NCBI RefSeq assembly: GCF_900215325.1
Contig: NZ_OCMS01000001.1
Location: forward strand, 248,001-312,000
Source: Fibrobacter sp. UWB16
GTDB taxonomy: Bacteria; Fibrobacterota; Fibrobacteria; Fibrobacterales; Fibrobacteraceae
Direction: 5' to 3'
Length of the DNA: 64,000 nucleotides
The position numbers and the translations under genes were made by a program. Numbering within the stretch: position 1 is the first letter of the stretch; each line of letters begins with the position of its first letter. Positions 1 through 64,000 of this stretch are shown here, piece by piece. A model generated the notes under the pieces. That model saw only the letters and a list, made by a program, of their open reading frames with translations. It searched no databases and was not told the DNA's origin.

Positions 1-1277
1 GAATCAGAATTATTCACAAGCTGCGCTTTGCATTTTATTTTTAAAGAACACATTCCTATATCGCACACTTTATAGCTAGGATATCCAATTGCATATTGAT
101 TCCGTTCGTACTCCATCTTTATTTCCGGCAAAGAAGACATCGTAATTGCACGGCAAAAACAGTCCAGCAGCTCTACACACAAGACTGTCAAACTCGGCTT
201 AATTCGGTCAATTCCGTCGGCAGCCCCGATTTCAAGGGTAATTTGATGAGCAACATTAGTAAACGCAACCAATTGCTCACGGATTCGAATAGAAACTTCA
301 CCAAAAGCCATTTCAAACAGATCATGCAATAATCGCATTTGAGATTCATTCAGTACTTCAAAATACTTTTCTAGGCCATTCAAAATGGGCAATGCAGTTT
401 GGCTCGATTTCCCTGGCGGGACAGGAATAATCATCTGGATAAATTTTTGCAGATAGTAATTGCCAAAAGAAAACGAGCCCTTTTTATCAAAGTAGTTCTT
501 CGACGAATATGTGTCCGGCCCCGATGTAACAATTGCGTTGGAAGTCATATACCCTCGCCCGTACATTTTCGAAATGCCATCACAAAGTTCTTCCCGGTTT
601 ATTGCTGCAATTTGAATAAATTGGAACAAATCGTTCTCAGTATCGTAGCAAATATGGTGCAAGCGTTCAAGGACCTTTATAGCATATTCAGGAATGCACC
701 TATCTAATTCATCAACAACAAGGACAACTCCCCTGAATTCCAATTTGATTTCCAGCAACAACTGGTAAATAATCTCTATGGATTTTTTCAACAACTGATT
801 AGAATCAAAATCCTTAGTCAGCAATTCAGCTTTGTCTTTAGATAAAGTTTCTCCCACATCCTTTTTGAGCTGTTCAAGATCAACTCCTATTTCTTTAAAG
901 TCTACGCCAAGTTTATTCTTGGCAATCATGAACGAAATAGACTTGAAAAAGCCTAGAGCGATTTCAAGAGTTTTCTTCTTTTTACCATCCTGAATAGCTT
1001 CAGACGATTGCAAGCCATTTAGCGCATCAACTAAAACAGAAAGAATAGCCTCCAAAGGTTCTTCGTAGTAATCATTCTGCCAACAATTGTAATGAACTAC
1101 AAAATACCCACGGCCTTTCAATCTTTCTTCTAGCATCTTTATGATGAACGACTTGCCACAACCCCATTTGCCATCAATAGCCAAGGAGCAACCAGCCAAC
1201 TGATTGACCTTGTTAGAGACAATCATTTCAAGCATATCTACAAATTGTGTTCTTCCTAGTAAATCAACCTGAGCCAT
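1..1277 (-). CDS. KAP-family P-loop NTPase, partial (C-terminus off the left edge)
   Basis: Reading the minus strand from ATG at 1277 gives 425 codons without a stop to the window edge. Residues 36-43 read GKWGCGKS (Walker A). Residues 189-194 read DELDRC, the Walker B form typical of KAP NTPases, followed by a Pro three residues later. The stretch YLQKFIQMIIPVP further on fits the conserved post-Walker-B KAP segment. No transmembrane segment is evident between the Walker motifs, although many KAP proteins have an insertion there. KAP ATPases are membrane-linked or cytosolic NTPases, several of them plasmid- or phage-related. The role here is unknown; mobile-element or defence association is only inference. 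It is divergent from the nucleotidyltransferase at 1614, and its own promoter sits directly upstream. Confidence 0.85.
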   Translation of the reverse strand, partial: MAQVDLLGRTQFVDMLEMIVSNKVNQLAGCSLAIDGKWGCGKSFIIKMLEERLKGRGYFVVHYNCWQNDYYEEPLEAILSVLVDALNGLQSSEAIQDGKKKKTLEIALGFFKSISFMIAKNKLGVDFKEIGVDLEQLKKDVGETLSKDKAELLTKDFDSNQLLKKSIEIIYQLLLEIKLEFRGVVLVVDELDRCIPEYAIKVLERLHHICYDTENDLFQFIQIAAINREELCDGISKMYGRGYMTSNAIVTSGPDTYSSKNYFDKKGSFSFGNYYLQKFIQMIIPVPPGKSSQTALPILNGLEKYFEVLNESQMRLLHDLFEMAFGEVSIRIREQLVAFTNVAHQITLEIGAADGIDRIKPSLTVLCVELLDCFCRAITMSSLPEIKMEYERNQYAIGYPSYKVCDIGMCSLKIKCKAQLVNNSD

Positions 1278-1284
1278 TTAGCTA

Positions 1285-1313
1285 AACCTATTCAACTCGC
1301 CTTCTATTGTCAA
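1285..1313 (-). promoter_or_regulatory. Promoter of the KAP gene (TTGACA-17-TAGGTT)
   Basis: On the minus strand, TTGACA (1313-1308) is followed by a 17-nt spacer and TAGGTT (1290-1285), then seven bases and the ATG at 1277. There is no Shine-Dalgarno sequence in those seven bases. The geometry predicts transcription starting at or next to the ATG, i.e. a leaderless message. Confidence 0.6.
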
Positions 1314-1536
1314 GTTTGCGCATCCAATTCAAATCAATACAGTGAACATTTGCACCATTGCACAAAATTACACTTACTCAATTTAATCAAATCAAGTAAT
1401 AAAGTCAATACTTATTTCAGAAATAACTTCAAACGTTTTATAGCGAAAGCAAATTAATGCTGTTGTGTTACAAAATTTTTTTTCTGAATCCAGTCTAACT
1501 CATTCCATATAGCCATACATATTCCCTCTCCAAAAC

Positions 1537-1565
1537 TTTACAAATTGCTTACATTTTATTACATT
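1537..1565 (+). promoter_or_regulatory. Promoter of the nucleotidyltransferase gene (TTTACA-17-TACATT)
   Basis: TTTACA (1537-1542), a 17-nt spacer and TACATTTG (1560-1567) match a sigma-70-like -35 and a TAnnTTTG-type -10. The 1278-1613 gap is AT-rich and otherwise holds only this promoter and the divergent KAP promoter. Confidence 0.5.
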
Positions 1566-1613
1566 TGTGAAGAAAGTACGTTAGGGATGTGCTCCGAATA
1601 AGAAGGAATGAAA

Positions 1614-2540
1614 ATGAAGATTATTCTGCCGGTTGCAGGCAAGGGCGAACGCATGCGCCCATACACCAACAATCTGCCTAAGTGTCTCCTGCCCGTTGGC
1701 GGTAGGACAATCATAGACTGGATTGTCGCAGATACGCTCCCACTCAAGGCTACGGAAAGCATCTTCATTACCGGCTACAAGGCCGAAGCTATCGACGATT
1801 ATCTCAAAGGCAAACCTGAATGGGGCCGTACACGCACCGTTCTCCAAAACGACCCGCAAGGACTCGGCCATGCCATAAGCCTAGCCCTCCCCTATGTCGA
1901 AGACGACGAGCCGATTCTTATAATCCTCGGCGACACACTATTCAAAGCCGACATCCAAGCCCTTGCCAACGCCACAGAGAACATCCTTTACACCTACAAG
2001 GTCAAGGACCCACGCCGTTTCGGGGTCGCGGTAACCGACAACGATGGCCGTATCGAACGCCTCGTAGAAAAGCCGCAGAAGTTCGTGAGTGACGAAGCCC
2101 TTGTCGGCATCTACTACATCAAGGACGTCAAGGAGCTCAAGAAATCGCTCCAATACCTGATGGACAACGGCATCCGCACCCGCGGAGAATTCCAGCTGAC
2201 CGACGCACTCCAGATGATGATAGAACAAAGTTGCAAGTTCAGCACGGCCCCCGTACAAGAATGGCTCGACTGCGGGCTCCCTGAAACACTTATTCAAACG
2301 AACACCTGGCTTTTGCAGAACCGCGTGAAACAAAGCCCGCACAACAACCAAAACGTAACAATCATACAGCCCTGCTTCATCGGCGACAACGTCATCATCG
2401 AGAACAGCACCATAGGCCCGAATGTGACCATAGGCAACAACTGCACTATCATGGACGCCACCTTGAAAGACTGCATCATGTGGGACAACGAGAGCATTAC
2501 CTCTTCGCATGTCGAAAGGCAAATCATCGCGAACTGCTAA
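1614..2540 (+). CDS. Sugar-1-phosphate nucleotidyltransferase (RmlA/GlmU-like) with left-handed beta-helix tail
   Basis: A 308-aa NTP-transferase. The signature AGKGERMRP (residues 8-16), followed by LPKCLLPV, is the nucleotide-binding loop and conserved Lys of glucose-1-phosphate thymidylyl/uridylyl-transferases. ILGDTLF carries the metal-binding Asp, and VEKP is the usual downstream block. The last ~65 residues are hexapeptide-like (IGDNVI-IENSTI-IGPNVTI-IGNNCTI), as in archaeal-type bifunctional enzymes. It activates a sugar phosphate to an NDP-sugar; which sugar and base cannot be told. ATG 1608 is possible, but AGAAGGA at 1601-1607 would touch it directly. ATG 1614 has the right 6-nt spacing and gives the conserved KIILPVAG start, so it is preferred. 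The gene converges on the polysaccharide operon and may supply it. Confidence 0.85.
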   Translation: MKIILPVAGKGERMRPYTNNLPKCLLPVGGRTIIDWIVADTLPLKATESIFITGYKAEAIDDYLKGKPEWGRTRTVLQNDPQGLGHAISLALPYVEDDEPILIILGDTLFKADIQALANATENILYTYKVKDPRRFGVAVTDNDGRIERLVEKPQKFVSDEALVGIYYIKDVKELKKSLQYLMDNGIRTRGEFQLTDALQMMIEQSCKFSTAPVQEWLDCGLPETLIQTNTWLLQNRVKQSPHNNQNVTIIQPCFIGDNVIIENSTIGPNVTIGNNCTIMDATLKDCIMWDNESITSSHVERQIIANC

Positions 2541-2586
2541 AAGCCAATCAGTTTTATATCAATTCTGCATTCAATTTATATACAAA

Positions 2587-2620
2587 GAAAGGTCCCTTTT
2601 TCGAGGGACCTTTCTGTTTT
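2587..2620 (+). terminator. Rho-independent terminator
   Basis: AAAGGTCCC / GGGACCTTT stem with a short TTTTCGA-type loop, followed by a T-rich run, 47 bases after the nucleotidyltransferase stop. Confidence 0.75.
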
Positions 2621-2638
2621 AAAACCAGCATCTCAGCT

Positions 2639-2731
2639 CTACCCTTTTCTCCACACCATCTTGTCGACGATGCCGGTGTAGCTCTGGATGATCTTCACGA
2701 CCTTCGTGCTGACGTTTTCCGGACTCGTGGC
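2639..2731 (-). pseudogene. Orphan C-terminal fragment of a lost minus-strand gene
   Basis: The minus strand reads about 30 codons ending TAG (2641-2639), with the plausible protein end VVKIIQSYTGIVDKMVWRK. An in-frame stop (2734-2732) sits just upstream, so nothing longer survives. I do not recognise the parent family with confidence; similar basic ...SYT..V.K.VW ends occur in polysaccharide-locus enzymes. It abuts the broken transposase, so the parent gene was probably cut by insertion and deletion. Confidence 0.4.
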
Positions 2732-2734
2732 TTA

Positions 2735-2995
2735 AAGTACGCCGGAATAATCACTCTAGCGCCCGAAGCCAGCAAGGAAATGGCGGGCGAAATAGCCGCG
2801 AAATTCCATGTCAGCATCACTCGGGCGTGCAAACTGATGGGAATCCACAAGTCGTATTTCTATTACGAATGGGTCAAGGACGACTCTGAAGTCGAGGCTG
2901 CCATCAGGCAGAAGGCGGAGGTGTCAGCAACCCATTATGGGGAAGCTTACACAGAAAGCTTTGATCCTAAAGTCTTTTTCAAATCAAATAAATAA
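2735..2995 (+). pseudogene. IS3-family transposase OrfB, N-terminal remnant
   Basis: In the frame ending at 2995, about 65 residues fit the start of IS3-group OrfB: EIAAKFHVSITRACKLMGI, then HKSYFYYEWVKDDSEVEAAI (the pattern vS-RaC-L-gi-rS-yYY-DD-ev). The catalytic DDE integrase core is missing, and similarity ends near RQKAE. There is no start codon of its own: the open frame continues back through the terminator into the nucleotidyltransferase by chance. No terminal inverted repeats were seen. It marks an old insertion at the edge of the glycan locus. Confidence 0.6.
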
Positions 2996-3022
2996 TTTAT
3001 TTAACAAACCAGATTTTTCAAT

Positions 3023-3049
3023 GCTAAGGTTAGATGGTTGCACCTTAGC
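3023..3049 (-). terminator. Hairpin downstream of the polysaccharide operon
   Basis: Perfect 8-bp inverted repeat GCTAAGGT / ACCTTAGC with an 11-nt loop, 26 bases past the last gene of the operon. The following U-tract is weak (minus strand ATTGAAAAATC), so termination is plausible, not certain. Confidence 0.4.
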
Positions 3050-3074
3050 GCAACTACCTATTCTTTTTACAAAA

Positions 3075-4826
3075 TCATCTCCCCATCGCCTTCTTTAGAA
3101 AATTTATTCCCTTCTGCCCAAGCATATTCTTCGCAAGGTTCTTTACCTCATTTTTCATGACCATCTTGGAATCAACCATATAATTCATCACTGTTTCCAA
3201 AGCATCACTTTCATCTTGCGTGTCAGTGAATGCCTCCAGAATCATCGGCTTATCCGTAATCTCTGGCGTCAAAAAGCGATCAACAACTTTTAAGAATTCT
3301 TCTTTATTTGACGCTGACAAATACTCGTATCCAAGATCAGTAGCATAATGTTTTAACAAATCAAAAGATTTGTTTCCGAAGTGTCCTGCGGCTGCCATAT
3401 ACGGGTCGGCTTCTTCACCAAAAATATAGCAAGGATGGTCATAATTACGGAATTCAGTACCGCGACCATTATTAACAACCATCAAACGGACATTCTTACC
3501 GATATGCCTATTTGCGGCAACATTCATATCATAGAAGAAAGCCAACTCCCCAAAAACACCAACAAACAATTTGTTGGGATTGGCAAGCGACGCTCCCATC
3601 ATCGAAGAAACGCCTCCATCAATACCAAAACCGCCCACATTGCATTTTGAATAGATTCCTTCGGGCAACGGGAAAAAATTCCATGAACGCAGACTATTAA
3701 AAATGCCCATGTGCAATTCGCAGCCTATAGGCAATTTGGGAGCCATCTGTTTTGCCATCCAAATGTTTCCAAATGGAATTTCGGGCATTTGATCAAGAAT
3801 CTTTTGATACTCTTCTTGACACGCTTTCAAGTAACGCGTTTCAGAAGCTTCGTCTTTGCTATAATATTCAAAGAACTCTTTTTCAGACATTTGGAATACA
3901 TTTGTCAATTTTCCAAATGTATCACGAAGTGCGCCATCTTCACTTACACGCCATACGGATTTTGTAGGGTTAATTCTATAACAACCGCTTACTTCACCAA
4001 TATGGATAAGCAAATCAACATTGGCTAAAGGTGACCGATAATTCTTTTGGCAGCATACCAAAGGAAAATTGACTTCATACTTTCCGCGATATCCGCTAGT
4101 ATGGTCGGTAAACACAACTGCGTCATGAGTTGCGCAGAACTTATCTATAGCAGCATTCTCTTCTGCCGTGAAATTATGATGAGAACCAACAAAAATAGCA
4201 ATCCGTTCAAATCCAGAAATTTCAGGCAGCACATCTTTCTTCGTGAACCGTCTAATAACCCTTACCGGCGGCAATTCCTTTACAGAAAAATCTGGGTTAT
4301 ACGCTGTAAACAAGTTTATATGTGCAGGACCACCACCATTTTGCTTCAACGCCAATATGGCTTTACTCGCTTCAACAACACAGAACTTTTCATCGGTCGA
4401 GTCCTTGACCAAAGGCACCGTTACACTATCCATAGCAATGTCATTAGGAATTTGCCTACGATCAATCTGCTGATCAATTAAGTGACCTATCGCCTGTGTT
4501 CCACGATGAGATGTTATCGCCAAAACAGGCAATTTTCTGTAATAAGCCTCTGTCAATCCGGACATGTAGTTTCTTGATGCAGTCGCGCCGGTGCAACTAA
4601 TTACAACGGGTTCTCTACTTTCTTCAGCCATTCCACACGCCAAATAAGCAGCCGATCGTTCATCTACCGACGAATATATTTCAAAAAAAGGGTCATTCTG
4701 GATACTCCCAACAAATGTCATATTTGTTGTTCCCGGAGAAGCAATCACCTTGCGGATACCATGAGCCTTAAGCAAGGAAATTACAATCTGAACATTTCTT
4801 TCAACGGTATAATACTTCTGTTCCAT
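3075..4826 (-). CDS. MenD-like thiamine-diphosphate-dependent enzyme
   Basis: 583 aa with the full three-domain ThDP layout. An N-terminal Pyr domain carries ASPGTTN and SSVDERSAAYLACGMA, with the catalytic Glu in DERSAAY. A middle domain follows. The C-terminal PP domain carries FGELAFFYDMN...VVNNGRG, the MenD-type replacement of the usual GDG...NN cofactor motif. MenD itself is a menaquinone enzyme, but this gene is last in a glycan operon, 9 nt behind an SDR gene. It more likely decarboxylates a 2-oxoacid and/or joins the product to another molecule for glycan decoration. It could instead be a plain decarboxylase. Family assignment is firm; substrate is unknown. Confidence 0.75.
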   Translation of the reverse strand: MEQKYYTVERNVQIVISLLKAHGIRKVIASPGTTNMTFVGSIQNDPFFEIYSSVDERSAAYLACGMAEESREPVVISCTGATASRNYMSGLTEAYYRKLPVLAITSHRGTQAIGHLIDQQIDRRQIPNDIAMDSVTVPLVKDSTDEKFCVVEASKAILALKQNGGGPAHINLFTAYNPDFSVKELPPVRVIRRFTKKDVLPEISGFERIAIFVGSHHNFTAEENAAIDKFCATHDAVVFTDHTSGYRGKYEVNFPLVCCQKNYRSPLANVDLLIHIGEVSGCYRINPTKSVWRVSEDGALRDTFGKLTNVFQMSEKEFFEYYSKDEASETRYLKACQEEYQKILDQMPEIPFGNIWMAKQMAPKLPIGCELHMGIFNSLRSWNFFPLPEGIYSKCNVGGFGIDGGVSSMMGASLANPNKLFVGVFGELAFFYDMNVAANRHIGKNVRLMVVNNGRGTEFRNYDHPCYIFGEEADPYMAAAGHFGNKSFDLLKHYATDLGYEYLSASNKEEFLKVVDRFLTPEITDKPMILEAFTDTQDESDALETVMNYMVDSKMVMKNEVKNLAKNMLGQKGINFLKKAMGR

Positions 4827-4835
4827 AAGACCTCT

Positions 4836-5669
4836 TTATTTCCAGCGTGCATTAACAGTTTTTGCATTATTGCAAGTTATAATTTGTCCTGAGACACACC
4901 CTGCAGCATCAGAAAGCAAAAAACAAGCCGTTTCAGCGACTTCCTCAGGAAGATAAACCCGTTCTATAGAACTTCCTGGCTCGTATAAGTTGCCATCGGC
5001 CTTAAATCCAGTCATATCCGAAGTGGTCACACCAGGGGCAACAGCATTCACCCGAATTCCGTCCTTAGAAAAAAGATAAGCAAGACCTTGAACCATACTA
5101 TTTACAGCGGCCTTTGTAAATCCATATGGTCTAAAATCCATTGTGTCGCCAGTTTCAGACGATGTAAAAAGAACGGTTCCTGTTCGTTGTTCTTTTTTTA
5201 GAATTTCAACGAATTTTTGAGTCAGAAAAAAGCCACCCTTTAAATTTGTATTGACTTGCTTATCAAATGTTTCTGAAGTTACATCAAAAAAAGTGCTTTC
5301 GTGTAACGATATCCCCGCATTGTTTACGATACAATTTACACCACCAAGCATTTGATTTGCTTGATTCATAAAAAACTCAAACGTATTTGGATTAGAAACA
5401 TCAAGGGGTAAATATTGGCAGCCGATTTCATCCGCTGATTTTTTTAAGGTATCTTCGTTGCGGCCAGCTATCAAAACAGAAGCCCCTTCCGCAACAAACT
5501 TTTTTGCCATAGCAAACCCAAGACCTCTGCCACCACCTGTAACGATGATTTTCTTTCCTATTAAGCGATTATTTGGCGATAAATAGGAAATGGAGGCTGT
5601 AAAATTCTTTTCAGGTACACCTCTAACAATCCAACGAATTCCACGCAGAATATATTGTTTCAACGACAT
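4836..5669 (-). CDS. Short-chain dehydrogenase/reductase (SDR)
   Basis: 277-aa classical SDR: TGGGRGLG (residues 44-51) binds the nicotinamide cofactor, NNAG lies at 116-119, Ser 170/171, and Tyr182-x3-Lys186 (YGFTK) form the active site. RVNAVAPG follows, as usual. A ~38-residue basic/hydrophobic N-terminal extension (ILRGIRWIVRG) precedes the Rossmann fold and could bind the membrane surface. It lies 1 nt after the PP-loop gene and 9 nt before the ThDP gene, so the three are probably translated together. Expected role: redox step on a sugar or an attached acyl/oxo group. Confidence 0.85.
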   Translation of the reverse strand: MSLKQYILRGIRWIVRGVPEKNFTASISYLSPNNRLIGKKIIVTGGGRGLGFAMAKKFVAEGASVLIAGRNEDTLKKSADEIGCQYLPLDVSNPNTFEFFMNQANQMLGGVNCIVNNAGISLHESTFFDVTSETFDKQVNTNLKGGFFLTQKFVEILKKEQRTGTVLFTSSETGDTMDFRPYGFTKAAVNSMVQGLAYLFSKDGIRVNAVAPGVTTSDMTGFKADGNLYEPGSSIERVYLPEEVAETACFLLSDAAGCVSGQIITCNNAKTVNARWK

Positions 5670-5670
5670 T

Positions 5671-6870
5671 TTACACGCCTATTTTTTTCAAGATTTTTCT
5701 AATCAACCCTTTTACATGTGATGGAATTAATCTCACATGAGCTTCTATCAAAGATGGCATCCTAATTCCATGAAGTTTCGCAAAATCATAATTATCCCTG
5801 TTATAAATAGATTTATTTCTGTTCGCACTTAAAAAACATTTATACCAATATGCCTTTTTCTTATACAACTCAATGTCGAAAACTTTTCGAAATAGCTCTA
5901 ATTTTCCCAAAGATTCCAAAGCAACAAGTGTGCGCAAACATTTTCCACAAACACCACAATTTTTTGCAGTTTCTTGATTATTCCAGTGGTCAACACAAAC
6001 ATTTAAGAAATCCCTTACAGGTGGATAGTCCGCAATTAATTCTGTTTTTTCTGTTCTTGTGTACTGAGCGCCATCTGTGATTATATCTAGAGACTCTGTG
6101 CTCAACATTGGATTCATAAAAGTTTCTGTTATTCCTGAAAGACTAGAAACATATGGATTAAATGCATTGTACATTATCTCTTTATATGAATAATCGCTAG
6201 ATAAATAATATTTGCTTATTTTTCTTTGAAAAACCAATATAGCAGAGGCTCGACAAAATAGACCTGCATCGTATTCCCAATAGTCCAAATAAAAGTCAAA
6301 CAGATTCGAGTCAAGCGGTATATAAGGTAGTCCAACTTGCTTTGGGAAATCCTTCAAAAGGTTATAACGCTCAATATATTTTTTTCTTGCCTTTTCACCG
6401 CCACCACCATGGCTACCAACGTTAAAGAAAAACAATGCCGAAATCTTAAAATCAGGATTTTTCTCTTTTACAAAATGATCTACAAATGTAGTGAACGAAT
6501 CTACTCCTGCAGAAAAACCTGTCCCCACACCATCTTCTACTTTTTGGGGAGAGCCAAATCCATTTGCCGTTACAGATACATAATGCATTTTTTGGCGATA
6601 TGATTTTACAACATTTTGTATGTAATATGTAACATTGAAGAAAAGACGAGGAGACACATTTCCGTCTATTTCAACAGGCTCATTATAATACATTGCAGGA
6701 TATATTGCAGCCACAAGGAACGCATCATATACATCGTCCGTCAAGAACGATTCAAATTCCTGTGGTACAGAAAACCACAACTTATTTTTTTGAGTATATT
6801 CCGCTTTTACATCTACGGTTAAATATGCAAAGCCATCTTTATATTCTTTTTGAATATTTGAAATTCTCAT
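5671..6870 (-). CDS. PP-loop ATP pyrophosphatase-like protein with CxxCxxC cluster
   Basis: 399 aa. Residues 120-125 read SAGVDS, a PP-loop (SGGxDS-like) typical of enzymes that adenylate a substrate using ATP. At roughly 304-311 CGVCGKC gives a CxxCxxC set, as in QueC-type zinc-binding PP-loop proteins. It is longer than QueC and not a good match to tRNA thiolases. Sitting between the flippase gene and an SDR, it probably activates a carboxyl or carbonyl group on a glycan precursor for amide, nitrile or thio-group formation. That is inference; I cannot name the reaction. Confidence 0.6.
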   Translation of the reverse strand: MRISNIQKEYKDGFAYLTVDVKAEYTQKNKLWFSVPQEFESFLTDDVYDAFLVAAIYPAMYYNEPVEIDGNVSPRLFFNVTYYIQNVVKSYRQKMHYVSVTANGFGSPQKVEDGVGTGFSAGVDSFTTFVDHFVKEKNPDFKISALFFFNVGSHGGGGEKARKKYIERYNLLKDFPKQVGLPYIPLDSNLFDFYLDYWEYDAGLFCRASAILVFQRKISKYYLSSDYSYKEIMYNAFNPYVSSLSGITETFMNPMLSTESLDIITDGAQYTRTEKTELIADYPPVRDFLNVCVDHWNNQETAKNCGVCGKCLRTLVALESLGKLELFRKVFDIELYKKKAYWYKCFLSANRNKSIYNRDNYDFAKLHGIRMPSLIEAHVRLIPSHVKGLIRKILKKIGV

Positions 6871-6873
6871 ATA

Positions 6874-8400
6874 CTACACCTTTTTCAATTTCTTTTTAAC
6901 TAACGAAATACAAAACACTCGTTCATTTTTATTTAGGCCAATAAAATAAGACAGAAGCAAAACTAACAGCACTTGGCACAATGTTTCAATTGTGAACACC
7001 ATAAAAGACGTGATTGGAATCCAAAGCAGATGACTTGTAAAATAAGAAATCACCACTATTAACGAACAGGGAATATAAATTTGTCCTATAATTTTAAAGA
7101 AAGATTTCGGAAACACTCGTTGAACAAAAATGATTCTAATAGCAGCAATGCACAACTGCAATATAACCCCTATTAAAAAGGCAATTTTAGGTTCGCAACC
7201 ATTGCAACACGCAATGTATGCAAAAGGGATGTTTAAAAGACCTACAACACCTATAAGGAATTGATACAAAGCAATTTTGCCAGTTGCTTGATTGACTACT
7301 GCAAATGGTAACGAAGATGTCTCAACAAGATTTTCAATCAGCAATAACTGACATATAACAACAGCGTATTGCGGAACATCTACAAGCCATAAATCCAAAA
7401 GATAATCCAAACTAAAGCAAGCCGGTAATGTGATTACATACATTAAAAAGAAATTTATTTTTGCGGTTTTAAACACTAAATCAAGAGTCCTGTCATAATC
7501 TTTTGCAGCATAAGACTTTATAATTTGAGGCTTTGTTGCCATACTGAAATTTTGAGAAAAGCTAGCGCTGATACTTCTTATTTGTGTTCCTATCTGTTGA
7601 GCCGCATTAACAATAGGTCCAAAGAATGTATTTAGCATAATAGATAGCCCTTGATTTTTCATCATCCAAGCAAAGCTTCCAAAACAATTCCATCCATTAA
7701 ACGACAAAAGTTCCTTTATTAAATCTTTTCTCCATAAAAAAGACGACCTGCATTCATCATATTTTTTGAATGTATACATTTGATAAAATAGCATCATCCC
7801 TAGATTGATTAACATATACAAAAATCCGTATGTAATCAGTTTGTCAGCTGGAGAAATGTACAACAAAAAAACAATGAGTAATTTTAGGACAACTTCAATA
7901 ATTCCAACTTGTGCAAAAACTTTCATATTTTCATGAGCTATAACAGAAGCCATATATGGAGCCGTCATTAAGCTCGCACAAGAACCCAAAATTGCCATTT
8001 GAAATATACATTGCGCAGCAAACATTCTATCAGGGGGAATAACCAGTTTGTTGTTCAACAACCAAAGACCGACAATTTCTTGTAAGACAAAAATTATCAA
8101 TGTGAAAATCACATAAATAGAAAATGTTCCCTTAAACGAATCACTTAACTTATCTTTTTCTCCAGAACCAATATAGAATGAAAAAAAACGTTGCGAACCG
8201 CTCGCCAATGAGCCGGAAAGAAACGCAAACATGGATACTGTACCTGCAACTACATTATTTACACCATAGTCTACAATTCCTAAAATGCTTAATGTAATAC
8301 GCACCGTCAACAAACCAACCGCCATAATAATTATTTGGCGGCAATACAAAAATAGAGCATTTTTTGTTATTTGCGATGCGGATGTCTTATATTCTGGCAT
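6874..8400 (-). CDS. Wzx-like polysaccharide flippase
   Basis: 508-aa polytopic membrane protein with about 12-14 hydrophobic segments. The start (NALFLYCRQIIIMAVGLLTV) and the following LGIVDYGVNNVVAG are typical of the MOP/PST exporter superfamily (Wzx). It would carry undecaprenyl-linked repeat units across the inner membrane. The partners are in the same operon: a PglC-like initiating transferase at 16865 and a Wzy-like polymerase at 12292. Gaps to its neighbours are 3 nt on both sides. Confidence 0.85.
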   Translation of the reverse strand: MPEYKTSASQITKNALFLYCRQIIIMAVGLLTVRITLSILGIVDYGVNNVVAGTVSMFAFLSGSLASGSQRFFSFYIGSGEKDKLSDSFKGTFSIYVIFTLIIFVLQEIVGLWLLNNKLVIPPDRMFAAQCIFQMAILGSCASLMTAPYMASVIAHENMKVFAQVGIIEVVLKLLIVFLLYISPADKLITYGFLYMLINLGMMLFYQMYTFKKYDECRSSFLWRKDLIKELLSFNGWNCFGSFAWMMKNQGLSIMLNTFFGPIVNAAQQIGTQIRSISASFSQNFSMATKPQIIKSYAAKDYDRTLDLVFKTAKINFFLMYVITLPACFSLDYLLDLWLVDVPQYAVVICQLLLIENLVETSSLPFAVVNQATGKIALYQFLIGVVGLLNIPFAYIACCNGCEPKIAFLIGVILQLCIAAIRIIFVQRVFPKSFFKIIGQIYIPCSLIVVISYFTSHLLWIPITSFMVFTIETLCQVLLVLLLSYFIGLNKNERVFCISLVKKKLKKV

Positions 8401-8403
8401 AAT

Positions 8404-9414
8404 TTATTTTTCCAAAGCGGATTTAAGCCAGTTCAACGAAAATTCACGCATTTCGTCTAGCTTGCCGGACTCGTATAATTTGAGCAGCGAATCAAATCGT
8501 GCGGAACCACGGTCCTTATTATATATGCACTTGAATTCTTTCCCAAAGATTATCGAGAAAACCGTTCCATGGAAGGAATCCGTGACTACATAAGATGCGT
8601 CACGGAACATGGCTAACCATTCGGGAACAGTCAGAGTCGATTTTGAATCTGCATGGAATTTTTTTACAACCAATCCGCGTGAAGCAGCCTCTTTTTCATA
8701 AGTTGCCGAAATCTCTTTATTTTCATCCAGCACATAAACCGCAAGATATTTATCGGCGCAAACAGGAATCTCTTCGCAAATCGGTAGATAATCGTCTTTC
8801 GATAGCAACAGTGTCGGGTCTAAAACCCATGCTGCATCCACGCCAAGTTTTTCTTTGCACAACATCACGCCAGATTCTTCGCGAACACTGATTGCATGAA
8901 ATTTTTTAGCGAGACCTGCACAAATTTTGGTTTGTCTAGGTGTATATTCCCATTCATCAACCCCAAACGATGCCGCATAAGCGATGCGCTTAATTGACTT
9001 TTTTTCAGCAAACTTGAGAAACATGTCTTCAATTCGATAATTATACTTTGGACGCCAAACTTGGTCACTTCCAACAATAATTGCATAGGATTCATCCAAC
9101 ATACTTTCGTTGTACTTGAAGCATTTTGCTGTCAACTTTAGCCATTTGCAAGCAAAATCATTTGCCCAACAAGAACGAAAACCTTTACATGAAAATCTAA
9201 GAAATTTCCGACGTTTACTAGGAATAAATAGCAAAAATAAGGATTTCAGGCTATATTTAAAAAAAGAGAAAAAAGAAATGCGAGGCACCATAAGAAAATC
9301 AATCGTTTGACAAGTATATCCATTTTTTTTTATAAAATTATGCAACGCAAAATTCTGAAGCAAACCACCATAATTACTCTGTAATGGGAGTGTAACAATC
9401 ACCACTTTTTTCAT
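8404..9414 (-). CDS. Polysaccharide pyruvyl transferase family protein
   Basis: 336 aa with the family's markers in order: NYGGLLQ (residues 14-20), VGSDQVWRP near 116, and TDSFHGTVFSIIFGKEF near the C-terminus. The family (PF04230; CsaB, WcaK, PssM) transfers pyruvate from PEP to sugar hydroxyls as a ketal, adding negative charge to surface glycans. Located 1 nt after a GT2 gene and 3 nt before the flippase, consistent with decoration of the repeat unit before export. Confidence 0.85.
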   Translation of the reverse strand: MKKVVIVTLPLQSNYGGLLQNFALHNFIKKNGYTCQTIDFLMVPRISFFSFFKYSLKSLFLLFIPSKRRKFLRFSCKGFRSCWANDFACKWLKLTAKCFKYNESMLDESYAIIVGSDQVWRPKYNYRIEDMFLKFAEKKSIKRIAYAASFGVDEWEYTPRQTKICAGLAKKFHAISVREESGVMLCKEKLGVDAAWVLDPTLLLSKDDYLPICEEIPVCADKYLAVYVLDENKEISATYEKEAASRGLVVKKFHADSKSTLTVPEWLAMFRDASYVVTDSFHGTVFSIIFGKEFKCIYNKDRGSARFDSLLKLYESGKLDEMREFSLNWLKSALEK

Positions 9415-9415
9415 T

Positions 9416-10381
9416 TTACTGATTCCACATAGTTGTTATACACACCTTCGCTTTAAATAGTCTTCTGGCAAAAGGCAAAGAAAAGAACAAAGCAATAGTG
9501 ATAAAAAATTCCCAATGACCCAAAGTATGCAAATTGAAATTGAATAATTTATTCACTTCAGGGTAAAGGCCCTTAAAATCACTATCGGTAAATTCGCAAA
9601 TTAAAAAAGCGGTCCATTTGGAACTCTTTTTTAATTCAGCAACTCCATTTTCGACAAAAGGATCTTTTTTTTGTTCAAGCCAAGAGATAATGTTTTTTAA
9701 AGAATTTAATCTCTTCATAGAATGCTGTTGAATTAAACTATTGTGATTTACATTTTGATAATAATGATAAAAAGCTTTTGGTAAATAGGAAATTTTTACA
9801 GGTTTTTCAGCTAATTTTAAATTGACAAAAAGGTCTTCGCAATAATTCATATTCAAATCGAATTTTATACCATATTTTCGAAAGCATTCTGTGCGAACTA
9901 ATTTATTCCAACAGGCCCCATGCAACTTTTCATTTACTAAATCATAAAAATAGGCATCATGATTTAATTTTGTTGGTTCTTGCTTGTAATATTTTCGCTG
10001 TTTCCCACTTTCTAAATAGTAGTCACAAATCACAACATCAGCATCATCAATCAAAGCTTTTTTCAAAAGTTCTTCAAGCATCGTTGAATCAACCCAGTCG
10101 TCAGGATCAACGTGAATAAAGAAATCACCCTTGGCATTATCAAATCCAACTTGTCTTGCTGTTGCTACGCCACCATTTCCTTTATGGATTGTTTTAAAAC
10201 GACAATCATGTGCGGCATATTCATCACAAATAGCTCCAGACTGATCAAAAGAGCCATCATCGACCAAAAGAACTTCAAAATTTTTTAAAGTCTGTCGCTG
10301 TAAGCAATCTAAGCAACGCCGAATGAAATTTTCAGCTTGATACACAGCGACAATGACACTTATGTTAGGATGATTCATCAT
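9416..10381 (-). CDS. Family 2 glycosyltransferase
   Basis: 321-aa GT-A fold enzyme: ISVIVAVYQAENFIRRCLDC, VDDGSFDQSG and HVDPDDW (the DxD metal site) in the first 110 residues. A predicted hydrophobic stretch near the C-terminus (FFITIALFFSLPFARRLF) may hold it at the membrane. An upstream TTG in frame is possible, but the tandem ATGs at 10381/10378 give the normal family start; neither has a clear ribosome site. Adds one sugar to the lipid-linked unit; donor unknown. Confidence 0.85.
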   Translation of the reverse strand: MMNHPNISVIVAVYQAENFIRRCLDCLQRQTLKNFEVLLVDDGSFDQSGAICDEYAAHDCRFKTIHKGNGGVATARQVGFDNAKGDFFIHVDPDDWVDSTMLEELLKKALIDDADVVICDYYLESGKQRKYYKQEPTKLNHDAYFYDLVNEKLHGACWNKLVRTECFRKYGIKFDLNMNYCEDLFVNLKLAEKPVKISYLPKAFYHYYQNVNHNSLIQQHSMKRLNSLKNIISWLEQKKDPFVENGVAELKKSSKWTAFLICEFTDSDFKGLYPEVNKLFNFNLHTLGHWEFFITIALFFSLPFARRLFKAKVCITTMWNQ

Positions 10382-10414
10382 TAAACAAAAAAATAACAAT
10401 ATGGATTTAAAAAT

Positions 10415-11167
10415 TCACTTTTGTTTGGTTCCAAATTTTCTTCTAACAAAATCCGCAAAGTTTCCGCCAAAATTTCGATATAGGAACTGATAAATTTTTC
10501 CTCGGAGTCTATTCTTTTTATTACACCAACTACCTGAATAGTGATGTATTGAAACTGTTTTGTCCGTTATATGTATTTTTCCTGTAGATAGATCCATTGG
10601 CTGAAAATATTCTTTTGGATAAATGTACACCCCTTCTATAAATTGTACTTCATCAATATTCTTCAAACCATGTTTTTGCAATAATTCAGTCGTATATTCA
10701 ACTACAGTTTTAAGTTTTGCAGTATCCGTAGCGTTTATAAAGTGCAGAGTCTTATATAAATCTAAGATTTCTCGATATAAGCCCAGCCCTGGAGCAACTC
10801 CTAAGCCCAGCCCAGGATTAACTCCCCCATTAGCCTCGTTTACGGCACAACTATTTTGACAGCCCATAAAAGCTCCTTTTGAAACAATAGATTCTATAGG
10901 CTTGACTAATTCCACATCTGTATCAAAATAGAGACCGCCTTGTTCATATAAAATTTTGAACCTTACATAATCACTAACAAAAGCCCATTTTTTTTCATTA
11001 TATGCTTCTATAGCATATTTACAATCAGAAAAATCAACATTAGATTCATTCCACTGTTTAATTTCATAATCTGGACAATATTTTTTCCAACTTTCGATAC
11101 ATTTTAAAGCTTCTTTAGGCAGAGGCTTTCCGCCAAACCAACAGTAATGAATAATTTTAGGAATCAT
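10415..11167 (-). CDS. Family 32 glycosyltransferase (DxD)
   Basis: 250 aa. IPKIIHYCWFGGKPLP at the start and WAFVSDYVRFKILYEQGG leading into YFDTDVE (DTD at 82-84) are the hallmark of GT32/capsular glycosyltransferases with a mannosyl-transferase-like DxD catalytic region. The stop of the preceding gene abuts its start (gap 0), so translation is probably coupled. Donor and acceptor unknown. Confidence 0.85.
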   Translation of the reverse strand: MIPKIIHYCWFGGKPLPKEALKCIESWKKYCPDYEIKQWNESNVDFSDCKYAIEAYNEKKWAFVSDYVRFKILYEQGGLYFDTDVELVKPIESIVSKGAFMGCQNSCAVNEANGGVNPGLGLGVAPGLGLYREILDLYKTLHFINATDTAKLKTVVEYTTELLQKHGLKNIDEVQFIEGVYIYPKEYFQPMDLSTGKIHITDKTVSIHHYSGSWCNKKNRLRGKIYQFLYRNFGGNFADFVRRKFGTKQK

Positions 11168-12244
11168 TTAGATGTACCTTTTGTATTCAGATATTTCTTT
11201 TTCTGCAATTTTATTCCAAGTAAATTCTTCTGAAATCAATCGCATTGCAGCAGAAGACATTTCTTTTAATTGATCTTCAGAATCTACATTTATTGCAAAT
11301 TTGATTGCCTCGGCAACTTTTTGAGGATTTGTTTCAACGCCCCAACCAGCTTTATATTTGTTAATAAAATCTACGGTATTGGTTCCTTCTGTTACTATAC
11401 AAGGTAATCCTAAAGACAAGGCTTCGAGGATTCCTAATGGTAAACCTTCAAATCGTGAAGTTTGAATAAAAAAATCACTATTTAATAAAGCTTCTATTTT
11501 TTTTTCTCCATATATTGCATCATGTACAGTTACTAGTTGACTAATATTCCTTTTGAAAATCATATCCCTTATCTCTTTTTGAGCATCTTCTCCATTATGA
11601 AGAGACTGTTTTTGTTTTGGCCCATATATGTTCAATATAAAATGATGTTCCTTTAAATATTTTTTTTCTAACTCAATAGCATCTAGTAAAATATCAATTC
11701 CTTTATGAAAAACATCTAAACGACCTACATAAATAAATTTTTTTTCACTTTTTTCTCCAAATTTTTTTTTTGTTAATGAGGGAATTGCAACTCCATTTCC
11801 ACAGACAAAACCTTTGTTCGAATAAATAGAGGTTTCTTTTTCTTTATCTGTTAGAAACTGTATTGCGGAAGCCCCCTTTAAAAAAGAAGAAAAAAAGATT
11901 CTAATTGCAAAAAACTTTTTAATTCGCTTTTGAGCTAGAGAAACTTTTGTTAATGAGCAATGGGGGATAACAACATATGGAATATTTATTTTTTTTAAGA
12001 ATCGACTTATTTTTACATAAGATAAGAAATATACCCCATGAAATAAAACAATATCAGGATTAAATTTACCAGAATACAAATCTTCGATATGCAATTGTTT
12101 AACATCGCAATCTATTTTTTTAGAATGTAAATTTAAAACAGCAACATCACAAGTTGTTTTTTGCGCCATCACATGTTGGGGTACAACTATATTGATTCCA
12201 CTAAAAGGATTTCCGTTAATGCTGCAGATATGAAGAATTTTCAT
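11168..12244 (-). CDS. Family 4 glycosyltransferase (GT-B)
   Basis: 358 aa with the GT-B two-domain layout: KILHICSINGNPFSGINI at the N-terminus and FIYVGRLDVFHKGIDILLDA in the C-domain. The donor-site block SRFEGLPLGILEALSLG contains the EX7E-type glutamates. Uses a nucleotide sugar to extend the repeat unit. Very AT-rich codon use, like the polymerase gene beside it and unlike the two genes at the operon start. Confidence 0.85.
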   Translation of the reverse strand: MKILHICSINGNPFSGINIVVPQHVMAQKTTCDVAVLNLHSKKIDCDVKQLHIEDLYSGKFNPDIVLFHGVYFLSYVKISRFLKKINIPYVVIPHCSLTKVSLAQKRIKKFFAIRIFFSSFLKGASAIQFLTDKEKETSIYSNKGFVCGNGVAIPSLTKKKFGEKSEKKFIYVGRLDVFHKGIDILLDAIELEKKYLKEHHFILNIYGPKQKQSLHNGEDAQKEIRDMIFKRNISQLVTVHDAIYGEKKIEALLNSDFFIQTSRFEGLPLGILEALSLGLPCIVTEGTNTVDFINKYKAGWGVETNPQKVAEAIKFAINVDSEDQLKEMSSAAMRLISEEFTWNKIAEKEISEYKRYI

Positions 12245-12291
12245 TATATTTGCATTCCTTTATTTCTAAGTATAGTACACCTTAAAAACTA

Positions 12292-13497
12292 TTAGTCTTT
12301 TGTGGAATATGTTTTTTTGTACAAATAAAACATATTCCTTCGACAAGAGTAAAATAAGCTAAAGTAAAAAAAAGCTAGCATCCAAAATTCAGGTCTCTTC
12401 CATAAAATAGATGAAAATAAAAGTCGTCCTATGGAAATGGAAAAAAAGATGGCAAGAATATTTTTTTCTTCATTTGCATCATTTTTAAAAAAATAAATGA
12501 GAATGCTAAATAAGAATATAATTAGTACTAAGAACGCAAAAAAACCTAAATCTTGAAAAACTTGCAAAAAAATATTATGAACATACGCCCCATCACCTAG
12601 CAAATCAATCCCTCGTCCAAAAAGAAAATTTTCCTTGATACAATCAATAGATCTCATGTAAACATCATCTCGTCCTGATGAAGCTTCTGCAAACCCCTGT
12701 GCTATTTGCAATCGTATTTTGTCAATTGCATAAGCTCGACCGCCGAATATATTAATAATTTTTTGAAACCATGTTAAAATATTCAAAATATTGCTATAAA
12801 TGAGAAAAAATAATCCAACGCTTATTATGTTGAAAAAAATAAATTTTCGATGTATAATAAATCTATCAATTGCAAAGAGTAAAACAAATGAAACCAAAGC
12901 TCCTCTAGCTCCGTAAATGATCATTTCAATTAAAGATATTGCAAACAATATGTAACTTAAAAAAATCCATTTTTTTTTCAGGATTGTTTTTTTATAACTA
13001 GAAATGATCTCATAAAGAAAAACCACAGAAACTAGCATCCCGTAGCCAAAACGCATGTAGTTTGTACCTCCGAAAAAGGGGGTCCAGCAAATGACAAAAA
13101 AATTAATAATTGCTAAAACAAACCCAAACCTAAGGAATTCAAAAAAATCGAAATTAAATAAAAAAATAAAAAAAATTGGGAGAAAATAAAAATAGAAAGG
13201 CAATATAGAAAAGGGGTCAGTACCATTTATAATAGAATTAACAAAAGTAGCAAAAAAAATAAACATAAGCAAAAAAATAGAATTATTGTTAATTATAGAT
13301 TTTATATTCCTGTACAATGAATAAGACACTAAAATTATACTGGAAATTCCAGAAACTATTGTTGGATTGACAAAAATCATCACAGGAATAGTCAAAGAAT
13401 ATTGAAAAAGAAAAAGTGCAATAATTCTCCCGTTTGTTTTTATTGCTTCGTCAACAAATATATTCTTATCGCTATTCAAATAAAAAAACATAAACAT
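12292..13497 (-). CDS. Wzy-like O-antigen/capsule polymerase
   Basis: 401-aa integral membrane protein with about 10-12 hydrophobic helices and low sequence complexity (Phe, Ile, Asn, Lys). The large loop with GRGIDLLGDGAYVHNIFLQVFQDLGFFAFL is typical of the O-antigen ligase/polymerase superfamily (His-Asn in a conserved periplasmic loop). It would polymerise flipped repeat units in the periplasm. ATG 13497 or 13491 is preferred over an upstream in-frame TTG: GGGGGT lies just before them. Among the most AT-rich genes in the window, a common trait of wzy genes. WaaL-like ligase is the alternative. Confidence 0.75.
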   Translation of the reverse strand: MFMFFYLNSDKNIFVDEAIKTNGRIIALFLFQYSLTIPVMIFVNPTIVSGISSIILVSYSLYRNIKSIINNNSIFLLMFIFFATFVNSIINGTDPFSILPFYFYFLPIFFIFLFNFDFFEFLRFGFVLAIINFFVICWTPFFGGTNYMRFGYGMLVSVVFLYEIISSYKKTILKKKWIFLSYILFAISLIEMIIYGARGALVSFVLLFAIDRFIIHRKFIFFNIISVGLFFLIYSNILNILTWFQKIINIFGGRAYAIDKIRLQIAQGFAEASSGRDDVYMRSIDCIKENFLFGRGIDLLGDGAYVHNIFLQVFQDLGFFAFLVLIIFLFSILIYFFKNDANEEKNILAIFFSISIGRLLFSSILWKRPEFWMLAFFYFSLFYSCRRNMFYLYKKTYSTKD

Positions 13498-13522
13498 CAC
13501 CCCCAAAAAAGGTATTTTGTTT

Positions 13523-14722
13523 TCATCTTGTGCTTTCGGCCTTTTCCCAAACAGGTTTTGATTTACCTGTAATAATGTTTATTACACCTTTCCATTGCGC
13601 CATAACAGTCATGCAATAATAAAACACAGTCCTAGTCAATCTATTGCCAGACTTTGTTACCCATCCTATTAAAGCAATCAAATAAAATAGTATCTGCAAT
13701 CCTAATAAAACTAGCCAAGGAATCCCACCCCAAATCGCTAATGGAATGTTAATCGCAAGAACCAAGAGATGCATCAACCAAAGAAGATATCGGCAGGTTC
13801 TATGTCCAAAATAAAAGTATGTAAACCAATGGTAAGAAAATACATTAAACACACGCATTTTGGGGCATATGCCCGTAAGAATGTCTCGGTTCATACGGAC
13901 TTTTCTCTTAAACTCATCCTCATTTACCTCACCTGCTTTTTCATAGGCGATTGCATTAGGATTGTATAGAGATTTCTTCTTTTCCAGAGCAAAAATAAAA
14001 GGAAAACTAGAGTCATGACACTCTATCGGAGAGACTTTTACATAATACTCGTTCCTTACGGCATATATAGCGCCATTTCCCGCAGTAATTGTCTGTAATT
14101 TGCTCTCTATATTTCGACACATCAAATCAAGTTTCCAGTAAAAACCTTCGGAATTTGCGGTATCACTCCCCTCGGTGTTCATATACCGAAGTTGGCCAGA
14201 AACATATGCAATGGATGAATCCGTAAAGTAAGAAACCAGTTCTTTGACCGCACAGGATTCAAATATCGCATTTGCATCAGTCATCACAAGGATTTCTGTA
14301 TTACATAATTCTTGCGCTTCATTCTGAGCATTCGTTTTCCCATAATGATTTACCGTCTTATGAATACGAATCTTGCGTTCTGGATGCTTGGCAATGAAAG
14401 ACTCGACAATATCATTGGTCTTATCGGTCGAAAAATCAGAAGCAACCAAAAACTCTATTTTTTCTTGCGGATAATCAACCTCAAGAAGGTTTTGAAGTTT
14501 TTGTTCTATAACTTTTTCCTCATTATGAGCCACAACCATAACGGTCACAGTTGGTTCATATGCGCAATCTTTCTTAGTTTCTCTTTTAAATATTTTATTT
14601 AATATTACTAACGATATCGGATAACCGACCATAGCCCAAAATATGACGAACAACGCAATCAACCACATAATGGTTAATGCCAACATAAGGGGGACTTGTT
14701 GTAATAAAGAATCAAATTTCAT
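13523..14722 (-). CDS. Membrane-bound family 2 glycosyltransferase
   Basis: 399 aa: one N-terminal transmembrane segment (LALTIMWLIALFVIFWAMVG), a cytosolic GT2 domain (TVTVMVVAHNEEKVIEQKL, ASDFSTDKTND, VMTDANAIF with the metal-binding Asp, and a QxxRW-like region replaced by KRKVRMNRD), then three C-terminal membrane helices. This resembles processive or lipid-linked GT2 enzymes such as IcaA/hyaluronan-synthase relatives. The classic QxxRW is not evident, so single addition is more likely than processive synthesis. Separated by 11 nt from the ATP-grasp gene. Confidence 0.8.
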   Translation of the reverse strand: MKFDSLLQQVPLMLALTIMWLIALFVIFWAMVGYPISLVILNKIFKRETKKDCAYEPTVTVMVVAHNEEKVIEQKLQNLLEVDYPQEKIEFLVASDFSTDKTNDIVESFIAKHPERKIRIHKTVNHYGKTNAQNEAQELCNTEILVMTDANAIFESCAVKELVSYFTDSSIAYVSGQLRYMNTEGSDTANSEGFYWKLDLMCRNIESKLQTITAGNGAIYAVRNEYYVKVSPIECHDSSFPFIFALEKKKSLYNPNAIAYEKAGEVNEDEFKRKVRMNRDILTGICPKMRVFNVFSYHWFTYFYFGHRTCRYLLWLMHLLVLAINIPLAIWGGIPWLVLLGLQILFYLIALIGWVTKSGNRLTRTVFYYCMTVMAQWKGVINIITGKSKPVWEKAESTR

Positions 14723-14733
14723 TTTGTGATCTT

Positions 14734-15690
14734 TTATCTCTTTATTGCAATTTCGTTGTACTTCATCATATAGACACCGTCTTCGTAGTTGCCTATATTC
14801 TCTTTATTCTCAATACCCTTGAGGTTGTTTTCAATCAGAGCCATATGATTACATCCACACTCAAATGCATGGGGATAGCCGCCACCAAAACGGGGGTTTA
14901 CCTCAGAGATGTAGTATTTACCATCAATATCGAAAATGTCAATGTCAATTTGACCTGTGAAGCCGCTTTCTTCCGCAAATTTTTTTACCAAGGCGAATAA
15001 TTCGGGATCTTTAAAAGAGACTGCCTTGTCTGTTTCTCCGGCGCGCATCACAATCTTTTTCTTTGTGAAAATCGATACAACTTTCTTGCTGATCATGTCA
15101 ATGTACACATCTGCGCCAATTTCCTGACCATGCAAAAATTCCTGAATCATCATTCCTTCGGAATGAGTGCATAGCAAATCAACTGTTTCCTTATCGCACG
15201 CTTTAGAAATCGCTATACTTGCACTTCCGCAGGCGGGTTTTACGAAAACCGGATACTTAATTTCGCCCTTTGTCAAGTCAGCATAAAAAGCTTCACGATC
15301 CATATAGGATTTTGCGCAGTTATAGCCATGTTCCTTCAACCAATTATACATCTTGAATTTATCAAGGCTACGTTCGCAGAGTTCAAAATTAGAACCAATG
15401 ATTTTAACTCCGGCATCGTCAAAAAGCTTATGATTTTTAGCAAGAAGGTTTAATTCAGGGTCAATCAGAGAAAGAACGCCCTCAATCTTTTCCTTCTTAC
15501 AAATATCAAGAATAACATCAAGATATCCGTCAGCTGTAATGCGAGGAACAATATAATACTTATCAGCCTCATAAAGTGCAGGTGCAATTTCACTGCAATC
15601 GGTAGCGACAATCTTGCCATCCTTAAAGGTTTTCTTGAAATACTGGATAACCTTATTGCGGGTGCCAGCAGAAAGAATTAACATATTCAT
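14734..15690 (-). CDS. ATP-grasp ligase (carbamoyl-phosphate-synthase-like)
   Basis: 318 aa. N-terminal Rossmann-like preATP-grasp domain (MLILSAGTRNKVIQYFKK), then FVKPACGSASIAI (ATP-binding Lys and loop), GQEIGADVYID, and the metal-binding end DIDIFDIDGKYYISEVNPRFGGGYP with Glu and Asn. Such enzymes form an amide or peptide bond through an acyl-phosphate. Its start codon overlaps the stop of the PLP decarboxylase gene (TAATG). I infer that the amine made by the decarboxylase is ligated by this enzyme to a sugar acid or amino acid of the glycan. Confidence 0.8.
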   Translation of the reverse strand: MNMLILSAGTRNKVIQYFKKTFKDGKIVATDCSEIAPALYEADKYYIVPRITADGYLDVILDICKKEKIEGVLSLIDPELNLLAKNHKLFDDAGVKIIGSNFELCERSLDKFKMYNWLKEHGYNCAKSYMDREAFYADLTKGEIKYPVFVKPACGSASIAISKACDKETVDLLCTHSEGMMIQEFLHGQEIGADVYIDMISKKVVSIFTKKKIVMRAGETDKAVSFKDPELFALVKKFAEESGFTGQIDIDIFDIDGKYYISEVNPRFGGGYPHAFECGCNHMALIENNLKGIENKENIGNYEDGVYMMKYNEIAIKR

Positions 15691-16868
15691 TATTTTTCGT
15701 CTCCAATGGTACGGCTTTTATATTCGATATCGGTCCATTTATCACGAACTTTTGAAATTTTGGGGCCGTCTTTTACATAAACGGAAGGGAACCATTTTAT
15801 AAAAAGAGGAGAAAGACACATTGTATAGGCGCCGACTTTGTGGTAAATAATCTGATCATTAGGGAGAAGCTCTTGCTCATTCTTCACCTCAAACATACGA
15901 TCATGTTCCATGCAAGTAAAGCCACAAATAATCTGTCGATTAAGTTCAGTTCTTTTTTCATTCCCATTGCGAACAATGTCTTTGAAGTATGAACTCTTGG
16001 TCATCAAGGGATCTATTTGCGTGCGGCTTCCATCGGTCACAACAAACATGTTTCTGATCGTTTTTTTTACATCCTTGACAGTTGTATAGTAATCAACGGC
16101 AGCTCCGATCAGAGCCATTCCTGGTTCAACAACCAAAACAGTTTTCTTTGGATTGAAGTTGCGCCTTAATATTGCAGAAACCGTGCTGAAATATTCTATG
16201 AACTGAGGCTTTGATGCTAAACCACCAAAAAAACCTCCGCCAATATCCACATAATCCAAATTCAATTCGTATTTATCGGTAATTTCAACAGCTGCATCCG
16301 CAATGGCTTTATAAATGTCGGGTAACCGAGTCTTGGAACTTTTGTGGAGATGCAATCCCGAGATTTTGATGCCTTTAGCCTGGATTTTGTCAATAGCACG
16401 TTTCAGTTCACCATTTTCGTAGCAAAAACCAAAACGTTCACCATCTTCGCCACATTGAGTTTGCCCCGGGCACTTGGATTCTAAATCAAAGTTGACACGA
16501 ATTCCTACCGAATAACGACCTTTTTCCAATTCGTCAAGCCAATCAATTTCGTATTCAGAATCAATGTTTACAATGGAGTTGTTTTTAACAGCTTCAATAA
16601 AAGTTTCTTTTGACTTTGCTATACCGTTGTAAATGATTTTATTGGCCCCAATTGACTTAGCCAAATTATATTCATCATCAGAAACAACCTCTGCGTAACA
16701 ACCATTTTTTTTGAAATAGTTGATTACCCAAGGAAATGCATTCGTTTTGTAGGAATAGCCGATGATGTAGTTTCCCCAAGACGATTGAAGCGCATTTTTC
16801 AGCTTCAGCAATTCGTCATCGAGAAAATCTTTGTTGATCAAGAAATAGGGCGTTTGCAAACAATTCAT
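15690..16868 (-). CDS. PLP-dependent fold-type III decarboxylase (LysA/ornithine-decarboxylase-like)
   Basis: 392 aa. GYSYKTN places the PLP lysine at residue 41. LHLHKSSKT and DIGGGFFGG (phosphate-binding glycines) follow, and the C-terminal barrel has CMEHDRMFEVK, resembling the substrate Cys/Asp region of this group. Family members decarboxylate diaminopimelate, ornithine, arginine or carboxyspermidine. As it is locked by a 4-nt ATGA overlap to the PglC-like gene and by 1 nt to an ATP-grasp ligase, I infer a glycan-specific amine supply, not lysine synthesis. Confidence 0.8.
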   Translation of the reverse strand: MNCLQTPYFLINKDFLDDELLKLKNALQSSWGNYIIGYSYKTNAFPWVINYFKKNGCYAEVVSDDEYNLAKSIGANKIIYNGIAKSKETFIEAVKNNSIVNIDSEYEIDWLDELEKGRYSVGIRVNFDLESKCPGQTQCGEDGERFGFCYENGELKRAIDKIQAKGIKISGLHLHKSSKTRLPDIYKAIADAAVEITDKYELNLDYVDIGGGFFGGLASKPQFIEYFSTVSAILRRNFNPKKTVLVVEPGMALIGAAVDYYTTVKDVKKTIRNMFVVTDGSRTQIDPLMTKSSYFKDIVRNGNEKRTELNRQIICGFTCMEHDRMFEVKNEQELLPNDQIIYHKVGAYTMCLSPLFIKWFPSVYVKDGPKISKVRDKWTDIEYKSRTIGDEK

Positions 16869-17503
16869 TTACTCGTCCCCCCACCTCTAACAACATCAAG
16901 ATATTCTTCATCAGCAGACTCCGAATTCGGAGCAACATCTTCACGACAAAGAGCCTTTTTGATTGTTTTTAGAATGATTTTTAAATCACCCAAAAAAGAG
17001 ATATTGTTGACATATTGAACATCTAAAGCAAATCTTTGGTCCCATTTAACAAAGTTTCTTCCGTTAATCTGCGCAAGTCCACTGAGTCCGGGACGCACAT
17101 CATGGCGATGTTTTTCGGTTTCTGTGTAATACGGCAAATACTGAACTAACAGGGGTCTCGGCCCTATTACAGCCATATCACCTTTGAGGATGTTGAACAG
17201 TTCCGGTAATTCGTCGAGGCTGGTGCTGCGGAGGAACTTTCCGTAGGCGGTCAATCGCTTGTCATCCGGGAGCAAGTTGCCGTTGGCATCCTTCTCGTTC
17301 GTCATTGTGCGGAACTTGATGAGCTTGAAGATTTTCTCGTTAAGGCCCGGGCGCGGTTGCGTAAAGAACGGGTTACCCTTCATCTTGATTGCGCCGAGGA
17401 CTGTAAGCACAGCGAGAACCGGACTCAGGCAGAGAATGGCTGCCAAAGCACAGAAAAAGTCGAGTGGGCGTTTGAAGAAACGAGCGTACATTACTCGAAG
17501 CAT
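16865..17503 (-). CDS. PglC-like initiating phosphoglycosyl transferase
   Basis: 212-aa monotopic enzyme: N-terminal re-entrant hydrophobic helix (PLDFFCALAAILCLSPVLAVL), then FKLIKFRTM, STSLDELPELFNIL (the catalytic Asp-Glu dyad) and GDMAVIGPRPLL, all in family order. It moves a phospho-sugar from a UDP-sugar to undecaprenyl phosphate, the first membrane step of the pathway. The C-terminus ends in an acidic tail with no second domain, as in PglC and unlike the long WbaP. It overlaps the aminotransferase gene by 13 nt, pointing to an amino-sugar substrate. Confidence 0.9.
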   Translation of the reverse strand: MLRVMYARFFKRPLDFFCALAAILCLSPVLAVLTVLGAIKMKGNPFFTQPRPGLNEKIFKLIKFRTMTNEKDANGNLLPDDKRLTAYGKFLRSTSLDELPELFNILKGDMAVIGPRPLLVQYLPYYTETEKHRHDVRPGLSGLAQINGRNFVKWDQRFALDVQYVNNISFLGDLKIILKTIKKALCREDVAPNSESADEEYLDVVRGGGTSK

Positions 17504-18753
17504 TCCTTGATGGTCTGGATGATGGCATCCTGCTGTTCGGGGGTCATCTTGTTGTCGCTCGGGAGGCAGAGTCCGCGGGCAAAGATATCGGCACCCACGT
17601 CGCGGGTTTCGCCTGCGATGTAGGCGTTCGTGCGGGCGCGTCCGTTTCCGTTAGCGGTGACAAAGGCGTGGCTCATGTACATGGGCTGCATGTGCATCGG
17701 TTTCCAGATGGGTCGGCCTTCGGCGTTCATGGCGGCGATGCGCTCGAGAATTTCCGTCGGGCAGCTTTTGCCTTTTTCATGAATGTACAAAGCTTCGGTT
17801 TCGCCGCGGACCTGCTTGCACATGGCACACTTGTCGATGATCAGGCAGCTGAGCCAAAAGTTCGGTTCGCTGTTCTCGGCATCGTAGGGGTTCATCTGCA
17901 CCGGGAGTCCCTTCAGGCCTTCCTTGTAACGCATATAGATGGCCTTTTTCTGCGCGATGTGCTCTTCGAGGTAGGGCATCTGGCCGCGTACCACACCAGC
18001 GATGACGTTGCTCATGCGGTAGTTGTAGCCGATTTCCTCGTGCTGGTACCACGGGGCGGCCTCGCGGCTCTGGGTGCTCCACTTGCGTACCTTCTCGGCG
18101 TCGTCCTTGCTGTCGGTAAGGAACATGCCGCCGCTGGAGCCGGTGATAATCTTGTTTCCGTTGAAGCTGATGGCGCTGTAGTCGCCAAAGTTGCCTGTCT
18201 GCTTGCCCTTGTAGCTTGCGCCAAAGCTTTCGGCGGCGTCTTCGATGAGGAGGGCATTGTGCTTTTGGCAGATGGTGCGGATTTCGTCAACGCGGGCCGG
18301 GGTTCCGTAGAGGTGCACGAGTACCACCAGGCGCACATCCGGGTAAATTTCGAAAGCCTTTTCGAGGGCGACCGGGTCCATGTTCCAGGTCTTGTATTCG
18401 GTGTCGATGAACACGGCCTCGCCGTTCTCGTAAGCGATGGGGTTCACGGTAGCGTCAAACGTCATGTCGCTGCAGAACACCTTGTGGTTTTGGAGCGCCC
18501 CGGTGCCGGCCTTGGGCATGCCGTAGAGCGCTTCGCCAGCGAGCTTTGTGCAGAGGTGGAGTGCGGCCGTGCCTGCGGAGAGCGCAACGGCGTACTTGCA
18601 GCCGACCTTCTCGGCGGCGAGCCTTTCGACCTCGTTGATGTTCGCGCCAACGGTGCTCATCCAGTTGGTTTCGTAAGCCTCGGTGACGTACTTGATTTCG
18701 TCGCCGTGCATCGTTGGGCTAGAGAGCCAGACCTTCTTCTCGAAACGCGTCAT
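17491..18753 (-). CDS. DegT/DnrJ/EryC1/StrS sugar aminotransferase
   Basis: 420-aa fold-type I PLP enzyme: ALSAGTAALHLCTKLAG near the start, VLVHLYGTPARVDEI, LIEDAAESFGASYKGKQTGNFGD, and FNGNKIITGSSGG with the PLP lysine at about 200. It transaminates a keto-sugar nucleotide, e.g. UDP-4-keto (PglE-like) or 3-keto. First gene of the operon and clearly more GC-rich than those from 3075 to about 16860. Compared with ~370-aa relatives it has an extra stretch (about residues 80-90 and 315-335). No clear ribosome site before the ATG. Confidence 0.9.
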   Translation of the reverse strand: MTRFEKKVWLSSPTMHGDEIKYVTEAYETNWMSTVGANINEVERLAAEKVGCKYAVALSAGTAALHLCTKLAGEALYGMPKAGTGALQNHKVFCSDMTFDATVNPIAYENGEAVFIDTEYKTWNMDPVALEKAFEIYPDVRLVVLVHLYGTPARVDEIRTICQKHNALLIEDAAESFGASYKGKQTGNFGDYSAISFNGNKIITGSSGGMFLTDSKDDAEKVRKWSTQSREAAPWYQHEEIGYNYRMSNVIAGVVRGQMPYLEEHIAQKKAIYMRYKEGLKGLPVQMNPYDAENSEPNFWLSCLIIDKCAMCKQVRGETEALYIHEKGKSCPTEILERIAAMNAEGRPIWKPMHMQPMYMSHAFVTANGNGRARTNAYIAGETRDVGADIFARGLCLPSDNKMTPEQQDAIIQTIKECFE

Positions 18754-18795
18754 GGATTACCGCAACCTCGGGGTTACTCCGGCCATCGTTTGCAC

Positions 18796-18853
18796 ATAGC
18801 GACCACCGCTATCCCTTGTCCGGCCGGACGTGGAACTAATTGTAGCAAATATA
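18796..18853 (-). promoter_or_regulatory. Polysaccharide operon -10 element and structured leader
   Basis: On the minus strand TATATTTGC (18853-18845) looks like the TAnnTTTG -10 element; no good -35 was found. The leader then carries a perfect 12-bp palindrome GTCCGGCCGGAC (18829-18818) and a hairpin ATAGCG-accac-type loop-CGCTAT (18812-18796), about 43 nt before the ATG. An operator or attenuator is possible. The rest of the 18754-19189 gap holds only the palindrome and terminator listed next. Confidence 0.35.
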
Positions 18854-19053
18854 AGTAATATTATTGTAATTTTGTAGGGATTCTGCACATTTAATGACAG
18901 AATACTTACTTTTTTGAGTTGAGGGCCTTGACGACAAGCTGTTGGGAAGGCTTTTGCGGAACAAAATCAACAATTTTCGCTATTTTTGCTGAATACAATC
19001 CTCATTTTTATCAAAAACTGCGGATTCCAGACCGCGTTTTTAAGCAAAACAAC

Positions 19054-19086
19054 ATGCGAAAATTTTCGATGCGAAAAATTTCGCAT
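19054..19086. repeat. Nested AT-rich palindrome
   Basis: Begins ATGCGAAA and ends TTTCGCAT, made of two adjacent palindromes, CGAAAATTTTCG and GCGAAAAATTTCGC. Could be a protein-binding site between the polysaccharide promoter and the transposase-like gene; function unknown. Confidence 0.4.
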
Positions 19087-19132
19087 AATAATTTTTCTCC
19101 CTGTTAGCCGATTTCGCCGACATAATGCCAAT

Positions 19133-19162
19133 GCAAAACACCCGAATCCAGAGGATCCGGGC
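19133..19162 (-). terminator. Terminator of the PD-(D/E)XK gene
   Basis: Minus strand: CCCGGATCC-TCT-GGATTCGGG stem (one mismatch) followed by TGTTTTG, 28 bases after the stop codon at 19190. Confidence 0.55.
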
Positions 19163-19189
19163 ACATAGGGCTTTGGAGAAATTCTTTTG

Positions 19190-20140
19190 CTATTTCAGGG
19201 CAAGCATTTTCGCAATCACACTGTCCGGCACGTTCTGCGAACGCAGAAAATCAGCTCTCTTGGAATCACGGGCCGCATTGTCCGCATCATTTTTTTTGCG
19301 TTCACTTTCTTTACCTTTTGCTTGGCCCTTAAGGAAGGCTTCGGCTTCAAGTGCCTCGTATTCATGATGGTCAAACATGCTAGCCTCCAATGCTTTCAAA
19401 AGTTCTGGTTTCATGCGGCTTACGCGCAAACGTTCACGAGCATTCACAAAAATCGGGTCTTCCGTCTCGGGAACCTGAAGCGGCCCTCGCGAGATAAGCC
19501 GGAGCCAGAAATCCTCGCGAGTTTTCACGCCCTTACGCAACCGCAAAAAGTTGGGCAAGTCTACTACAATATACCTATTTTTCCGCGAAATGGGGTGTGC
19601 GTTCCCCGACTTGACTTCATATTCACTGTAAGTGGACCAAACATCCTTATAGATATCCTTCGATCTGAGGACCGAATCATTGCAGAGCCAAATAGACACC
19701 GTTTCCGGAAGCTCATAATAGCGATACTTGCGATCCTCTTCTGATAGGCCCTGGAAGTATGGCGAACGATTAAATTCATACTTACCGCGCAGCGTAAGGT
19801 ACGAATTATAGAGTTGCATGCGGTCAAAAAAGAACGAGTGGACCTTGTTTTGCATTTCAATGTTAAGATATCGGTTGTCCTTAGTTCGCACCCATACATC
19901 GAGACGCGCAGGGTCGTTTTCCGGCATGAAGATGTCAATAGGCTTCTCAAATTCGTATTCTAGGTCAACAATCCCGTGGTCGGGATCCAGCTGAAGCAAG
20001 CTATTAAGAACGTCGCGAATGGTATCTTTGTCGTCCATCAAAATGCGGAAAATCGCCGCATATTTGGGCAGCAAGAATTCTTCGCCCTGTTCATTCCTGA
20101 CAATGTACTTTTTTGTCGATTGGTTGGCGTTGTTATACAT
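19190..20140 (-). CDS. Rpn-like PD-(D/E)XK nuclease, putative transposase (PDDEXK_2 type)
   Basis: 316 aa. RLDVWVRTKDNRYLNIEMQ gives the D...ExQ nuclease core typical of the PDDEXK_2/Rpn group. DPIFVNARERLRVSR and a charged C-terminal coil (FLKGQAKGKESERKK) follow, where family members usually carry short repeats. Rpn proteins promote recA-independent recombination in E. coli; they have long been labelled putative transposases. An in-frame GTG nine codons upstream is possible, but AAAAAGGAAAA before ATG 20140 decides the start. A paralogue is at 46206, and both share the same unusual upstream motif. Confidence 0.8.
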   Translation of the reverse strand: MYNNANQSTKKYIVRNEQGEEFLLPKYAAIFRILMDDKDTIRDVLNSLLQLDPDHGIVDLEYEFEKPIDIFMPENDPARLDVWVRTKDNRYLNIEMQNKVHSFFFDRMQLYNSYLTLRGKYEFNRSPYFQGLSEEDRKYRYYELPETVSIWLCNDSVLRSKDIYKDVWSTYSEYEVKSGNAHPISRKNRYIVVDLPNFLRLRKGVKTREDFWLRLISRGPLQVPETEDPIFVNARERLRVSRMKPELLKALEASMFDHHEYEALEAEAFLKGQAKGKESERKKNDADNAARDSKRADFLRSQNVPDSVIAKMLALK

Positions 20141-20162
20141 GAGTTTTCCTTTTTTAAGATAT

Positions 20163-20190
20163 TGCACCCTTCCCTATTAGTTAACACGCT
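20163..20190 (-). promoter_or_regulatory. Conserved leader motif of PDDEXK_2 gene, copy 1
   Basis: Minus strand reads GCGTGTTAAC, then TAATAGGGAAGGG, 22 bases or so before the start codon. The paralogue at 46206 has GCGTGTTAATATAATGGGTAG at the same place, which includes a TATAAT hexamer. Probably promoter or leader. The rest of the 20141-20470 gap holds the groES leader. Confidence 0.45.
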
Positions 20191-20392
20191 TTTTTCAGCC
20201 AATTCAACCTCTGCTTTTTGTAAAATCACTGTAAAAATCAATTTTTAAAAAAGCGCTTTAGTAAAGTTTCATTTTTAAACACTCGAGTTTCATTTCAATA
20301 CACAACACCCCCAAATCATCCCAAATTCCCGTTTTTGCGCGAGGAATCCGGTTTTGGCACGGAAATTGCTTTAAAAGGGTCGAACAAGAAAA

Positions 20393-20429
20393 TGGTCCAA
20401 TTTGGAACAGCTCGAATGTTCGTGGACCA
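20393..20429 (+). promoter_or_regulatory. Two-step hairpin in the groES leader
   Basis: Outer stem TGGTCCA (20393-20399) / TGGACCA (20423-20429), inner stem GAACA (20405-20409) / TGTTC (20417-20421), and a 7-nt loop. It lies 41 nt before the groES start. No CIRCE element (TTAGCACTC-N9-GAGTGCTAA) is present, so control may run through this structure or an unrecognised operator. Confidence 0.45.
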
Positions 20430-20470
20430 ACCAATTTAACAAGGGCGTTGCCCAAAAGAGGATAAGTAAA

Positions 20471-20752
20471 ATGATTAAGCCTTTAGCAGATCGAATCGTT
20501 GTCAAGCCGGCCGAAGCCGAACAGAAGACCTCCTCCGGTCTTTTCATTCCGGATAATGCAAAAGAAAAGCCGATGCAGGGCAAGGTCGTGGCCGTAGGTC
20601 CGGGTCGCAAGAACGATAAGGGCGAAGTCGTCGCTATGGAAGTCAAGGTTGGCGACGTGGTGCTCTACGGCAAGTACAGCGGTACCGAAGTCACCGTCGA
20701 CGGCGAAAACTACCTCATCGTCAAGGAATCCGACGTTATCGCAACGCTCTAA
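20471..20752 (+). CDS. groES: Co-chaperonin GroES
   Basis: 93-aa Hsp10: [16 protein letters not shown] at the start, the mobile loop [19 protein letters not shown], then KVVAVGPG and [14 protein letters not shown], all standard. It caps the GroEL ring during protein folding in the cytosol. The open frame extends 23 codons upstream, but AGAGGAT at 20458-20464 and the conserved N-terminus fix ATG 20471. groEL follows after 32 nt with its own ribosome site, so the pair is an operon. Codon use is strongly biased (AAG, CTC, GTC, GAA), as for highly expressed genes. Confidence 0.97.
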
Positions 20753-20769
20753 TACAAAAAGAATTTTAA

Positions 20770-22419
<1,650 letters not shown>

Positions 22420-22500
22420 TCAACCGCCAAGTGCGCAAATGTCTAATGACAAATGTGCGCGATCTAGGCCGCTAGAATTTCATATTCTAACTCCACTAAA

Positions 22501-22533
22501 AATCCCGACTCTCACGAGCTCGGGATTTTTTTT
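22501..22533 (+). terminator. groESL terminator
   Basis: AATCCCGA / TCGGGATT stem with an 11-nt loop and a run of eight or more T. Confidence 0.85.
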
Positions 22534-22535
22534 GA

Positions 22536-22663
22536 TTCACCGTCATTCTGAGCGCAGCATTCTCGTCATCTTGAGGAACGTAGTGACGAAAGATCCAGTA
22601 AAGTCTTGATATCGCATTACAAGAATTCACTGGATACCTCACGTTGTTCGGAATGACGCAAAA
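22536..22663. repeat. Family-1 interspersed inverted repeat
   Basis: Opens with CGTCATTCTGAGCG, contains a nested second left end (CGTCATCTTGAGGAACG), a central CCAGTAAAGTCTTG...CACTGGAT fold-back, and closes with TTCGGAATGACG. The unit type (about 120 bp, termini GTCATTC/GAATGAC) recurs throughout 22.5-31 kb and near 37, 46 and 57 kb. Confidence 0.8.
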
Positions 22664-22717
22664 AAAACATTTTTCATCGCCTTGAATTTGTGTATTTTCA
22701 GGATAAAAGGAGCGATT

Positions 22718-23272
22718 ATGAAACTGAAATACTTTATACCTATTTTTGCGCTAGCCACTGCCACCGCGGCAAACGCGCTCCCGTTCAAGATAGCCCCGTA
22801 CGGCGAATTCGGGTGGCTTTGGGCTGATGGCGATGGAATCTCAGATTCGCAGATTGGCTTTGAGGATTCCGACATTGGACTTAGAGGGCAACTAGGCGCC
22901 ATCATCAGAAAAACGGTTGTAGCGGATTTATTTGTGCAGACGGGAATTGTTGCTGGAGGTGCTTTTGCGCAATACAAAAACAAGCCCTTAGTCGACAATC
23001 ATTATTATTTAAAACGTGGACACTTCGGCATTCCTTTAAGCGTCGGCTACACATTCATCGATAAAATTAATGTTCAGGCCGGAACGCAATTTAACATGGA
23101 ACACAGCGACACCCATTATGTGAATCATGAGTATCACGCTTATCATGCTGAGTTCGACTTTACCGCCGGTGCATCGTACAATATAACCGAGAACAATGAA
23201 CTCGGAATAAAACTCACCATCCGCGAGAACGAAACTGCCCTCGGCGTAAGCTACAACTACTGGATTTTCTAA
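22718..23272 (+). CDS. Small outer-membrane beta-barrel protein
   Basis: 184 aa. Signal peptide MKLKYFIPIFALATATAANA with an AxA cleavage site. The mature part alternates polar and aromatic residues, with repeated short strands (GYTFIDKINVQAGTQFN, ASYNITENNELGIKLTI) and ends in a terminal aromatic (NYWIF), the usual signal for outer-membrane insertion. Probably an 8-stranded barrel; no specific family recognised. ATG 22718 has AAAAGGAG just upstream. A TGTATTTTC element ~20 nt before the ATG may be the -10. Stand-alone, flanked by repeats. Confidence 0.7.
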   Translation: MKLKYFIPIFALATATAANALPFKIAPYGEFGWLWADGDGISDSQIGFEDSDIGLRGQLGAIIRKTVVADLFVQTGIVAGGAFAQYKNKPLVDNHYYLKRGHFGIPLSVGYTFIDKINVQAGTQFNMEHSDTHYVNHEYHAYHAEFDFTAGASYNITENNELGIKLTIRENETALGVSYNYWIF

Positions 23273-23318
23273 TCCAAGCTGTCACCCCTCCCTACGTCAT
23301 CCAGAAGCCCCCTTCAAA

Positions 23319-23640
23319 CGTCATCCTGAGGAACGCAGTGACGAAGGATCCAGTTACTGTACTCATCAAGACGTCATCTTGAGGAACGTAGTGACGAAAG
23401 ATCCAGTTACTGTACTCATCAAGACGTCATCTTGAGGAACGTAGTGACGAAAGATCCAGTTACTGTACTCATCAAGAATTGACTGGATTCCTCTGGGCTT
23501 CGCCCATCGGAATGACGATGCTTACTCGCGTCACCCTGAGCGCGATGCATCCCCGTCACCCTGAGCGTAGCGAAGGGTCCAGTCATTTCTCGTTTTCGCA
23601 ATACAAGACTTAACTGGGTCCTTCACTTTGTTCAGGACGA
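23319..23640. repeat. Family-1 repeat array with three tandem 53-bp left halves
   Basis: Left ends CGTCATCYTGAGGAACG at 23319, 23372 and 23425 are spaced exactly 53 bp and nearly identical, each ending TACTGTACTCATCAAGA. They are followed by one right half (GACTGGATTCCTC...CGGAATGACG) and a further full unit. Fills most of the 23273-23716 gap; the rest is a terminator and an ACTAACGACC-type string (23687-23716). Confidence 0.8.
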
Positions 23641-23645
23641 CGATG

Positions 23646-23672
23646 CAAAAAAGGAGCCGCGCAGGCTCCTTT
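23646..23672 (-). terminator. Terminator of the PBP gene
   Basis: Minus strand AAAGGAGCC-TGCGC-GGCTCCTTTTTT, 45 bases after the stop codon. Confidence 0.75.
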
Positions 23673-23716
23673 AAATTTCATCTAATAACCAAAGACTAAC
23701 GACCAACAGCCAATCG

Positions 23717-26107
23717 CTAGAACATCTTTCTCGTGTTGCGCTTGGGTGGCGGAGCAGCGTCCTTGCCCTTCCCTTTCTTCTTGGGCTGCGGGGCTTCGTA
23801 GCGGTTGTTCTCGACAACACCCTTGTTACTGAACAACGTAGCGTTATCCGCAGACTTTGTCTGCGACGAGAAATGGTTGCCGTCGCAACGTTCCGTCGGG
23901 CCGTAGCCCGCCGTGTAGAGGCAGTAAGTCTTTTCAGAGCAGAACTCACCAGCGATAAGGCCCGTGTGGTTGCAGATGCCACGGCTAATCACGCCAGGCG
24001 GAACCGGGAACGGGAGCTTCGGCAAATCCTTGTGCAACTTGGCCATCGTCGCCATCCAAATCGGGAGAGCGTCTTCGGTACCCGTATGACCGGCACCCAT
24101 AGTCCCCGGCGTATCAGAACCGACCCACACGCCCATCGTATACTGCTTCGTGAAGCCGATGTACCACGTATCCGTGTAATCGTTCGTCGTACCCGTCTTA
24201 CCGCCACTCGGGTGGCGGAAACCAGAAGCCCACACACGGCCGGCCGTACCGCGAACGTTCACGTCCTTGAGCATATCGACCATCAAGTAAGCCGATGCCG
24301 GGCGCAAGACCTCGTGTTCGACCTTGGAATTCTTCTCCACCACTTCACCATTGCGGTCCACGATAGATTCAATCATGTACGGCTCGATGCGGTTACCGCC
24401 GTTCGGGAACACCGTGTAAGCAGACGTCATTTCCATAAGCGTTGCACCCACGGAACCGAGAGCCAAGCTCGGAACCGCCTGCAACGGAGCGCGCTTGATG
24501 CCGAACTTGCGAGCGTAGTTCACCACGTTGCTGAGACCGTATTTCATACCGGTCAAAATAGCAGGAAGGTTCTTGGACTTGTACAGAGCGCGACGGAGCG
24601 TCATCATGCCTTCGAAGTCATGTTCGAAGTTACCCGGGCGCCAAACCTTGTTCGGGTTCTTGTCATCCGGATCCGGAATCGTCACCGGCTGGTCATTCAC
24701 AGAGTCGCAGGGGCTAGCGCCGTTGTCCATTGCGGTCGAATAGACGATCGGCTTGAACGAAGAACCCGGCTGGCGCAAAGACTGCACGGCACGGTTCCAC
24801 TTGGACTTGTTGAAGTCGCTACCGCCCACCATGGCGCGGATTGCACCAGTCTCATTCTCAATAATAATTGCGGCTACTTCTGCATGATGATAACGGATAC
24901 TGTCCGGGAAACGGGCATACTGGCCACGCTTGTTGCGGACCGTATCAGCGGCAAGGTAATCCTTTTTGAAGAGCGTGTAGACGCTGTCGAAATGCGCGAC
25001 AACGCTATCTTCGGGCATGTCGTACTTCTTGGTAAGCTGGAGCCTGCGGGTAGCGCGGTACTTGATGCGGCGACGGACGCGCTCGACCTGGGCATAGGCG
25101 ACACTATCAAGGAAGGCCTGGATTTCCGGATCAATCGTACTATAGACGGACACGCCATCGGCATAGAGCGAATTTTCACCGTACTTCTTTTCCATGTACT
25201 TGCGTATTTCTTCGAAGAAATAAAGGCCCGTTCCGGTCACATCTTCTTTCTTGGCGAGCACAATCGGCTCTTCAATATACTTGCGGTATTCCTCGTTCGT
25301 GATATAGCCGGCATCGCGCATAGCATAGAGCACGGTGTTACGACGGCGCTTGGAAGCCTTCGGATGACGGTCAGGGCGGTACGTTTCGGGGCGCTGCAAC
25401 ATGCCTGCGAGCACAGCGTATTCCGGGATAGAAAGGCTATCGAGCGGCTTGCCGAAGTAGTACTTGCCTGCCGCCTGGAAACCGTAGTTACCGCCAGCGA
25501 GGTAAACTTCGTTCATGTAGAATTCGAGAATTTCTTCCTTCGTGTAGGTCTGTTCGATGCGGATAGCCGTCATCATTTCCTTGATCTTACGGGAAAGCGA
25601 GCGTTCCGGCGTGAGGAAGAGGAGCTTGGTGAGCTGCTGCGTCAAGGTCGATGCACCGCGGAGCTTGTTGCCCGAGACGGCACTTTCGATAAGCGCAGAC
25701 GGAATCGCCCAAACGTTCATGCCCCAGTGCTTGTAGAACGCACGGTCTTCGGTCGCCATCACGGCATGGATCGCATTCAATGGAATCGAGTCGATGGACG
25801 TCCATTCGCGGCGTTCCACGAAGTATTCATGCGCAATTTGGCCATCCTTGTCGTAAATGTTCGTCACGAGTCGCGGATTAATCTGCTCGAGCTGCGTAAG
25901 CGACGGCAGTTCCGGCGAATAATGAATGTAGACGGCCAGCGCAGCGATAAACGCCACGAAAATCGGGCACATGAAAATAAAGAACCAGCGGAAAATCTTG
26001 TTGGCAAAGGCAATCTTCACCACGCTCCAAATTTTCAGCCAAACGAGGGAACCATACTTGACGATGGCCGCGCCTAAAATCTTCATGAATGATTTGAACT
26101 TATCCAT
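23717..26107 (-). CDS. Class A penicillin-binding protein (PBP1A-type)
   Basis: 796-aa bifunctional peptidoglycan synthase. One transmembrane anchor (about 38-62, RWFFIFMCPIFVAFIAALAVY). GT51 glycosyltransferase domain with catalytic Glu120 in ATEDRAFYKHWG, then GASTLTQQLTKLLFL and EILEFYMNEVYLAGGNYGFQAA. The transpeptidase domain has SSFK with nucleophile Ser449, SKN, and KTGTT near 636. The C-terminus is Lys-rich (PKKKGKGKDAAPPPKRNTRK) and probably unstructured. It polymerises and crosslinks peptidoglycan in the periplasm. Monocistronic, with a promoter at 26138-26166; no obvious ribosome site. Confidence 0.95.
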   Translation of the reverse strand: MDKFKSFMKILGAAIVKYGSLVWLKIWSVVKIAFANKIFRWFFIFMCPIFVAFIAALAVYIHYSPELPSLTQLEQINPRLVTNIYDKDGQIAHEYFVERREWTSIDSIPLNAIHAVMATEDRAFYKHWGMNVWAIPSALIESAVSGNKLRGASTLTQQLTKLLFLTPERSLSRKIKEMMTAIRIEQTYTKEEILEFYMNEVYLAGGNYGFQAAGKYYFGKPLDSLSIPEYAVLAGMLQRPETYRPDRHPKASKRRRNTVLYAMRDAGYITNEEYRKYIEEPIVLAKKEDVTGTGLYFFEEIRKYMEKKYGENSLYADGVSVYSTIDPEIQAFLDSVAYAQVERVRRRIKYRATRRLQLTKKYDMPEDSVVAHFDSVYTLFKKDYLAADTVRNKRGQYARFPDSIRYHHAEVAAIIIENETGAIRAMVGGSDFNKSKWNRAVQSLRQPGSSFKPIVYSTAMDNGASPCDSVNDQPVTIPDPDDKNPNKVWRPGNFEHDFEGMMTLRRALYKSKNLPAILTGMKYGLSNVVNYARKFGIKRAPLQAVPSLALGSVGATLMEMTSAYTVFPNGGNRIEPYMIESIVDRNGEVVEKNSKVEHEVLRPASAYLMVDMLKDVNVRGTAGRVWASGFRHPSGGKTGTTNDYTDTWYIGFTKQYTMGVWVGSDTPGTMGAGHTGTEDALPIWMATMAKLHKDLPKLPFPVPPGVISRGICNHTGLIAGEFCSEKTYCLYTAGYGPTERCDGNHFSSQTKSADNATLFSNKGVVENNRYEAPQPKKKGKGKDAAPPPKRNTRKMF

Positions 26108-26137
26108 TTTAAGTCACACTAAAAAAGTTTGGGGACA

Positions 26138-26166
26138 AAAATAGCTAAATGGTAAAAGTTGTTCAA
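26138..26166 (-). promoter_or_regulatory. PBP gene promoter (TTGAAC-17-TATTTT)
   Basis: Minus strand TTGAAC (26166-26161), 17-nt spacer, TATTTTTG (26143-26136), about 30 nt before the ATG. The 26167-26350 stretch beyond it is gene-free and holds a run of AAATGCG-like heptamers (26190-26280). Confidence 0.55.
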
Positions 26167-26352
26167 ACCAGAGCGAAGGAAATTAGGGGAAAATGAGGCC
26201 GGAAATGCGAAAAATGCAGCTGGGAATGCGCCGGGAAGTGATTAAAAATGCTGAAAATGCGATTGAAAATGCGCCCGGAACCGCGCAAGAGTCGCAAAAA
26301 GCGTACAAAAAGCTTATTTCGCAAAAATTTTCACTTTTTTCGCCCTTTACCC

Positions 26353-26380
26353 TTGACATAATTCTCGATTATTCTATATT
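26353..26380 (+). promoter_or_regulatory. tRNA-Arg promoter (TTGACA-16-TATATT)
   Basis: Consensus TTGACA at 26353-26358, 16-nt spacer, TATATTTGG at 26375-26383, about 38 nt before the tRNA 5' end. Confidence 0.75.
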
Positions 26381-26417
26381 TGGACCCGTCAACGAGAGAA
26401 GACAACAAAAACAAAAC

Positions 26418-26491
<74 letters not shown>

Positions 26492-26496
26492 GAAGA

Positions 26497-26530
26497 GAAG
26501 ACCAACCGAAAGGCTGGTCTTCTTTTTTTT
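26497..26530 (+). terminator. tRNA terminator
   Basis: GAAGACCA-ACCGAAAGGC-TGGTCTTC hairpin with a run of eight T, starting 6 nt past the tRNA. Confidence 0.85.
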
Positions 26531-26544
26531 CATCTTCGTCGTCC

Positions 26545-27057
26545 TGAAGCCAGTAGGGCTGAAGGACCCAAGTCACATTCTGCGTCTCCGTCATTCTGAA
26601 CATTCCGCGTTCTCGTCACCCTGAGCGCAGCGAAGGGTCCAGTTATTTCTCGTTTCGCAATACAAGACTTCACTGGTTGTTTCGAGGCTATGCCTCTCAA
26701 CATGACGCTAAACGCTTCGGCGTCAGAATGACAGCCAAAACATTCCGCGCTCTCGTCACCCTGAGCGCAGCGAAGGGTCCAGTTATATCTCGTATCACAA
26801 CACAAGACTTTACTGGATGTTTCGAGGCTATGCCTCTCAACATGACGCTAAACGCTTCAGCGTCAGAATGACAGCCAAAACATTTCGCACTCTCGTCATT
26901 CTATTACCGCTTCTCCGTCATTTCGAACGAAGTGAGAAATCCAGTTATTTCTCGTTTCGCAATACAAGACTTTACTGGATGTTTCGAGGCTACGCCTCTC
27001 AACATGACGCTAAACGCTTCGGCGTCAGAATGACGCAACGGGCACAACCCTCTGAAT
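26545..27057. repeat. Family-1 repeat array (upstream of GIY-YIG copy 1)
   Basis: About four units. Typical unit: CGTCACCCTGAGCGCAGCGA left end, GGTCCAGTTATTTCTCG, centre CAATACAAGACTTTACTGGA, then TTTCGAGGCTACGCCTCTC and ACGCTAAACGCTTCGGCGTC hairpins, and a closing TCAGAATGACG. Left and right ends are perfect 10-11-bp inverted repeats in the best units. Confidence 0.85.
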
Positions 27058-27116
27058 GACGCCATAAAAAAGAGCCCTCTTGCCTCCCCTACTTGCTTTT
27101 GTGTATTTTCCTCCTT

Positions 27117-27407
27117 ATGGAACAAAAAAGCTACACATACATTCTCTTCAGCGAAAGAAACGGCACCTTGTACGTAGGCGTAACGAATAATATTATTAGA
27201 CGAGTTACAGAACACAAAGAAAAGCAAATCCCAGGATTTACCCAGCAATACGGAGTAGACAAACTAGGATACTTCGAAGAATACAACGATATACGTTTAG
27301 CAATCCAACGCGAAAAAGAACTAAAAGGATGGAACCGAAAAAAGAAAATTGCGCTAATAGAATCTATAAATCCACACTGGAACGATCTTTTCTACGAATT
27401 GCAGTAA
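27117..27407 (+). CDS. GIY-YIG endonuclease (UPF0213/YhbQ-like), copy 1
   Basis: 96 aa, a single GIY-YIG domain: YTYILFSERNGTLYVGVTNN (GIY and YIG strands), then IIRRVTEHK with the conserved Arg, and IQREKELKGW with the metal-binding Glu. Ends NPHWNDLFYEL as in UPF0213 proteins (W.DL...). Such proteins nick or cut DNA with one metal ion; cell roles are mostly unknown. The in-frame TTG upstream is rejected. ATG 27117 follows TATTTT (27104-27109) by exactly 7 nt with no ribosome site, suggesting a leaderless mRNA; a possible -35 TTGCCT lies 18 nt before. Embedded in repeat arrays on both sides. Confidence 0.85.
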   Translation: MEQKSYTYILFSERNGTLYVGVTNNIIRRVTEHKEKQIPGFTQQYGVDKLGYFEEYNDIRLAIQREKELKGWNRKKKIALIESINPHWNDLFYELQ

Positions 27408-27426
27408 TCTAGCTTCTTCGTTATGC

Positions 27427-27821
27427 ATCTCCATCATTCTAAGGAACGAAGTGACGAAGGACCCAGTTATATCTTGCATCGCATTCTCGTCATTCTGAGC
27501 GTAGCAAAGAATCCAGTCATTTCTTGCATCGCATTCTCGTCATTCTGAGCGTAGCGAAGAATCCAGTCATTTCTTGTATCACAACACAAAACTTTACTGG
27601 ATGTTTCGAGGCTACGCCTCTCAACATGACGCTAAACGCTTCGGCGTCAGAATGACAGCCAAAACATTCCGCGCTCTCGTCACCCTGAGCGCAGCGAAGG
27701 ATCCAGTCATTTCTCGTTTCGCAATACAAGACTTTACTGGATGTTTCGAGGCTACGCCTCTCAACATGACGCTAAACGCTTCAGCGTCAGAATGACGCAA
27801 CGGGCACAGCCCTCTGAATGA
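27427..27821. repeat. Family-1 repeat array between the two GIY-YIG genes
   Basis: Three or so units, including the cleanest one (27538-27655): opens CGTCATTCTGAGCGTAGCGA and closes GCGTCAGAATGACAG, 118 bp, with termini that are perfect inverted repeats over GTCATTCTGA. Confidence 0.85.
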
Positions 27822-27878
27822 CGCCATAAAAAAGAGCCCTCTTGCCTCCCCTACTTGCTTTTGTGTATTTTCCTCCTT

Positions 27879-28169
27879 ATGGAACAAAAAAGCTACACAT
27901 ACATTCTCTTCAGCGAAAGAAACGGCACCTTGTACGTAGGCGTAACGAATAATATTATTAGACGAGTTACAGAACACAAAGAAAAGCAAATCCCAGGATT
28001 TACCCAGCAATACGGAGTAGACAAACTAGGATACTTCGAAGAATACAACGATATACGTTTAGCAATCCAACGCGAAAAAGAACTAAAAGGATGGAACCGA
28101 AAAAAGAAAATTGCGCTAATAGAATCTATAAATCCACACTGGAACGACCTTTTCTACGAATTGCAGTAA
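27879..28169 (+). CDS. GIY-YIG endonuclease, copy 2
   Basis: Same 96-aa protein as copy 1, offset by 762 bp, with the same TATTTT-7-nt-ATG start (27866-27871). Both copies are intact, which argues that the duplication is recent or that both are kept. Read together with copy 1 and its flanking repeats. Confidence 0.85.
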   Translation: MEQKSYTYILFSERNGTLYVGVTNNIIRRVTEHKEKQIPGFTQQYGVDKLGYFEEYNDIRLAIQREKELKGWNRKKKIALIESINPHWNDLFYELQ

Positions 28170-28188
28170 TCTAGCTTCTTCGTTATGC

Positions 28189-28866
28189 ATCTCCATCATT
28201 CTAAGGAACGAAGTGACGAAGGACCCAGTTATATCTTGCATCGCATTCTCGTCATTCTGAGCGTAGCGAAGAATCCAGTTATTTCTTACATTGCATTCTC
28301 GTCATTCTATTACCGATTCTCCGTCATTTCGAACGAAGTGAGAAATCCAGTTATTTCTCGTTTCGCAATACAAGACTTTACTGGATGTTTCGAGGCTATG
28401 CCTCTCAACATGACGCTAAACGCTTCGGCGTCAGAATGACGGCCAAAACATTCCGCACTCTCGTCATTCTATTACCGCTTCTCCGTCATTTCGAACGAAG
28501 TGAGAAATCCAGTTATTTCTCGTTTCACAACACAAGACTTCACTGGATGTTTCGAGGCTACGCCTCTCAACATGACGCTAAACGCTTCGGCGTCAGAATG
28601 ACAGCCAAAACATTCCGCGCTCTCGTCATTCTATTACCGCTTCTCCGTCATTTCAAACGAAGTGAGAAATCCAGTTATTTCTCGTATCACACACTCGTCA
28701 CCCTGAGCGCAGCGAAGAATCCAGTTATTTCTCGTATCACAACACAAGACTTTACTGGATGTTTCGAGGCTACGCCTCTCAACATGACGCTAAACGCTTC
28801 GGCGTCAGAATGACGCAGCACAAGACTTTACTGGATCCTTCGGGCTTTCAGCCCTCAGGATGACGC
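28189..28866. repeat. Family-1 repeat array (downstream of GIY-YIG copy 2)
   Basis: The largest array: about five or six left ends (CGTCATTCTGAGCGTAGCGA, CGTCATTTCGAACGAAGTGA, CGTCACCCTGAGCGCAGCGA) and several right ends closing GGCGTCAGAATGACG. No gene found in it. Confidence 0.85.
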
Positions 28867-28877
28867 AATAGAAAACG

Positions 28878-29717
28878 TTACAAGCTTTTGGGGTGGAAGC
28901 TTTTGCGGTGGGCTGGTGTGAAGCCTTGGCGGCGGATGGCGTCGAGATGAGCCTTGGTGCCGTAACCGGCGTGTTTGTCGAAGCCGTAACCCGGATAAAG
29001 TTCTTCTAATTTATCCATATAGCGGTCACGGAATACTTTCGCGAGAATCGAGGCTGCCGAGATGCTTGCGATGCGGCCATCGCCTTTGACGATGGGCATC
29101 TGGATGTCTTGCGGCATCTTATCGATTTTGAGATTGCCATCGACAGCAATGAGGATTTTAGGGAAACCGTTACTGGATCCTTCATTTCGCTGCGCTTCAT
29201 TCAGGATGACATTTGCGGCATCTTTCAAAGAGCCTTTGACTTCGATGGGGATTTCGGGGGCAGTTTCGTTCAAGCCCGGGAACCCAAGCGCTTGCAAGGC
29301 ACGGCGCATCGCCAAGAAGTCCGCTTCAAGAATGTTGATCTCGTCAATTTCTTCGACGCTAGCACTTGCAATCGCATAGCATGCACAGGCGTCCTTAACC
29401 GCATCAAACATCGCTTCGCGCTTTGGGCGAGAAAGCTTTTTGGAATCGTTCAGCGTCAAGAGTGCATCGGGCGACTTGAGCACCGCAGCACAAGCCACAA
29501 CAGGACCCGCGAGCGGTCCACGCCCAACTTCGTCAATGCCCACGACAATTGCGGAATTTTCCGCAGCGTTTCCAGAAAGCGCACCATTCGCACCCGCAGA
29601 AAACAAGTCCAAGTCACCGCCAAACGCGAGAGGATTAGCCGCGAACTTGCGCAGCGCCACCTCCCCTTCTACCGGGGATTCAATGTTTTCAAGGAATGCG
29701 GGCAGTTTGAATTTCAT
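28878..29717 (-). CDS. rnhB: Ribonuclease HII with an in-frame repeat insertion
   Basis: 279 aa, removes ribonucleotides from DNA-RNA hybrids. GIDEVGRGPLAGPV (Asp62, Glu63), NDSKKLS, VDGN and KGDGRIASISAASILAKVFRDR carry the metal-binding acidic residues, and HAGYGTKAHLDAI ends the catalytic domain. Typical RNase HII is ~200 aa. Here there is a ~55-residue N-terminal extension and an extra ~35 residues at about 150-186. Part of that insert (168-181) is translated family-1 repeat DNA (29171-29210). ATG 29717 lies 7 nt after TAATTT with no ribosome site. Upstream in-frame codons are in the repeat region and rejected. Confidence 0.92.
   Translation of the reverse strand: MKFKLPAFLENIESPVEGEVALRKFAANPLAFGGDLDLFSAGANGALSGNAAENSAIVVGIDEVGRGPLAGPVVACAAVLKSPDALLTLNDSKKLSRPKREAMFDAVKDACACYAIASASVEEIDEINILEADFLAMRRALQALGFPGLNETAPEIPIEVKGSLKDAANVILNEAQRNEGSSNGFPKILIAVDGNLKIDKMPQDIQMPIVKGDGRIASISAASILAKVFRDRYMDKLEELYPGYGFDKHAGYGTKAHLDAIRRQGFTPAHRKSFHPKSL
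29171..29210. repeat. Family-1 right-half inside rnhB
   Basis: TACTGGATCCTTCATTTCGC then TGCGCTTCATTCAGGATGAC is a standard family-1 right half. It is in frame, with no stop, between the helix containing ADFLAMRRAL and the VDGN metal site of RNase HII. Confidence 0.85.
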
Positions 29718-29781
29718 AAGCCAAAAATTAGATAATGTAGGAGCAACACAAAACGCTTCATCGTCATTTTCTGCGATTAGC

Positions 29782-29970
29782 ATTCGTCATTCTGAACATC
29801 TCGCACTCGTCACCCTGAGCATAGCGAAGGGTCCAGTTACATTCCGCTTCTCCGTCATTTCGAACGAAGTGAGAAATCCAGTCATTTCTCGTTTCGCAAT
29901 ACAAGACTTCACTGGATGTTTCGAGGCTTAGCCTCTCAACATGACGCGGTTCAAGAAGCTCTCAGGATGA
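29782..29970. repeat. Family-1 repeat array between rnhB and purN
   Basis: One and a half units: CGTCACCCTGAGCATAGCGA, CGTCATTTCGAACGAAGTGA, the CAATACAAGACTTCACTGGA centre, and a short CAACATGACG end. Confidence 0.8.
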
Positions 29971-29972
29971 CA

Positions 29973-30566
29973 TTAACGCAAACCCAGCGACTTGGCGTAG
30001 TCGCGAATAGTCTTCCAGTACAAAGCGTGTTCTTGCACGAGGACGCGGGCGGCAAGCGTATCGGCTGTATCGTCCGGCATCACAGGAACCTTGGTCTGCG
30101 CCAAGATGCGACCGCGGTCAATTTCTTCACTGACGAGATGCACCGTCGGGCCCGATTCCGTTTCGTGCGCGGCAAGCACAGCCTCATGAACGTGATGTCC
30201 AAAGAAACCTTTACCGCCAAACTTCGGCAAAAGCGACGGATGAATGTTCAAAATGCGATCCGGCATACGCTTGAGCATGCAAAGCGGGAGCGCCTTCATG
30301 TAGCCCGCCAAAATCAAAAGGTCTACATTGTACTTGTCGAGAACTTCAAGCATAGCCGCTTCGAACGCCGCCTGATCCGGATGAGTCTTACCCGAAATGT
30401 GATGCACCGGGATTCCGAATTCTTCGGCATGATGCACAGCACCACAACCCGCGTTGTTCGTAATCAAAAACTTGCACTGGGCTTCGAGGTCACCCTCGCC
30501 AATGTGATCAATAATCGCTTTGAAGTTGCTTCCACCGCCGGAAGCCATGACGCCAATTTTAAACAT
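29973..30566 (-). CDS. purN: Phosphoribosylglycinamide formyltransferase PurN
   Basis: 197 aa; third step of de novo purine synthesis, moving a formyl group from 10-formyl-THF to GAR. FKIGVMASGGGSNFKAII binds the GAR phosphate. ILAGYMKALP leads to the catalytic triad: Asn and His in ILNIHPSLLPKFGGKGFFG and the Asp region in VHLVSEEIDRGRILAQ. The HPSLLP motif is intact. Start set at ATG 30566, not the in-frame upstream codon. TATATT (30578-30573) stands only 6 nt before it with no ribosome site, although a small gene lies 13 nt upstream and co-transcription is also possible. Confidence 0.95.
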   Translation of the reverse strand: MFKIGVMASGGGSNFKAIIDHIGEGDLEAQCKFLITNNAGCGAVHHAEEFGIPVHHISGKTHPDQAAFEAAMLEVLDKYNVDLLILAGYMKALPLCMLKRMPDRILNIHPSLLPKFGGKGFFGHHVHEAVLAAHETESGPTVHLVSEEIDRGRILAQTKVPVMPDDTADTLAARVLVQEHALYWKTIRDYAKSLGLR

Positions 30567-30579
30567 GGGCCAAATATAA

Positions 30580-30780
30580 CTATTTGTGGTCAATTCCGGG
30601 CGGGGTGCGGAGATAATAGATGACGCACGGGACCGTTATGCAGACAACCCAGACTAAAAAATTGACGTAGACAAACCACGATTCAAAAGTCACGTGGGCT
30701 GGGATAACGTAAGCTTTCAACAGGGAAAACACGACGATGAGGAAAACGCCGGGAAGCATATGTGCAATCAACTTAGTCAT
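30580..30780 (-). CDS. Small two-helix membrane protein
   Basis: 66 aa, two hydrophobic helices (MLPGVFLIVVFSLLKAYVI and FVYVNFLVWVVCITVPCVIYY) joined by a short loop, with a charged tail. No family recognised. AGGAT sits directly before the ATG, closer than ideal. It ends 13 nt before purN, so it may be in one transcript with it. Hypothetical but plausible. Confidence 0.5.
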   Translation of the reverse strand: MTKLIAHMLPGVFLIVVFSLLKAYVIPAHVTFESWFVYVNFLVWVVCITVPCVIYYLRTPPGIDHK

Positions 30781-30836
30781 ATCCTAAAAATAATTCAAAT
30801 CAAAAACATTTCATGTAAAAAGAGTGAAAATTCTAC

Positions 30837-31060
30837 GTCGTCCTGAGGAACAACGTGACGAAGGACCCAGTTATTTCTTGTTTCACACTCGTCATTCCGA
30901 ACGAAGTGAGGAATCCAGTTATTTCTCGTTTCTCAATACAAGACTTTACTAGATGGGGCAAGCCCCAACCTCTTCGGCTCGGTTATATCCATGCAAGCAT
31001 GGCTGCAACACTCGCCTTTCGAGGTTGTCTTCCGCCTTCGGCGTCAGGATGACGCACTCG
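30837..31060. repeat. Family-1 repeats upstream of the GH116 gene
   Basis: Left ends CGTCCTGAGGAACAACGTGA and CGTCATTCCGAACGAAGTGA. The right half carries an unusual ~90-bp loop (GGGGCAAGCCCC, then GCCTTTCGAGGTTGTCTTCC) before closing CGGCGTCAGGATGACGC. No gene in the 30781-31118 gap. Confidence 0.75.
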
Positions 31061-31118
31061 TCTTTCGTCTAATTACTATCTTTCCTCCCGTATAAACCTT
31101 TAAATATCGGATCTCATT

Positions 31119-34100
31119 ATGAGCATTAAAGATTATCTCGCCGGTGCAAAACAAGCCGGAACCGTTCAAAAATTGATGACCCCGGGCCTCGCAGTGGAAT
31201 TTATCCAGCCCTGGTACACTCCGCTTTCTACCACGCCTTCGACGACAGGTATTGCAGTGGGTGGTATTGGTTCTACGTTTACCGCAACGCCTGCAGGCAC
31301 GACTCCCGTGATGAACGTGATGCCGGGTGTTCAGGTTCGCACCGAAAAGCCGTCTGACCTCCGCTTCAACAACTTCTTCTTCAAGGAAGCTGTGCTCAGC
31401 GCAAAGGCCGCGCTCGTGATTGGCAACTTCGCCGCATTCGGCATTTACAACAACAACTTCCCGCTCCTCGACGAGAGCGGCGCACGCGTTTTCAGCGACG
31501 CCGACATGAAGGACCAGAAGAAGGCCGAAGCCAAGCTCAACAAGGTTCTCGCCGACAAGACTTTCTTCGAAACGAACAAGGCCGCTTTTGAACGCTGGCA
31601 CATCCAGTTCAGCGACCGCACCCAGGCTTTGATCGCAGCAGGCAAGGACACCGCCGCCATCAACCGCGCCGTACTCATCGACTTCTTCGACGGCATGGTT
31701 GGCGAAAAGGCAGCCCGCGAAGGCGCTCTCACCGCCGCTTGGACAAACGACAGCGAATTCCTCGGCCAGCCGGGCTATGACGCAGCAAAGATGAAGTACA
31801 CCGCCCTCTATCCGGTTAGCGAAACTGTTTATGAAGGCAAGGGTGTCGCCATCACCAAGACGCAGTCTAGCTATGTGACTCCGGGCGACGAACGCCTCTC
31901 CAGCCTCCCGGTGAACGCTACCGTCTTTACGCTCGAAAACAACACCAAGGAAACCCGCGAAGTGACGATTGTCCAGATTCAGGACAGCATCACGGGCTAC
32001 ATGGCCAAGAAGGATCGCCAGGGCGTTCAGGACTCTAGCTTTGTTCTCGTTCCGGCAGCACGTTTCCCGAAGGGTGTACAGTTCGACAAGGAACTCGAAG
32101 ATGGCCGCTCTGTTCGCGGTATCGAATTTTATAACGAAAAGGCTCTCGCCGAAAGCGACTTCAACGGTTGCATGGGCGTGAGCGTGGCTTGGAACAAGAA
32201 GGACAACCTCAATGTTTCCGTGAAGCCGATGTTCTATCAGGATGACGCCAAGTCCGTCTTGAAGGCAGCACTCCAGAGCGGTCGCGTTGCAAACTCCTGG
32301 GTCAAGAACGTCTACAGCGGTCGTGAAACGATTGCCGGCGCCATCGCCGTTACCGCAGTCCTCAAGCCGAAGCAGAAGGTCAGTTTCCAGTTCAACATGG
32401 TGCTCGACTTCCCGGAAATCAAGCTGAACAAGCTCACTTCCGCCAAGAAGTACACCGCATTCTACCCGGAAGCATACGGCCGCGTAGTCGCCCTCCTTAC
32501 GGAAGCTCTCGCTGCCGACAAGACTTTCGATGATCGCCTCAAGGCATTTGAAAACCTTGTTCCGAAGAAGCCGGTTGCAAAGCTCTACAAGACTGCCGCC
32601 AAGCAGGCTGAATTCAAGAGCCTCGCCATCAACACGCTCAGCTTCCTCGCCGAAGCCACCGTGTGGGACAAGGAAGACCGCTTCCTCGTTCGTGAATGCG
32701 CCGACTATCCGTTCTTCAACTCTCTCGACGTTTACTTCTACGGCAGCTTTAGCTTGCTCGCCCTCATGCCGCGCCTCGATGGCGTTGTGATGAAGCTCTT
32801 TGGCGATGCCATCCTCGCCGTGAACGAAAACCGTCGTCGCCACCACGAATTTGTGAACCTCCCCTACGCCGACCTCCCGGACCCGAAGCTCGAAGGCCCG
32901 CGCGCTGTCCGTGGCGCTGTGATTCACGACCTCGGTAGCCCCTTCGACGCCGAACCGGATGCCTACGACTGGCACAACGTGAAGGAATGGAAGGACCTCG
33001 CTCCGAAATACGTGCTCATGGTCTACCGTCACTACCACAAGACGAAAGACATGCAGAGCCTCGCAGATTGCAAGGAAGCAGTTTACGCCGCAATGGAATA
33101 CCTCGAAAAGATGGTGAACCCGGGCGAAAACTTCCCGCTCACGCACGGTACGGACGATACGTTCGACAACCTCTGCAGCTACGGCATCTCCGTTTACTGC
33201 GGTTCCCTCTGGATTGCAGGCCTCCGCGCTGCCGCTAAGATTGCAGAACTCCTCGGCGATAACGATCAGGCCGCCAAGTGGAACGCCAAGTCCGAAGCCG
33301 CCAACAAGGAATTCACGGAATCTCTCTGGGACGAAAACGAAGGCTACTTCCGCTTCTTCGTGACCCCGATGGAAATGAAGGACTTGAACGTCGAAAAGTA
33401 CGCTGAACTCCGCGAAGCCGTGAAGGTCTCCCTGGAACTCCCGGAAGATCCGAACGCTGGCGTCAAGGCTATTAACGAATGGCTCTGCGCAGGCGAAATC
33501 CCGGACGGCGAAGACCTCTCCAAGAACGAACTCCGCGGCCTCAAGAAGGCTTGGATTACGGCTCAGTGCAAGGAAGCCTTCACCAAGAGCTGGGAAGCAA
33601 AGATTGCCAACGACTGCGACGATGTGTTCGCCGATACGATGCTTGCCGATACCTACCTCCGCTTGCTCGACCTCGAACCGATCACCGACAGCGCCAAGGC
33701 CAAGTCTAACTTGCTCAGAATTTTCAATACGAACTATAAGGCCAACAGCCCGCTCATCGGTGCCGCAAACCTTGTCCGTAAGGATGGTTCTCCGCTGGAT
33801 GAATTCAACTTCCAGGCTCACGACGTTTGGATTGGCATCCAGTACAGCATCATGACCGCCATGATGTTCCACGGTTTGGAAAAGGAAGCCTCCGTGCTCG
33901 CCGATTCCATGATCGGAAACCTCTATGACGAAGCTCGCGTTCCGTTCGCTGCACCGGAAGGATTCAACGGTTCTTGCCGTCTCCACCCGGAAGCACTCGT
34001 TGCAAAGTTCGGCCTCAGCGCAACTGCCGCCGACAAGATGCACAAGGAACTCTTGAAGAAGGGCGCTCTCCTCGCCGACTCCCGCATCAGCCCGAAGCTC

Positions 34101-34262
34101 CCGCGCAATCTCGCTGCCTTCACAAAATCATTCGGCGCCATTGCCAAGAGCAACAAGGTCGATGTGAACGAACTCTTCACGCTCCTCCACAGCACGGCAC
34201 TCAAGTACACCGCTGGTAAGTACTTCCGTCCGGGCATGGTATTCGCTCTCTTGTACAAGTAA
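31119..34262 (+). CDS. GH116 family glycosidase (GBA2-like)
   Basis: 1047 aa. N-terminal beta-sandwich with GGIGSTFTATPAGTTPV, then an (alpha/alpha)6 catalytic domain. RECADYPFFNSLDVYFYGSF aligns with the GBA2 nucleophile region and puts a Glu at 526. HDLGSP and DAYDWHNVKEWKDLAPKYVL match the conserved HD.G/DWKDL block. DTFDNLCSYGISVYCGSLW matches QTYD...S.YCGGLW. CDDVFADTMLADTYLRLL puts the likely acid/base Asp at 839. AHDVWIGIQYSIMTAMM resembles the final conserved strand. Known GH116 enzymes are beta-glucosidases, beta-xylosidases or GlcNAcases. No signal peptide, so probably cytosolic, acting on imported oligosaccharides or internal glycosides. Strong codon bias suggests high expression. 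Confidence 0.85.
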   Translation: MSIKDYLAGAKQAGTVQKLMTPGLAVEFIQPWYTPLSTTPSTTGIAVGGIGSTFTATPAGTTPVMNVMPGVQVRTEKPSDLRFNNFFFKEAVLSAKAALVIGNFAAFGIYNNNFPLLDESGARVFSDADMKDQKKAEAKLNKVLADKTFFETNKAAFERWHIQFSDRTQALIAAGKDTAAINRAVLIDFFDGMVGEKAAREGALTAAWTNDSEFLGQPGYDAAKMKYTALYPVSETVYEGKGVAITKTQSSYVTPGDERLSSLPVNATVFTLENNTKETREVTIVQIQDSITGYMAKKDRQGVQDSSFVLVPAARFPKGVQFDKELEDGRSVRGIEFYNEKALAESDFNGCMGVSVAWNKKDNLNVSVKPMFYQDDAKSVLKAALQSGRVANSWVKNVYSGRETIAGAIAVTAVLKPKQKVSFQFNMVLDFPEIKLNKLTSAKKYTAFYPEAYGRVVALLTEALAADKTFDDRLKAFENLVPKKPVAKLYKTAAKQAEFKSLAINTLSFLAEATVWDKEDRFLVRECADYPFFNSLDVYFYGSFSLLALMPRLDGVVMKLFGDAILAVNENRRRHHEFVNLPYADLPDPKLEGPRAVRGAVIHDLGSPFDAEPDAYDWHNVKEWKDLAPKYVLMVYRHYHKTKDMQSLADCKEAVYAAMEYLEKMVNPGENFPLTHGTDDTFDNLCSYGISVYCGSLWIAGLRAAAKIAELLGDNDQAAKWNAKSEAANKEFTESLWDENEGYFRFFVTPMEMKDLNVEKYAELREAVKVSLELPEDPNAGVKAINEWLCAGEIPDGEDLSKNELRGLKKAWITAQCKEAFTKSWEAKIANDCDDVFADTMLADTYLRLLDLEPITDSAKAKSNLLRIFNTNYKANSPLIGAANLVRKDGSPLDEFNFQAHDVWIGIQYSIMTAMMFHGLEKEASVLADSMIGNLYDEARVPFAAPEGFNGSCRLHPEALVAKFGLSATAADKMHKELLKKGALLADSRISPKLPRNLAAFTKSFGAIAKSNKVDVNELFTLLHSTALKYTAGKYFRPGMVFALLYK

Positions 34263-34270
34263 ACTCAAGT

Positions 34271-34300
34271 TGTCATTCCCGCCACCGAGCGGGAATCGCC
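34271..34300. repeat. Family-2 interspersed repeat
   Basis: TGTCATTCCCGC-nnn-GCGGGAATCGCC hairpin; shares the TGTCATTCCCGC...GCGGGAATCTCC pattern with copies at 38369, 59721, 61786 and 63212. Confidence 0.75.
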
Positions 34301-34313
34301 CTTAACAATCAAG

Positions 34314-34342
34314 AAAAGCGTTCCGGATTGGAACGCTTTTTT
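34314..34342 (+). terminator. Terminator of the GH116 gene
   Basis: AAAAGCGTTCC-ggatt-GGAACGCTTTTTT hairpin with T-run, 52 bases after the stop. Confidence 0.85.
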
Positions 34343-34401
34343 CGCATTTAGATATCCATTTTGCTCCTAAAGATTTATTTTTTACCTCGAAGGAGAACGA
34401 A

Positions 34402-35793
34402 ATGACTCATAAGAAAACGATTCATAGAAGTCTTATTCTTGGTAGCGCCGTCTTTATTGCATTCATGTGCTTTTTGCTTTCGATCCAGGCCTACCTCACC
34501 TACTCTCAGTCGCTTTACAAACGTTACGATGACAAGCTCAGCAACATCCTGAACTACGCCACCAACCGCATAGACCTCGACGACCTTTACCAAAACACCA
34601 TCACCGGCCAAAAGACCGAAAAATACAACGATGTGCAACAGCTGCTCAACGGCATGGTCGACGACTTCGAACTGTTCTACCTCTACTCCCTTTTCGTGCG
34701 TAACGATTCCATGTACAATATCTGCTCGGCCACAAGCAAGGCTGAACGTGAACGTGGCGAAGAAGACATGAAGTTACTGGAACCAACTGACGCGTATGAA
34801 CTTTCTGAAATTCGAAAATTCGCCAAGGCCATGACGAAGGATGAAATTTCATACTTCGAAGAAGATTCCGAATGGGGCCCCGCCTACACCGCCTGTAAAC
34901 CATACGTCAATTCGTTAGGTGTGCATTTTGGCGTCATCTGCGCGGACGTTTCCATCGCCGAACTCCACAAGACAGTCAACAGCTACGTTGTCTATAACGT
35001 TGTACTCTCACTCGGTTTAGGCTTGCTATTCGCGCTGATTTTGATTATCTGGTTGCGTCGCAACGTGACCGGGCCAATTCTTGAACTCGAAAAGAGCGCC
35101 CGTCATTTTGCCGAGAAGAGCCGCGGCAAAAAGTCACCCGACGAGCTTATCTTCGATGCACCGGACATCCACACCGACAACGAAGTCGAATCGCTTTCGA
35201 ACGCCATTTCACAGATGTCGCAGGACATGCGCACTTACGTACAAGGTCTTTTAGAAGGCGAAGAACAGGCGCGTTCCGCCCAGGAACAAGCCGAAGACAT
35301 GACGCAGCTTGCCTTCAAGGACTCGTTAACCCACGTCAACAGCAAGGTCGCCTACGACAAGATGAAGGATACTTTGCAGGAACAAATCGAAAAGGGCAGC
35401 ACAACATTTGGCTTTGTCATGATAGACCTCAACGACCTCAAGGACGTCAATGACCACTATGGCCACGACTGCGGAGACAAATACATTTTAGGCTGTTGCC
35501 ATATATTCTGCAACATTTATAAGCAATCCCCCATTTACAGAGTCGGTGGCGACGAATTTGTCGTCTTGTTGCAAAACAGCGATTACAAGAACAAGGACAA
35601 GTTAATTAAAGTTATCGAATCGGAATTTAAAAAGACTCGAAACAACAAGTCACGCAAGCCTTGGGAACGCTATTCTGTCGCTTATGGCATGGCAGAATAC
35701 AAGCCCGGCGATACCGTCGACAATGTATTCAAGCGCGCTGACGAAAGCATGTACCACAAGAAAATGGAAATCAAGAATTCTCCAAAAGCTTAA
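34402..35793 (+). CDS. Membrane-bound GGDEF diguanylate cyclase
   Basis: 463 aa. First membrane helix at ~12-32 (ILGSAVFIAFMCFLLSIQ), a periplasmic sensing region to ~195, second helix (YVVYNVVLSLGLGLLFALIL), a HAMP-like linker, a Glu/Gln-rich coiled coil (LLEGEEQARSAQEQAEDM) and a C-terminal GGDEF domain. DSLTHVNSKVAYDKM, DLNDLKDVNDHYGHDCGD and the intact VGGDEF active site are seen, so cyclic-di-GMP synthesis is expected. The inhibitory I-site RxxD five residues before GGDEF is absent. The signal sensed is unknown. Good ribosome site AAGGAGA. Monocistronic. Confidence 0.9.
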   Translation: MTHKKTIHRSLILGSAVFIAFMCFLLSIQAYLTYSQSLYKRYDDKLSNILNYATNRIDLDDLYQNTITGQKTEKYNDVQQLLNGMVDDFELFYLYSLFVRNDSMYNICSATSKAERERGEEDMKLLEPTDAYELSEIRKFAKAMTKDEISYFEEDSEWGPAYTACKPYVNSLGVHFGVICADVSIAELHKTVNSYVVYNVVLSLGLGLLFALILIIWLRRNVTGPILELEKSARHFAEKSRGKKSPDELIFDAPDIHTDNEVESLSNAISQMSQDMRTYVQGLLEGEEQARSAQEQAEDMTQLAFKDSLTHVNSKVAYDKMKDTLQEQIEKGSTTFGFVMIDLNDLKDVNDHYGHDCGDKYILGCCHIFCNIYKQSPIYRVGGDEFVVLLQNSDYKNKDKLIKVIESEFKKTRNNKSRKPWERYSVAYGMAEYKPGDTVDNVFKRADESMYHKKMEIKNSPKA

Positions 35794-35800
35794 AAGCATG

Positions 35801-35826
35801 AAAGCCTCCCCGAAGGGAGGCTTTTT
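35801..35826 (+). terminator. Terminator of the GGDEF gene
   Basis: AAAGCCTCCC-cgaa-GGGAGGCTTTTT, directly after the stop codon. Confidence 0.85.
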
Positions 35827-35843
35827 AGCACTGCTATCTTTGT

Positions 35844-36155
35844 TTAAAGATGCAATTCAACCTTTTTATGCGCATTCGGGTCGTTCTTGGCAACCGCGTA
35901 CAACAACGCTGCCATATAGATAATCATGCAAATGATACTATGGACGACCTCATCACCATTCAACCCCATAAAACGATCCGAAGCCGCGACAGTGCTCAAA
36001 GAAAATATGCTATACAAATACACGAGCACCCTAGACGTCACACGAACAATAGCCTTTTTCGTCTTTGTTTTATAAAGCAATCCAATCAGGACAATCAAGA
36101 GAAAGGACACAAAAAGCGTATACGCATACAAAATCAAAATCCGCAAGAAATCCAT
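35844..36155 (-). CDS. Small multi-helix membrane protein, unknown
   Basis: 103 aa with three hydrophobic helices (ILYAYTLFVSFLLIVLIGLLY; VYLYSIFSLSTVA; SIICMIIYMAALLYAVA) and a polar tail rich in His and Lys. No family recognised. Start chosen at ATG 36155 because AGAGGTG lies 4 nt upstream; an in-frame codon 7 residues earlier overlaps that ribosome site. It converges on the GGDEF gene and is divergent from purC. Confidence 0.6.
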   Translation of the reverse strand: MDFLRILILYAYTLFVSFLLIVLIGLLYKTKTKKAIVRVTSRVLVYLYSIFSLSTVAASDRFMGLNGDEVVHSIICMIIYMAALLYAVAKNDPNAHKKVELHL

Positions 36156-36256
36156 TTTCACCTCTTTTGGATTCAATATAAAAAAGAATCAGTCCTAATA
36201 TCACTTTTTTTCTTATTTCTAGCCACTCGGAACTAGCTACAAACAGCTACTTTTTC

Positions 36257-36262
36257 TACATT
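36257..36262 (+). promoter_or_regulatory. purC -10 element
   Basis: TACATTTG (TAnnTTTG type) 10 nt before the purC ATG. No Shine-Dalgarno in between; -35 not clear. No PurR-like operator or guanine/PRPP riboswitch fold was seen. Confidence 0.4.
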
Positions 36263-36272
36263 TGCTTGCACT

Positions 36273-37157
36273 ATGAGCTTAAAATTTGATACTCCCATTA
36301 CCGAAGTTCCGCTGTTCCACCAGGGTAAAGTACGTGACATGTACGACCTCGGCGACAGCTTCCTGATGGTCGCTAGCGACCGTCTTTCCGCTTTTGACGT
36401 GGTGCTCCCCACCCCGATTCCTGGTAAGGGCAAAATCCTCAACCAGCTTTCGCTGTTCTGGTTCCAGCACCTCGGCATGAAGAACCACCTCATCACCGCC
36501 GACGTGAACGAATACCCGGCCGTGCTCAAGAAGCACGCCGACTACCTCCGCGGCCGTTCCATGATCGTGAAGAAGGCTCACCGCCACTCCGTCGAATGCA
36601 TCGTGCGCGGTTACATCGTCGGTTCTGGCTGGAAGGACTACCAGAAGACCGGTAAGATCTGCGGCCATGTTCTCCCGGAAGGCCTGCAGCTCTGCCAGAA
36701 GCTGGAAAAACCGCTCTACACGCCGAGCACCAAGCCGGACGTAGGCCACGACGAAAACATCAGCTTCGAACAGACTTTCGATATCGTAGGCGAAAAGGTT
36801 GCAACGACTCTCCGTGACATGTCCCTCGACATCTACACGAAGGCCCGCGACTACGCCGCAAGCAAGGGCATCATCCTTGCCGACACCAAGTTCGAATTCG
36901 GTGAAATCGACGGCGAAACCATCCTCATCGACGAAGTTCTCACTCCGGACTCCAGCCGCTACTGGCCCGCAGACAAGTACCAGGTAGGCAAGAACCAGGA
37001 AAGTTTCGACAAGCAGTACGTTCGCGACTGGCTCGAAACACTCGACTGGGGCAAGACCTACCCGGGTCCGGAAATTCCGGCAGACGTCGTGAAGAACACG
37101 CTCGCCAAGTACGAAGAAATCTTCGTGCGCCTCACCGGCAAGCAGCCGGAACTGTAA
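36273..37157 (+). CDS. purC: SAICAR synthetase PurC
   Basis: 294 aa, the longer bacterial/eukaryotic type. QGKVRDMYDLGDSFLMVASDRLSAFDVVLP is the ATP-binding start. VKKAHRHSVECIVRGYIVGSGWKDYQ is the central conserved block, and GIILADTKFEFG and IDEVLTPDSSRYWP complete the active site. It joins aspartate to CAIR in purine synthesis. Not adjacent to purN, which is 6 kb away. Highly biased codon use. Confidence 0.97.
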   Translation: MSLKFDTPITEVPLFHQGKVRDMYDLGDSFLMVASDRLSAFDVVLPTPIPGKGKILNQLSLFWFQHLGMKNHLITADVNEYPAVLKKHADYLRGRSMIVKKAHRHSVECIVRGYIVGSGWKDYQKTGKICGHVLPEGLQLCQKLEKPLYTPSTKPDVGHDENISFEQTFDIVGEKVATTLRDMSLDIYTKARDYAASKGIILADTKFEFGEIDGETILIDEVLTPDSSRYWPADKYQVGKNQESFDKQYVRDWLETLDWGKTYPGPEIPADVVKNTLAKYEEIFVRLTGKQPEL

Positions 37158-37195
37158 GAGACCGCTCGGCTCTATCGCATAAGCAAGAATGTGAT
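37158..37195 (+). repeat. 38-bp direct repeat, copy 1
   Basis: GAGACCGCTCGGCTCTATCG and on to AAGAATGTGAT, starting at the purC stop. The second copy is 92 bp downstream with two mismatches. Confidence 0.8.
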
Positions 37196-37249
37196 TTCGC
37201 CTCGCTCTCGCAACCACTCCTCGTTAATACGAGGAGTTTGTTGCTCACG

Positions 37250-37287
37250 GAGACCGCTCGACTCTATCGCATAAACAAGAATGTGAT
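37250..37287 (+). repeat. 38-bp direct repeat, copy 2
   Basis: Second copy of the element at 37158; differs at GCTCGG/GCTCGA and ATAAGC/ATAAAC. Between the copies is a CTCCTCG-ttaata-CGAGGAG hairpin (37217-37236). Confidence 0.8.
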
Positions 37288-37290
37288 AAT

Positions 37291-37326
37291 AAAAACGCGC
37301 AGACCTTCGGGCCTGCGTTTTTCTTT
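37291..37326 (+). terminator. purC-region terminator
   Basis: AAAACGCgCAGaCC-TTCG-GGcCTGCGTTTTT hairpin with T-run. Confidence 0.75.
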
Positions 37327-37330
37327 TTGC

Positions 37331-37530
37331 GTCATGTTGAGCGACAAAGTCGCGAAACATCCAGTAAAGTCTTGTATAACGTCATTCTGAACGGCGAAGC
37401 CGTGAAGAATCCAGTAAAGTCTTGTATTGCGAAACGAGAAATGACTGGATTCCTCACTTCGTTCGGAATGACGAAGCGAGTAGATTGCTCAGGGTGACGA
37501 GAGTGCGGAATGTTCGGAATGACGAAGATG
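37331..37530. repeat. Family-1 repeats upstream of the phosphatase 3' end
   Basis: CGTCATGTTGAGCGACAAAG and CGTCATTCTGAACGGCGAAG left ends, AAGTCTTGTATTGCGAAACG centre, then CTTCGTTCGGAATGACG right ends. With the direct repeats and terminator it fills the 37158-37536 gap. Confidence 0.8.
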
Positions 37531-37536
37531 CAACAA

Positions 37537-38346
37537 TTACTCCAAATAGTATTCCCGGAGTGCGTCAATGGTAGCGGAAGGCACATGCATCCGCTGCGTG
37601 ATAAAATTCAATAGCGATCCGTATTCCGCATTGATGCGCTTGAGCGGAATTTCAAGATACTCGCGCTTGACACTCACCAAGAAATGCAGAATGTCGAGTT
37701 GCTCTTCCGTCATTCCCGATTCACGACCTTTGGCAGTCATTGCTTCAAGCGGCTTGCGGTACGAGTTTTCGGATTCCGCGTAATCGTCTAGAATAGCGTT
37801 ATCGTCGGCACCGAGAGCGGCGAGCATCAACGCCGAGCAAAAGCCACAGCGGTCCTTGCCCGAAGTACAGTGCCACAAAACAGGCGACCCCTTTTGCGCA
37901 CGAATCGTTTCAAAAACTTTCGCATACTGCGAGCTAGCATAATCGCTATCGACAAAATAATTATAGAGTTTATCCTTTAACGTATTTGCAATCGGATGGC
38001 GCGCAATGCCAAAAAGGAATTCCATAAAGTCCACGCCCGTCGCAGGCACCACCTGGTCCTTGTTGAAAGCATCGCCATGCATGGAATCATCCAAAACAGG
38101 AATCAAAGCGGAATCCATTCCATCAAGGAGCTTGTCCGGCTTTTGCATGTATTCAAAGTCAGAGCGCAAATCAATCACCAGATGAACGCCAAAATCATCA
38201 CGCAGGCGGTGCAAATCATGGTCCGAGGCCTTGGACAAGTTGCTACTGCGAAAGAGCAAATTGTGCTTGACACGAGAACCACCCGCCGGAATTCCGCCGA
38301 GCTGTCGCGCATTATCAATCGATTCAAACTTTAAAACATTAGCCAT
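37537..38346 (-). CDS. Tyrosine/dual-specificity protein phosphatase-like protein
   Basis: 269 aa of the Y_phosphatase3 type. Early motif NARQLGGIP, then LLFRSSNLSKAS and VIDLRSDFEYMQKPD, and the active-site loop HCTSGKDRCG (nucleophile Cys near 160), matching HCxxGKDRTG. Bacterial relatives act on phosphotyrosine or phosphoinositides. No signal peptide. Start set at ATG 38346 after AGGGGAGC; the 15 in-frame codons upstream are translated family-2 repeat and are rejected. Confidence 0.85.
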   Translation of the reverse strand: MANVLKFESIDNARQLGGIPAGGSRVKHNLLFRSSNLSKASDHDLHRLRDDFGVHLVIDLRSDFEYMQKPDKLLDGMDSALIPVLDDSMHGDAFNKDQVVPATGVDFMEFLFGIARHPIANTLKDKLYNYFVDSDYASSQYAKVFETIRAQKGSPVLWHCTSGKDRCGFCSALMLAALGADDNAILDDYAESENSYRKPLEAMTAKGRESGMTEEQLDILHFLVSVKREYLEIPLKRINAEYGSLLNFITQRMHVPSATIDALREYYLE

Positions 38347-38368
38347 AAGCTCCCCTTTTATTGACTTT

Positions 38369-38460
38369 GTCATGCCTGCGAAAGCGGGCATCTCCCATTC
38401 TTTTTGAAAAGGAGATTCCCGATTATCCCCGTCAAGCGAGGACAGGCATCGGGAATGACA
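38369..38460. repeat. Family-2 interspersed repeat, complete
   Basis: Left TGTCATGCCTGCGAAAGCGG, centre fold-back CATCTCCCATTC / GAAAAGGAGATTCCC, right end GGCATCGGGAATGACA. Outer ends are inverted (TGTCAT / ATGACA). Confidence 0.8.
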
Positions 38461-38498
38461 AATCCTTCCTACTTTCTACGGTCTACCGTCTACTGAAT

Positions 38499-39185
38499 TC
38501 ACTTCTTCACGATTCTCAGAACGCCCTGCTTGTTGTACTCAGGGGCATCTTTGGAGAAGAGCGTCTTCGTTTCTTGACGGAGCACGTATTTTTCGCCCTC
38601 GCCCCAGTCAATGATGCTTCCAGACTTTGCCGGGATGCCATCGCCAAACAAGCTATCAGCAGCCATCAAGAGAGCTTCTTCCGGGTCTTCAATCGTATTC
38701 GAGATGCACAAGTCTGGCAACGTAAACACAGCCAAGCCAAGCGTGTAAAGCGAATCGCCAGAATCGAGAATGTTGATCCACGGATCCATCGGATAATCGC
38801 AATCGCCAAACTGTTCTTCAAAAGCCTTCGCGGTCCATGCCGTGCCAGACTGCTGCATATAAACGCCCGCGGCCTTCGCGTTGATAACCTTCAAAATGGC
38901 GGAGTTCACCATTTCAACATCGTCCATCGTCTTTACGTTCCCGAGCAAGAACAAGAGCGACTTGTGATCAACAATAGCCTTCTCTTCGTCTTCCGTCAAA
39001 TCATTGCGTTCCTTGAAAATTTCCAAGAGGTCGGCAGATGCGCCCTGGCGAACCACATTGAACTGCACGCTGCAACCAGGAATCATCAACGTCTTGGTAT
39101 CCGCATTCACCTGAACCGTTTCGGTAATGGCAAACGGTTCATCAACAGCAACGGGAATCGGGAAAGCTAAAACGAACTGGTTCAT
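38499..39185 (-). CDS. Conserved hypothetical cytosolic protein
   Basis: 228 aa, no signal peptide or membrane segment. Seen: LAFPIPVAVDEPFAI, LLFLLGNVKTMDDVEMVNSA, AILKVINAKAAGVYM, DPWINILDSGDSLYTLGL. The AKAAGVY region is reminiscent of DUF4261-type proteins, but I cannot confirm that. Its start overlaps the stop of the MurG-like gene by 4 nt (ATGA), so it is the last gene of a three-gene operon with two glycosyltransferase-type proteins. Confidence 0.6.
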   Translation of the reverse strand: MNQFVLAFPIPVAVDEPFAITETVQVNADTKTLMIPGCSVQFNVVRQGASADLLEIFKERNDLTEDEEKAIVDHKSLLFLLGNVKTMDDVEMVNSAILKVINAKAAGVYMQQSGTAWTAKAFEEQFGDCDYPMDPWINILDSGDSLYTLGLAVFTLPDLCISNTIEDPEEALLMAADSLFGDGIPAKSGSIIDWGEGEKYVLRQETKTLFSKDAPEYNKQGVLRIVKK

Positions 39186-40459
39186 ATCGACCTCTCTTTA
39201 AATTTTCGAACAACATCTTCAACCGCATCGTGAAGCAAATTTTGCTTTGCGACTTTCGGCATTTTCACGGACTTTTCGAAAGCGCTTGTAAGCGTTTCGG
39301 CAGAAAGTTCATCTGCCGGAATTTCAACGGCATAGCCCGCCTTCGACAAATCATGAGCGAGGACAATCTGCTCAAATTGTCCTGGCGTCGGTACAAAGAT
39401 ACATTTTGCGCCAAGTTCCGCCATGTCCATCACGGTGCTATAACCACCTCGGCTCACCACAAAATCGGCACGTTTCACGGCTTCGGCGAAATCGTTCGTT
39501 GCCAAGTGCGTGTGGAACTCGATATTCCCTTCGGTCCACGTTTTTTGCTCCACCGAAGGCTTCCCGAGAATCATCATGTGCTGACCAGGAATCTGTTGCA
39601 ACGCTTCGCGCAGTTGCTGCTCGAATTGCGTACGCGCAGGTTCTACACCCGACACCACTGCCACGACCTTGTAGGCCGCGCGCAATCCAAGAGCACGCAT
39701 TCCAAAAATTTGCTTTCCAGAAGCACGCTCTTCTGAAGCTGCGTTCCATTCCACGTTCGCCGAGTGCGCCATAAACTCCGACACACTCATCAAGTCCACG
39801 TCACGCTCCAGATCGACCGGCGCCGGCACATTTCCAAGCGCACTCCCAAGCGCATTCCCAGCATTCTCGCCTGCATCCCAGTCCGAGAATCTCGAAAGCG
39901 TCCCAACGTAACGCATCGGCTTATCGCCCGGAGTGGCCCCCGAATGCGAAAGAGAACCCGCATAGCCCGGATAAATTTCCAAATCCGGCACCCAGACTTC
40001 ATCGAACTTGCGCATGATGTTCGCATGCCACATCACACCAATACGTTCAAACGCCGCAAACGCCCGCGGGAACGCAATCCTGCGCTGGTGCGTCATGTAA
40101 ATACTATAAGCCCTCTTGGAATAGAACGCAAAACGATTGTCCGAGAACAACACATCATAGCCATGACGGTCGACCATCTCTTCGGCAAAGTGGTGTTCGT
40201 AACGCATCACGGCATTCAAGTGCACACTGTTTTTGAGCAGCCAAAGCGCCATATTGTAGCCGTGCTTCGGGTAGACAATGTTGTAGCTCGGAGCCAAGCG
40301 TTGGCGCAAATCCGGGAAAACTTCACGGAAAAAGTTTGCGTTCGCCTTGACTACAGCAAGTTCCACCTCGGCGCCCGCCCGCAAGAATTCGCGGACAACA
40401 GGCACGCAACGAGTTGCATGCCCAAGTCCCCAATCCAGCGGAGCTACAAGGACTTTCAC
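39182..40459 (-). CDS. MurG/GT28-like glycosyltransferase
   Basis: 425-aa GT-B enzyme. PLDWGLGHATRCVPVVREFL is the N-terminal acceptor-side glycine loop. MMILGKP, DFVVSRGGYSTVMDMAELGAK and VPTPGQFEQIVLAHDLSKAG form the C-terminal nucleotide-sugar site, as in UDP-GlcNAc-dependent GT28 enzymes and CYTH-like relatives. An insert at about 195-245 (alternating Ala/Gly/Asn, then ASEERASGKQ) is unusual and low in complexity. Overlaps both neighbours by 4 nt. Substrate unknown. Confidence 0.75.
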   Translation of the reverse strand: MKVLVAPLDWGLGHATRCVPVVREFLRAGAEVELAVVKANANFFREVFPDLRQRLAPSYNIVYPKHGYNMALWLLKNSVHLNAVMRYEHHFAEEMVDRHGYDVLFSDNRFAFYSKRAYSIYMTHQRRIAFPRAFAAFERIGVMWHANIMRKFDEVWVPDLEIYPGYAGSLSHSGATPGDKPMRYVGTLSRFSDWDAGENAGNALGSALGNVPAPVDLERDVDLMSVSEFMAHSANVEWNAASEERASGKQIFGMRALGLRAAYKVVAVVSGVEPARTQFEQQLREALQQIPGQHMMILGKPSVEQKTWTEGNIEFHTHLATNDFAEAVKRADFVVSRGGYSTVMDMAELGAKCIFVPTPGQFEQIVLAHDLSKAGYAVEIPADELSAETLTSAFEKSVKMPKVAKQNLLHDAVEDVVRKFKERSI

Positions 40460-42996
40460 TTTTCAGCCTCAAGCCAGGCATGAGCCCAGTCGCCGTGGTC
40501 GCAGTCCTTATCCTTGCCCATCAGTACACGCAAATTAATCGACTTTGCGCCCTTGACGTCGAGTTTCAAGCGTTCCTTATCGGTCGTATAAAGCTTCTTG
40601 GAATGGTAAATTTCACGTCCATCCGCTTCAACCACAAAGAAGGCGCCATCACCGCAAGCACTTTCATCGTCAAGGCCGATAACCACATTCAGCCAGTCGT
40701 AATTACGAGAAAGCGGGAATTCAATAGCCGAATTGGCGTGGCTACCAATACCGTAGCGGAACGGTTCACCATCGATTGTGAGCTTATGATGTTCAACCGT
40801 CGTGTTCATCTGCGGTTCGCCCCATTCCTGGAAGAACTTGCCCATCTTCATTTTGGACAAAAGCGCCACATTCTCGCCATCGACAAAGAAGTCGCGATAC
40901 GTCACAAGCGTATCTCCGTCCGGCATCGAGCAGCTCAGTACAACGCGGTTCATGCCGGCGCGAATCTTCGAAGAATCCAAGACCAGCGTATCCGCTTTGT
41001 TCGACACGAGCATTTCGCCCTGATCCTTGTCATTCAACTTGTAGTCGCAAGCAATCGATTCCGGGAACAGCTTGTTCGCCACAATCATGCCGTTCGATTC
41101 TTCGGTCACCATGAAGTTCTGTGCGTAATGCGACACGCCCTTCTTCGAAATAATCTTGTAAATAGCAAGACCATAGCCGAACAAGCGAGCTTCCATCAGC
41201 ACACGTTCATTTTTGTAATTGCTGAGAATATCGTCAATCTGATCCGTCGTCTTGAACCCGACCACGCGGCTATTGCGGTTCACCGAGCCATAGCCATCCT
41301 GACCACGCACGAGATAAATATTGCCGCCAGACTTCTGCAACCATTCAGCAAATGTTTCGGTACTCCAGTTCTTGAAAGTGTTTTCGCTAAACGAGGTATG
41401 TCCCGAAGCAAGCATCTGCCAAGGTCTTGCGTAAATGAACACAGAATTTTTCGGATACTTTGCAAGCTCCGTATTCAAGAAGTCTTCTTCGGTGAGGAGC
41501 TTGTTCTTGTAATAAAGCATGTTCGCCTTGTAGCTCGGGGCATGGTAAACCATCAACCCGACAGACAAGAGGCAAGCCACACCGGCCACAATTTTTGCAG
41601 CCGCATCACTTTTCATCTTCGTCGTAAACACGAGCGCATCATAAAGGCCAAGCGCCATCAAAAGCGCAAATAGCGGGAGCGCCACAAGCACATAACGCTG
41701 GTTGATGTCAATCGTAAACGTACCGGACACGTTCAAAAGAATCACGAAAATCTGCATGCAGAACGTGATGCCCAGAATGAACCCGCGCACGTAACGACGA
41801 GAATAAATCATTCGGAACAAAAGCCAAGCCGTCGCCAAAAGCAAAATCACGGTAAATGTCGTGTAGAACGGATTTTCCATGATACCGCCAAACGCAGCAT
41901 CCGGCTTGAGGTTCATCATCACTTCGATATTCGTCTTGAGATTGAACCACAAGTTTTCAAACGAGTGCGCCGCATGCGTACCGCCCTGGAAATCGTAACC
42001 GCGATACGCAGCCATCGTGTTGATCGAAGGCCAGCTCACCGCAATGACAGCCGCAACAAACGCCGGCAAGCGATAGGACTTTTCAAGGAAATAGCGGTAA
42101 TAGTAAAGTGCAAACGGGATAAACGCAAAAACGGTTTCCTGACGAGTCTGTGCAAAGAATCCAAGCAACGGAACCGTCAAAAGGAAATGCTTCCACGTGA
42201 CCTTGTTCGTCGGCACAAACGCATACCATGCCATGAGTACCGCAAGCAAAAGGATGTAGAGGACTTCGGTCGATGCCGAGCGCGACTGCAACAGGTAAAT
42301 CGGCATGCCACCCAAGAACGCCGTCGCCGCAAGCGCAAGCTTATCGCTCTTGAACCACTTGCTAAGCGCAAGGAAGAACGCAATCAAGCTCAAGATGTAG
42401 AACGGATAGTTCACCATCAGCGCCGAATCGCGATTCGGTTCCATGAAGTTAAATACAAGCGAATAGACAAATCCAAGAGCCTTGCCCTTGAAGTTGTTCA
42501 CTTCGGTCTTGCAATCGAGAACGCCATCCGTCCAGACGCCTTCGTTACAGACACCGCCTGTATGCTGGAAATACATCTGGAGGCCCATCGATTCCCAGCT
42601 CGTCTCGTCACTCAAAACACGGTGCGAATTGCCGATGTTCCCGAAAATGAATACCGAGAACACGATGAGCAAAAGCGCAAGCCCGCAAAAGCTCTTGCCG
42701 CTCGGCAAGTAGCCGCGAATATGTTTTGCAACAAACGGAGCATTGACAACAATACCCGCCACAAGTAGCAGGAACGTTACAAGAATCGAGTAATAACCCC
42801 ACTCGATATCCCAACGGCGTGCATAGGCCACGGATAAGTTGTTAAAGACGAGGAAGGCAGATACGAGCACGGTTGCCGTAACCACCAACATGATATTCTG
42901 AGGTTTATCCCAATGAAGGGAATTCTTCCATTCCATAAAGGACTGATACAAAGACTTAGGCTTTACACCGTCCCTTCCTAACGTTTCTTTTTTCAT
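40456..42996 (-). CDS. GT-C membrane glycosyltransferase fused to an NPCBM carbohydrate-binding domain
   Basis: 846 aa. About a dozen membrane helices over residues 35-480. SDETSWESMGLQMYF in the first large outside loop offers the Asp-Glu pair of GT39/GT83-type lipid-phosphosugar transferases. Beyond the helices is a long extracytoplasmic region. Its last ~110 residues (YGIGSHANSAIEFPLSRNYD, IGLDDESACGDGAFFVV, LRVLMGKDKDCDHGDWAHAW) fit the NPCBM fold (GIGTHA...vGvDD...DhadWA). Such a protein would add sugars outside the membrane while binding a glycan. First gene of the operon. TATATT lies 14 nt before the ATG. Confidence 0.75.
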   Translation of the reverse strand: MKKETLGRDGVKPKSLYQSFMEWKNSLHWDKPQNIMLVVTATVLVSAFLVFNNLSVAYARRWDIEWGYYSILVTFLLLVAGIVVNAPFVAKHIRGYLPSGKSFCGLALLLIVFSVFIFGNIGNSHRVLSDETSWESMGLQMYFQHTGGVCNEGVWTDGVLDCKTEVNNFKGKALGFVYSLVFNFMEPNRDSALMVNYPFYILSLIAFFLALSKWFKSDKLALAATAFLGGMPIYLLQSRSASTEVLYILLLAVLMAWYAFVPTNKVTWKHFLLTVPLLGFFAQTRQETVFAFIPFALYYYRYFLEKSYRLPAFVAAVIAVSWPSINTMAAYRGYDFQGGTHAAHSFENLWFNLKTNIEVMMNLKPDAAFGGIMENPFYTTFTVILLLATAWLLFRMIYSRRYVRGFILGITFCMQIFVILLNVSGTFTIDINQRYVLVALPLFALLMALGLYDALVFTTKMKSDAAAKIVAGVACLLSVGLMVYHAPSYKANMLYYKNKLLTEEDFLNTELAKYPKNSVFIYARPWQMLASGHTSFSENTFKNWSTETFAEWLQKSGGNIYLVRGQDGYGSVNRNSRVVGFKTTDQIDDILSNYKNERVLMEARLFGYGLAIYKIISKKGVSHYAQNFMVTEESNGMIVANKLFPESIACDYKLNDKDQGEMLVSNKADTLVLDSSKIRAGMNRVVLSCSMPDGDTLVTYRDFFVDGENVALLSKMKMGKFFQEWGEPQMNTTVEHHKLTIDGEPFRYGIGSHANSAIEFPLSRNYDWLNVVIGLDDESACGDGAFFVVEADGREIYHSKKLYTTDKERLKLDVKGAKSINLRVLMGKDKDCDHGDWAHAWLEAEK

Positions 42997-43202
42997 AGTG
43001 CCCTAAATATAACTTTTATACGCAAAATACGAACGCGGCAGGGCGAATTTTCGACCAAAACACCTTATAGCAAGCCTATATGCAACAGATGCAACAAAAA
43101 GTATTCGGCACACGAGTTTTATCGCCGTTTTGGAGCATTTTGAGACTTATTTTGTATATATTTATAGGAGTGTGAGCCCTTAGAGGGCATGAGGAGTTAA
43201 AA

Positions 43203-43703
43203 ATGTTTTACAAACACTGGAAAAAGATTTCACTTGCAATCACCGGATTTTTCTGGGCCAGTTGCGACACGAGTTCCACCACGGTGGAACCGCCCCTTTA
43301 CGGCGCCCCTCCACAATATTCCAGCAGTTCAGAAATACAAAACTCAAGCTCCAGCAGCGAAGATAAAATATCAAGCAGTTCCGAACCATTGCCTATGCCC
43401 GCCTACGGCGTGCCACAAATGGATTGCGAAGTCACCTCTGAAAACGATTCTACGGTCACTTGCGAAAACGGATACACCTGCACTGAAAAACAAACCATCG
43501 TCAAAGATCCCTATTACGATGGCGGTTGCGTTACCGACACTATACACGGCGAACTTACACAGGTTTGTCTCGATTACGGCATTCCGTATTACCCCGCAAA
43601 ATTTTACGAATGCAACGACGGAATCGTCTACGACGATAGCAGCTTCAGAAAAATCTACAAGAAAATCAATGACGGCCTAGATTCGGAATCGCAAGGAAAC
43701 TAA
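43203..43703 (+). CDS. Serine-linker lipoprotein 1 (radical SAM-associated)
   Basis: 166 aa. Signal peptide MFYKHWKKISLAITGFFWAS with a lipobox-like end and Cys21. A Ser-rich linker (SSSSEIQNSSSSSEDKISSS) follows, as in Fibrobacter surface proteins. Three copies of a YG[AVI]P motif are seen: LYGAPPQYS, AYGVPQMD, DYGIPYYP. The end (YECNDGIVYDD...FRKIYKK) matches the other two lipoproteins. Good ribosome site GAGGAG; an AGGGC hairpin (43176-43188) sits in the leader. First gene of a four-gene operon that ends with a SPASM radical SAM enzyme, likely to modify these proteins. Confidence 0.75.
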   Translation: MFYKHWKKISLAITGFFWASCDTSSTTVEPPLYGAPPQYSSSSEIQNSSSSSEDKISSSSEPLPMPAYGVPQMDCEVTSENDSTVTCENGYTCTEKQTIVKDPYYDGGCVTDTIHGELTQVCLDYGIPYYPAKFYECNDGIVYDDSSFRKIYKKINDGLDSESQGN

Positions 43704-43705
43704 AA

Positions 43706-44071
43706 ATGTTCTACAAGCACTGGAAAAAAATTTTTCTCGCCATCGCAGCATTTTTCTGGAATGGCTGCAGTGACAACGCTGCTTCAAGCGAAGTAAAAGC
43801 AACCTGCACCTTTTCAGGTGGAGCCTGTCCAGAATATGGAATTGATTTTTACGTTTGCGAGAACCCAGAAGATTACCAATCTCATGACTCGACCAAGTGT
43901 ACCTTTTACAGGCGCGACCCGTGTACCTATTATTACAATTGCGATGATGGCGTATCTTGCTACAAGGACGAAGGCCAAACCGACGTGACTTGCTATGACA
44001 AACAAGAGCACGAAACGACATACACCGAAGATGATTTTAAAGAAAAATACAATGTAAAGGAACCAGAATGA
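43706..44071 (+). CDS. Cys-rich lipoprotein 2 (radical SAM-associated)
   Basis: 121 aa. Signal peptide nearly the same as lipoprotein 1 (MFYKHWKKIFLAIAAFFWNG, lipid Cys21), so a recent duplication. No Ser linker. The mature part is Cys-rich: CPEYGIDFYVC, then CTYYYNCDDGVSCYKDEGQT, and the closing ETTYTEDDFKEKY. The same domain ends lipoprotein 3. It starts 2 nt after gene 1 and overlaps gene 3 by 4 nt (ATGA). Exported and lipid-anchored; role unknown. Confidence 0.75.
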   Translation: MFYKHWKKIFLAIAAFFWNGCSDNAASSEVKATCTFSGGACPEYGIDFYVCENPEDYQSHDSTKCTFYRRDPCTYYYNCDDGVSCYKDEGQTDVTCYDKQEHETTYTEDDFKEKYNVKEPE

Positions 44072-44979
44072 ACATTCGCAAGCATTGGAAAAATCTTTTA
44101 CTCACGACTACCGCCTTCTTTTGGGCGGGGTGTAACGGCGACAGCGTCACGGAATCAGGTTGCCCATGCGACAACGATTCGGGCATCGAATCCAGCTCCA
44201 GCAGCAACGACGAGAGCTCTAGTTCTAACGCGCCAAGCTCCAGCAGCGCCGTCGAATCTAGTTCTAGCCTCGGCGAATCCAGTTCCAGCGAAACAGTCGC
44301 ATCTTCAAGTTCAGAATCGTCTAGTTCAAGCGAAAGCGTTTCGTCAAGCTCCAGCGCAGGCGAAGTAACTTGCACGCCCGGAGATTCGCTCATAACGTAT
44401 TACCAGCCCTCCTTTTCCGCCGACATCGCCAAGATGAATGCAGAAGAAAAGGCAAAACGTGCAGGCGTCAGCATAATCGACAGCATCCAAAATACATTGC
44501 AAACAGTCCCGCAGTGCCTTGCCAAATTGCGCCAGGAACTCGACAGGTTTGTTGCTCTATACGGCGCTCCGGTCAGGCTCCACACAGACGAAGTTTGCAG
44601 CGACGGCACGACCCGCCCCACTCAGGAATACCTCGATTACCTGAAAATGAAAGAGGAATGGGAAAGGAACAAGCCCGCGCTAGACGAGGAATGCCAAAAG
44701 ATTTACGAAGACAAGTTGAAGAAAATCGAGCAGACCGTCAAAGAATGCCTTGCAACATCAAACCCAAACACGGATCTGACGGTTTGCGATTTTGACGCCA
44801 TGTGCCCCGAATACGGTGTAGATTCAAAATGCACTTACAAATACACCTGCAATGACGGAGTTACTTGCCGCAGAACCGAAGGCGACACCAATATGGATTG
44901 CACCAACAAGCAAGGCGAAAAAACAACCTACACCAAAAAAGATTTCGACAAGAAATATTATACCAAAGAAAATTATTAG
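44068..44979 (+). CDS. Serine-linker, Cys-rich lipoprotein 3 (radical SAM-associated)
   Basis: 303 aa. N-terminus again KHWKN...TTAFFWAGC (lipid Cys22). Long Ser linker (about 40-98). A helical, charged middle (about 115-235, KMKEEWERNKPALDEECQKI) includes ALYGAPVRL. The C-terminal domain CPEYGVDSKCTYKYTCNDGV...TTYTKKDFDKKY repeats that of lipoprotein 2. The radical SAM gene starts 5 nt later. All three share K-H-W-K, a lipid Cys, YGx[PD] motifs and a C...[ND]DG[VI] block. Confidence 0.75.
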   Translation: MNIRKHWKNLLLTTTAFFWAGCNGDSVTESGCPCDNDSGIESSSSSNDESSSSNAPSSSSAVESSSSLGESSSSETVASSSSESSSSSESVSSSSSAGEVTCTPGDSLITYYQPSFSADIAKMNAEEKAKRAGVSIIDSIQNTLQTVPQCLAKLRQELDRFVALYGAPVRLHTDEVCSDGTTRPTQEYLDYLKMKEEWERNKPALDEECQKIYEDKLKKIEQTVKECLATSNPNTDLTVCDFDAMCPEYGVDSKCTYKYTCNDGVTCRRTEGDTNMDCTNKQGEKTTYTKKDFDKKYYTKENY

Positions 44980-44984
44980 GATTT

Positions 44985-46061
44985 ATGCAACTTTCGCTTA
45001 AAAAGAAACTCGCTCTTGAAGCTTATCGTCTTTACCGCCACAACGAAATCAAGGCGCACCCGCTCACGTACTTTTTCTGGGAATGCACGCTCCGCTGCAA
45101 CTTGCACTGTTTGCACTGCGGTAGCGACTGCGTCAAAGACGCCATCCCCGACATGCCCCGCGAAGACTTTATGGCCGTGCTCGACAAGCTCGCCCCGCAC
45201 ATCGACCCGAAGCACTTTATCGTGGTGATTACCGGCGGCGAACCACTCATGCGCCCGGACCTCGAAGAATGCGGCCAAGAAATCAAAAAACGCGGCTACC
45301 CCTGGGGCATGGTCACGAACGGTCTTGCAATGACTCCCGAGCGCTACACGCGCCTTTTGAACGCGGGGCTGCGTTCGCTCACGATCAGCCTCGATGGTCT
45401 CGAAGCAAGCCACAACCATTTCCGCGGCGACCCGCATAGCTTTGAACGCGCCCTCCGCGCCATCGACATGGCTGCCCACACGCAAGGACTCACTTTCGAC
45501 GTGATGACCTGCGTGAACCGCGAAAACCTCAAGGAACTCCCGAAGATTCTCGACCTGCTTTTGAAAATCGGCGTAAAGCGCTGGCGCATTGCGACCGTAT
45601 TCCCGAAAGGCCGCGCCAAGGACAATCCGCTGTTCCAGCTCACGAACCAGGAATTCCGCCAAGTGTTCGACTTCATCCGCGAAGTAAAATCGATGAACGT
45701 GATCAACGTGAATTACGGCTGCGAAGGATTCCTCGGCAGCTACGAGAAAGACGCACGCAACTACCCGTTCTTCTGCCGCGCCGGCGTAAACGTCTCTTCC
45801 GTGCTTTGCGACGGAAGCATCTCGGCTTGCCCGAGCTTGCGCGGCGACTACATCCAAGGAAACATCTACAAGGACGACATTTGGGACGTGTGGCAGAACC
45901 GCTACCAGGTGATGCGCGACCGCAACTGGGCCAAAATTGGCGACTGCAAGACCTGCAAGTACTGGCGCTACTGCGAAGGCTCCAGCCTGCACCTCCGCGA
46001 CGAGAAAACTAAGGAATTAGCCTACTGCCATGTGCAGCGATTAGAGGCTGCTGGGGCATAA
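44985..46061 (+). CDS. Radical SAM/SPASM enzyme of a lipoprotein-modification system
   Basis: 358 aa. CNLHCLHC is the CX3CX2C [4Fe-4S]-SAM site; ITGGEPLMRPD, GMVTNGLAM and LTISLDGLEASHNHFRG follow in order. The C-terminal SPASM domain has Cys in PFFCRAGVNVSSVLCDG, SACPSLRG and GDCKTCKYWRYCEGSSL, plus a late Cys, for auxiliary clusters. SPASM enzymes modify peptides or proteins, e.g. thioether or other crosslinks. From memory, TIGRFAM models describe an rSAM/lipoprotein pair (TIGR04133/TIGR04134) of this look; to be confirmed. AGGA 5 nt before ATG 44985 fixes the start; longer in-frame readings overlap lipoprotein 3. Confidence 0.85.
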   Translation: MQLSLKKKLALEAYRLYRHNEIKAHPLTYFFWECTLRCNLHCLHCGSDCVKDAIPDMPREDFMAVLDKLAPHIDPKHFIVVITGGEPLMRPDLEECGQEIKKRGYPWGMVTNGLAMTPERYTRLLNAGLRSLTISLDGLEASHNHFRGDPHSFERALRAIDMAAHTQGLTFDVMTCVNRENLKELPKILDLLLKIGVKRWRIATVFPKGRAKDNPLFQLTNQEFRQVFDFIREVKSMNVINVNYGCEGFLGSYEKDARNYPFFCRAGVNVSSVLCDGSISACPSLRGDYIQGNIYKDDIWDVWQNRYQVMRDRNWAKIGDCKTCKYWRYCEGSSLHLRDEKTKELAYCHVQRLEAAGA

Positions 46062-46067
46062 CCACTT

Positions 46068-46165
46068 CTCGTCATCCTGAACGGCTCCGCTTCTCGTCAT
46101 CCTGAACGGCGTAAGCCGTGAAGGATCCAGTGAAATCTTGCATCCAGCCCCCATCCAGTTAAGTT
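46068..46165. repeat. Family-1 repeat fragment
   Basis: Two left ends (CGTCATCCTGAACGGC) followed by AGGATCCAGTGAAATCTTG, with no right end. Directly after the radical SAM stop. Confidence 0.7.
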
Positions 46166-46173
46166 TTGATAAA

Positions 46174-46202
46174 ACGAAAAGCCGGCTTCGCCGGCTTTTC
46201 GT
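46174..46202. terminator. Bidirectional terminator
   Basis: ACGAAAAGCCGGC-ttcg-CCGGCTTTTCGT hairpin with A/T flanks; serves the radical SAM operon (+) and the PDDEXK_2 gene (-). Confidence 0.8.
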
Positions 46203-46205
46203 TAA

Positions 46206-47195
46206 TTACTTTTGATCGATTTCCGATTTAATCGCCCCAATGTCAGCTTCAGAAAGTTCTGTATATTCAATAATTTTACCAATAGGTTCGTTTTTCAACA
46301 GCATTTTCGTTGCCATCTCGCGCGCCTTTTTATCGGCACCCAAATTAACTCCTTTCATCTTAATCCAGGCGAGATAATCCTGTTCTTCTTCCGTCAAAAC
46401 CATACTCTTTACCTGTTCTCTTAAAAGCGCTTCCGAAGCATTGTCAACCAAGATTCGATGAATTGCCTTCGCAATAGTCTCATCGCCAAAATCCGGGAGT
46501 GATAGGGCGCTACCTGCGTGTTTCAGCAAAAATAGCCAGCGATCCTCATCGGTCTCAACTTGCTCCTCAGACCTGTCAAACCTAGTCAAGTCATATATAA
46601 TATACTTAACCTTATCGGAAATCGTCAAGCCCTTATCGTTGCGAATGGCCCAAGTGCCGCGATAGTCATCCTGCTGTTGGATGGCAAAATCGCAAATCCA
46701 GATGGCAAAAGTCGGTGGGATTTCATAGCGACGAGATTCACGCTCTGCACGTTCCGCATCGGAGAGATTAGTAGACTGTCCCGCAAAAGTTTCTTGGTCC
46801 AATTCGTACTTGCTTTGGAGCAAAAACGCACTATGTTGAAGCAATACCCGCTCTACAAAATGAAGAGGCTTAGCCTTTTGCATCTCCACATTGATGCAAA
46901 ACCCGTTCGCGGTTTTCGCACGAATATCCAGTCTGAACGTTTTGACCTGCGGAAAGATAATGTTGATTTCAGTATTTTTGACCGTGACAGACTTGATTTT
47001 GTTATCGCCCCCCAAGTGGAATACCCCGTTCAAAAAGCTGACGAGAGCCTGTTCGTCGCTCAAGAACGCCTTGAAAGCGGCATCGTAAAGCGGGTCAAGG
47101 TATTTTTGTTTCTTAATTTCCTCAAGTTTTTGCCGTTCGCAAAACTCGCGAGTATCCCCTAAAAATGTTTCATTTTTGATAGTTTCATTAGCCAT
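46206..47195 (-). CDS. Rpn-like PD-(D/E)XK nuclease, putative transposase, copy 2
   Basis: 329 aa. YLDPLYDAAFKAFLSD at the start, FRLDIRAKTANGFCINVEMQ as the D...ExQ core, then ERVLLQHSAFLL and IPPTFAIWICDFAI. The C-terminus holds AREMATKMLLKNEPIGKIIEYTELSEADI, the short helical end typical of the group. Distant paralogue of the gene at 19190. ATAAGGAC is too close to ATG 47201 but well placed for ATG 47195, so the latter is chosen. Confidence 0.82.
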   Translation of the reverse strand: MANETIKNETFLGDTREFCERQKLEEIKKQKYLDPLYDAAFKAFLSDEQALVSFLNGVFHLGGDNKIKSVTVKNTEINIIFPQVKTFRLDIRAKTANGFCINVEMQKAKPLHFVERVLLQHSAFLLQSKYELDQETFAGQSTNLSDAERAERESRRYEIPPTFAIWICDFAIQQQDDYRGTWAIRNDKGLTISDKVKYIIYDLTRFDRSEEQVETDEDRWLFLLKHAGSALSLPDFGDETIAKAIHRILVDNASEALLREQVKSMVLTEEEQDYLAWIKMKGVNLGADKKAREMATKMLLKNEPIGKIIEYTELSEADIGAIKSEIDQK

Positions 47196-47221
47196 TTGCA
47201 TGTCCTTATAATGGTAAGGAA

Positions 47222-47248
47222 CATCCCCTACCCATTATATTAACACGC
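47222..47248 (-). promoter_or_regulatory. Conserved leader motif of PDDEXK_2 gene, copy 2
   Basis: Minus strand GCGTGTTAATATAATGGGTA then GGGGATG. Shared with the leader at 20163-20190; contains TATAAT. Confidence 0.5.
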
Positions 47249-47300
47249 ATTTTTCGCGATTTCGGCCCACATTTTTATTGTAAAATTTTTATGATTTGCA

Positions 47301-47336
47301 AAAAAAACGCCCGGTTCCAAGAACCGAGCGTCTTTT
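47301..47336 (-). terminator. Terminator of the lipoprotein gene at 47357
   Basis: Minus strand ACGCTCGGTTC-ttg-GAACCGGGCGT followed by a run of T. Confidence 0.8.
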
Positions 47337-47356
47337 AATTTCAAACGTATTCCGAA

Positions 47357-48259
47357 TTACTTGGCTTCGAAGTAATAAGTCTGGAGAGTCTTTCCGTCCT
47401 GGGAAAGCTGAATAATCTGCTTGCCCTTCGGGAGGTTGCCAGAGATCTTGAAGAGGTTTTCAGCAACGTATTCGACCTTGAGATCGGTTGCCTTGTCCTT
47501 GACCGGGAACACGCCCTTCGTTTCGCCTGCGCCAAAGCCCTTGCAGTCCTTGTGAGAAGCGATCGGAGCGACAACTGCCGGATAGGTCTTAGCCGTGATT
47601 GCGGTAGACACGGAAGAAGAGTTGTGGTAGAACACTTCAAGCTTGCCATCGACAACACGCGGATCCGGGAGGTTCGTCACAGCAGCTGCGACCTGAGCGA
47701 CCGGAGCGGCCTTCTTAGCCTTCTTGCCCTTCTTGCCTTTCTTCTTGACACCAATCTTTTCAGCAAGGCTTGCTTTTGCATCACCAGCCTGCTGCTGCGG
47801 CATGGTCAAACGGTAACCAGCGATAGATTCATCGCAGTTCGTGGAGTAGACCACCCACTTGTTATCGATCTTGAGCGGGCCTTCCGGAGTACCCTGGTAC
47901 AGACCCGGATCAACCTGGGCGCTGTAAATGTAAAGAATGAGAGAAGCGTTCGGATTCTGTTCCGTCGTTTCAATCTTCATACGGGTCTTCACATACTTGG
48001 AACGACCAGCATAAACTCTATAAGCGCCAACCGGAACCTTGACGAACTTGAACTTGCCCTTGCGGAGTTCCTGGTTGAATTCGTACTTCTTGGAAAGAGT
48101 GGTGTAAATCGTGGAGTCCATACCGACAGTCGGCATTTCCAACGGCTTGTTGGTGAAAGCATCACGGACTTCACCTTCGATGGTACCAGTCTTACCGTTA
48201 TCGCAAGCCGTCATAGCAAGAGCGATGATGGCAGCGGCACAAATGCTAAGTTTTTTCAT
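47357..48259 (-). CDS. Lipoprotein with carboxypeptidase-regulatory-like N-terminal domain
   Basis: 300 aa. Signal MKKLSICAAAIIALAMTAC with a good lipobox (Cys19). GTIEGEVRDAFTNKPLEMPTV and FKFVKVPVGAYRVYAG look like a CarboxypepD_reg/Cna-B-type beta-sandwich. The middle has a Lys-rich run (GVKKKGKKGKKAKKAAPVA), which is odd for an exported protein. The end (NLFKISGNLPKGKQIIQLSQ, TLQTYYFEAK) resembles a type IX-like beta domain but is not a clear match. Function unknown. Monocistronic with a strong terminator; biased codons suggest abundance. Confidence 0.65.
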   Translation of the reverse strand: MKKLSICAAAIIALAMTACDNGKTGTIEGEVRDAFTNKPLEMPTVGMDSTIYTTLSKKYEFNQELRKGKFKFVKVPVGAYRVYAGRSKYVKTRMKIETTEQNPNASLILYIYSAQVDPGLYQGTPEGPLKIDNKWVVYSTNCDESIAGYRLTMPQQQAGDAKASLAEKIGVKKKGKKGKKAKKAAPVAQVAAAVTNLPDPRVVDGKLEVFYHNSSSVSTAITAKTYPAVVAPIASHKDCKGFGAGETKGVFPVKDKATDLKVEYVAENLFKISGNLPKGKQIIQLSQDGKTLQTYYFEAK

Positions 48260-48283
48260 TTTGCGTCCTCAGGGTTAAATAAG

Positions 48284-48310
48284 AGAAAAGCCTCCCTAGT
48301 TAGGGAGGCC
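48284..48310 (-). terminator. bL31 terminator
   Basis: Minus strand GCCTCCCTA-ac-TAGGGAGGC followed by TTTTC. Confidence 0.75.
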
Positions 48311-48326
48311 CCAAAATTTAAGAAGA

Positions 48327-48635
48327 TTAAGCTTCTTCTTCAGCCTTGACCGGAGCAGCCTTGCGAGTCTTACGCTTTGCAGAGGTGATGTTAGCACCGC
48401 CGCCATAGCGCTTGTTGAAGCTGTCGATACGGCCAGCCGTATCCACGCGATGCTGCTTGCCCGTCCAGAACGGATGGGTATCAGCAGTGATTTCCAAGGA
48501 AATCACGTTATATTCAACACCATCGATAGTCTTCTTTTCGGCGGAAGACTTCGTGGAGCGGGTGATGTATTCTTTACCCGTATTCGCATCGACGAACACG
48601 ACCGGTTGATAATTAGGGTGGATACCTTCTTTCAT
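48327..48635 (-). CDS. rpmE: Ribosomal protein bL31, type B (zinc-free)
   Basis: 102 aa. KEGIHPNYQPVVFVDANTG, then ADTHPFWTGKQHRVDTAG and RIDSFNKRYGG are bL31 signatures. The CxxC zinc ligands of the type A form are absent, so this is the B type, often favoured when zinc is short. An extra ~18-residue basic/acidic tail follows. AGGAAG before ATG 48635 fixes the start; twelve in-frame codons upstream are rejected. No Zur site recognised. Confidence 0.95.
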   Translation of the reverse strand: MKEGIHPNYQPVVFVDANTGKEYITRSTKSSAEKKTIDGVEYNVISLEITADTHPFWTGKQHRVDTAGRIDSFNKRYGGGANITSAKRKTRKAAPVKAEEEA

Positions 48636-48719
48636 TATAAAACTTCCTGTGAAGTAATTGTTGAGAGCCAAAATTTAGTTGTTTTTTAGGATTTTGGCAA
48701 GTTGCAACCTCATTTTTAG

Positions 48720-48725
48720 TATTTT
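48720..48725 (+). promoter_or_regulatory. -10 element of the LysM lipoprotein gene
   Basis: TATTTT exactly 7 nt before ATG 48733 with no ribosome site between them; part of the leaderless pattern described in the findings. Confidence 0.4.
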
Positions 48726-48732
48726 TTATAGC

Positions 48733-49317
48733 ATGAAATCTTTATTGTTGCTCATTCCATTACTTTTAATTGCTTGCGAAAACGACCACCCGACCATAAA
48801 AATCGTCGAGGTGAACAAGCGCATGGTGCTCGAAGAATGGCCCGACAGCAACTACATCGCCTCGCTGGACTCCATTTTGAAGCTCGAACCGGTCAAAAAA
48901 GGCAAAGACACCGCCGACGTGAGCCTCAAGATGAACGCCTTCAAGGCGCCGACATTCAAGCTCCCGCCGTCAGTCACCGGAAAGAGCACGAGCCGCAAAT
49001 CCGGGCTCAGCAAGCCGCCCAAACAGGTCAAGCAAACCGCCGAAGCTTCCAAACCGAGCAACAACGCCGAAAATTTCGTTGCCAAGTTCTCGAACGCGCT
49101 CTCCGCCTTGCAGTCCGACCCCTCGAACAAGAGCCTTTACAAGGTCGTTTCCGCTAACGACGGCGAAGACCTGTTCAAGCTCCTCCGCAGAACGTATGGT
49201 GCAGGCACGCAAAACCTTCCCCGCTTCTACGTGCTCTCGGCACTCCAGTCCGTGAACCCGGGCGTCATGCTCGAGCACCTCAACGCCGGCGACAAAGTCC
49301 GCGTCCCGAGACTCTAG
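48733..49317 (+). CDS. Lipoprotein with C-terminal LysM-like domain
   Basis: 194 aa. MKSLLLLIPLLLIAC is a short lipoprotein signal (Cys15). A Lys/Pro/Ser-rich linker (about 75-115) leads to a LysM-like end: YKVVSANDGEDLFKLLRRTY and LEHLNAGDKVRVPRL (the y.V..gD.l..i...y...l..G..l.iP pattern). LysM binds peptidoglycan or chitin-like GlcNAc chains, so this may tether the membrane to the wall. Its stop TAG overlaps the stop of an antisense gene remnant. Confidence 0.65.
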   Translation: MKSLLLLIPLLLIACENDHPTIKIVEVNKRMVLEEWPDSNYIASLDSILKLEPVKKGKDTADVSLKMNAFKAPTFKLPPSVTGKSTSRKSGLSKPPKQVKQTAEASKPSNNAENFVAKFSNALSALQSDPSNKSLYKVVSANDGEDLFKLLRRTYGAGTQNLPRFYVLSALQSVNPGVMLEHLNAGDKVRVPRL

Positions 49318-49364
49318 AAAAGCGTCTTCACGCCAAAGCCGAGGACGCCGTCTAGGTAATCGCA
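49314..49364 (-). pseudogene. C-terminal remnant of a paralogue of the 49556 gene
   Basis: Seventeen codons read CDYLDGVLGFGVKTLF and stop, the same as the end of the Omp85-like protein whose stop is at 49556. Differences between the two copies within these codons are silent. No homology continues upstream. The rest of 49365-49555 shows no gene. Confidence 0.55.
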
Positions 49365-49555
49365 CATATTGGATGCAATTATTATTGCTGTTAGTGAGAT
49401 GTTCTATAAAAATGAACCGAATGATTAACAGAGTGAGAACAAAGCGTCGGCCAAGGATGGGGAGGGTGCAGGGAGGGGCCCGTGCGGCCTTCGCAACTCC
49501 GAGCTGGGGCCCCGCCCGCATGACGTACTTTTTTTGCTTTTTTCAAAAGTTTTTT

Positions 49556-50938
49556 CTAAAACAGCGTCTTCACGCCAAAGCCAAGCACACCGTCTAGGTA
49601 ATCGCACCCATTGCGGAGCGCATAGTAAATGCTAAAGCTCCAGGCCTTGCGGTACTGCGTAAACCCGATGCCATAATCGTGCTCGCGCGCCCACCCGTGG
49701 AACGGTTTCATCCGCCTATAGATCCCCGGCTGGTAGAAAAGCTCAATCGACAAATCGTAGCCATCTTGCCATAAAAAAGCCGCCTGCGAAAATCCGTATG
49801 CGCGCGTCCGCATAAAGCCATACATCATCCCCTTGAACGAATTGATGCCGCCCAAGCTAAACAAGTCCTCGCGTGCAAACGAGCCCCCCGACGGGAGCAA
49901 CGCACCGGCCGCCGCCGAATAACGCACAATAAAGTTCTTCCACAAAGGCACGTAATACACAAGCGATGATTGCAAACGCAAATAGCTATCAAGCGAATCC
50001 GGGCGGTCCATCATCCACGCCAGAGACAAATCAAACGACGTTCCGCTCCGAGGCAAAACGCTCCGGTCAAACGACACGTACGAAAGTTCAAACGTCGAAC
50101 TTTTCTCGTCATTGCCAATGCCCACGAATACCGCCACATCAAAGTTAAAGCCCACATTTCGCGACACGCCAAGTTCCAAACGCGAATCGCGTGACAGCGA
50201 ATCATCTTCAAAGAACCCGCGCACAAGCACATCCCAGGCCGTCCCAAAGATAAAGCGTTCGCGATACGAGCCTTCTAGCCGTCTAGAATCGCTCTGCGAA
50301 TAGCCCTCCATCTGCAAATCGCGCCCCGTCCCCAAGATGTTGAACAATTCGAGATTGATCTTACCTTCCCAGACATTCTCATCGCTCGAATACGTGAGGA
50401 ATCCTTCGGCTGCAGAAATCGGAGCCGCCCGCATGGAATACGCCGGAATAATGCGGTTGCGCACAGGATCGCGGAACAAGCGCACATCGGCAGTCTTTTC
50501 GTAATAGCCCAAACGCGAAAGCTTGCGCTCCGAGCGCTCCAAGTCCGAAAGCGAAACTTTTTCGCCAATTTCAAGCCCAGTCAATTGAGCAAAGACTTCA
50601 GCATCAGTCGCTCCCGAATCAAGGTTTTCCGAACTAGCCCACACCCACGCGCTGCCACGTACAAACTCGCAACGCATGACGCCAGCACTGTCCACTGCGA
50701 CATCCAATTTAGCACCAACAAACCCACGGTCCTCATAATAGCGCAACAGTTTCTGCTTTGCCGCACGCCAGGAACCACAAGGTGCCCCGACAACATCATT
50801 CATCGAAAGCTCTTCAAACTCGCTATGCTCCCCCACCCATTCCACGCGTTCAATACGGCACTCGGACGCATGGCACAAAACTGCGCCCAACAAGAGCACC
50901 GTCACAACGTACAAAATATTTCGCCACCACAACTTCAT
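49556..50938 (-). CDS. Omp85/BamA-like outer-membrane protein
   Basis: 460 aa. Signal peptide MKLWWRNILYVVTVLLLGAV...CHA. Residues ~25-150 look like one or two POTRA-like repeats (KQKLLRYYEDRGFVGAKLDV; LERSERKLSRLGYYEKTADV). The rest is a barrel (SLAWMMDRPDSLDSYLRL; DLFSLGGINSFKGMMYGF, an RGF-like loop position; ends GVKTLF). The family inserts or moves proteins across the outer membrane (BamA, TamA, FhaC). Too short for BamA (normally five POTRAs), so a dedicated two-partner role is likely. It starts 1 nt after the 972-aa gene. Start moved to ATG 50938 to give the signal peptide. Confidence 0.7.
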   Translation of the reverse strand: MKLWWRNILYVVTVLLLGAVLCHASECRIERVEWVGEHSEFEELSMNDVVGAPCGSWRAAKQKLLRYYEDRGFVGAKLDVAVDSAGVMRCEFVRGSAWVWASSENLDSGATDAEVFAQLTGLEIGEKVSLSDLERSERKLSRLGYYEKTADVRLFRDPVRNRIIPAYSMRAAPISAAEGFLTYSSDENVWEGKINLELFNILGTGRDLQMEGYSQSDSRRLEGSYRERFIFGTAWDVLVRGFFEDDSLSRDSRLELGVSRNVGFNFDVAVFVGIGNDEKSSTFELSYVSFDRSVLPRSGTSFDLSLAWMMDRPDSLDSYLRLQSSLVYYVPLWKNFIVRYSAAAGALLPSGGSFAREDLFSLGGINSFKGMMYGFMRTRAYGFSQAAFLWQDGYDLSIELFYQPGIYRRMKPFHGWAREHDYGIGFTQYRKAWSFSIYYALRNGCDYLDGVLGFGVKTLF

Positions 50939-50939
50939 A

Positions 50940-53858
50940 CTAGAAATACGCCTTCGCCTCGGTGGCCAGTTTTTGGAACACATTTTCTTCAGCATCGCCA
51001 AAGCGCAAGACATAGCGGAGCGAAAGCGACAAGAAGTTATTCACCTCTACCGAAGCCATCGCCTCAAGTCGGTACGTAATACCATCACCAAAACCAGACA
51101 TCATCTGATACGGAATCACACCATCATGCGTATCCATCTGGATTGACGCAAATGACACATGAGCATCGACAACGCCCTCTTTTTCAAAACCGACACGCAG
51201 TTCCTCTTCCCAAAGATGCGCCCCGAAATGTTCTTCCATATCGTCTTCGCCCGAACCTTCCCTGTAGCGCACACGAGGCATCAAGCTAAAGCCCGCCGGA
51301 AACTTCCAAGTGTAGCGTCCCGTGATTTCCCAAATGTTCCAGTCTAGTTTTTGCAAGGCACTCAAATGAACTTTTTCAAAAGTATTATCGACTCCTACAT
51401 AGTGATTATCGTTTATATTAAATCCGGCAGACAACTTATGATCAAACATATCCTGAAAATACCCGATTGAAGACATCTTCTTTTCGAAACTTGCACTCGG
51501 GTTATACGATGCCGAAATTCCTGACGGATGCTCCCAGGCAAGGCTTGCATCCCACGAAACAGTTCCCGCCGTCACGCGACGCAAGGCCGCCGGATAAACC
51601 GGAGGGAAATAAATCTTTTTACCCGTTGTATCTTCGGCTTCGGAGTGATACGATGCACTCAAAGTGATATCGCGCAACAGCCCTTGCGAAATTCCAAGCG
51701 AAACTCCCGGGTTCCATTCCAAAGAGGCTTCAAACGTCGCATTTGACGAAAGTACGGCACCCACGGAATCGTTACGGCCCATGCCTTCATAGACAAAGTC
51801 ACCGTTATCGACGCCTTCGATAAAAGAGCCCGTAAGGCTATCGTAACGCACATCGCCCGTGCCCTTTGCGACCGCCTTGTAAATGGCCGTGTAAGTCTGC
51901 TCCGAAGTCATACCGAAACGGTACGCGACAGAGCCTTGCACGCCCATATCGTCACCACCAAAGTTCGTCGTCAAGTCGCCCACCCAAGAATCCGAGGCGC
52001 CCAGAGAATCCGTCACAGCATGCGAATACTGCAACAAGTGCGAAAGGTTAAACTTCCGGAAGTTCGCCTCAGCCGACTGCGTCCATGTCACGAGATTCAC
52101 GGAATCGCGCCAGTCCTCATCGCGGGAATATTCCGCATGCCCGTCCGCACGGCCCGAGATATCGTGTTTGCGCACGGTGAGCGTTCCAACAGCCTCCTTC
52201 ACATTCCACAAGTCATCATTCAATGTAGCACCAACAGCAGTCTTTGCATAACCGCGTTCCGTCTTACAGCCAAGCGAATCGCGCACAGAATAGCGCACAT
52301 CGCCACTGCCAAACGGCCTAAAGAATCCGCGCAAAAATTCCGAAGAGAATGTGCCCTGATAACGTTTCCGGTCCACTTCCTGTGTACTTGAAACATAGGC
52401 TGCCGTAAATTCACTTGTTGCGTCCAAACCGCGATGCACAAGCATAAACTCCGAACGCGAAGAATTCCAGCGTTCATCATCGCCACGGCGGTATCCCCAC
52501 TTGGCCGTTCCAAACCAATCCTTGCCCAAGCGTATCCGGAGCGCAAGTTCGTCATAGCGCAAGTCGCCCTTCAAAAGCGCACTGTCCAAGTCCCATTCAT
52601 TGCGGAGCGCATACGAATTCCAATCACGTTCACTCCCGCTAAATTCAGAAATGGCAAAGCCTTCCTGAACGTAATTTCCATGGACCGAGAGCGACACCGG
52701 GAACGCATTCATGTTCTGCGTCGAGTCTGTAGTCACAAGCCATCTGAACGCACGCCCACTCGGGCCACCGACGTGTTTTGAAACTGTATTCGAATCCATG
52801 CGATTGAGCCCGAGTTCGACATCGGCGTAAAACCGATGTTCCGCCTGTAGGCGGAGGCGTGCTCCCAAGCGTTCCGACATTTTCGGGCGGTGCAAATCCT
52901 GGTCCAAAGAATCTTTCAATTCTCCGCCCCAGTCGTTTTTCAAGCGTTCGTAATCGGCGCTATCGAGCGTGCTTTTTCGCATGCGGTCCACATCATTTTC
53001 CAAATGGAATCCCGACACATCAAAAAACACATTTTCAAACCGCAAACTTCCTCGGGCCGCATACATCGTATAAATATCGTTATCCAAGTACGCATCGTAT
53101 TCCACACGGACATCATCATCCGAGCCCGGAATAATCCCGTTCTTAAAATCTAAAAGGCCACCCGCATAATTCACTTCGTAATCGCGGTTTCGCACAAGCT
53201 CTACACCATTCAACCAGACTCTTTCGGAATTCGGCACTACCGAAATGAAACCGCCCGATTCATCGAGATGATAACCTTCGCGCTGCCCCTGCACACCGCT
53301 GAACGAGCGCGAATAACGCGTCACCTCGTCCGTGCCCCACGCGCCACTCACCTCGGAGCCATGATAGCGAAGCGTCGCCATTGCACCAAGCGTCGAACGG
53401 CTAAACGACGTAAGTCCCATCGAATTGTCCGTCCACGTCAAATCGCCCAAATGCAACATCGCATACGGAGATTCCACCCGAAAATAAATCTGGTCCACTT
53501 CCTGGAGCGTTGCAGTCGTCTGGTCCCCAGCCTTGCGGTCCACATCCGACAAAAGAGCATCAATATAAACGCTATCCGTGAGGCGCCCCTGAATCGAGAG
53601 TCGCAATTCCTGATCGACCTGCGTTCCACCATCACCCACAGTCACCTGCATCGTCTTGTAACCGTGCGTCTCGATTTCTGCACGCGATGAATCTTCGGCC
53701 TCCGGCGCATTCATAGTCGCAACAGGACTCGTCGCATCCGGCGCATTTTCTAAAGCATTTCTTTCAAGAATTGAAGGATCCCAGACCGGGAGCGAATCCA
53801 CATCCAACGCAAAGGCTAAGCTGGCAAACAGCAGGCCCAGACAAGGAATAGACCGCAT
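50940..53858 (-). CDS. Large outer-membrane/surface protein, unknown
   Basis: 972 aa. Signal peptide MRSIPCLGLLFASLAFA. After a ~50-residue low-complexity region come ELRLSIQGRLTDSVYIDALL, LGDLTWTDNSMGLTSFSRS and RDYEVNYAGGLLDFKNGIIP. Hundreds of residues of alternating beta strands ending in RYVLRFGDAEENVFQKLATE follow. It looks like a very large beta-barrel. I do not recognise a named family. It is coupled to the Omp85-like gene (gap 1 nt) and follows the DUF2914-like, roadblock and MglA genes, which suggests an envelope assembly or polarity function. Confidence 0.6.
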   Translation of the reverse strand: MRSIPCLGLLFASLAFALDVDSLPVWDPSILERNALENAPDATSPVATMNAPEAEDSSRAEIETHGYKTMQVTVGDGGTQVDQELRLSIQGRLTDSVYIDALLSDVDRKAGDQTTATLQEVDQIYFRVESPYAMLHLGDLTWTDNSMGLTSFSRSTLGAMATLRYHGSEVSGAWGTDEVTRYSRSFSGVQGQREGYHLDESGGFISVVPNSERVWLNGVELVRNRDYEVNYAGGLLDFKNGIIPGSDDDVRVEYDAYLDNDIYTMYAARGSLRFENVFFDVSGFHLENDVDRMRKSTLDSADYERLKNDWGGELKDSLDQDLHRPKMSERLGARLRLQAEHRFYADVELGLNRMDSNTVSKHVGGPSGRAFRWLVTTDSTQNMNAFPVSLSVHGNYVQEGFAISEFSGSERDWNSYALRNEWDLDSALLKGDLRYDELALRIRLGKDWFGTAKWGYRRGDDERWNSSRSEFMLVHRGLDATSEFTAAYVSSTQEVDRKRYQGTFSSEFLRGFFRPFGSGDVRYSVRDSLGCKTERGYAKTAVGATLNDDLWNVKEAVGTLTVRKHDISGRADGHAEYSRDEDWRDSVNLVTWTQSAEANFRKFNLSHLLQYSHAVTDSLGASDSWVGDLTTNFGGDDMGVQGSVAYRFGMTSEQTYTAIYKAVAKGTGDVRYDSLTGSFIEGVDNGDFVYEGMGRNDSVGAVLSSNATFEASLEWNPGVSLGISQGLLRDITLSASYHSEAEDTTGKKIYFPPVYPAALRRVTAGTVSWDASLAWEHPSGISASYNPSASFEKKMSSIGYFQDMFDHKLSAGFNINDNHYVGVDNTFEKVHLSALQKLDWNIWEITGRYTWKFPAGFSLMPRVRYREGSGEDDMEEHFGAHLWEEELRVGFEKEGVVDAHVSFASIQMDTHDGVIPYQMMSGFGDGITYRLEAMASVEVNNFLSLSLRYVLRFGDAEENVFQKLATEAKAYF

Positions 53859-53864
53859 ACAAAA

Positions 53865-54338
53865 TTACCGGGAAGGGGTCACCACGCGGAACTGCCTGCT
53901 CGCAAGCAACTTACGGCCTGCCACCAAATCGACACTCCATTCGCCAAGTTCGACCAAGTCCGAAGCAAGCATCGAGCTGCAAACGTCCCCCGTAAGGTTG
54001 CAGGATTCTACAAAGATTGTATCAATACCCAAGAACCAGATGTGGAACAGGGTATCTTCCTGATAACGTGCAGAATTTGTAATAGACGAAAAAACGTAAA
54101 GTCTCGTATTCTCTTCGAACACGCTATCGGCGCCAAACGGCTCCCCATTCACAATATGGCGGCAAACGACACTATTCGCAGGCGAAAGCTCAATATCGGA
54201 ATTGTCGGTAAAACTAACTTCGTCATCGATAAAGAACATGACAAAGCGGTGGACAAAGAAACCAAGAAAAACGACTATCGCCAAGACAGTCGTCTTACGC
54301 AAGTTTCGCAGTGGCGGAAACCGACCTGCCACAAGCAC
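53865..54338 (-). CDS. Membrane-anchored DUF2914-like protein
   Basis: 157 aa. One membrane helix (TTVLAIVVFLGFFVHRFVMFF), the remainder outside. The C-terminal part (FHIWFLGIDTIFVESCNL, then LVELGEWSVDLVAGRKLLAS, QFRVV) follows the DUF2914 pattern of H.W...G, a Ser-rich turn and G.W.V.V...G..L....F.V. Function unknown. Located 6 nt before the 972-aa gene and 3 nt after the roadblock gene. Confidence 0.55.
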   Translation of the reverse strand: MLVAGRFPPLRNLRKTTVLAIVVFLGFFVHRFVMFFIDDEVSFTDNSDIELSPANSVVCRHIVNGEPFGADSVFEENTRLYVFSSITNSARYQEDTLFHIWFLGIDTIFVESCNLTGDVCSSMLASDLVELGEWSVDLVAGRKLLASRQFRVVTPSR

Positions 54339-54341
54339 CTC

Positions 54342-54767
54342 CTAACGAACAAGACTGCTCGTATTCTGCGTAAACGCAGGAACGGCGTCCTCCAGCTTTT
54401 CGACCAGCAAGCGGTTAAAGTCTTCAATACGGTTCGGGAGTCTTCCTCCGTTAAAGACCTGCACAAGCAAAAGCGACTGGTCCACTGGAGAAATATAAAC
54501 GGAACGGTTCTCGCCCGTAAACGATACGGACTGGAACTTTTCGCCGCCAAGCATCACCCCAATCTGACGGGAAGAGTCAAACGCGGCGATACTCAAAACC
54601 GCAAGGGGCGTTGCATCAAGGTCAGATCCAAGGGAACCGACTTCGGCAATGATGTTTCCATCACGATGGCAAAGAACAACATATTCGCACTTGACACTGG
54701 CCTGGTAGGCCATCATCAAGCGACGCACTTTGTTAGCATCATCAGAATAAATTGTATAATCGCTCAT
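54342..54767 (-). CDS. Roadblock/LC7 (MglB-like) protein
   Basis: 141 aa. CEYVVLCHRDGNIIAEVGSL and PLAVLSIAAFDSSRQIGVML, then VYISPVDQSLLLVQVFNG, match the roadblock fold (vv..dG..ia......l.a....a...i...l). MglB proteins are GTPase-activating partners of MglA GTPases, and an MglA-like gene ends 21 nt upstream in the same operon, so a GAP role is likely. The C-terminal ~25 residues are an extra helix. Confidence 0.75.
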   Translation of the reverse strand: MSDYTIYSDDANKVRRLMMAYQASVKCEYVVLCHRDGNIIAEVGSLGSDLDATPLAVLSIAAFDSSRQIGVMLGGEKFQSVSFTGENRSVYISPVDQSLLLVQVFNGGRLPNRIEDFNRLLVEKLEDAVPAFTQNTSSLVR

Positions 54768-54788
54768 ATTACACCACAGATTTTAGAT

Positions 54789-55724
54789 TTACTTGTCTTT
54801 CGGTTTGTACGGACGTAAAACAATTTCATCATCATCCGTCTGTGCAGGTTTATCGACCGACCTGCCAAACGTGGGCATTCTAGGTACGGCGGTCGACACG
54901 CGCGGACGTGCGAACGGCGAAGACATGGCCCCCTTCTGGAACAAGCCAGAACCGGCACCGCCGGAGTTCGCCATGTTTGCCTGCGGCTTGGCGGCAAACG
55001 ACGGCATACGGAACGGGGACGTCGGCTGCTGCGGGGCAGCAGATGCGGCCTGCGGTTTAGCATCCGCATTCTCGGCCGGAGCATCACTTGCAGGGGCTGC
55101 GGCACCGGCATTCACGGCGGCTTTGCGCAAGAATCCCTGCTTCACATTAAACTTTTCGATGACTAACATGGCAATCGTCTTGAGCGTCGTCACGACACCC
55201 TTGCCATTATGGGCTGTCGCCGGGAAGAACTGGAGCTTCTTTTCTGGATTGAGCATTTCGTTCATTTCATCCAGTGTAAAGACGTTCTCCATATCGCGCT
55301 TGTTGTACTGCAACACGAACGGAATGTCGTCCAAGTTCATGCCGTAGTCCTGCAAGTTCTGACGCAGGTTCTGGAGACTTTCCAAGTTTTCGGCCTGACG
55401 GGAACGCTGGGAGTCTGCTACAAAGACAATCCCATCGACACCGCGAAGAACAAGCTTACGGGTGCTGTTGTAATAAACCTGACCAGGAACAGTATAAAGC
55501 TGGAAACGGGTCTTAAAACCCTTAATGTCACCCAAATTCAAAGGCAAAAAGTCAAAGAACAAGGTTCGATCACCTTCTGTTGCGAGCGAAACCATGTCCG
55601 TGCGCTTGTCTTGAGGCATTTTCTGATGGATAACCTGCAAATTCGTGGTTTTACCACTTAAACCAGGACCATAGTAAACGACCTTACAACTAATTTCTCT
55701 TGTAGCAAAATTAATAGACGACAT
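54789..55724 (-). CDS. MglA-like small GTPase with long C-terminal extension
   Basis: 311 aa. GTPase core (about 1-195): [11 protein letters not shown]-loop at 18-27, [11 protein letters not shown] (switch II, TVPGQ), [10 protein letters not shown] and QYNKRDM (NKxD), all as in Mgl[12 protein letters not shown] opens the domain. The last ~115 residues are Ala/Pro/Met/Phe-rich ([45 protein letters not shown]), probably disordered, and absent from canonical ~195-aa MglA. MglA sets cell polarity or motility. AAGGAATT before ATG 55724 sets the start; the 31-codon upstream extension is rejected. Confidence 0.88.
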
Positions 55725-55956
55725 TATAATTCCTTGAAACCCAATACTTAATCTAGTAAAAAAGAATCGTAACAAAAAAAATATTTTCTTTTTTTGGCTT
55801 TTTTTAACCAAAATCACAATTTTTCGTCTAATCGAGAGTATTCTATATCACTTTTTTTTTCGCAATTCAATCTAAAAAAGCTGTATATGACAAAACAACC
55901 CGATACACCATTGGCATATCGGTTCATTTTGCTTAAAACCTTGTAAAAGACTTTAA

Positions 55957-56217
55957 TTAAGCGAGGCCGTTGATGACCTTAGCAACCTTGGCCTTGTAGT
56001 TGGCAGCACGGTTGGCGCAGAAACCAGCGCGGTGAGAAACGGCAGCCTTGTCGAGCATGCTGAAGAGCTTCGGCATTTCTTCGAGGGCAGCGGCTTTCGT
56101 AGCAGCAGTGCGGATAACCTTGAGGCTAGCACGGATAGCGCTACGGGTGGAACGGTTCATTGCGTTGGCCTTTTCGGCCTGGAGCAAACGCTTTTTGCAA
56201 GACTTGTGTTGAGGCAC
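55957..56217 (-). CDS. rpsT: Ribosomal protein bS20
   Basis: 86 aa, basic and helical. MPQHKSCKKRLLQAEKANAM and NRSTRSAIRASLKVIRTA are the conserved 16S-binding start. KLFSMLDKAAVSHRAGFCAN and RAANYKAKVAKVI end the protein as in other bS20 (DkA..kgvih.NkAarkKSrl). Highly biased codons. Monocistronic. Confidence 0.95.
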   Translation of the reverse strand: MPQHKSCKKRLLQAEKANAMNRSTRSAIRASLKVIRTAATKAAALEEMPKLFSMLDKAAVSHRAGFCANRAANYKAKVAKVINGLA

Positions 56218-56282
56218 CTTAAAATCTCCGGGTGAAAACCTACTTAAAAAATGTTAGCACAAAGATAGTAAAAGTTTAAAAG

Positions 56283-56310
56283 TTGTCAAGGGGCGGGAAA
56301 ATGCTAAATT
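56283..56310 (+). promoter_or_regulatory. Promoter of the DegT gene (TTGTCA-16-TAAATT)
   Basis: TTGTCA (56283-56288), 16-nt spacer, TAAATT (56305-56310), then 7 nt to ATG 56318. No ribosome site; predicted leaderless start. Confidence 0.6.
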
Positions 56311-56317
56311 GCACACC

Positions 56318-57409
56318 ATGATTCCGTTTATCAATGTACGTGCACAGCGCGAAGCCTATTTATCCGAATTTAAGCAAGCCGAACAGGATGTCCTCGACAG
56401 CGGTTGCTTTATCGGAGGACCAGTCGTACAAGCGCTGGAATCTGAACTTGCGGAATTCACAGGCGCAAAGCACGCCATCACCTGCGGTAGCGGAACGGAC
56501 GCATTAACAATCGCCCTCCTCGCCCTAGGGCTTCAACCGGAAGACGAAGTCATCGTTCCAGACTTTACCTTTATCGCCCCCGCCGAATGCGTGATGCGCC
56601 TCGGAGGCATCCCGAAATTTGCAGATATCGACCCGGAAACGCTCCAAGTCAGCGCCGAAAGTATCGCAAAGCTCATTACGCCAAAGACCAAGGGCATTAT
56701 CGCGGTAAACCTCTTTGGCCAGTGCGCCCCGTATGCAGAAATCCAGGAATGCGCCCGCGCAAACAGCCTTTGGCTGATCGAAGACTCGGCACAGGCGTTC
56801 GGGGCCACGCAAAACGGAGTCCCAGCCTGCACGTTCGGGGACATTTCCATCACAAGCTTTTACCCGGCCAAGCCACTCGGCTGTTACGGGGACGGCGGAG
56901 CGCTCTTCACCGCAAACGATGAACTTGCACAAAAAATCCGCCTCATCGCAAACCACGGCAGCCAACAGCGATACATTCACGAAATCTGCGGCATGAACAG
57001 CAGACTAGATGCCCTCCAGGCAGCAGTCCTTCGTGTGAAGCTCCGTCATTTCAAGGACGAGCTCAAGAAACGCAGCGAGAATGCCCGCAAGTACAGCGAG
57101 TTTTTCAACGCAGTTCCGGGAATCGCGCCGCAAGAAATCGCAAACGGCAACATGAGCACGTATGCGCAATACACTGTATTAGCGGAAGACCGCAAATCCT
57201 TTATCGAAAAACTAGACGCCGCGGAAATTCCGTACTGCATCCACTACCCGCAGCCGCTGCACACGCAGCCATGCTTCAAAGGCCTCAGTGCATCACGAGA
57301 TTGCGCCAGCAACGCCATGGAAGCCTGCCAAAAAGTCGTCAGCCTCCCCATGTGCGCGTTTACAGATGTCGAAGAAATTATTGCGAGACTCCGCAAAACG
57401 ACAATCTAA
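56318..57409 (+). CDS. DegT/DnrJ/EryC1/StrS aminotransferase (WbpE-like)
   Basis: 363 aa, normal length for the family. MIPFINVRAQREAYLSEFKQ opens as in WbpE/WlbC-type UDP-3-keto-sugar aminotransferases. AITCGSGTDALTIALLALGL, PDFTFIAPAECVMRLGGIPK and WLIEDSAQAFGATQNGVPAC follow, and SFYPAKPLGCYGDGG holds the PLP Lys. It makes a 3- or 4-amino sugar nucleotide for surface glycans. Only distantly related to the aminotransferase at 17491 and outside the glycan operon. The in-frame TTG nine bases upstream is rejected. Confidence 0.9.
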   Translation: MIPFINVRAQREAYLSEFKQAEQDVLDSGCFIGGPVVQALESELAEFTGAKHAITCGSGTDALTIALLALGLQPEDEVIVPDFTFIAPAECVMRLGGIPKFADIDPETLQVSAESIAKLITPKTKGIIAVNLFGQCAPYAEIQECARANSLWLIEDSAQAFGATQNGVPACTFGDISITSFYPAKPLGCYGDGGALFTANDELAQKIRLIANHGSQQRYIHEICGMNSRLDALQAAVLRVKLRHFKDELKKRSENARKYSEFFNAVPGIAPQEIANGNMSTYAQYTVLAEDRKSFIEKLDAAEIPYCIHYPQPLHTQPCFKGLSASRDCASNAMEACQKVVSLPMCAFTDVEEIIARLRKTTI

Positions 57410-57411
57410 CG

Positions 57412-57490
57412 TCAGTCGCGTTTCAAGACTTTACTGGATGCTTCGCCGTTCCGGCTCAGCATGACAACATTAAACCCGGCTCAGCATGAC
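57412..57490. repeat. Family-1 repeat fragment
   Basis: TTTCAAGACTTTACTGGATG followed by two short CAGCATGAC ends; degenerate right halves only. Followed by an ACGACCATTGACTAACGACT string up to the HAD stop codon. Confidence 0.65.
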
Positions 57491-57516
57491 GAAAACCAAC
57501 GACCATTGACTAACGA

Positions 57517-58362
57517 CTACAACACAAATTTCTCAATAACTTCAGTAATTCCGGAGTGGTTGTTGTCGTGCTCGGTCACGTAATTGGCGACAGCCTTTGC
57601 CGCCGGTGACGCATTCGCCATAGCCACCCCGACACCAGCCGCTTCGATCATCGGGCAATCGTTTTCTTCATCGCCCACGGCAATCGTATTTTCAATCGGC
57701 TCGTGATAGAAGTCTGCCATGTAGCGCACAGCAGCGCCTTTGTTCGAAAGCATGTGCGAGAACTCAAGCATTTCAGGTTTGCTGAACACGTCGAACAGCT
57801 TGCCCGCTGTAACCGTCCGCATCTCGGTGCGGAAATCCACGAGACTCGAATGTTCAAACGGCGTAATCACGTTTACCTTGATCGGCGGCTTGACTACCAC
57901 ATTGATGGGGCCATCATTGCCATTACCCCCACCATAATAATTGCGGATATCATCTACAACAACATAATCCATTTTCATCAAGCGGCAATACGTTTTGAGC
58001 TGTTCCGTCTCGTATTCCGAGACCACCAAATCGCCCGCATAAGTGTGTGCGTGCATTCCGCGTTTGTGGGCTTCGTCCATGACGAACTTCACCTGATCCA
58101 CAGCGATGCGGCGTGTCAAAATCGGCTGTTCGGTTCCGCAGTCATAGATGAGCCCGCCATTAAAGCTGACCAGAAAATATCCCGGCTTCAAGAAGCCGTA
58201 CTTTTCGGCAATGTGCTTTACGCTTGTGAGCGGGCGCCCCGTCGTCATCACGAACTTGTGTCCAGCCCCGATCATCGCCTGGATTGAAGCCATGTCTGCC
58301 TGGCTAATATTCTTCTCGTCGTCGAGGAGCGTGCCGTCTAAATCAGTAAATAAAAGTTTCAT
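57517..58362 (-). CDS. HAD-superfamily Cof-type phosphatase
   Basis: 281 aa. LLFTDLDGTLLDD (catalytic DxD), FVMTTGRP (motif II Thr), a C2 cap domain, Lys in SNKGAAVRYMAD and AVGDEENDCPMIEAAGVGVAM (motif IV, GDxxND form). Cof/YidA-type enzymes hydrolyse sugar phosphates, FMN, HMP-PP and similar small phosphates in the cytosol. ATG 58362 lies 7 nt after TATATT with no ribosome site. Confidence 0.9.
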   Translation of the reverse strand: MKLLFTDLDGTLLDDEKNISQADMASIQAMIGAGHKFVMTTGRPLTSVKHIAEKYGFLKPGYFLVSFNGGLIYDCGTEQPILTRRIAVDQVKFVMDEAHKRGMHAHTYAGDLVVSEYETEQLKTYCRLMKMDYVVVDDIRNYYGGGNGNDGPINVVVKPPIKVNVITPFEHSSLVDFRTEMRTVTAGKLFDVFSKPEMLEFSHMLSNKGAAVRYMADFYHEPIENTIAVGDEENDCPMIEAAGVGVAMANASPAAKAVANYVTEHDNNHSGITEVIEKFVL

Positions 58363-58369
58363 CACGGCA

Positions 58370-58398
58370 AATATAGAAAGTCCGTCTAGCCAATCCAA
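58370..58398 (-). promoter_or_regulatory. HAD gene promoter (TTGGAT-17-TATATT)
   Basis: Minus strand TTGGAT (58398-58393), 17-nt spacer, TATATTTG (58375-58368), 7 nt from the hexamer to the ATG. Confidence 0.6.
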
Positions 58399-58437
58399 AA
58401 TATTTATTTACATTTTTCAAAAAAGAAGGAAAGCCTT

Positions 58438-59388
58438 ATGCAAATCGATGATTTACTGAAAGAAGCAAAAAGTGTTGCCATTTTTGGGCACGTACGCCCT
58501 GACGGAGACTGCGTGGGCTCTACACTTGGTCTTTACAACTACATCTGCGACAACTACCCGACTACGAAAGTCCGCATTTTCTTGGAACGCTTCCCGGAAA
58601 ACTACAAGATTCTCTCCAATTCCAACGAAATTAACGAATTTTACAGCGATGAGTTTGGCTCGTTCGATTTGGCATTCCTTTTGGATTCATCCACATTCGA
58701 CCGAATCGGCGCAAACGGCGAAAGCTGCCTCAAAGCAGCTAAAAAGACTTGCAACATCGACCACCACGTCAGCAATCCGCAGAATCTCTGCGACGTCAAT
58801 TACGTGGATGCAAAGGCAAGTTCCGCATGCGAAGTCCTCTACTTTTTACTCGACCCGAGCAAAGTCAGCAAGGCAACCGCAGAATGTTTGTACCTCGGCA
58901 TCGTGCATGACACAGGAGCCTTCAAGTTCAGCAGCACAGGCCACAAGACGATGACGGTCATTGGCGACTTGCTTGAAAAAGGCATCGACTTCACGCGCAT
59001 CATCAACGAGACGTACTACACGAGAACGTATACCCAGACACTCGTAACAGGCTATGTGATGATGAGCAGCAAACTCGCCCTCGACGGAAAAGTCGTCTAC
59101 AGCTACATCACGCCCGAAGACATGGACCGCTATTCAGTGACTCCGGTTGAACTCAGCAGTGTCATCGACACCTTGCGCGAAGTCACCGGCACTGAAGTCG
59201 CCATATTTCTCTATCCAGTCAACGGCGAATACAAGATCAGCCTGCGCAGCAATTACGTTGTCGATGTCAACAAAGTTGCAGGAGCATTTGGCGGAGGCGG
59301 TCACGTCCGTGCTGCTGGCGCAAGCTCCAAGGACTCTCCCGAAGAAACGATTGCAAAGCTATTGAAAGTCATCCAAGAACAGCTTTAA
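58438..59388 (+). CDS. nrnA: DHH/DHHA1 nanoRNase/pAp phosphatase (NrnA-like)
   Basis: 316 aa. GHVRPDGDCVGSTLGLYNYI (first metal Asp pair), FLLDSSTFDRIG, NIDHHVSNP (DHH motif) and YLGIVHDTGAFKFSST make the DHH domain. FGGGGHVRAAGASSKDSPEE is the DHHA1 substrate loop (GGGHxxAAG). Degrades 2-5-nt RNAs and the sulfate-assimilation by-product pAp, in the cytosol. AAGAAGGAAAG precedes the ATG. Monocistronic with a terminator. Confidence 0.9.
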   Translation: MQIDDLLKEAKSVAIFGHVRPDGDCVGSTLGLYNYICDNYPTTKVRIFLERFPENYKILSNSNEINEFYSDEFGSFDLAFLLDSSTFDRIGANGESCLKAAKKTCNIDHHVSNPQNLCDVNYVDAKASSACEVLYFLLDPSKVSKATAECLYLGIVHDTGAFKFSSTGHKTMTVIGDLLEKGIDFTRIINETYYTRTYTQTLVTGYVMMSSKLALDGKVVYSYITPEDMDRYSVTPVELSSVIDTLREVTGTEVAIFLYPVNGEYKISLRSNYVVDVNKVAGAFGGGGHVRAAGASSKDSPEETIAKLLKVIQEQL

Positions 59389-59394
59389 AAAGGG

Positions 59395-59419
59395 ACGCGC
59401 GATAAAACGCGCGTTTTTT
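59395..59419. terminator. nrnA / LysE-family bidirectional terminator
   Basis: ACGCGCG-ataaaa-CGCGCGT hairpin with A-rich and T-rich flanks between the two convergent stops. Confidence 0.75.
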
Positions 59420-60038
59420 ATACCATAAACAAGGCAACAGCCAAGAAAACGAACACCGCACCGCTGAACCAGTTCAGATTGCGGTTCGCCTTCGGCGATG
59501 TCAAAAGGAACTTCTTCACTGTTCCTGCTAAAAGCGCAATGCTCCCAAATACAATCATCGTTGCCAAGATAAATTCACCGCCGAAAATGGCCATCTGCAA
59601 GCTCGGGTGGATTGGACGGTCCAAGCGCACCGCCGGCGGAATCAGCGAAAGCACAAAAAGAATCACCTTCGGGTTCGTGAGATTCATGATAATGCCACGC
59701 ATGTAAAGGCTACGCGCACTTGTCATTCCCAGCCCCGACCGGGAATCTCCATCCATCTTAACAACGCCGGCTTTCACCCCGAAACTCTTGTACGCGAGAT
59801 GGAGCAGATATGCCGCGCCAAGGCACTGGATGACGAAAAACGCCGTCGGGCTAGCCGCAATCAACGCCGAAACGCCCGCCACAAGCAGGCAAGTATGTAT
59901 GGCAATTCCTGTGCAAAGCCCAAGAATAATGCAAAAACCAAGACGCGCCCCGTAGGTAGCGCTCTGGGCAAGCACAAAAAGGTTATCTGGTCCAGGAGCA
60001 ATCCCAATGACAAGCGCAGCGATAAAAAATTCAAGCAT
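59418..60038 (-). CDS. LysE/RhtB-family amino-acid exporter with in-frame repeat insertion
   Basis: 206 aa, six hydrophobic helices. AALVIGIAPGPDNLFVLAQSATYGARLGF is the family's N-terminal signature (PGP.....), and NLTNPKVILFVLSLIPPAV is the central NPK. The family exports amino acids or homoserine lactones. Between helices 3 and 4 (about residues 95-106) the sequence GDSRSGLGMTS is translated family-2 repeat DNA (59721-59751), in frame. Stop of the upstream gene and start overlap (TAATG), so translation is coupled to the zinc-ribbon gene. Confidence 0.88.
   Translation of the reverse strand: MLEFFIAALVIGIAPGPDNLFVLAQSATYGARLGFCIILGLCTGIAIHTCLLVAGVSALIAASPTAFFVIQCLGAAYLLHLAYKSFGVKAGVVKMDGDSRSGLGMTSARSLYMRGIIMNLTNPKVILFVLSLIPPAVRLDRPIHPSLQMAIFGGEFILATMIVFGSIALLAGTVKKFLLTSPKANRNLNWFSGAVFVFLAVALFMV
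59721..59751. repeat. Family-2 repeat inside the LysE-family gene
   Basis: TGTCATTCCCAG, then CCCCGACCGGGAATCTCC, the same hairpin as the intergenic copies; it adds about 10 codons without a frameshift. Confidence 0.8.
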
Positions 60039-60418
60039 TACAGTTTACTCAAGAAAGCGTCCACGTCGAGGTCTGCAAGGTCTTTTTGCAATGCGTCAAG
60101 TTCATCATCCGTAATTGAAGTGTGATTTTGCTCACGTTCGTCGGCACGTGCATTCGAGACATCGACAAGCTTTTTGAGTGCATTGGCCACCTCGCCAACC
60201 GTGCCATCCTGGCGCATCACGACGTTCAAAACCTTCGAAAGTTTTTCACGCAATTTCGAGAACTCTTCGCGGTCTAACTCAGATACTTCCCCATGATAGC
60301 ACATCAAGGGGGTCTGGCATCTAGCACACGGAAACACCATCATATTCGAGAAGTCTCCGTCTATTTGGACCTTAAATTTTGTTCCGCAATGCGGGCATTC
60401 GATATCCATTTCACTCAT
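60038..60418 (-). CDS. Zinc-ribbon (MJ0042-like) protein
   Basis: 126 aa. CPHCGTKFKVQ...FPCARCQTPL gives two CxxC pairs within the first 35 residues, a zinc ribbon like those at the start of MJ0042-type proteins. The rest is helical and acidic (KLREKLSKVLNVV; DDELDALQKDLADLDVDAFL). No enzyme motif. Function unknown; co-translated with the LysE-family exporter. Confidence 0.7.
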   Translation of the reverse strand: MSEMDIECPHCGTKFKVQIDGDFSNMMVFPCARCQTPLMCYHGEVSELDREEFSKLREKLSKVLNVVMRQDGTVGEVANALKKLVDVSNARADEREQNHTSITDDELDALQKDLADLDVDAFLSKL

Positions 60419-60564
60419 ATTCTAAAATCTAGAATTTTTTACAATTCCTAGCCAACATAACTACAATATTTTATCTTTACGGAGTCCATCTCGTTTTGTG
60501 AACCCGTTATTTTTATCTCATATTTCCTAACCACTGTTTACTAACCACTAATCACTAGTCAAAC

Positions 60565-61713
60565 ATGCTTTGCCACTGGCTATATCAAACAACAAACATT
60601 GACCTTTTTGACGGTCGTCTGTTCCGTGCGGGTGTTGCCGCCATGCTTTCCATCATCCTGGTGCTCTTCTTCATGCCGAAGTACATACGCTTCTTGCAGA
60701 GATTGGACGCCACGAGCGATTTCGACAAGGACGGAAAGACAAAATCTCCTCCGATTATGGGTGGCCTCCTCCTCGTGATTGTCGTTGAAATTGTTTCACT
60801 GCTCGTTTGCCAGATGAACGGCTACACCATCTCGACTCTCGTGATTTTGGCACTGTTCAGCGCCGTGGGCGCCACCGACGATATGGCCAAGGTCCGCGCC
60901 AAGCGCCTCGTGAACCAAGGCAAGCTCAAAGCCGCCGAATACATGGACAAGGCGGACGGCATTTCCAGCTCTCTTAGACTTTTCCTCTACTTCTTGTTTA
61001 GCTTTGTCGTCGCCGTTTTCTGCTACAAGTTTATCCCCGAACTCAAGGGCGATTTGACCATTCCGTTCTGCCCGATTGACGTATTCCAGATTCATCTTCC
61101 CAACTGGATTTTCGTTGCCTTCATGACGTTTGTCATCGCCGCATCCGCTAACGGTACAAACTTCACGGACGGTCTCGACAGCCTCGTTTCTGTACCAATC
61201 CTCACCAGCATGGTGTTCGTTGGACTCGTCGCTTACGTGAGTGGCAACTTCATCTTTAGCCAGTACTTGAGCGTGCCGTACCTCCCCGGCTGCGACGAAC
61301 TCTTCCCGCTCGCCACCGCCATCGCAGGCGCACTGCTCGCATACCTGTGGTTCAATAGCCCTCCGGCTGAAATCTACATGGGTGACGCAGGTTCCGTCGG
61401 CTTCGGCGCAGCCATCGGCATCATGTTCATCTTGGTGCAGGCAGGACTCTTCCTCCCCATCGTATGCATCATCATCATCGCCGAAGCTTGCTCTGTTTTG
61501 ATGCAAATTACATGGTTCAAGATTACCAAGAGAACGACCGGCACCGGCAAGCGCATTTTCCTTTGCGCCCCGCTCCACCACCACTACCAAAAGAAGTGGG
61601 ACGGACGCTTCCCGAGCAAGCCGCTCATGAACTCCAAGATTGTGTGGCGCATGCACCTCGTGAGCATCTTCGCCCTCATCTTTAGCATGGTCGTGTTCTT
61701 CGGTATTAGATAG
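60565..61713 (+). CDS. mraY: Phospho-N-acetylmuramoyl-pentapeptide transferase MraY
   Basis: 382 aa, about 10 membrane helices. KSPPIMGGLLLVIVVEIVSL, GATDDMAKVRAKR (the Asp-Asp pair), NGTNFTDGLDSLVSVP (normally NAxNLTDGLDGL), YMGDAGSVGFGAAIG, and the diagnostic APLHHHYQKKW loop separate MraY from WecA-type enzymes. It makes lipid I, the first membrane step of peptidoglycan synthesis. No division/cell-wall gene is next to it, so it stands outside a dcw cluster here. Directly preceded by an ACCACTAATCACTAG-type string with no ribosome site. Confidence 0.9.
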   Translation: MLCHWLYQTTNIDLFDGRLFRAGVAAMLSIILVLFFMPKYIRFLQRLDATSDFDKDGKTKSPPIMGGLLLVIVVEIVSLLVCQMNGYTISTLVILALFSAVGATDDMAKVRAKRLVNQGKLKAAEYMDKADGISSSLRLFLYFLFSFVVAVFCYKFIPELKGDLTIPFCPIDVFQIHLPNWIFVAFMTFVIAASANGTNFTDGLDSLVSVPILTSMVFVGLVAYVSGNFIFSQYLSVPYLPGCDELFPLATAIAGALLAYLWFNSPPAEIYMGDAGSVGFGAAIGIMFILVQAGLFLPIVCIIIIAEACSVLMQITWFKITKRTTGTGKRIFLCAPLHHHYQKKWDGRFPSKPLMNSKIVWRMHLVSIFALIFSMVVFFGIR

Positions 61714-61785
61714 TATGCGGCTTCGCCGCAGTTACTAGTTATCAGTTAATAGTTACTAGGAAAGCCCCAACCGCAAATACAGAAC

Positions 61786-61840
61786 TTGTCATGCCCGCCG
61801 GAGCCTGTGCTGAGCGCAGTCGAAGTAAGCGGGCATCTCC
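61786..61840. repeat. Family-2 interspersed repeat (hybrid)
   Basis: TGTCATGCCCGCCGGAGCC...AGCGGGCATCTCC, with a loop that contains GCTGAGCGCAGTCGAAG, a family-1-like left-end sequence. Confidence 0.7.
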
Positions 61841-61847
61841 TTTTTAT

Positions 61848-61853
61848 TATATT
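61848..61853 (+). promoter_or_regulatory. -10 element of the UDP-sugar pyrophosphorylase gene
   Basis: TATATT exactly 7 nt before ATG 61861; no Shine-Dalgarno; -35 not evident (repeat sequence lies there). Confidence 0.4.
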
Positions 61854-61860
61854 ACATCGC

Positions 61861-63198
61861 ATGAATATTATCGAAACTTTGAACGCAGCAGGTCAGCAAG
61901 AACTGGCCCAACATTTGGAATCCTTGACGGGTGATGCCCACGCAAATTTGGAACGCGATATTTTGAGCCAGGACTGGCAAGAACTCAAGGCTTTGCATGC
62001 CGAAAAATCCGCCGCCAGCTTGAGCGACAACGTTTCTGCCGACCTCACTCCGATGCCGTGGAAACTTGCAACAGACGATCTCCGTTACGACTTCTGGAAA
62101 GAAACAGGTGAAATTCTCCTCGGTCAAGGCAAAGTTGCCGCATTCCTCGTAGCAGGCGGTCAAGGTTCTCGTCTCGGTTTCGATGGTCCGAAGGGCATGT
62201 TCGATATCGGTCTCCCAAGCCACAAAAGTTTGTTCCAGTTGCAGGCCGAACGTTTGCGCAATTTGGGCGCCCGCGTGGGTCACGCCATCCCGTGGTGCAT
62301 CATGACAAGCCCCCTGAACCACGAAGCGACGGTCAACTTTTTCAACGAAAACAATTTCTTTGGATTAAACCGCGAAGATATCCGATTCTTCCAGCAGGGA
62401 ACGATTTGCGCCCTCACCGCAGACGGCAAGGCTGTCCGCGATGGCGAAGACCATTTGGCGCTTGTGCCCGATGGAAACGGCGGTTGCTTCCGCGCCCTCG
62501 CCCAGAGCGGAACGCTCGCTTGGCTTGTGGAACGCGGCGTGCAATACGTGTTCCTCTACAGCGTCGATAACGCCCTCTGCCGCATTTGCGACCCGGCATT
62601 CATTGGCGCCCTCGCCGAAAAAGGCACGATTCTCAGCGCATCGAAGGTCGTCCACAAGGCTGGTCCGAACGAAAAAGTCGGCATTTTCGCCTTCCAGAAC
62701 AAGAAGCCAGGCGTTGTCGAATACAGCGACCTTCCGGAAAACTTCCGCGACATGACGAATGCAGATGGCAGCCTCACGTTCGATGGCGGCAACATCGCGA
62801 TTCACTTGTTTAAAATCAGCGGACTTCGCAAGTTGCAGACAAGCAAACTTCCGTGGCATACCGCCCGCAAAACCGTTTGCGGCATCGAAAAGTGCTTCAA
62901 GTTTGAACAGTTCCTCTTTGACGCATTCCCGCAGCTCGGTTCCATGCTCCCGTTCGGCGTCGTGCGCGAAGAAGAATTCAGCCCGGTCAAGAACGCCGAA
63001 GGCAACGATTCTCCGAAGACGGCTCGCATCATGATTGGCAAGCTTCACCGCGAATGGCTCCGCAAGGCGCACGTCAAAATTGATGAGAAGAAGTTATACG
63101 AAATTTCGCCGACGATTAGCTACGCTGGCGAAGGCCTCAAGCAGAGCATCTTCGACCGCGAACTCGGAAGAAACATCCTGGAATTTGAAGAGGATTAA
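61861..63198 (+). CDS. UDP-sugar pyrophosphorylase (UAP1/UDPGP family)
   Basis: 445 aa. FLVAGGQGSRLGFDGPKGMFDI is the UTP-binding loop of the UDPGP family (LaGGqGTRLG...PKG). PWCIMTSPLNHEAT, FFQQGTICAL, VPDGNGGCFRAL, YSVDNALCRICDP and NIAIHLFKI follow in family order. Closer to eukaryote-type UDP-GlcNAc/UDP-GalNAc pyrophosphorylase than to bacterial GlmU or GalU. Provides UDP-sugars for cell-wall and surface glycans. The longer open frame upstream is translated repeat and rejected. Confidence 0.9.
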   Translation: MNIIETLNAAGQQELAQHLESLTGDAHANLERDILSQDWQELKALHAEKSAASLSDNVSADLTPMPWKLATDDLRYDFWKETGEILLGQGKVAAFLVAGGQGSRLGFDGPKGMFDIGLPSHKSLFQLQAERLRNLGARVGHAIPWCIMTSPLNHEATVNFFNENNFFGLNREDIRFFQQGTICALTADGKAVRDGEDHLALVPDGNGGCFRALAQSGTLAWLVERGVQYVFLYSVDNALCRICDPAFIGALAEKGTILSASKVVHKAGPNEKVGIFAFQNKKPGVVEYSDLPENFRDMTNADGSLTFDGGNIAIHLFKISGLRKLQTSKLPWHTARKTVCGIEKCFKFEQFLFDAFPQLGSMLPFGVVREEEFSPVKNAEGNDSPKTARIMIGKLHREWLRKAHVKIDEKKLYEISPTISYAGEGLKQSIFDRELGRNILEFEED

Positions 63199-63208
63199 CC
63201 AGGCGTCA

Positions 63209-63280
63209 GCCTGTCATTCCCGCGAAAGCGGGAATCTCCATTTCAGCAAAAGGAGATGCCCGACTAAATCGGGCATGACA
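63209..63280. repeat. Family-2 interspersed repeat, complete
   Basis: TGTCATTCCCGCGAAAGCGG..., centre ATCTCCATTTCAGCAAAAGG, right end CGGGCATGACA; outer ends inverted. Confidence 0.8.
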
Positions 63281-63282
63281 TT

Positions 63283-64000
63283 GTGAGAAAAACTTTATAT
63301 AGAATTTTTCTACATACCTTATTATGTTTGCCGAACATATTCTATTCGGCATTTTTTGCAGTCGTTTTCCCGATTTACAAGGTTTTGCACAAGAAGCGCG
63401 CCTACGGGCGCGTTGAAAAGCACTTGGCAGCCGCAAAGGAATACGTTATACGGAAAAGCGACGATACAAACAAAATGCCGCGCAATATGAAAAGTCCGAA
63501 CCCAGATGCGCTTGCAACAATAAATGCGCGCGACACATTCAAAGGCATTTTCTGGAATGCGCTTGAATCCTACCGCGGACTCGCACATATCAAAAGCGTT
63601 GAAAAGCGAATCGTGTACGAAAACGAACACATCATCCAGGGCGCCATCGCTGAATGTGCTAAACAAAACGCCCCCATCGCTGGCATCAGCATACACCAGG
63701 GTGCATTCGAACTTTTGCACCGCGCTCTTTGCCGCTACAGCGAACACGTACACCTCATTACAGATTCCGTCGGCGACATCGCATTCCGCGAAGTCCTCAA
63801 AGACCTCCGCAGCGACCCGCACCTGACCGAATATCATCCCGACGAAACAGGTTGCCTTATCCGCGAACTATTCCGCACTAAAGGCATTTTAGCGATGGTC
63901 ATCGACCAAGGCAAGCATACCAAAGGGAACACAGTCTCGCTATTCGGTCGCCCCAGCACACTCTACTTGCGCCTCCCGCAAAAAATAAACGAGATGGGAG
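63283..64000 (+). CDS. LpxL/HtrB-like lysophospholipid acyltransferase, partial (C-terminus off the right edge)
   Basis: Open frame of 239 codons to the window end, from GTG 63283. An N-terminal hydrophobic anchor (TLYRIFLHTLLCLPNIFYSA, then FFAVVFPIYKVL) is followed by GISIHQGAFELLHRAL, which gives the H(x4)E catalytic pair (HQGAFE), and VIDQGKHTKGNTVSLFGRPS, the DQ...G...FfG substrate block of lipid A late acyltransferases. It would add a secondary acyl chain to lipid A. GTG is chosen because ATG 63324 is in another frame and stops soon; TTG 63328 is an alternative. The GTG directly follows a family-2 repeat. Confidence 0.75.
   Translation, partial: MRKTLYRIFLHTLLCLPNIFYSAFFAVVFPIYKVLHKKRAYGRVEKHLAAAKEYVIRKSDDTNKMPRNMKSPNPDALATINARDTFKGIFWNALESYRGLAHIKSVEKRIVYENEHIIQGAIAECAKQNAPIAGISIHQGAFELLHRALCRYSEHVHLITDSVGDIAFREVLKDLRSDPHLTEYHPDETGCLIRELFRTKGILAMVIDQGKHTKGNTVSLFGRPSTLYLRLPQKINEMG

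Follow-up and report, generated by a model that had tools for sequence, protein, structure and literature searches.

The window, by which we mean the whole analyzed stretch of 64,000 nucleotides, carries on its minus strand a 14-gene glycan operon running from 18753 to 3075, and the last three genes of this operon code for a PP-loop protein, an SDR, and a ThDP enzyme. In operon order, the features are the following:

18753-10415, minus strand: DegT aminotransferase, sugar-1-P transferase, PLP decarboxylase, ATP-grasp protein (PylC-like N-domain), GT2, Wzy_C-type protein, GT4, and Gly_transf_sug
10399-9416, minus strand: GT2 glycosyltransferase (Pfam)
9414-8404, minus strand: PF04230 polysaccharide pyruvyltransferase family gene (Pfam)
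8400-6874, minus strand: flippase, MatE-like by a weak Pfam match
6870-5671, minus strand: PP-loop protein, 399 aa
5669-4836, minus strand: classical SDR, 277 aa (PF13561/PF00106)
4826-3075, minus strand: MenD-like ThDP enzyme, 583 aa (PF02776)

The sequence-only reading had described the trio as tightly packed, and the bases agree: 1 nt (5670) separates the PP-loop and SDR genes and 9 nt (4827-4835) the SDR and ThDP genes. The motifs it had reported in the PP-loop protein were likewise found, SAGVDS at residues 120-125 (bases 6496-6513) and CxxCxxC at residues 305-311 (bases 5938-5958). The arrangement is more than chance, since the identical gene order recurs in other genomes.

The ThDP enzyme matches PF02776 at 7e-19, with PF02775 falling under the cut-off, and AHAS profiles cover only its N-terminal part, with scores of at most about 42 bits. 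Its best match in both NCBIfam and the PDB is MenD (SEPHCHC synthase, TIGR00173), yet the NCBIfam menD score, 155.8 bits, stays below the cut-off of 244.2. MenD also ranks best against the predicted structure (Z 31.6), taking the first 21 rows, with JanthE, of the YerE type that we take to be AHAS-like, placed under it at Z 24.9; the rmsd of these matches is 17-18 Å, probably through a shift of whole domains in the single-chain model, and rank, not TM, was used to compare them. In MenD, Arg32 and Arg106 bind isochorismate and Arg428 binds 2-oxoglutarate, while Arg409 is shared (PMC2914249). Of these four substrate arginines the family conserves one: the Arg409 equivalent, R380 in the window (bases 3687-3689), is R in all 43 aligned rows. 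The Arg32 position is occupied by threonine (T34 in the window, bases 4725-4727; T in 42 rows and A in 1), that of Arg428 by valine or threonine (V397 in the window, bases 3636-3638; V in 34 rows and T in 9), and that of Arg106 is mixed, with R in 10/43 rows, the window among them. N35, E56, R85, R380, H482, and K508 are invariant (43/43), so that the window enzyme retains the catalytic Glu (E56) together with the three-domain ThDP fold. The metal motif GDL is present in 84/87 sequences of the family, but in the window enzyme the metal-binding Asp is replaced by Glu at position 427 (bases 3546-3548), a change shared only with its sister, and for this reason its predicted activity is less sure than that of the family.

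Could the enzyme simply be the menaquinone MenD of this genome, as its top NCBIfam and PDB match would have it? Besides the arginines that the family does not conserve, the gene content speaks against it: a profile search of the window genome gave no match for MenB, PF02621 (MqnA/MqnD-type) has two matches, which are futalosine-type genes, and the only two chorismate-binding proteins (PF00425) score best as TrpE and PabB, no dedicated isochorismate synthase being found. Moreover, members of the family mostly adjoin a reductase, not menB/C/E. We consider this identity very improbable and, within the limits of sequence evidence, reject it because of the gene content and the residues; the ThDP gene is thus not the sole menD of a menaquinone-making genome, the circumstance that the sequence-only reading had named as fatal to a glycan role. 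This also carries a warning for annotation, as a protein scoring above the NCBIfam menD cut-off can come from a glycan locus even where the genome lacks menB.

We found 484 relatives of the ThDP enzyme, 80 of which were read, and obtained locus counts for 86 loci; L061 and L064, in which the ORF caller gave no ThDP frame, were left out. The relatives sit in glycan loci of several phyla, and a NAD(P) reductase directly adjoins the ThDP gene in 68/86 loci: a classical SDR directly upstream in 48, and an extended SDR in the others (16 upstream, 4 downstream). Neither reductase was present in 12 loci, three of which (L056, L062, and L074) end upstream with no gene on the contig, and at L028 the ThDP gene is accompanied by an aldo/keto reductase. 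The same picture came from 393 genomes sampled evenly across one order, with all five ThDP copies outside the seed genome adjoining an SDR (3) or an extended SDR (2). On the ThDP tree, which was built quickly, lacks bootstrap values, and has long branches, the partner switched at least 10 times between the two reductase types, and therefore it is a redox partner as such that appears to be kept. Given the 68 loci in which a reductase adjoins the ThDP gene, the conserved unit, judged from gene neighborhoods, is the SDR and ThDP pair and not the trio. The PP-loop gene lies beside the pair in 10/86 loci and in the window, across about six ThDP lineages, and is missing from the closest relative of the window (ThDP 84% and SDR 82% identical), which marks it as an optional accessory. 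The claim that the three genes form a unit thus stands in part: the trio does recur in those 10 loci, with the PP-loop gene as an addition to a smaller conserved core. As for the surroundings, a PF04230 member is present in 55/86 loci, and a flippase is the usual upstream neighbor of the pair. The flippase does not single out the pair and was rejected as its marker, the family being common without ThDP: it is present in 51/126 genomes, against 7/126 for ThDP. A census that scanned 122 of 236 eligible neighbors found GDP_Man_Dehyd in 5/122, so genes for NDP-keto-sugars are scarce near the pair. Viral collections yielded no relative of the PP-loop or ThDP protein, and a full-text literature search returned no earlier description of the cassette.

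The window SDR carries TGGGRGLG and S-x(n)-YGFTK (47/54 SDRs match the patterns of both motifs), and ahead of its Rossmann fold has a basic amphipathic extension of about 30 aa. Across 55 SDRs the N-terminus has a median charge of +5, and 71% show a moment z>1. The PP-loop protein has a comparable basic amphipathic helix at its C-terminus (median charge +6, 82% with moment z>1, n=11), and the opposite ends of the SDR and PP-loop proteins have median charges of +1 and 0, respectively. The C-terminal tails of the ThDP enzymes are basic as well (+6), yet just 21% of them qualify as amphipathic in this test, and a basic C-terminus (+5) is also seen in the GT2 proteins.

The predicted structure of the PP-loop protein matches QatC best (Z 14.0 over 307 residues, model residues 1-382, VIA), followed by QueC (Z 11.6) and then Cap9; it consists of a QueC core extended at both the N- and the C-terminus as in QatC, which it also resembles in its length of about 400 aa. 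Other searches gave less: the window protein had no PF06508 match at E<=1 (nor had that of L042 at 0.01), no match by sequence in the PDB, none from Foldseek alone at E<=0.001, and 0 matches in PADLOC. The motifs SGGxDS and C(x)8CxxCxxC of QueC and those of QatC cluster 2 are set out in PMC13329287. The likeness to QueC lies in the PP-loop core, a four-Cys zinc-type motif, and the logic of an ATP pyrophosphatase, while the details differ. Exact SGGxDS is found in 2/11 PP-loop proteins and S[AGC]G[VI]D[SA] in 10/11; the four-Cys motif, C292(x)12C305xxC308xxC311 in the window, occurs in 11/11, but with the exact x8 spacing of QueC in only 1/11; and each element of the preQ0 signature (YxQxHxxE, VPxRN, and YPDC) was found in 0/11. 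The protein also departs from QatC in its Cys spacing and glycan-locus setting, and, of the six QatC cluster-2 patterns tested, five occur in 0/11 and RxRxxx[FY] in 1/11. PP-loop enzymes of surface-glycan loci have a precedent in the WbpG-type N-sugar amidotransferases of O-antigen loci, which transfer nitrogen (PMC13329287), but the window protein had no match to a family of this kind among the NCBIfam or Pfam profiles.

From gene order and conservation, the SDR and ThDP enzyme probably work together as a single unit in the assembly of a glycan. Our main reading, to which we give roughly even odds, is that the pair would decarboxylate a 2-oxo acid, attach what remains to a lipid-linked sugar, and adjust its redox state, with the PP-loop protein amidating a carboxylate where present. 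By analogy with YerE, the ThDP enzyme would decarboxylate the 2-oxo acid on ThDP and the sugar would accept the acyl carbanion at a carbonyl or unsaturated group, and the SDR would either make the keto acceptor or reduce the new ketone. The reaction may take place at the membrane, since the SDR and PP-loop proteins have basic amphipathic ends, the ThDP tail is basic, and a flippase is the usual neighbor. The optional PP-loop protein, as a QueC-fold ATP pyrophosphatase, could adenylate a carboxylate, perhaps that from the 2-oxo acid, and convert it to an amide, which would give the QueC fold a role beyond nucleosides and phage defense. The sequence-only reading had proposed that the PP-loop protein activates first; since most loci have the pair but no PP-loop gene, it more likely acts independently or at the end. 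YerE-type ThDP enzymes are a precedent for branched sugars such as yersiniose, acting on an NDP-4-keto sugar with ketoreduction to follow (PMC12247030). The window enzyme resembles them in lying in a surface-polysaccharide locus with a reductase partner; however, genes for NDP-4-keto-sugar synthesis are mostly not near pairs of its type, and C–C branching on a lipid-linked sugar, if true, would be a glycan-modification route unlike that of YerE. On a glycan role for the family, hundreds of menD-like genes in gut and environmental genomes would belong to surface-glycan chemistry and not to vitamin K.

Among the alternatives, it is possible, if improbable, that the ThDP enzyme does no more than decarboxylate a 2-oxo acid, releasing an aldehyde that the SDR reduces to an alcohol or oxidizes before a later enzyme attaches the small group, following the logic of phosphonopyruvate decarboxylase. 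An SDR, an extended SDR, and the aldo/keto reductase of L028 could all act on an aldehyde, and in the R. albus relative the pair shares its locus with LicD and cytidylyltransferase-domain genes. Nevertheless, the nearest fold is that of MenD, a C–C ligase, rather than of the decarboxylases, and no conserved downstream alcohol-using transferase was identified. A phosphonate pathway was rejected, PEP mutase not being one of the 25 families shown, out of 73, in the neighbor census, and the cytidylyltransferase of R. albus has a Gfo/Idh domain as its fusion partner instead of PEP mutase. We hold it unlikely that flippase, PP-loop protein, SDR, and ThDP enzyme make and export a small lipid or diffusible molecule, their place in glycan operons being secondary. 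At L081, the cassette of four genes lies by itself, with radical-SAM, FGE-sulfatase, and WG-repeat genes and GroEL around it; none of the scanned flanking genes codes for a glycosyltransferase, and this setting fits a purely glycan role poorly. A NusG/UpxY-like regulator upstream of this cassette, guessed from the appearance of its sequence, is not claimed, as Pfam found nothing. The scanned flanks of L077 likewise hold a C10 peptidase, a PLD-family protein, GrpE, and one gene of no known family, and the flippase scores as MatE; against this, many loci contain glycosyltransferases and PF04230 genes, the flippase family is widespread in the class, and the L081 copy also matches PF01943 Polysacc_synt. 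Less probable still is that the PP-loop protein acts on a protein, the presumed target of QatC and Cap9, and not on a glycan carboxylate. Its nearly full-length match to QatC, with Cap9 listed after QueC, would suit this, but the published QatC motifs are absent save for the one short match, no QatA, QatB, or QatD is seen in the cassette, whose neighbors are flippase, SDR, ThDP, and glycan genes, and a search of the SDRs of PP-loop loci for a conserved N-terminal Gly motif, as a QatB-like target, found none. Beyond the lipid-linked branching that we prefer, a wider proposal is unlikely but conceivable: that MenD gave rise to a class of enzymes making C–C bonds at the inner membrane, on sugars attached to lipids and not to nucleotides, with a tailed reductase as constant partner. 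In some lineages a QatC-like ATP ligase would join them and amidate the new carboxylate ahead of turnover by the flippase, and the whole would be a portable glycan-branching module that spreads between phyla.

A second SDR-ThDP pair, overlooked in the sequence-only reading, is present in another glycan locus of the window genome, and its ThDP enzyme retains all four of the MenD arginines. The GT2 proteins beside the two pairs are 53% identical and the PF04230 proteins 59%, compared with 31% for the ThDP enzymes and 24% for the SDRs, and therefore the two loci share a glycan setting and differ in their predicted modifying chemistry.

Annotation with Pfam describes a 14-gene operon on the minus strand, which ends with the three genes studied here:

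18753 to 3075, minus strand, operon, in order: DegT aminotransferase, sugar-1-phosphate transferase, PLP-dependent decarboxylase, ATP-grasp, GT2, Wzy_C-type
after the Wzy_C-type gene, minus strand: GT4, Gly_transf_sug, GT2, PF04230 (polysaccharide pyruvyltransferase family), MatE-like flippase, then the trio
6870 to 5671, minus strand: PP-loop protein
5669 to 4836, minus strand: classical SDR
4826 to 3075, minus strand: ThDP enzyme

Rereading the sequence confirmed that, as the sequence-only reading reported, 1 and 9 nt separate the genes of the trio. Some 460 nt past the ThDP stop codon, the minus strand has a strong terminator-like hairpin of 12 pairs (2586-2615). The same operon holds a PLP decarboxylase and PylC-like ATP-grasp pair (14734-16868), perhaps for making an amino acid or diamine and attaching it to the glycan.

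The SDR and the ThDP enzyme are a conserved unit. We found the ThDP enzyme in 7 of the 126 genomes of the window's class, its own counted; in four of the other six the two genes are adjacent, in the fifth (L026, the window's closest relative) an acyltransferase gene lies between them, and in the sixth (L028) an aldo/keto reductase stands in place of the SDR. A scan of genome contigs gave 484 ThDP relatives, and the best 80, chosen by likeness to the query, came, going by record titles, from Bacteroidota, Clostridia, Opitutales, Akkermansia, Treponema, Selenomonas, Halovibrio, Gayadomonas, Nitrosomonas, and others. Those with a full ThDP frame (78) were joined by seven loci found in the class and one locus on an R. 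albus plasmid to give a set of 86 loci, where an SDR cluster was present in 53, an extended SDR cluster in 22, both in 1, and neither in 12. The ThDP gene is directly adjoined upstream by an SDR in 48 loci, and by an extended SDR upstream in 16 and downstream in 4; the flippase cluster occurs in 64 of the 86 and the PF04230 cluster in 55, directly downstream in 38. As the best 80 had been picked for likeness to the query, we also examined 393 genomes drawn evenly from one order, six of which carried the enzyme, in seven copies; leaving out the two copies of the seed genome, all five adjoin an SDR or extended SDR. The reductase type switches at least 10 times along the ThDP tree. Among the papers listed by full-text searches, mostly outside subscription papers and preprints, none described the pair or the trio in its title or abstract.

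The proposal that the three genes form a set thus held for the pair, which adjoins in most of the 86 loci, but not for the PP-loop gene as a fixed third member. It is a recurring accessory to the pair: besides the window, 10 of the 86 loci have it (a few more copies may be lost at contig ends), across about six ThDP lineages, with at least nine changes on the ThDP tree. The trio does recur elsewhere: L077, L081, and L084 carry flippase, PP-loop, SDR, and ThDP genes as a four-gene row in the window's order. L026, with a ThDP enzyme 84% and an SDR 82% identical to the window's, lacks the PP-loop gene in a genome that is 71% complete. A single-protein search found the PP-loop protein in 1 of 126 class genomes, and a profile search in 3 of the 393 genomes of the order, namely the seed and two remote ones. 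Among 49 ThDP-bearing genomes, representing 50 of the 80 loci, 12 had it, 10 of them beside the pair; in G157 it accompanies a flippase and an SDR on a contig different from that of the ThDP gene, and in G152 a remote copy is flanked by ATP-grasp genes. Plasmids of Gloeothece and Azospirillum carry remote homologues immediately downstream of a gene annotated as PF04230. At L164:5383-9101 two ATP-grasp genes enclose a remote homologue, and the window's operon also has an ATP-grasp with a PylC-like N-domain. At L065:1523-6833 and L069:2646-7963 the PP-loop gene is framed by two flippase genes (flippase, PP-loop, flippase, SDR), the first overlapping the PP-loop frame by 4 nt, as if flippase and PP-loop were a unit of their own.

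Judged by its sequence, the window's ThDP enzyme is not a menaquinone MenD, and the possibility that it is the menD of a menaquinone-making genome was not borne out. With NCBIfam menD, whose cut-off is 244.2, it reached 155.8 bits. The genome has a listed completeness of 100% and gave no match to menB in a search that was positive in 11 of 14 control genomes, and two matches to PF02621 (MqnA/MqnD-type), found in 4 of the 14 controls. Its two chorismate-binding proteins scored best as TrpE and aminodeoxychorismate synthase, so no dedicated isochorismate synthase was seen among them, and menaquinone, if made, would come from the futalosine route. In the MenD of Bacillus subtilis, isochorismate is served by Arg32 and Arg106, 2-oxoglutarate by Arg428, and both substrates by Arg409 (PMC2914249); at these places the window's enzyme aligns T34, R108, V397, and R380, respectively, and arginine at the Arg106 position is not conserved in the family (10 of 43 rows). 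Most members carry the signature SPG[TAG]TN, and the NRG of MenD is N[VT]G at the same place. In place of the metal-binding Asp of the ThDP motif, the window (3546-3548) and L026 have Glu, while GDL stands in 84 of 87 family members.

The same genome has a second pair in another glycan locus:

C1:1206.7-1209.4 kb: SDR-ThDP pair, after GT2 (53%), PF04230 (59%), and flippase (33%; identities to the window's)
L032:7580-9364 (G000:C1:1207579-1209363): second ThDP gene

This enzyme scored 270 bits against NCBIfam menD, above the cut-off (244), and has all four MenD arginines. Annotation rules would call it menD, though the genome lacks menB, a likely misannotation trap; it may use 2-oxoglutarate.

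No Pfam family matched the PP-loop protein above cut-off. For its predicted model, which is of good quality (pLDDT 89.3), Foldseek returned only weak PP-loop ATPase matches. VIA-align gave QatC as the top match (Z 14.0 and rmsd 4.8 over 307 aligned positions, spanning residues 1-382), followed by QueC (Z 11.6 and rmsd 3.5 over 179) and Cap9 (Z 10.1 and rmsd 3.3 over 172); no other match exceeded Z 9.4. C(x)nCxxCxxC is present in all 11 PP-loop sequences, whereas the QueC and QatC catalytic motifs described in PMC13329287, which covers the PF06508 (QueC) family, are absent from them save for one short match in one. The fold match, the missing motifs, and a profile placing it outside PF06508 indicate that, as modeled, it has the QueC fold but belongs to a line of its own. 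Adenylation of a carboxylate and addition of nitrogen are the steps that QueC carries out (PMC13329287), so amidation is, by analogy, our first guess for the reaction of this protein, and only a guess.

The mechanism we propose builds on the observed gene linkage, fold, residue losses, and genome content. The ThDP enzyme would take a 2-oxo acid as donor and a sugar, perhaps lipid-linked, as acceptor; the other proposed steps are a redox step and an amidation. GDP-mannose-dehydratase-like genes make up only 5 of 122 neighbours scanned, which counts against a YerE-like reaction on nucleotide sugars. A purely glycan role for the cassette is in turn opposed by L081, where none of the flanking genes scanned encodes a glycosyltransferase. 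The flanks of L081 are non-glycan (radical SAM, FGE-sulfatase, WG-repeat, GroEL), and C10 peptidase, PLD-family, and GrpE genes were found among those scanned at L077.

The proposed reactions might take place at the membrane, an idea suggested by the charge and hydrophobic moment of the protein ends. SDR N-termini (charge +5; 71% above z=1, n=55) and PP-loop C-termini (+6; 82%, n=11) stand out against the opposite ends of these proteins (+1 and 0, none above z=1). ThDP C-termini carry +6, yet only 21% pass the moment test, and GT2 proteins have basic C-termini (+5) as well as N-termini of which 59% pass, so the test lacks specificity. The fold list of the ThDP enzyme includes E. coli pyruvate oxidase (3eya), which also uses ThDP and is similar in fold; its entry title mentions membrane binding. 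Finally, at L024:4334-5608 in R. albus, one protein joins a cytidylyltransferase domain with a Gfo/Idh/MocA domain, and three LicD genes and a class V aminotransferase gene lie nearby.
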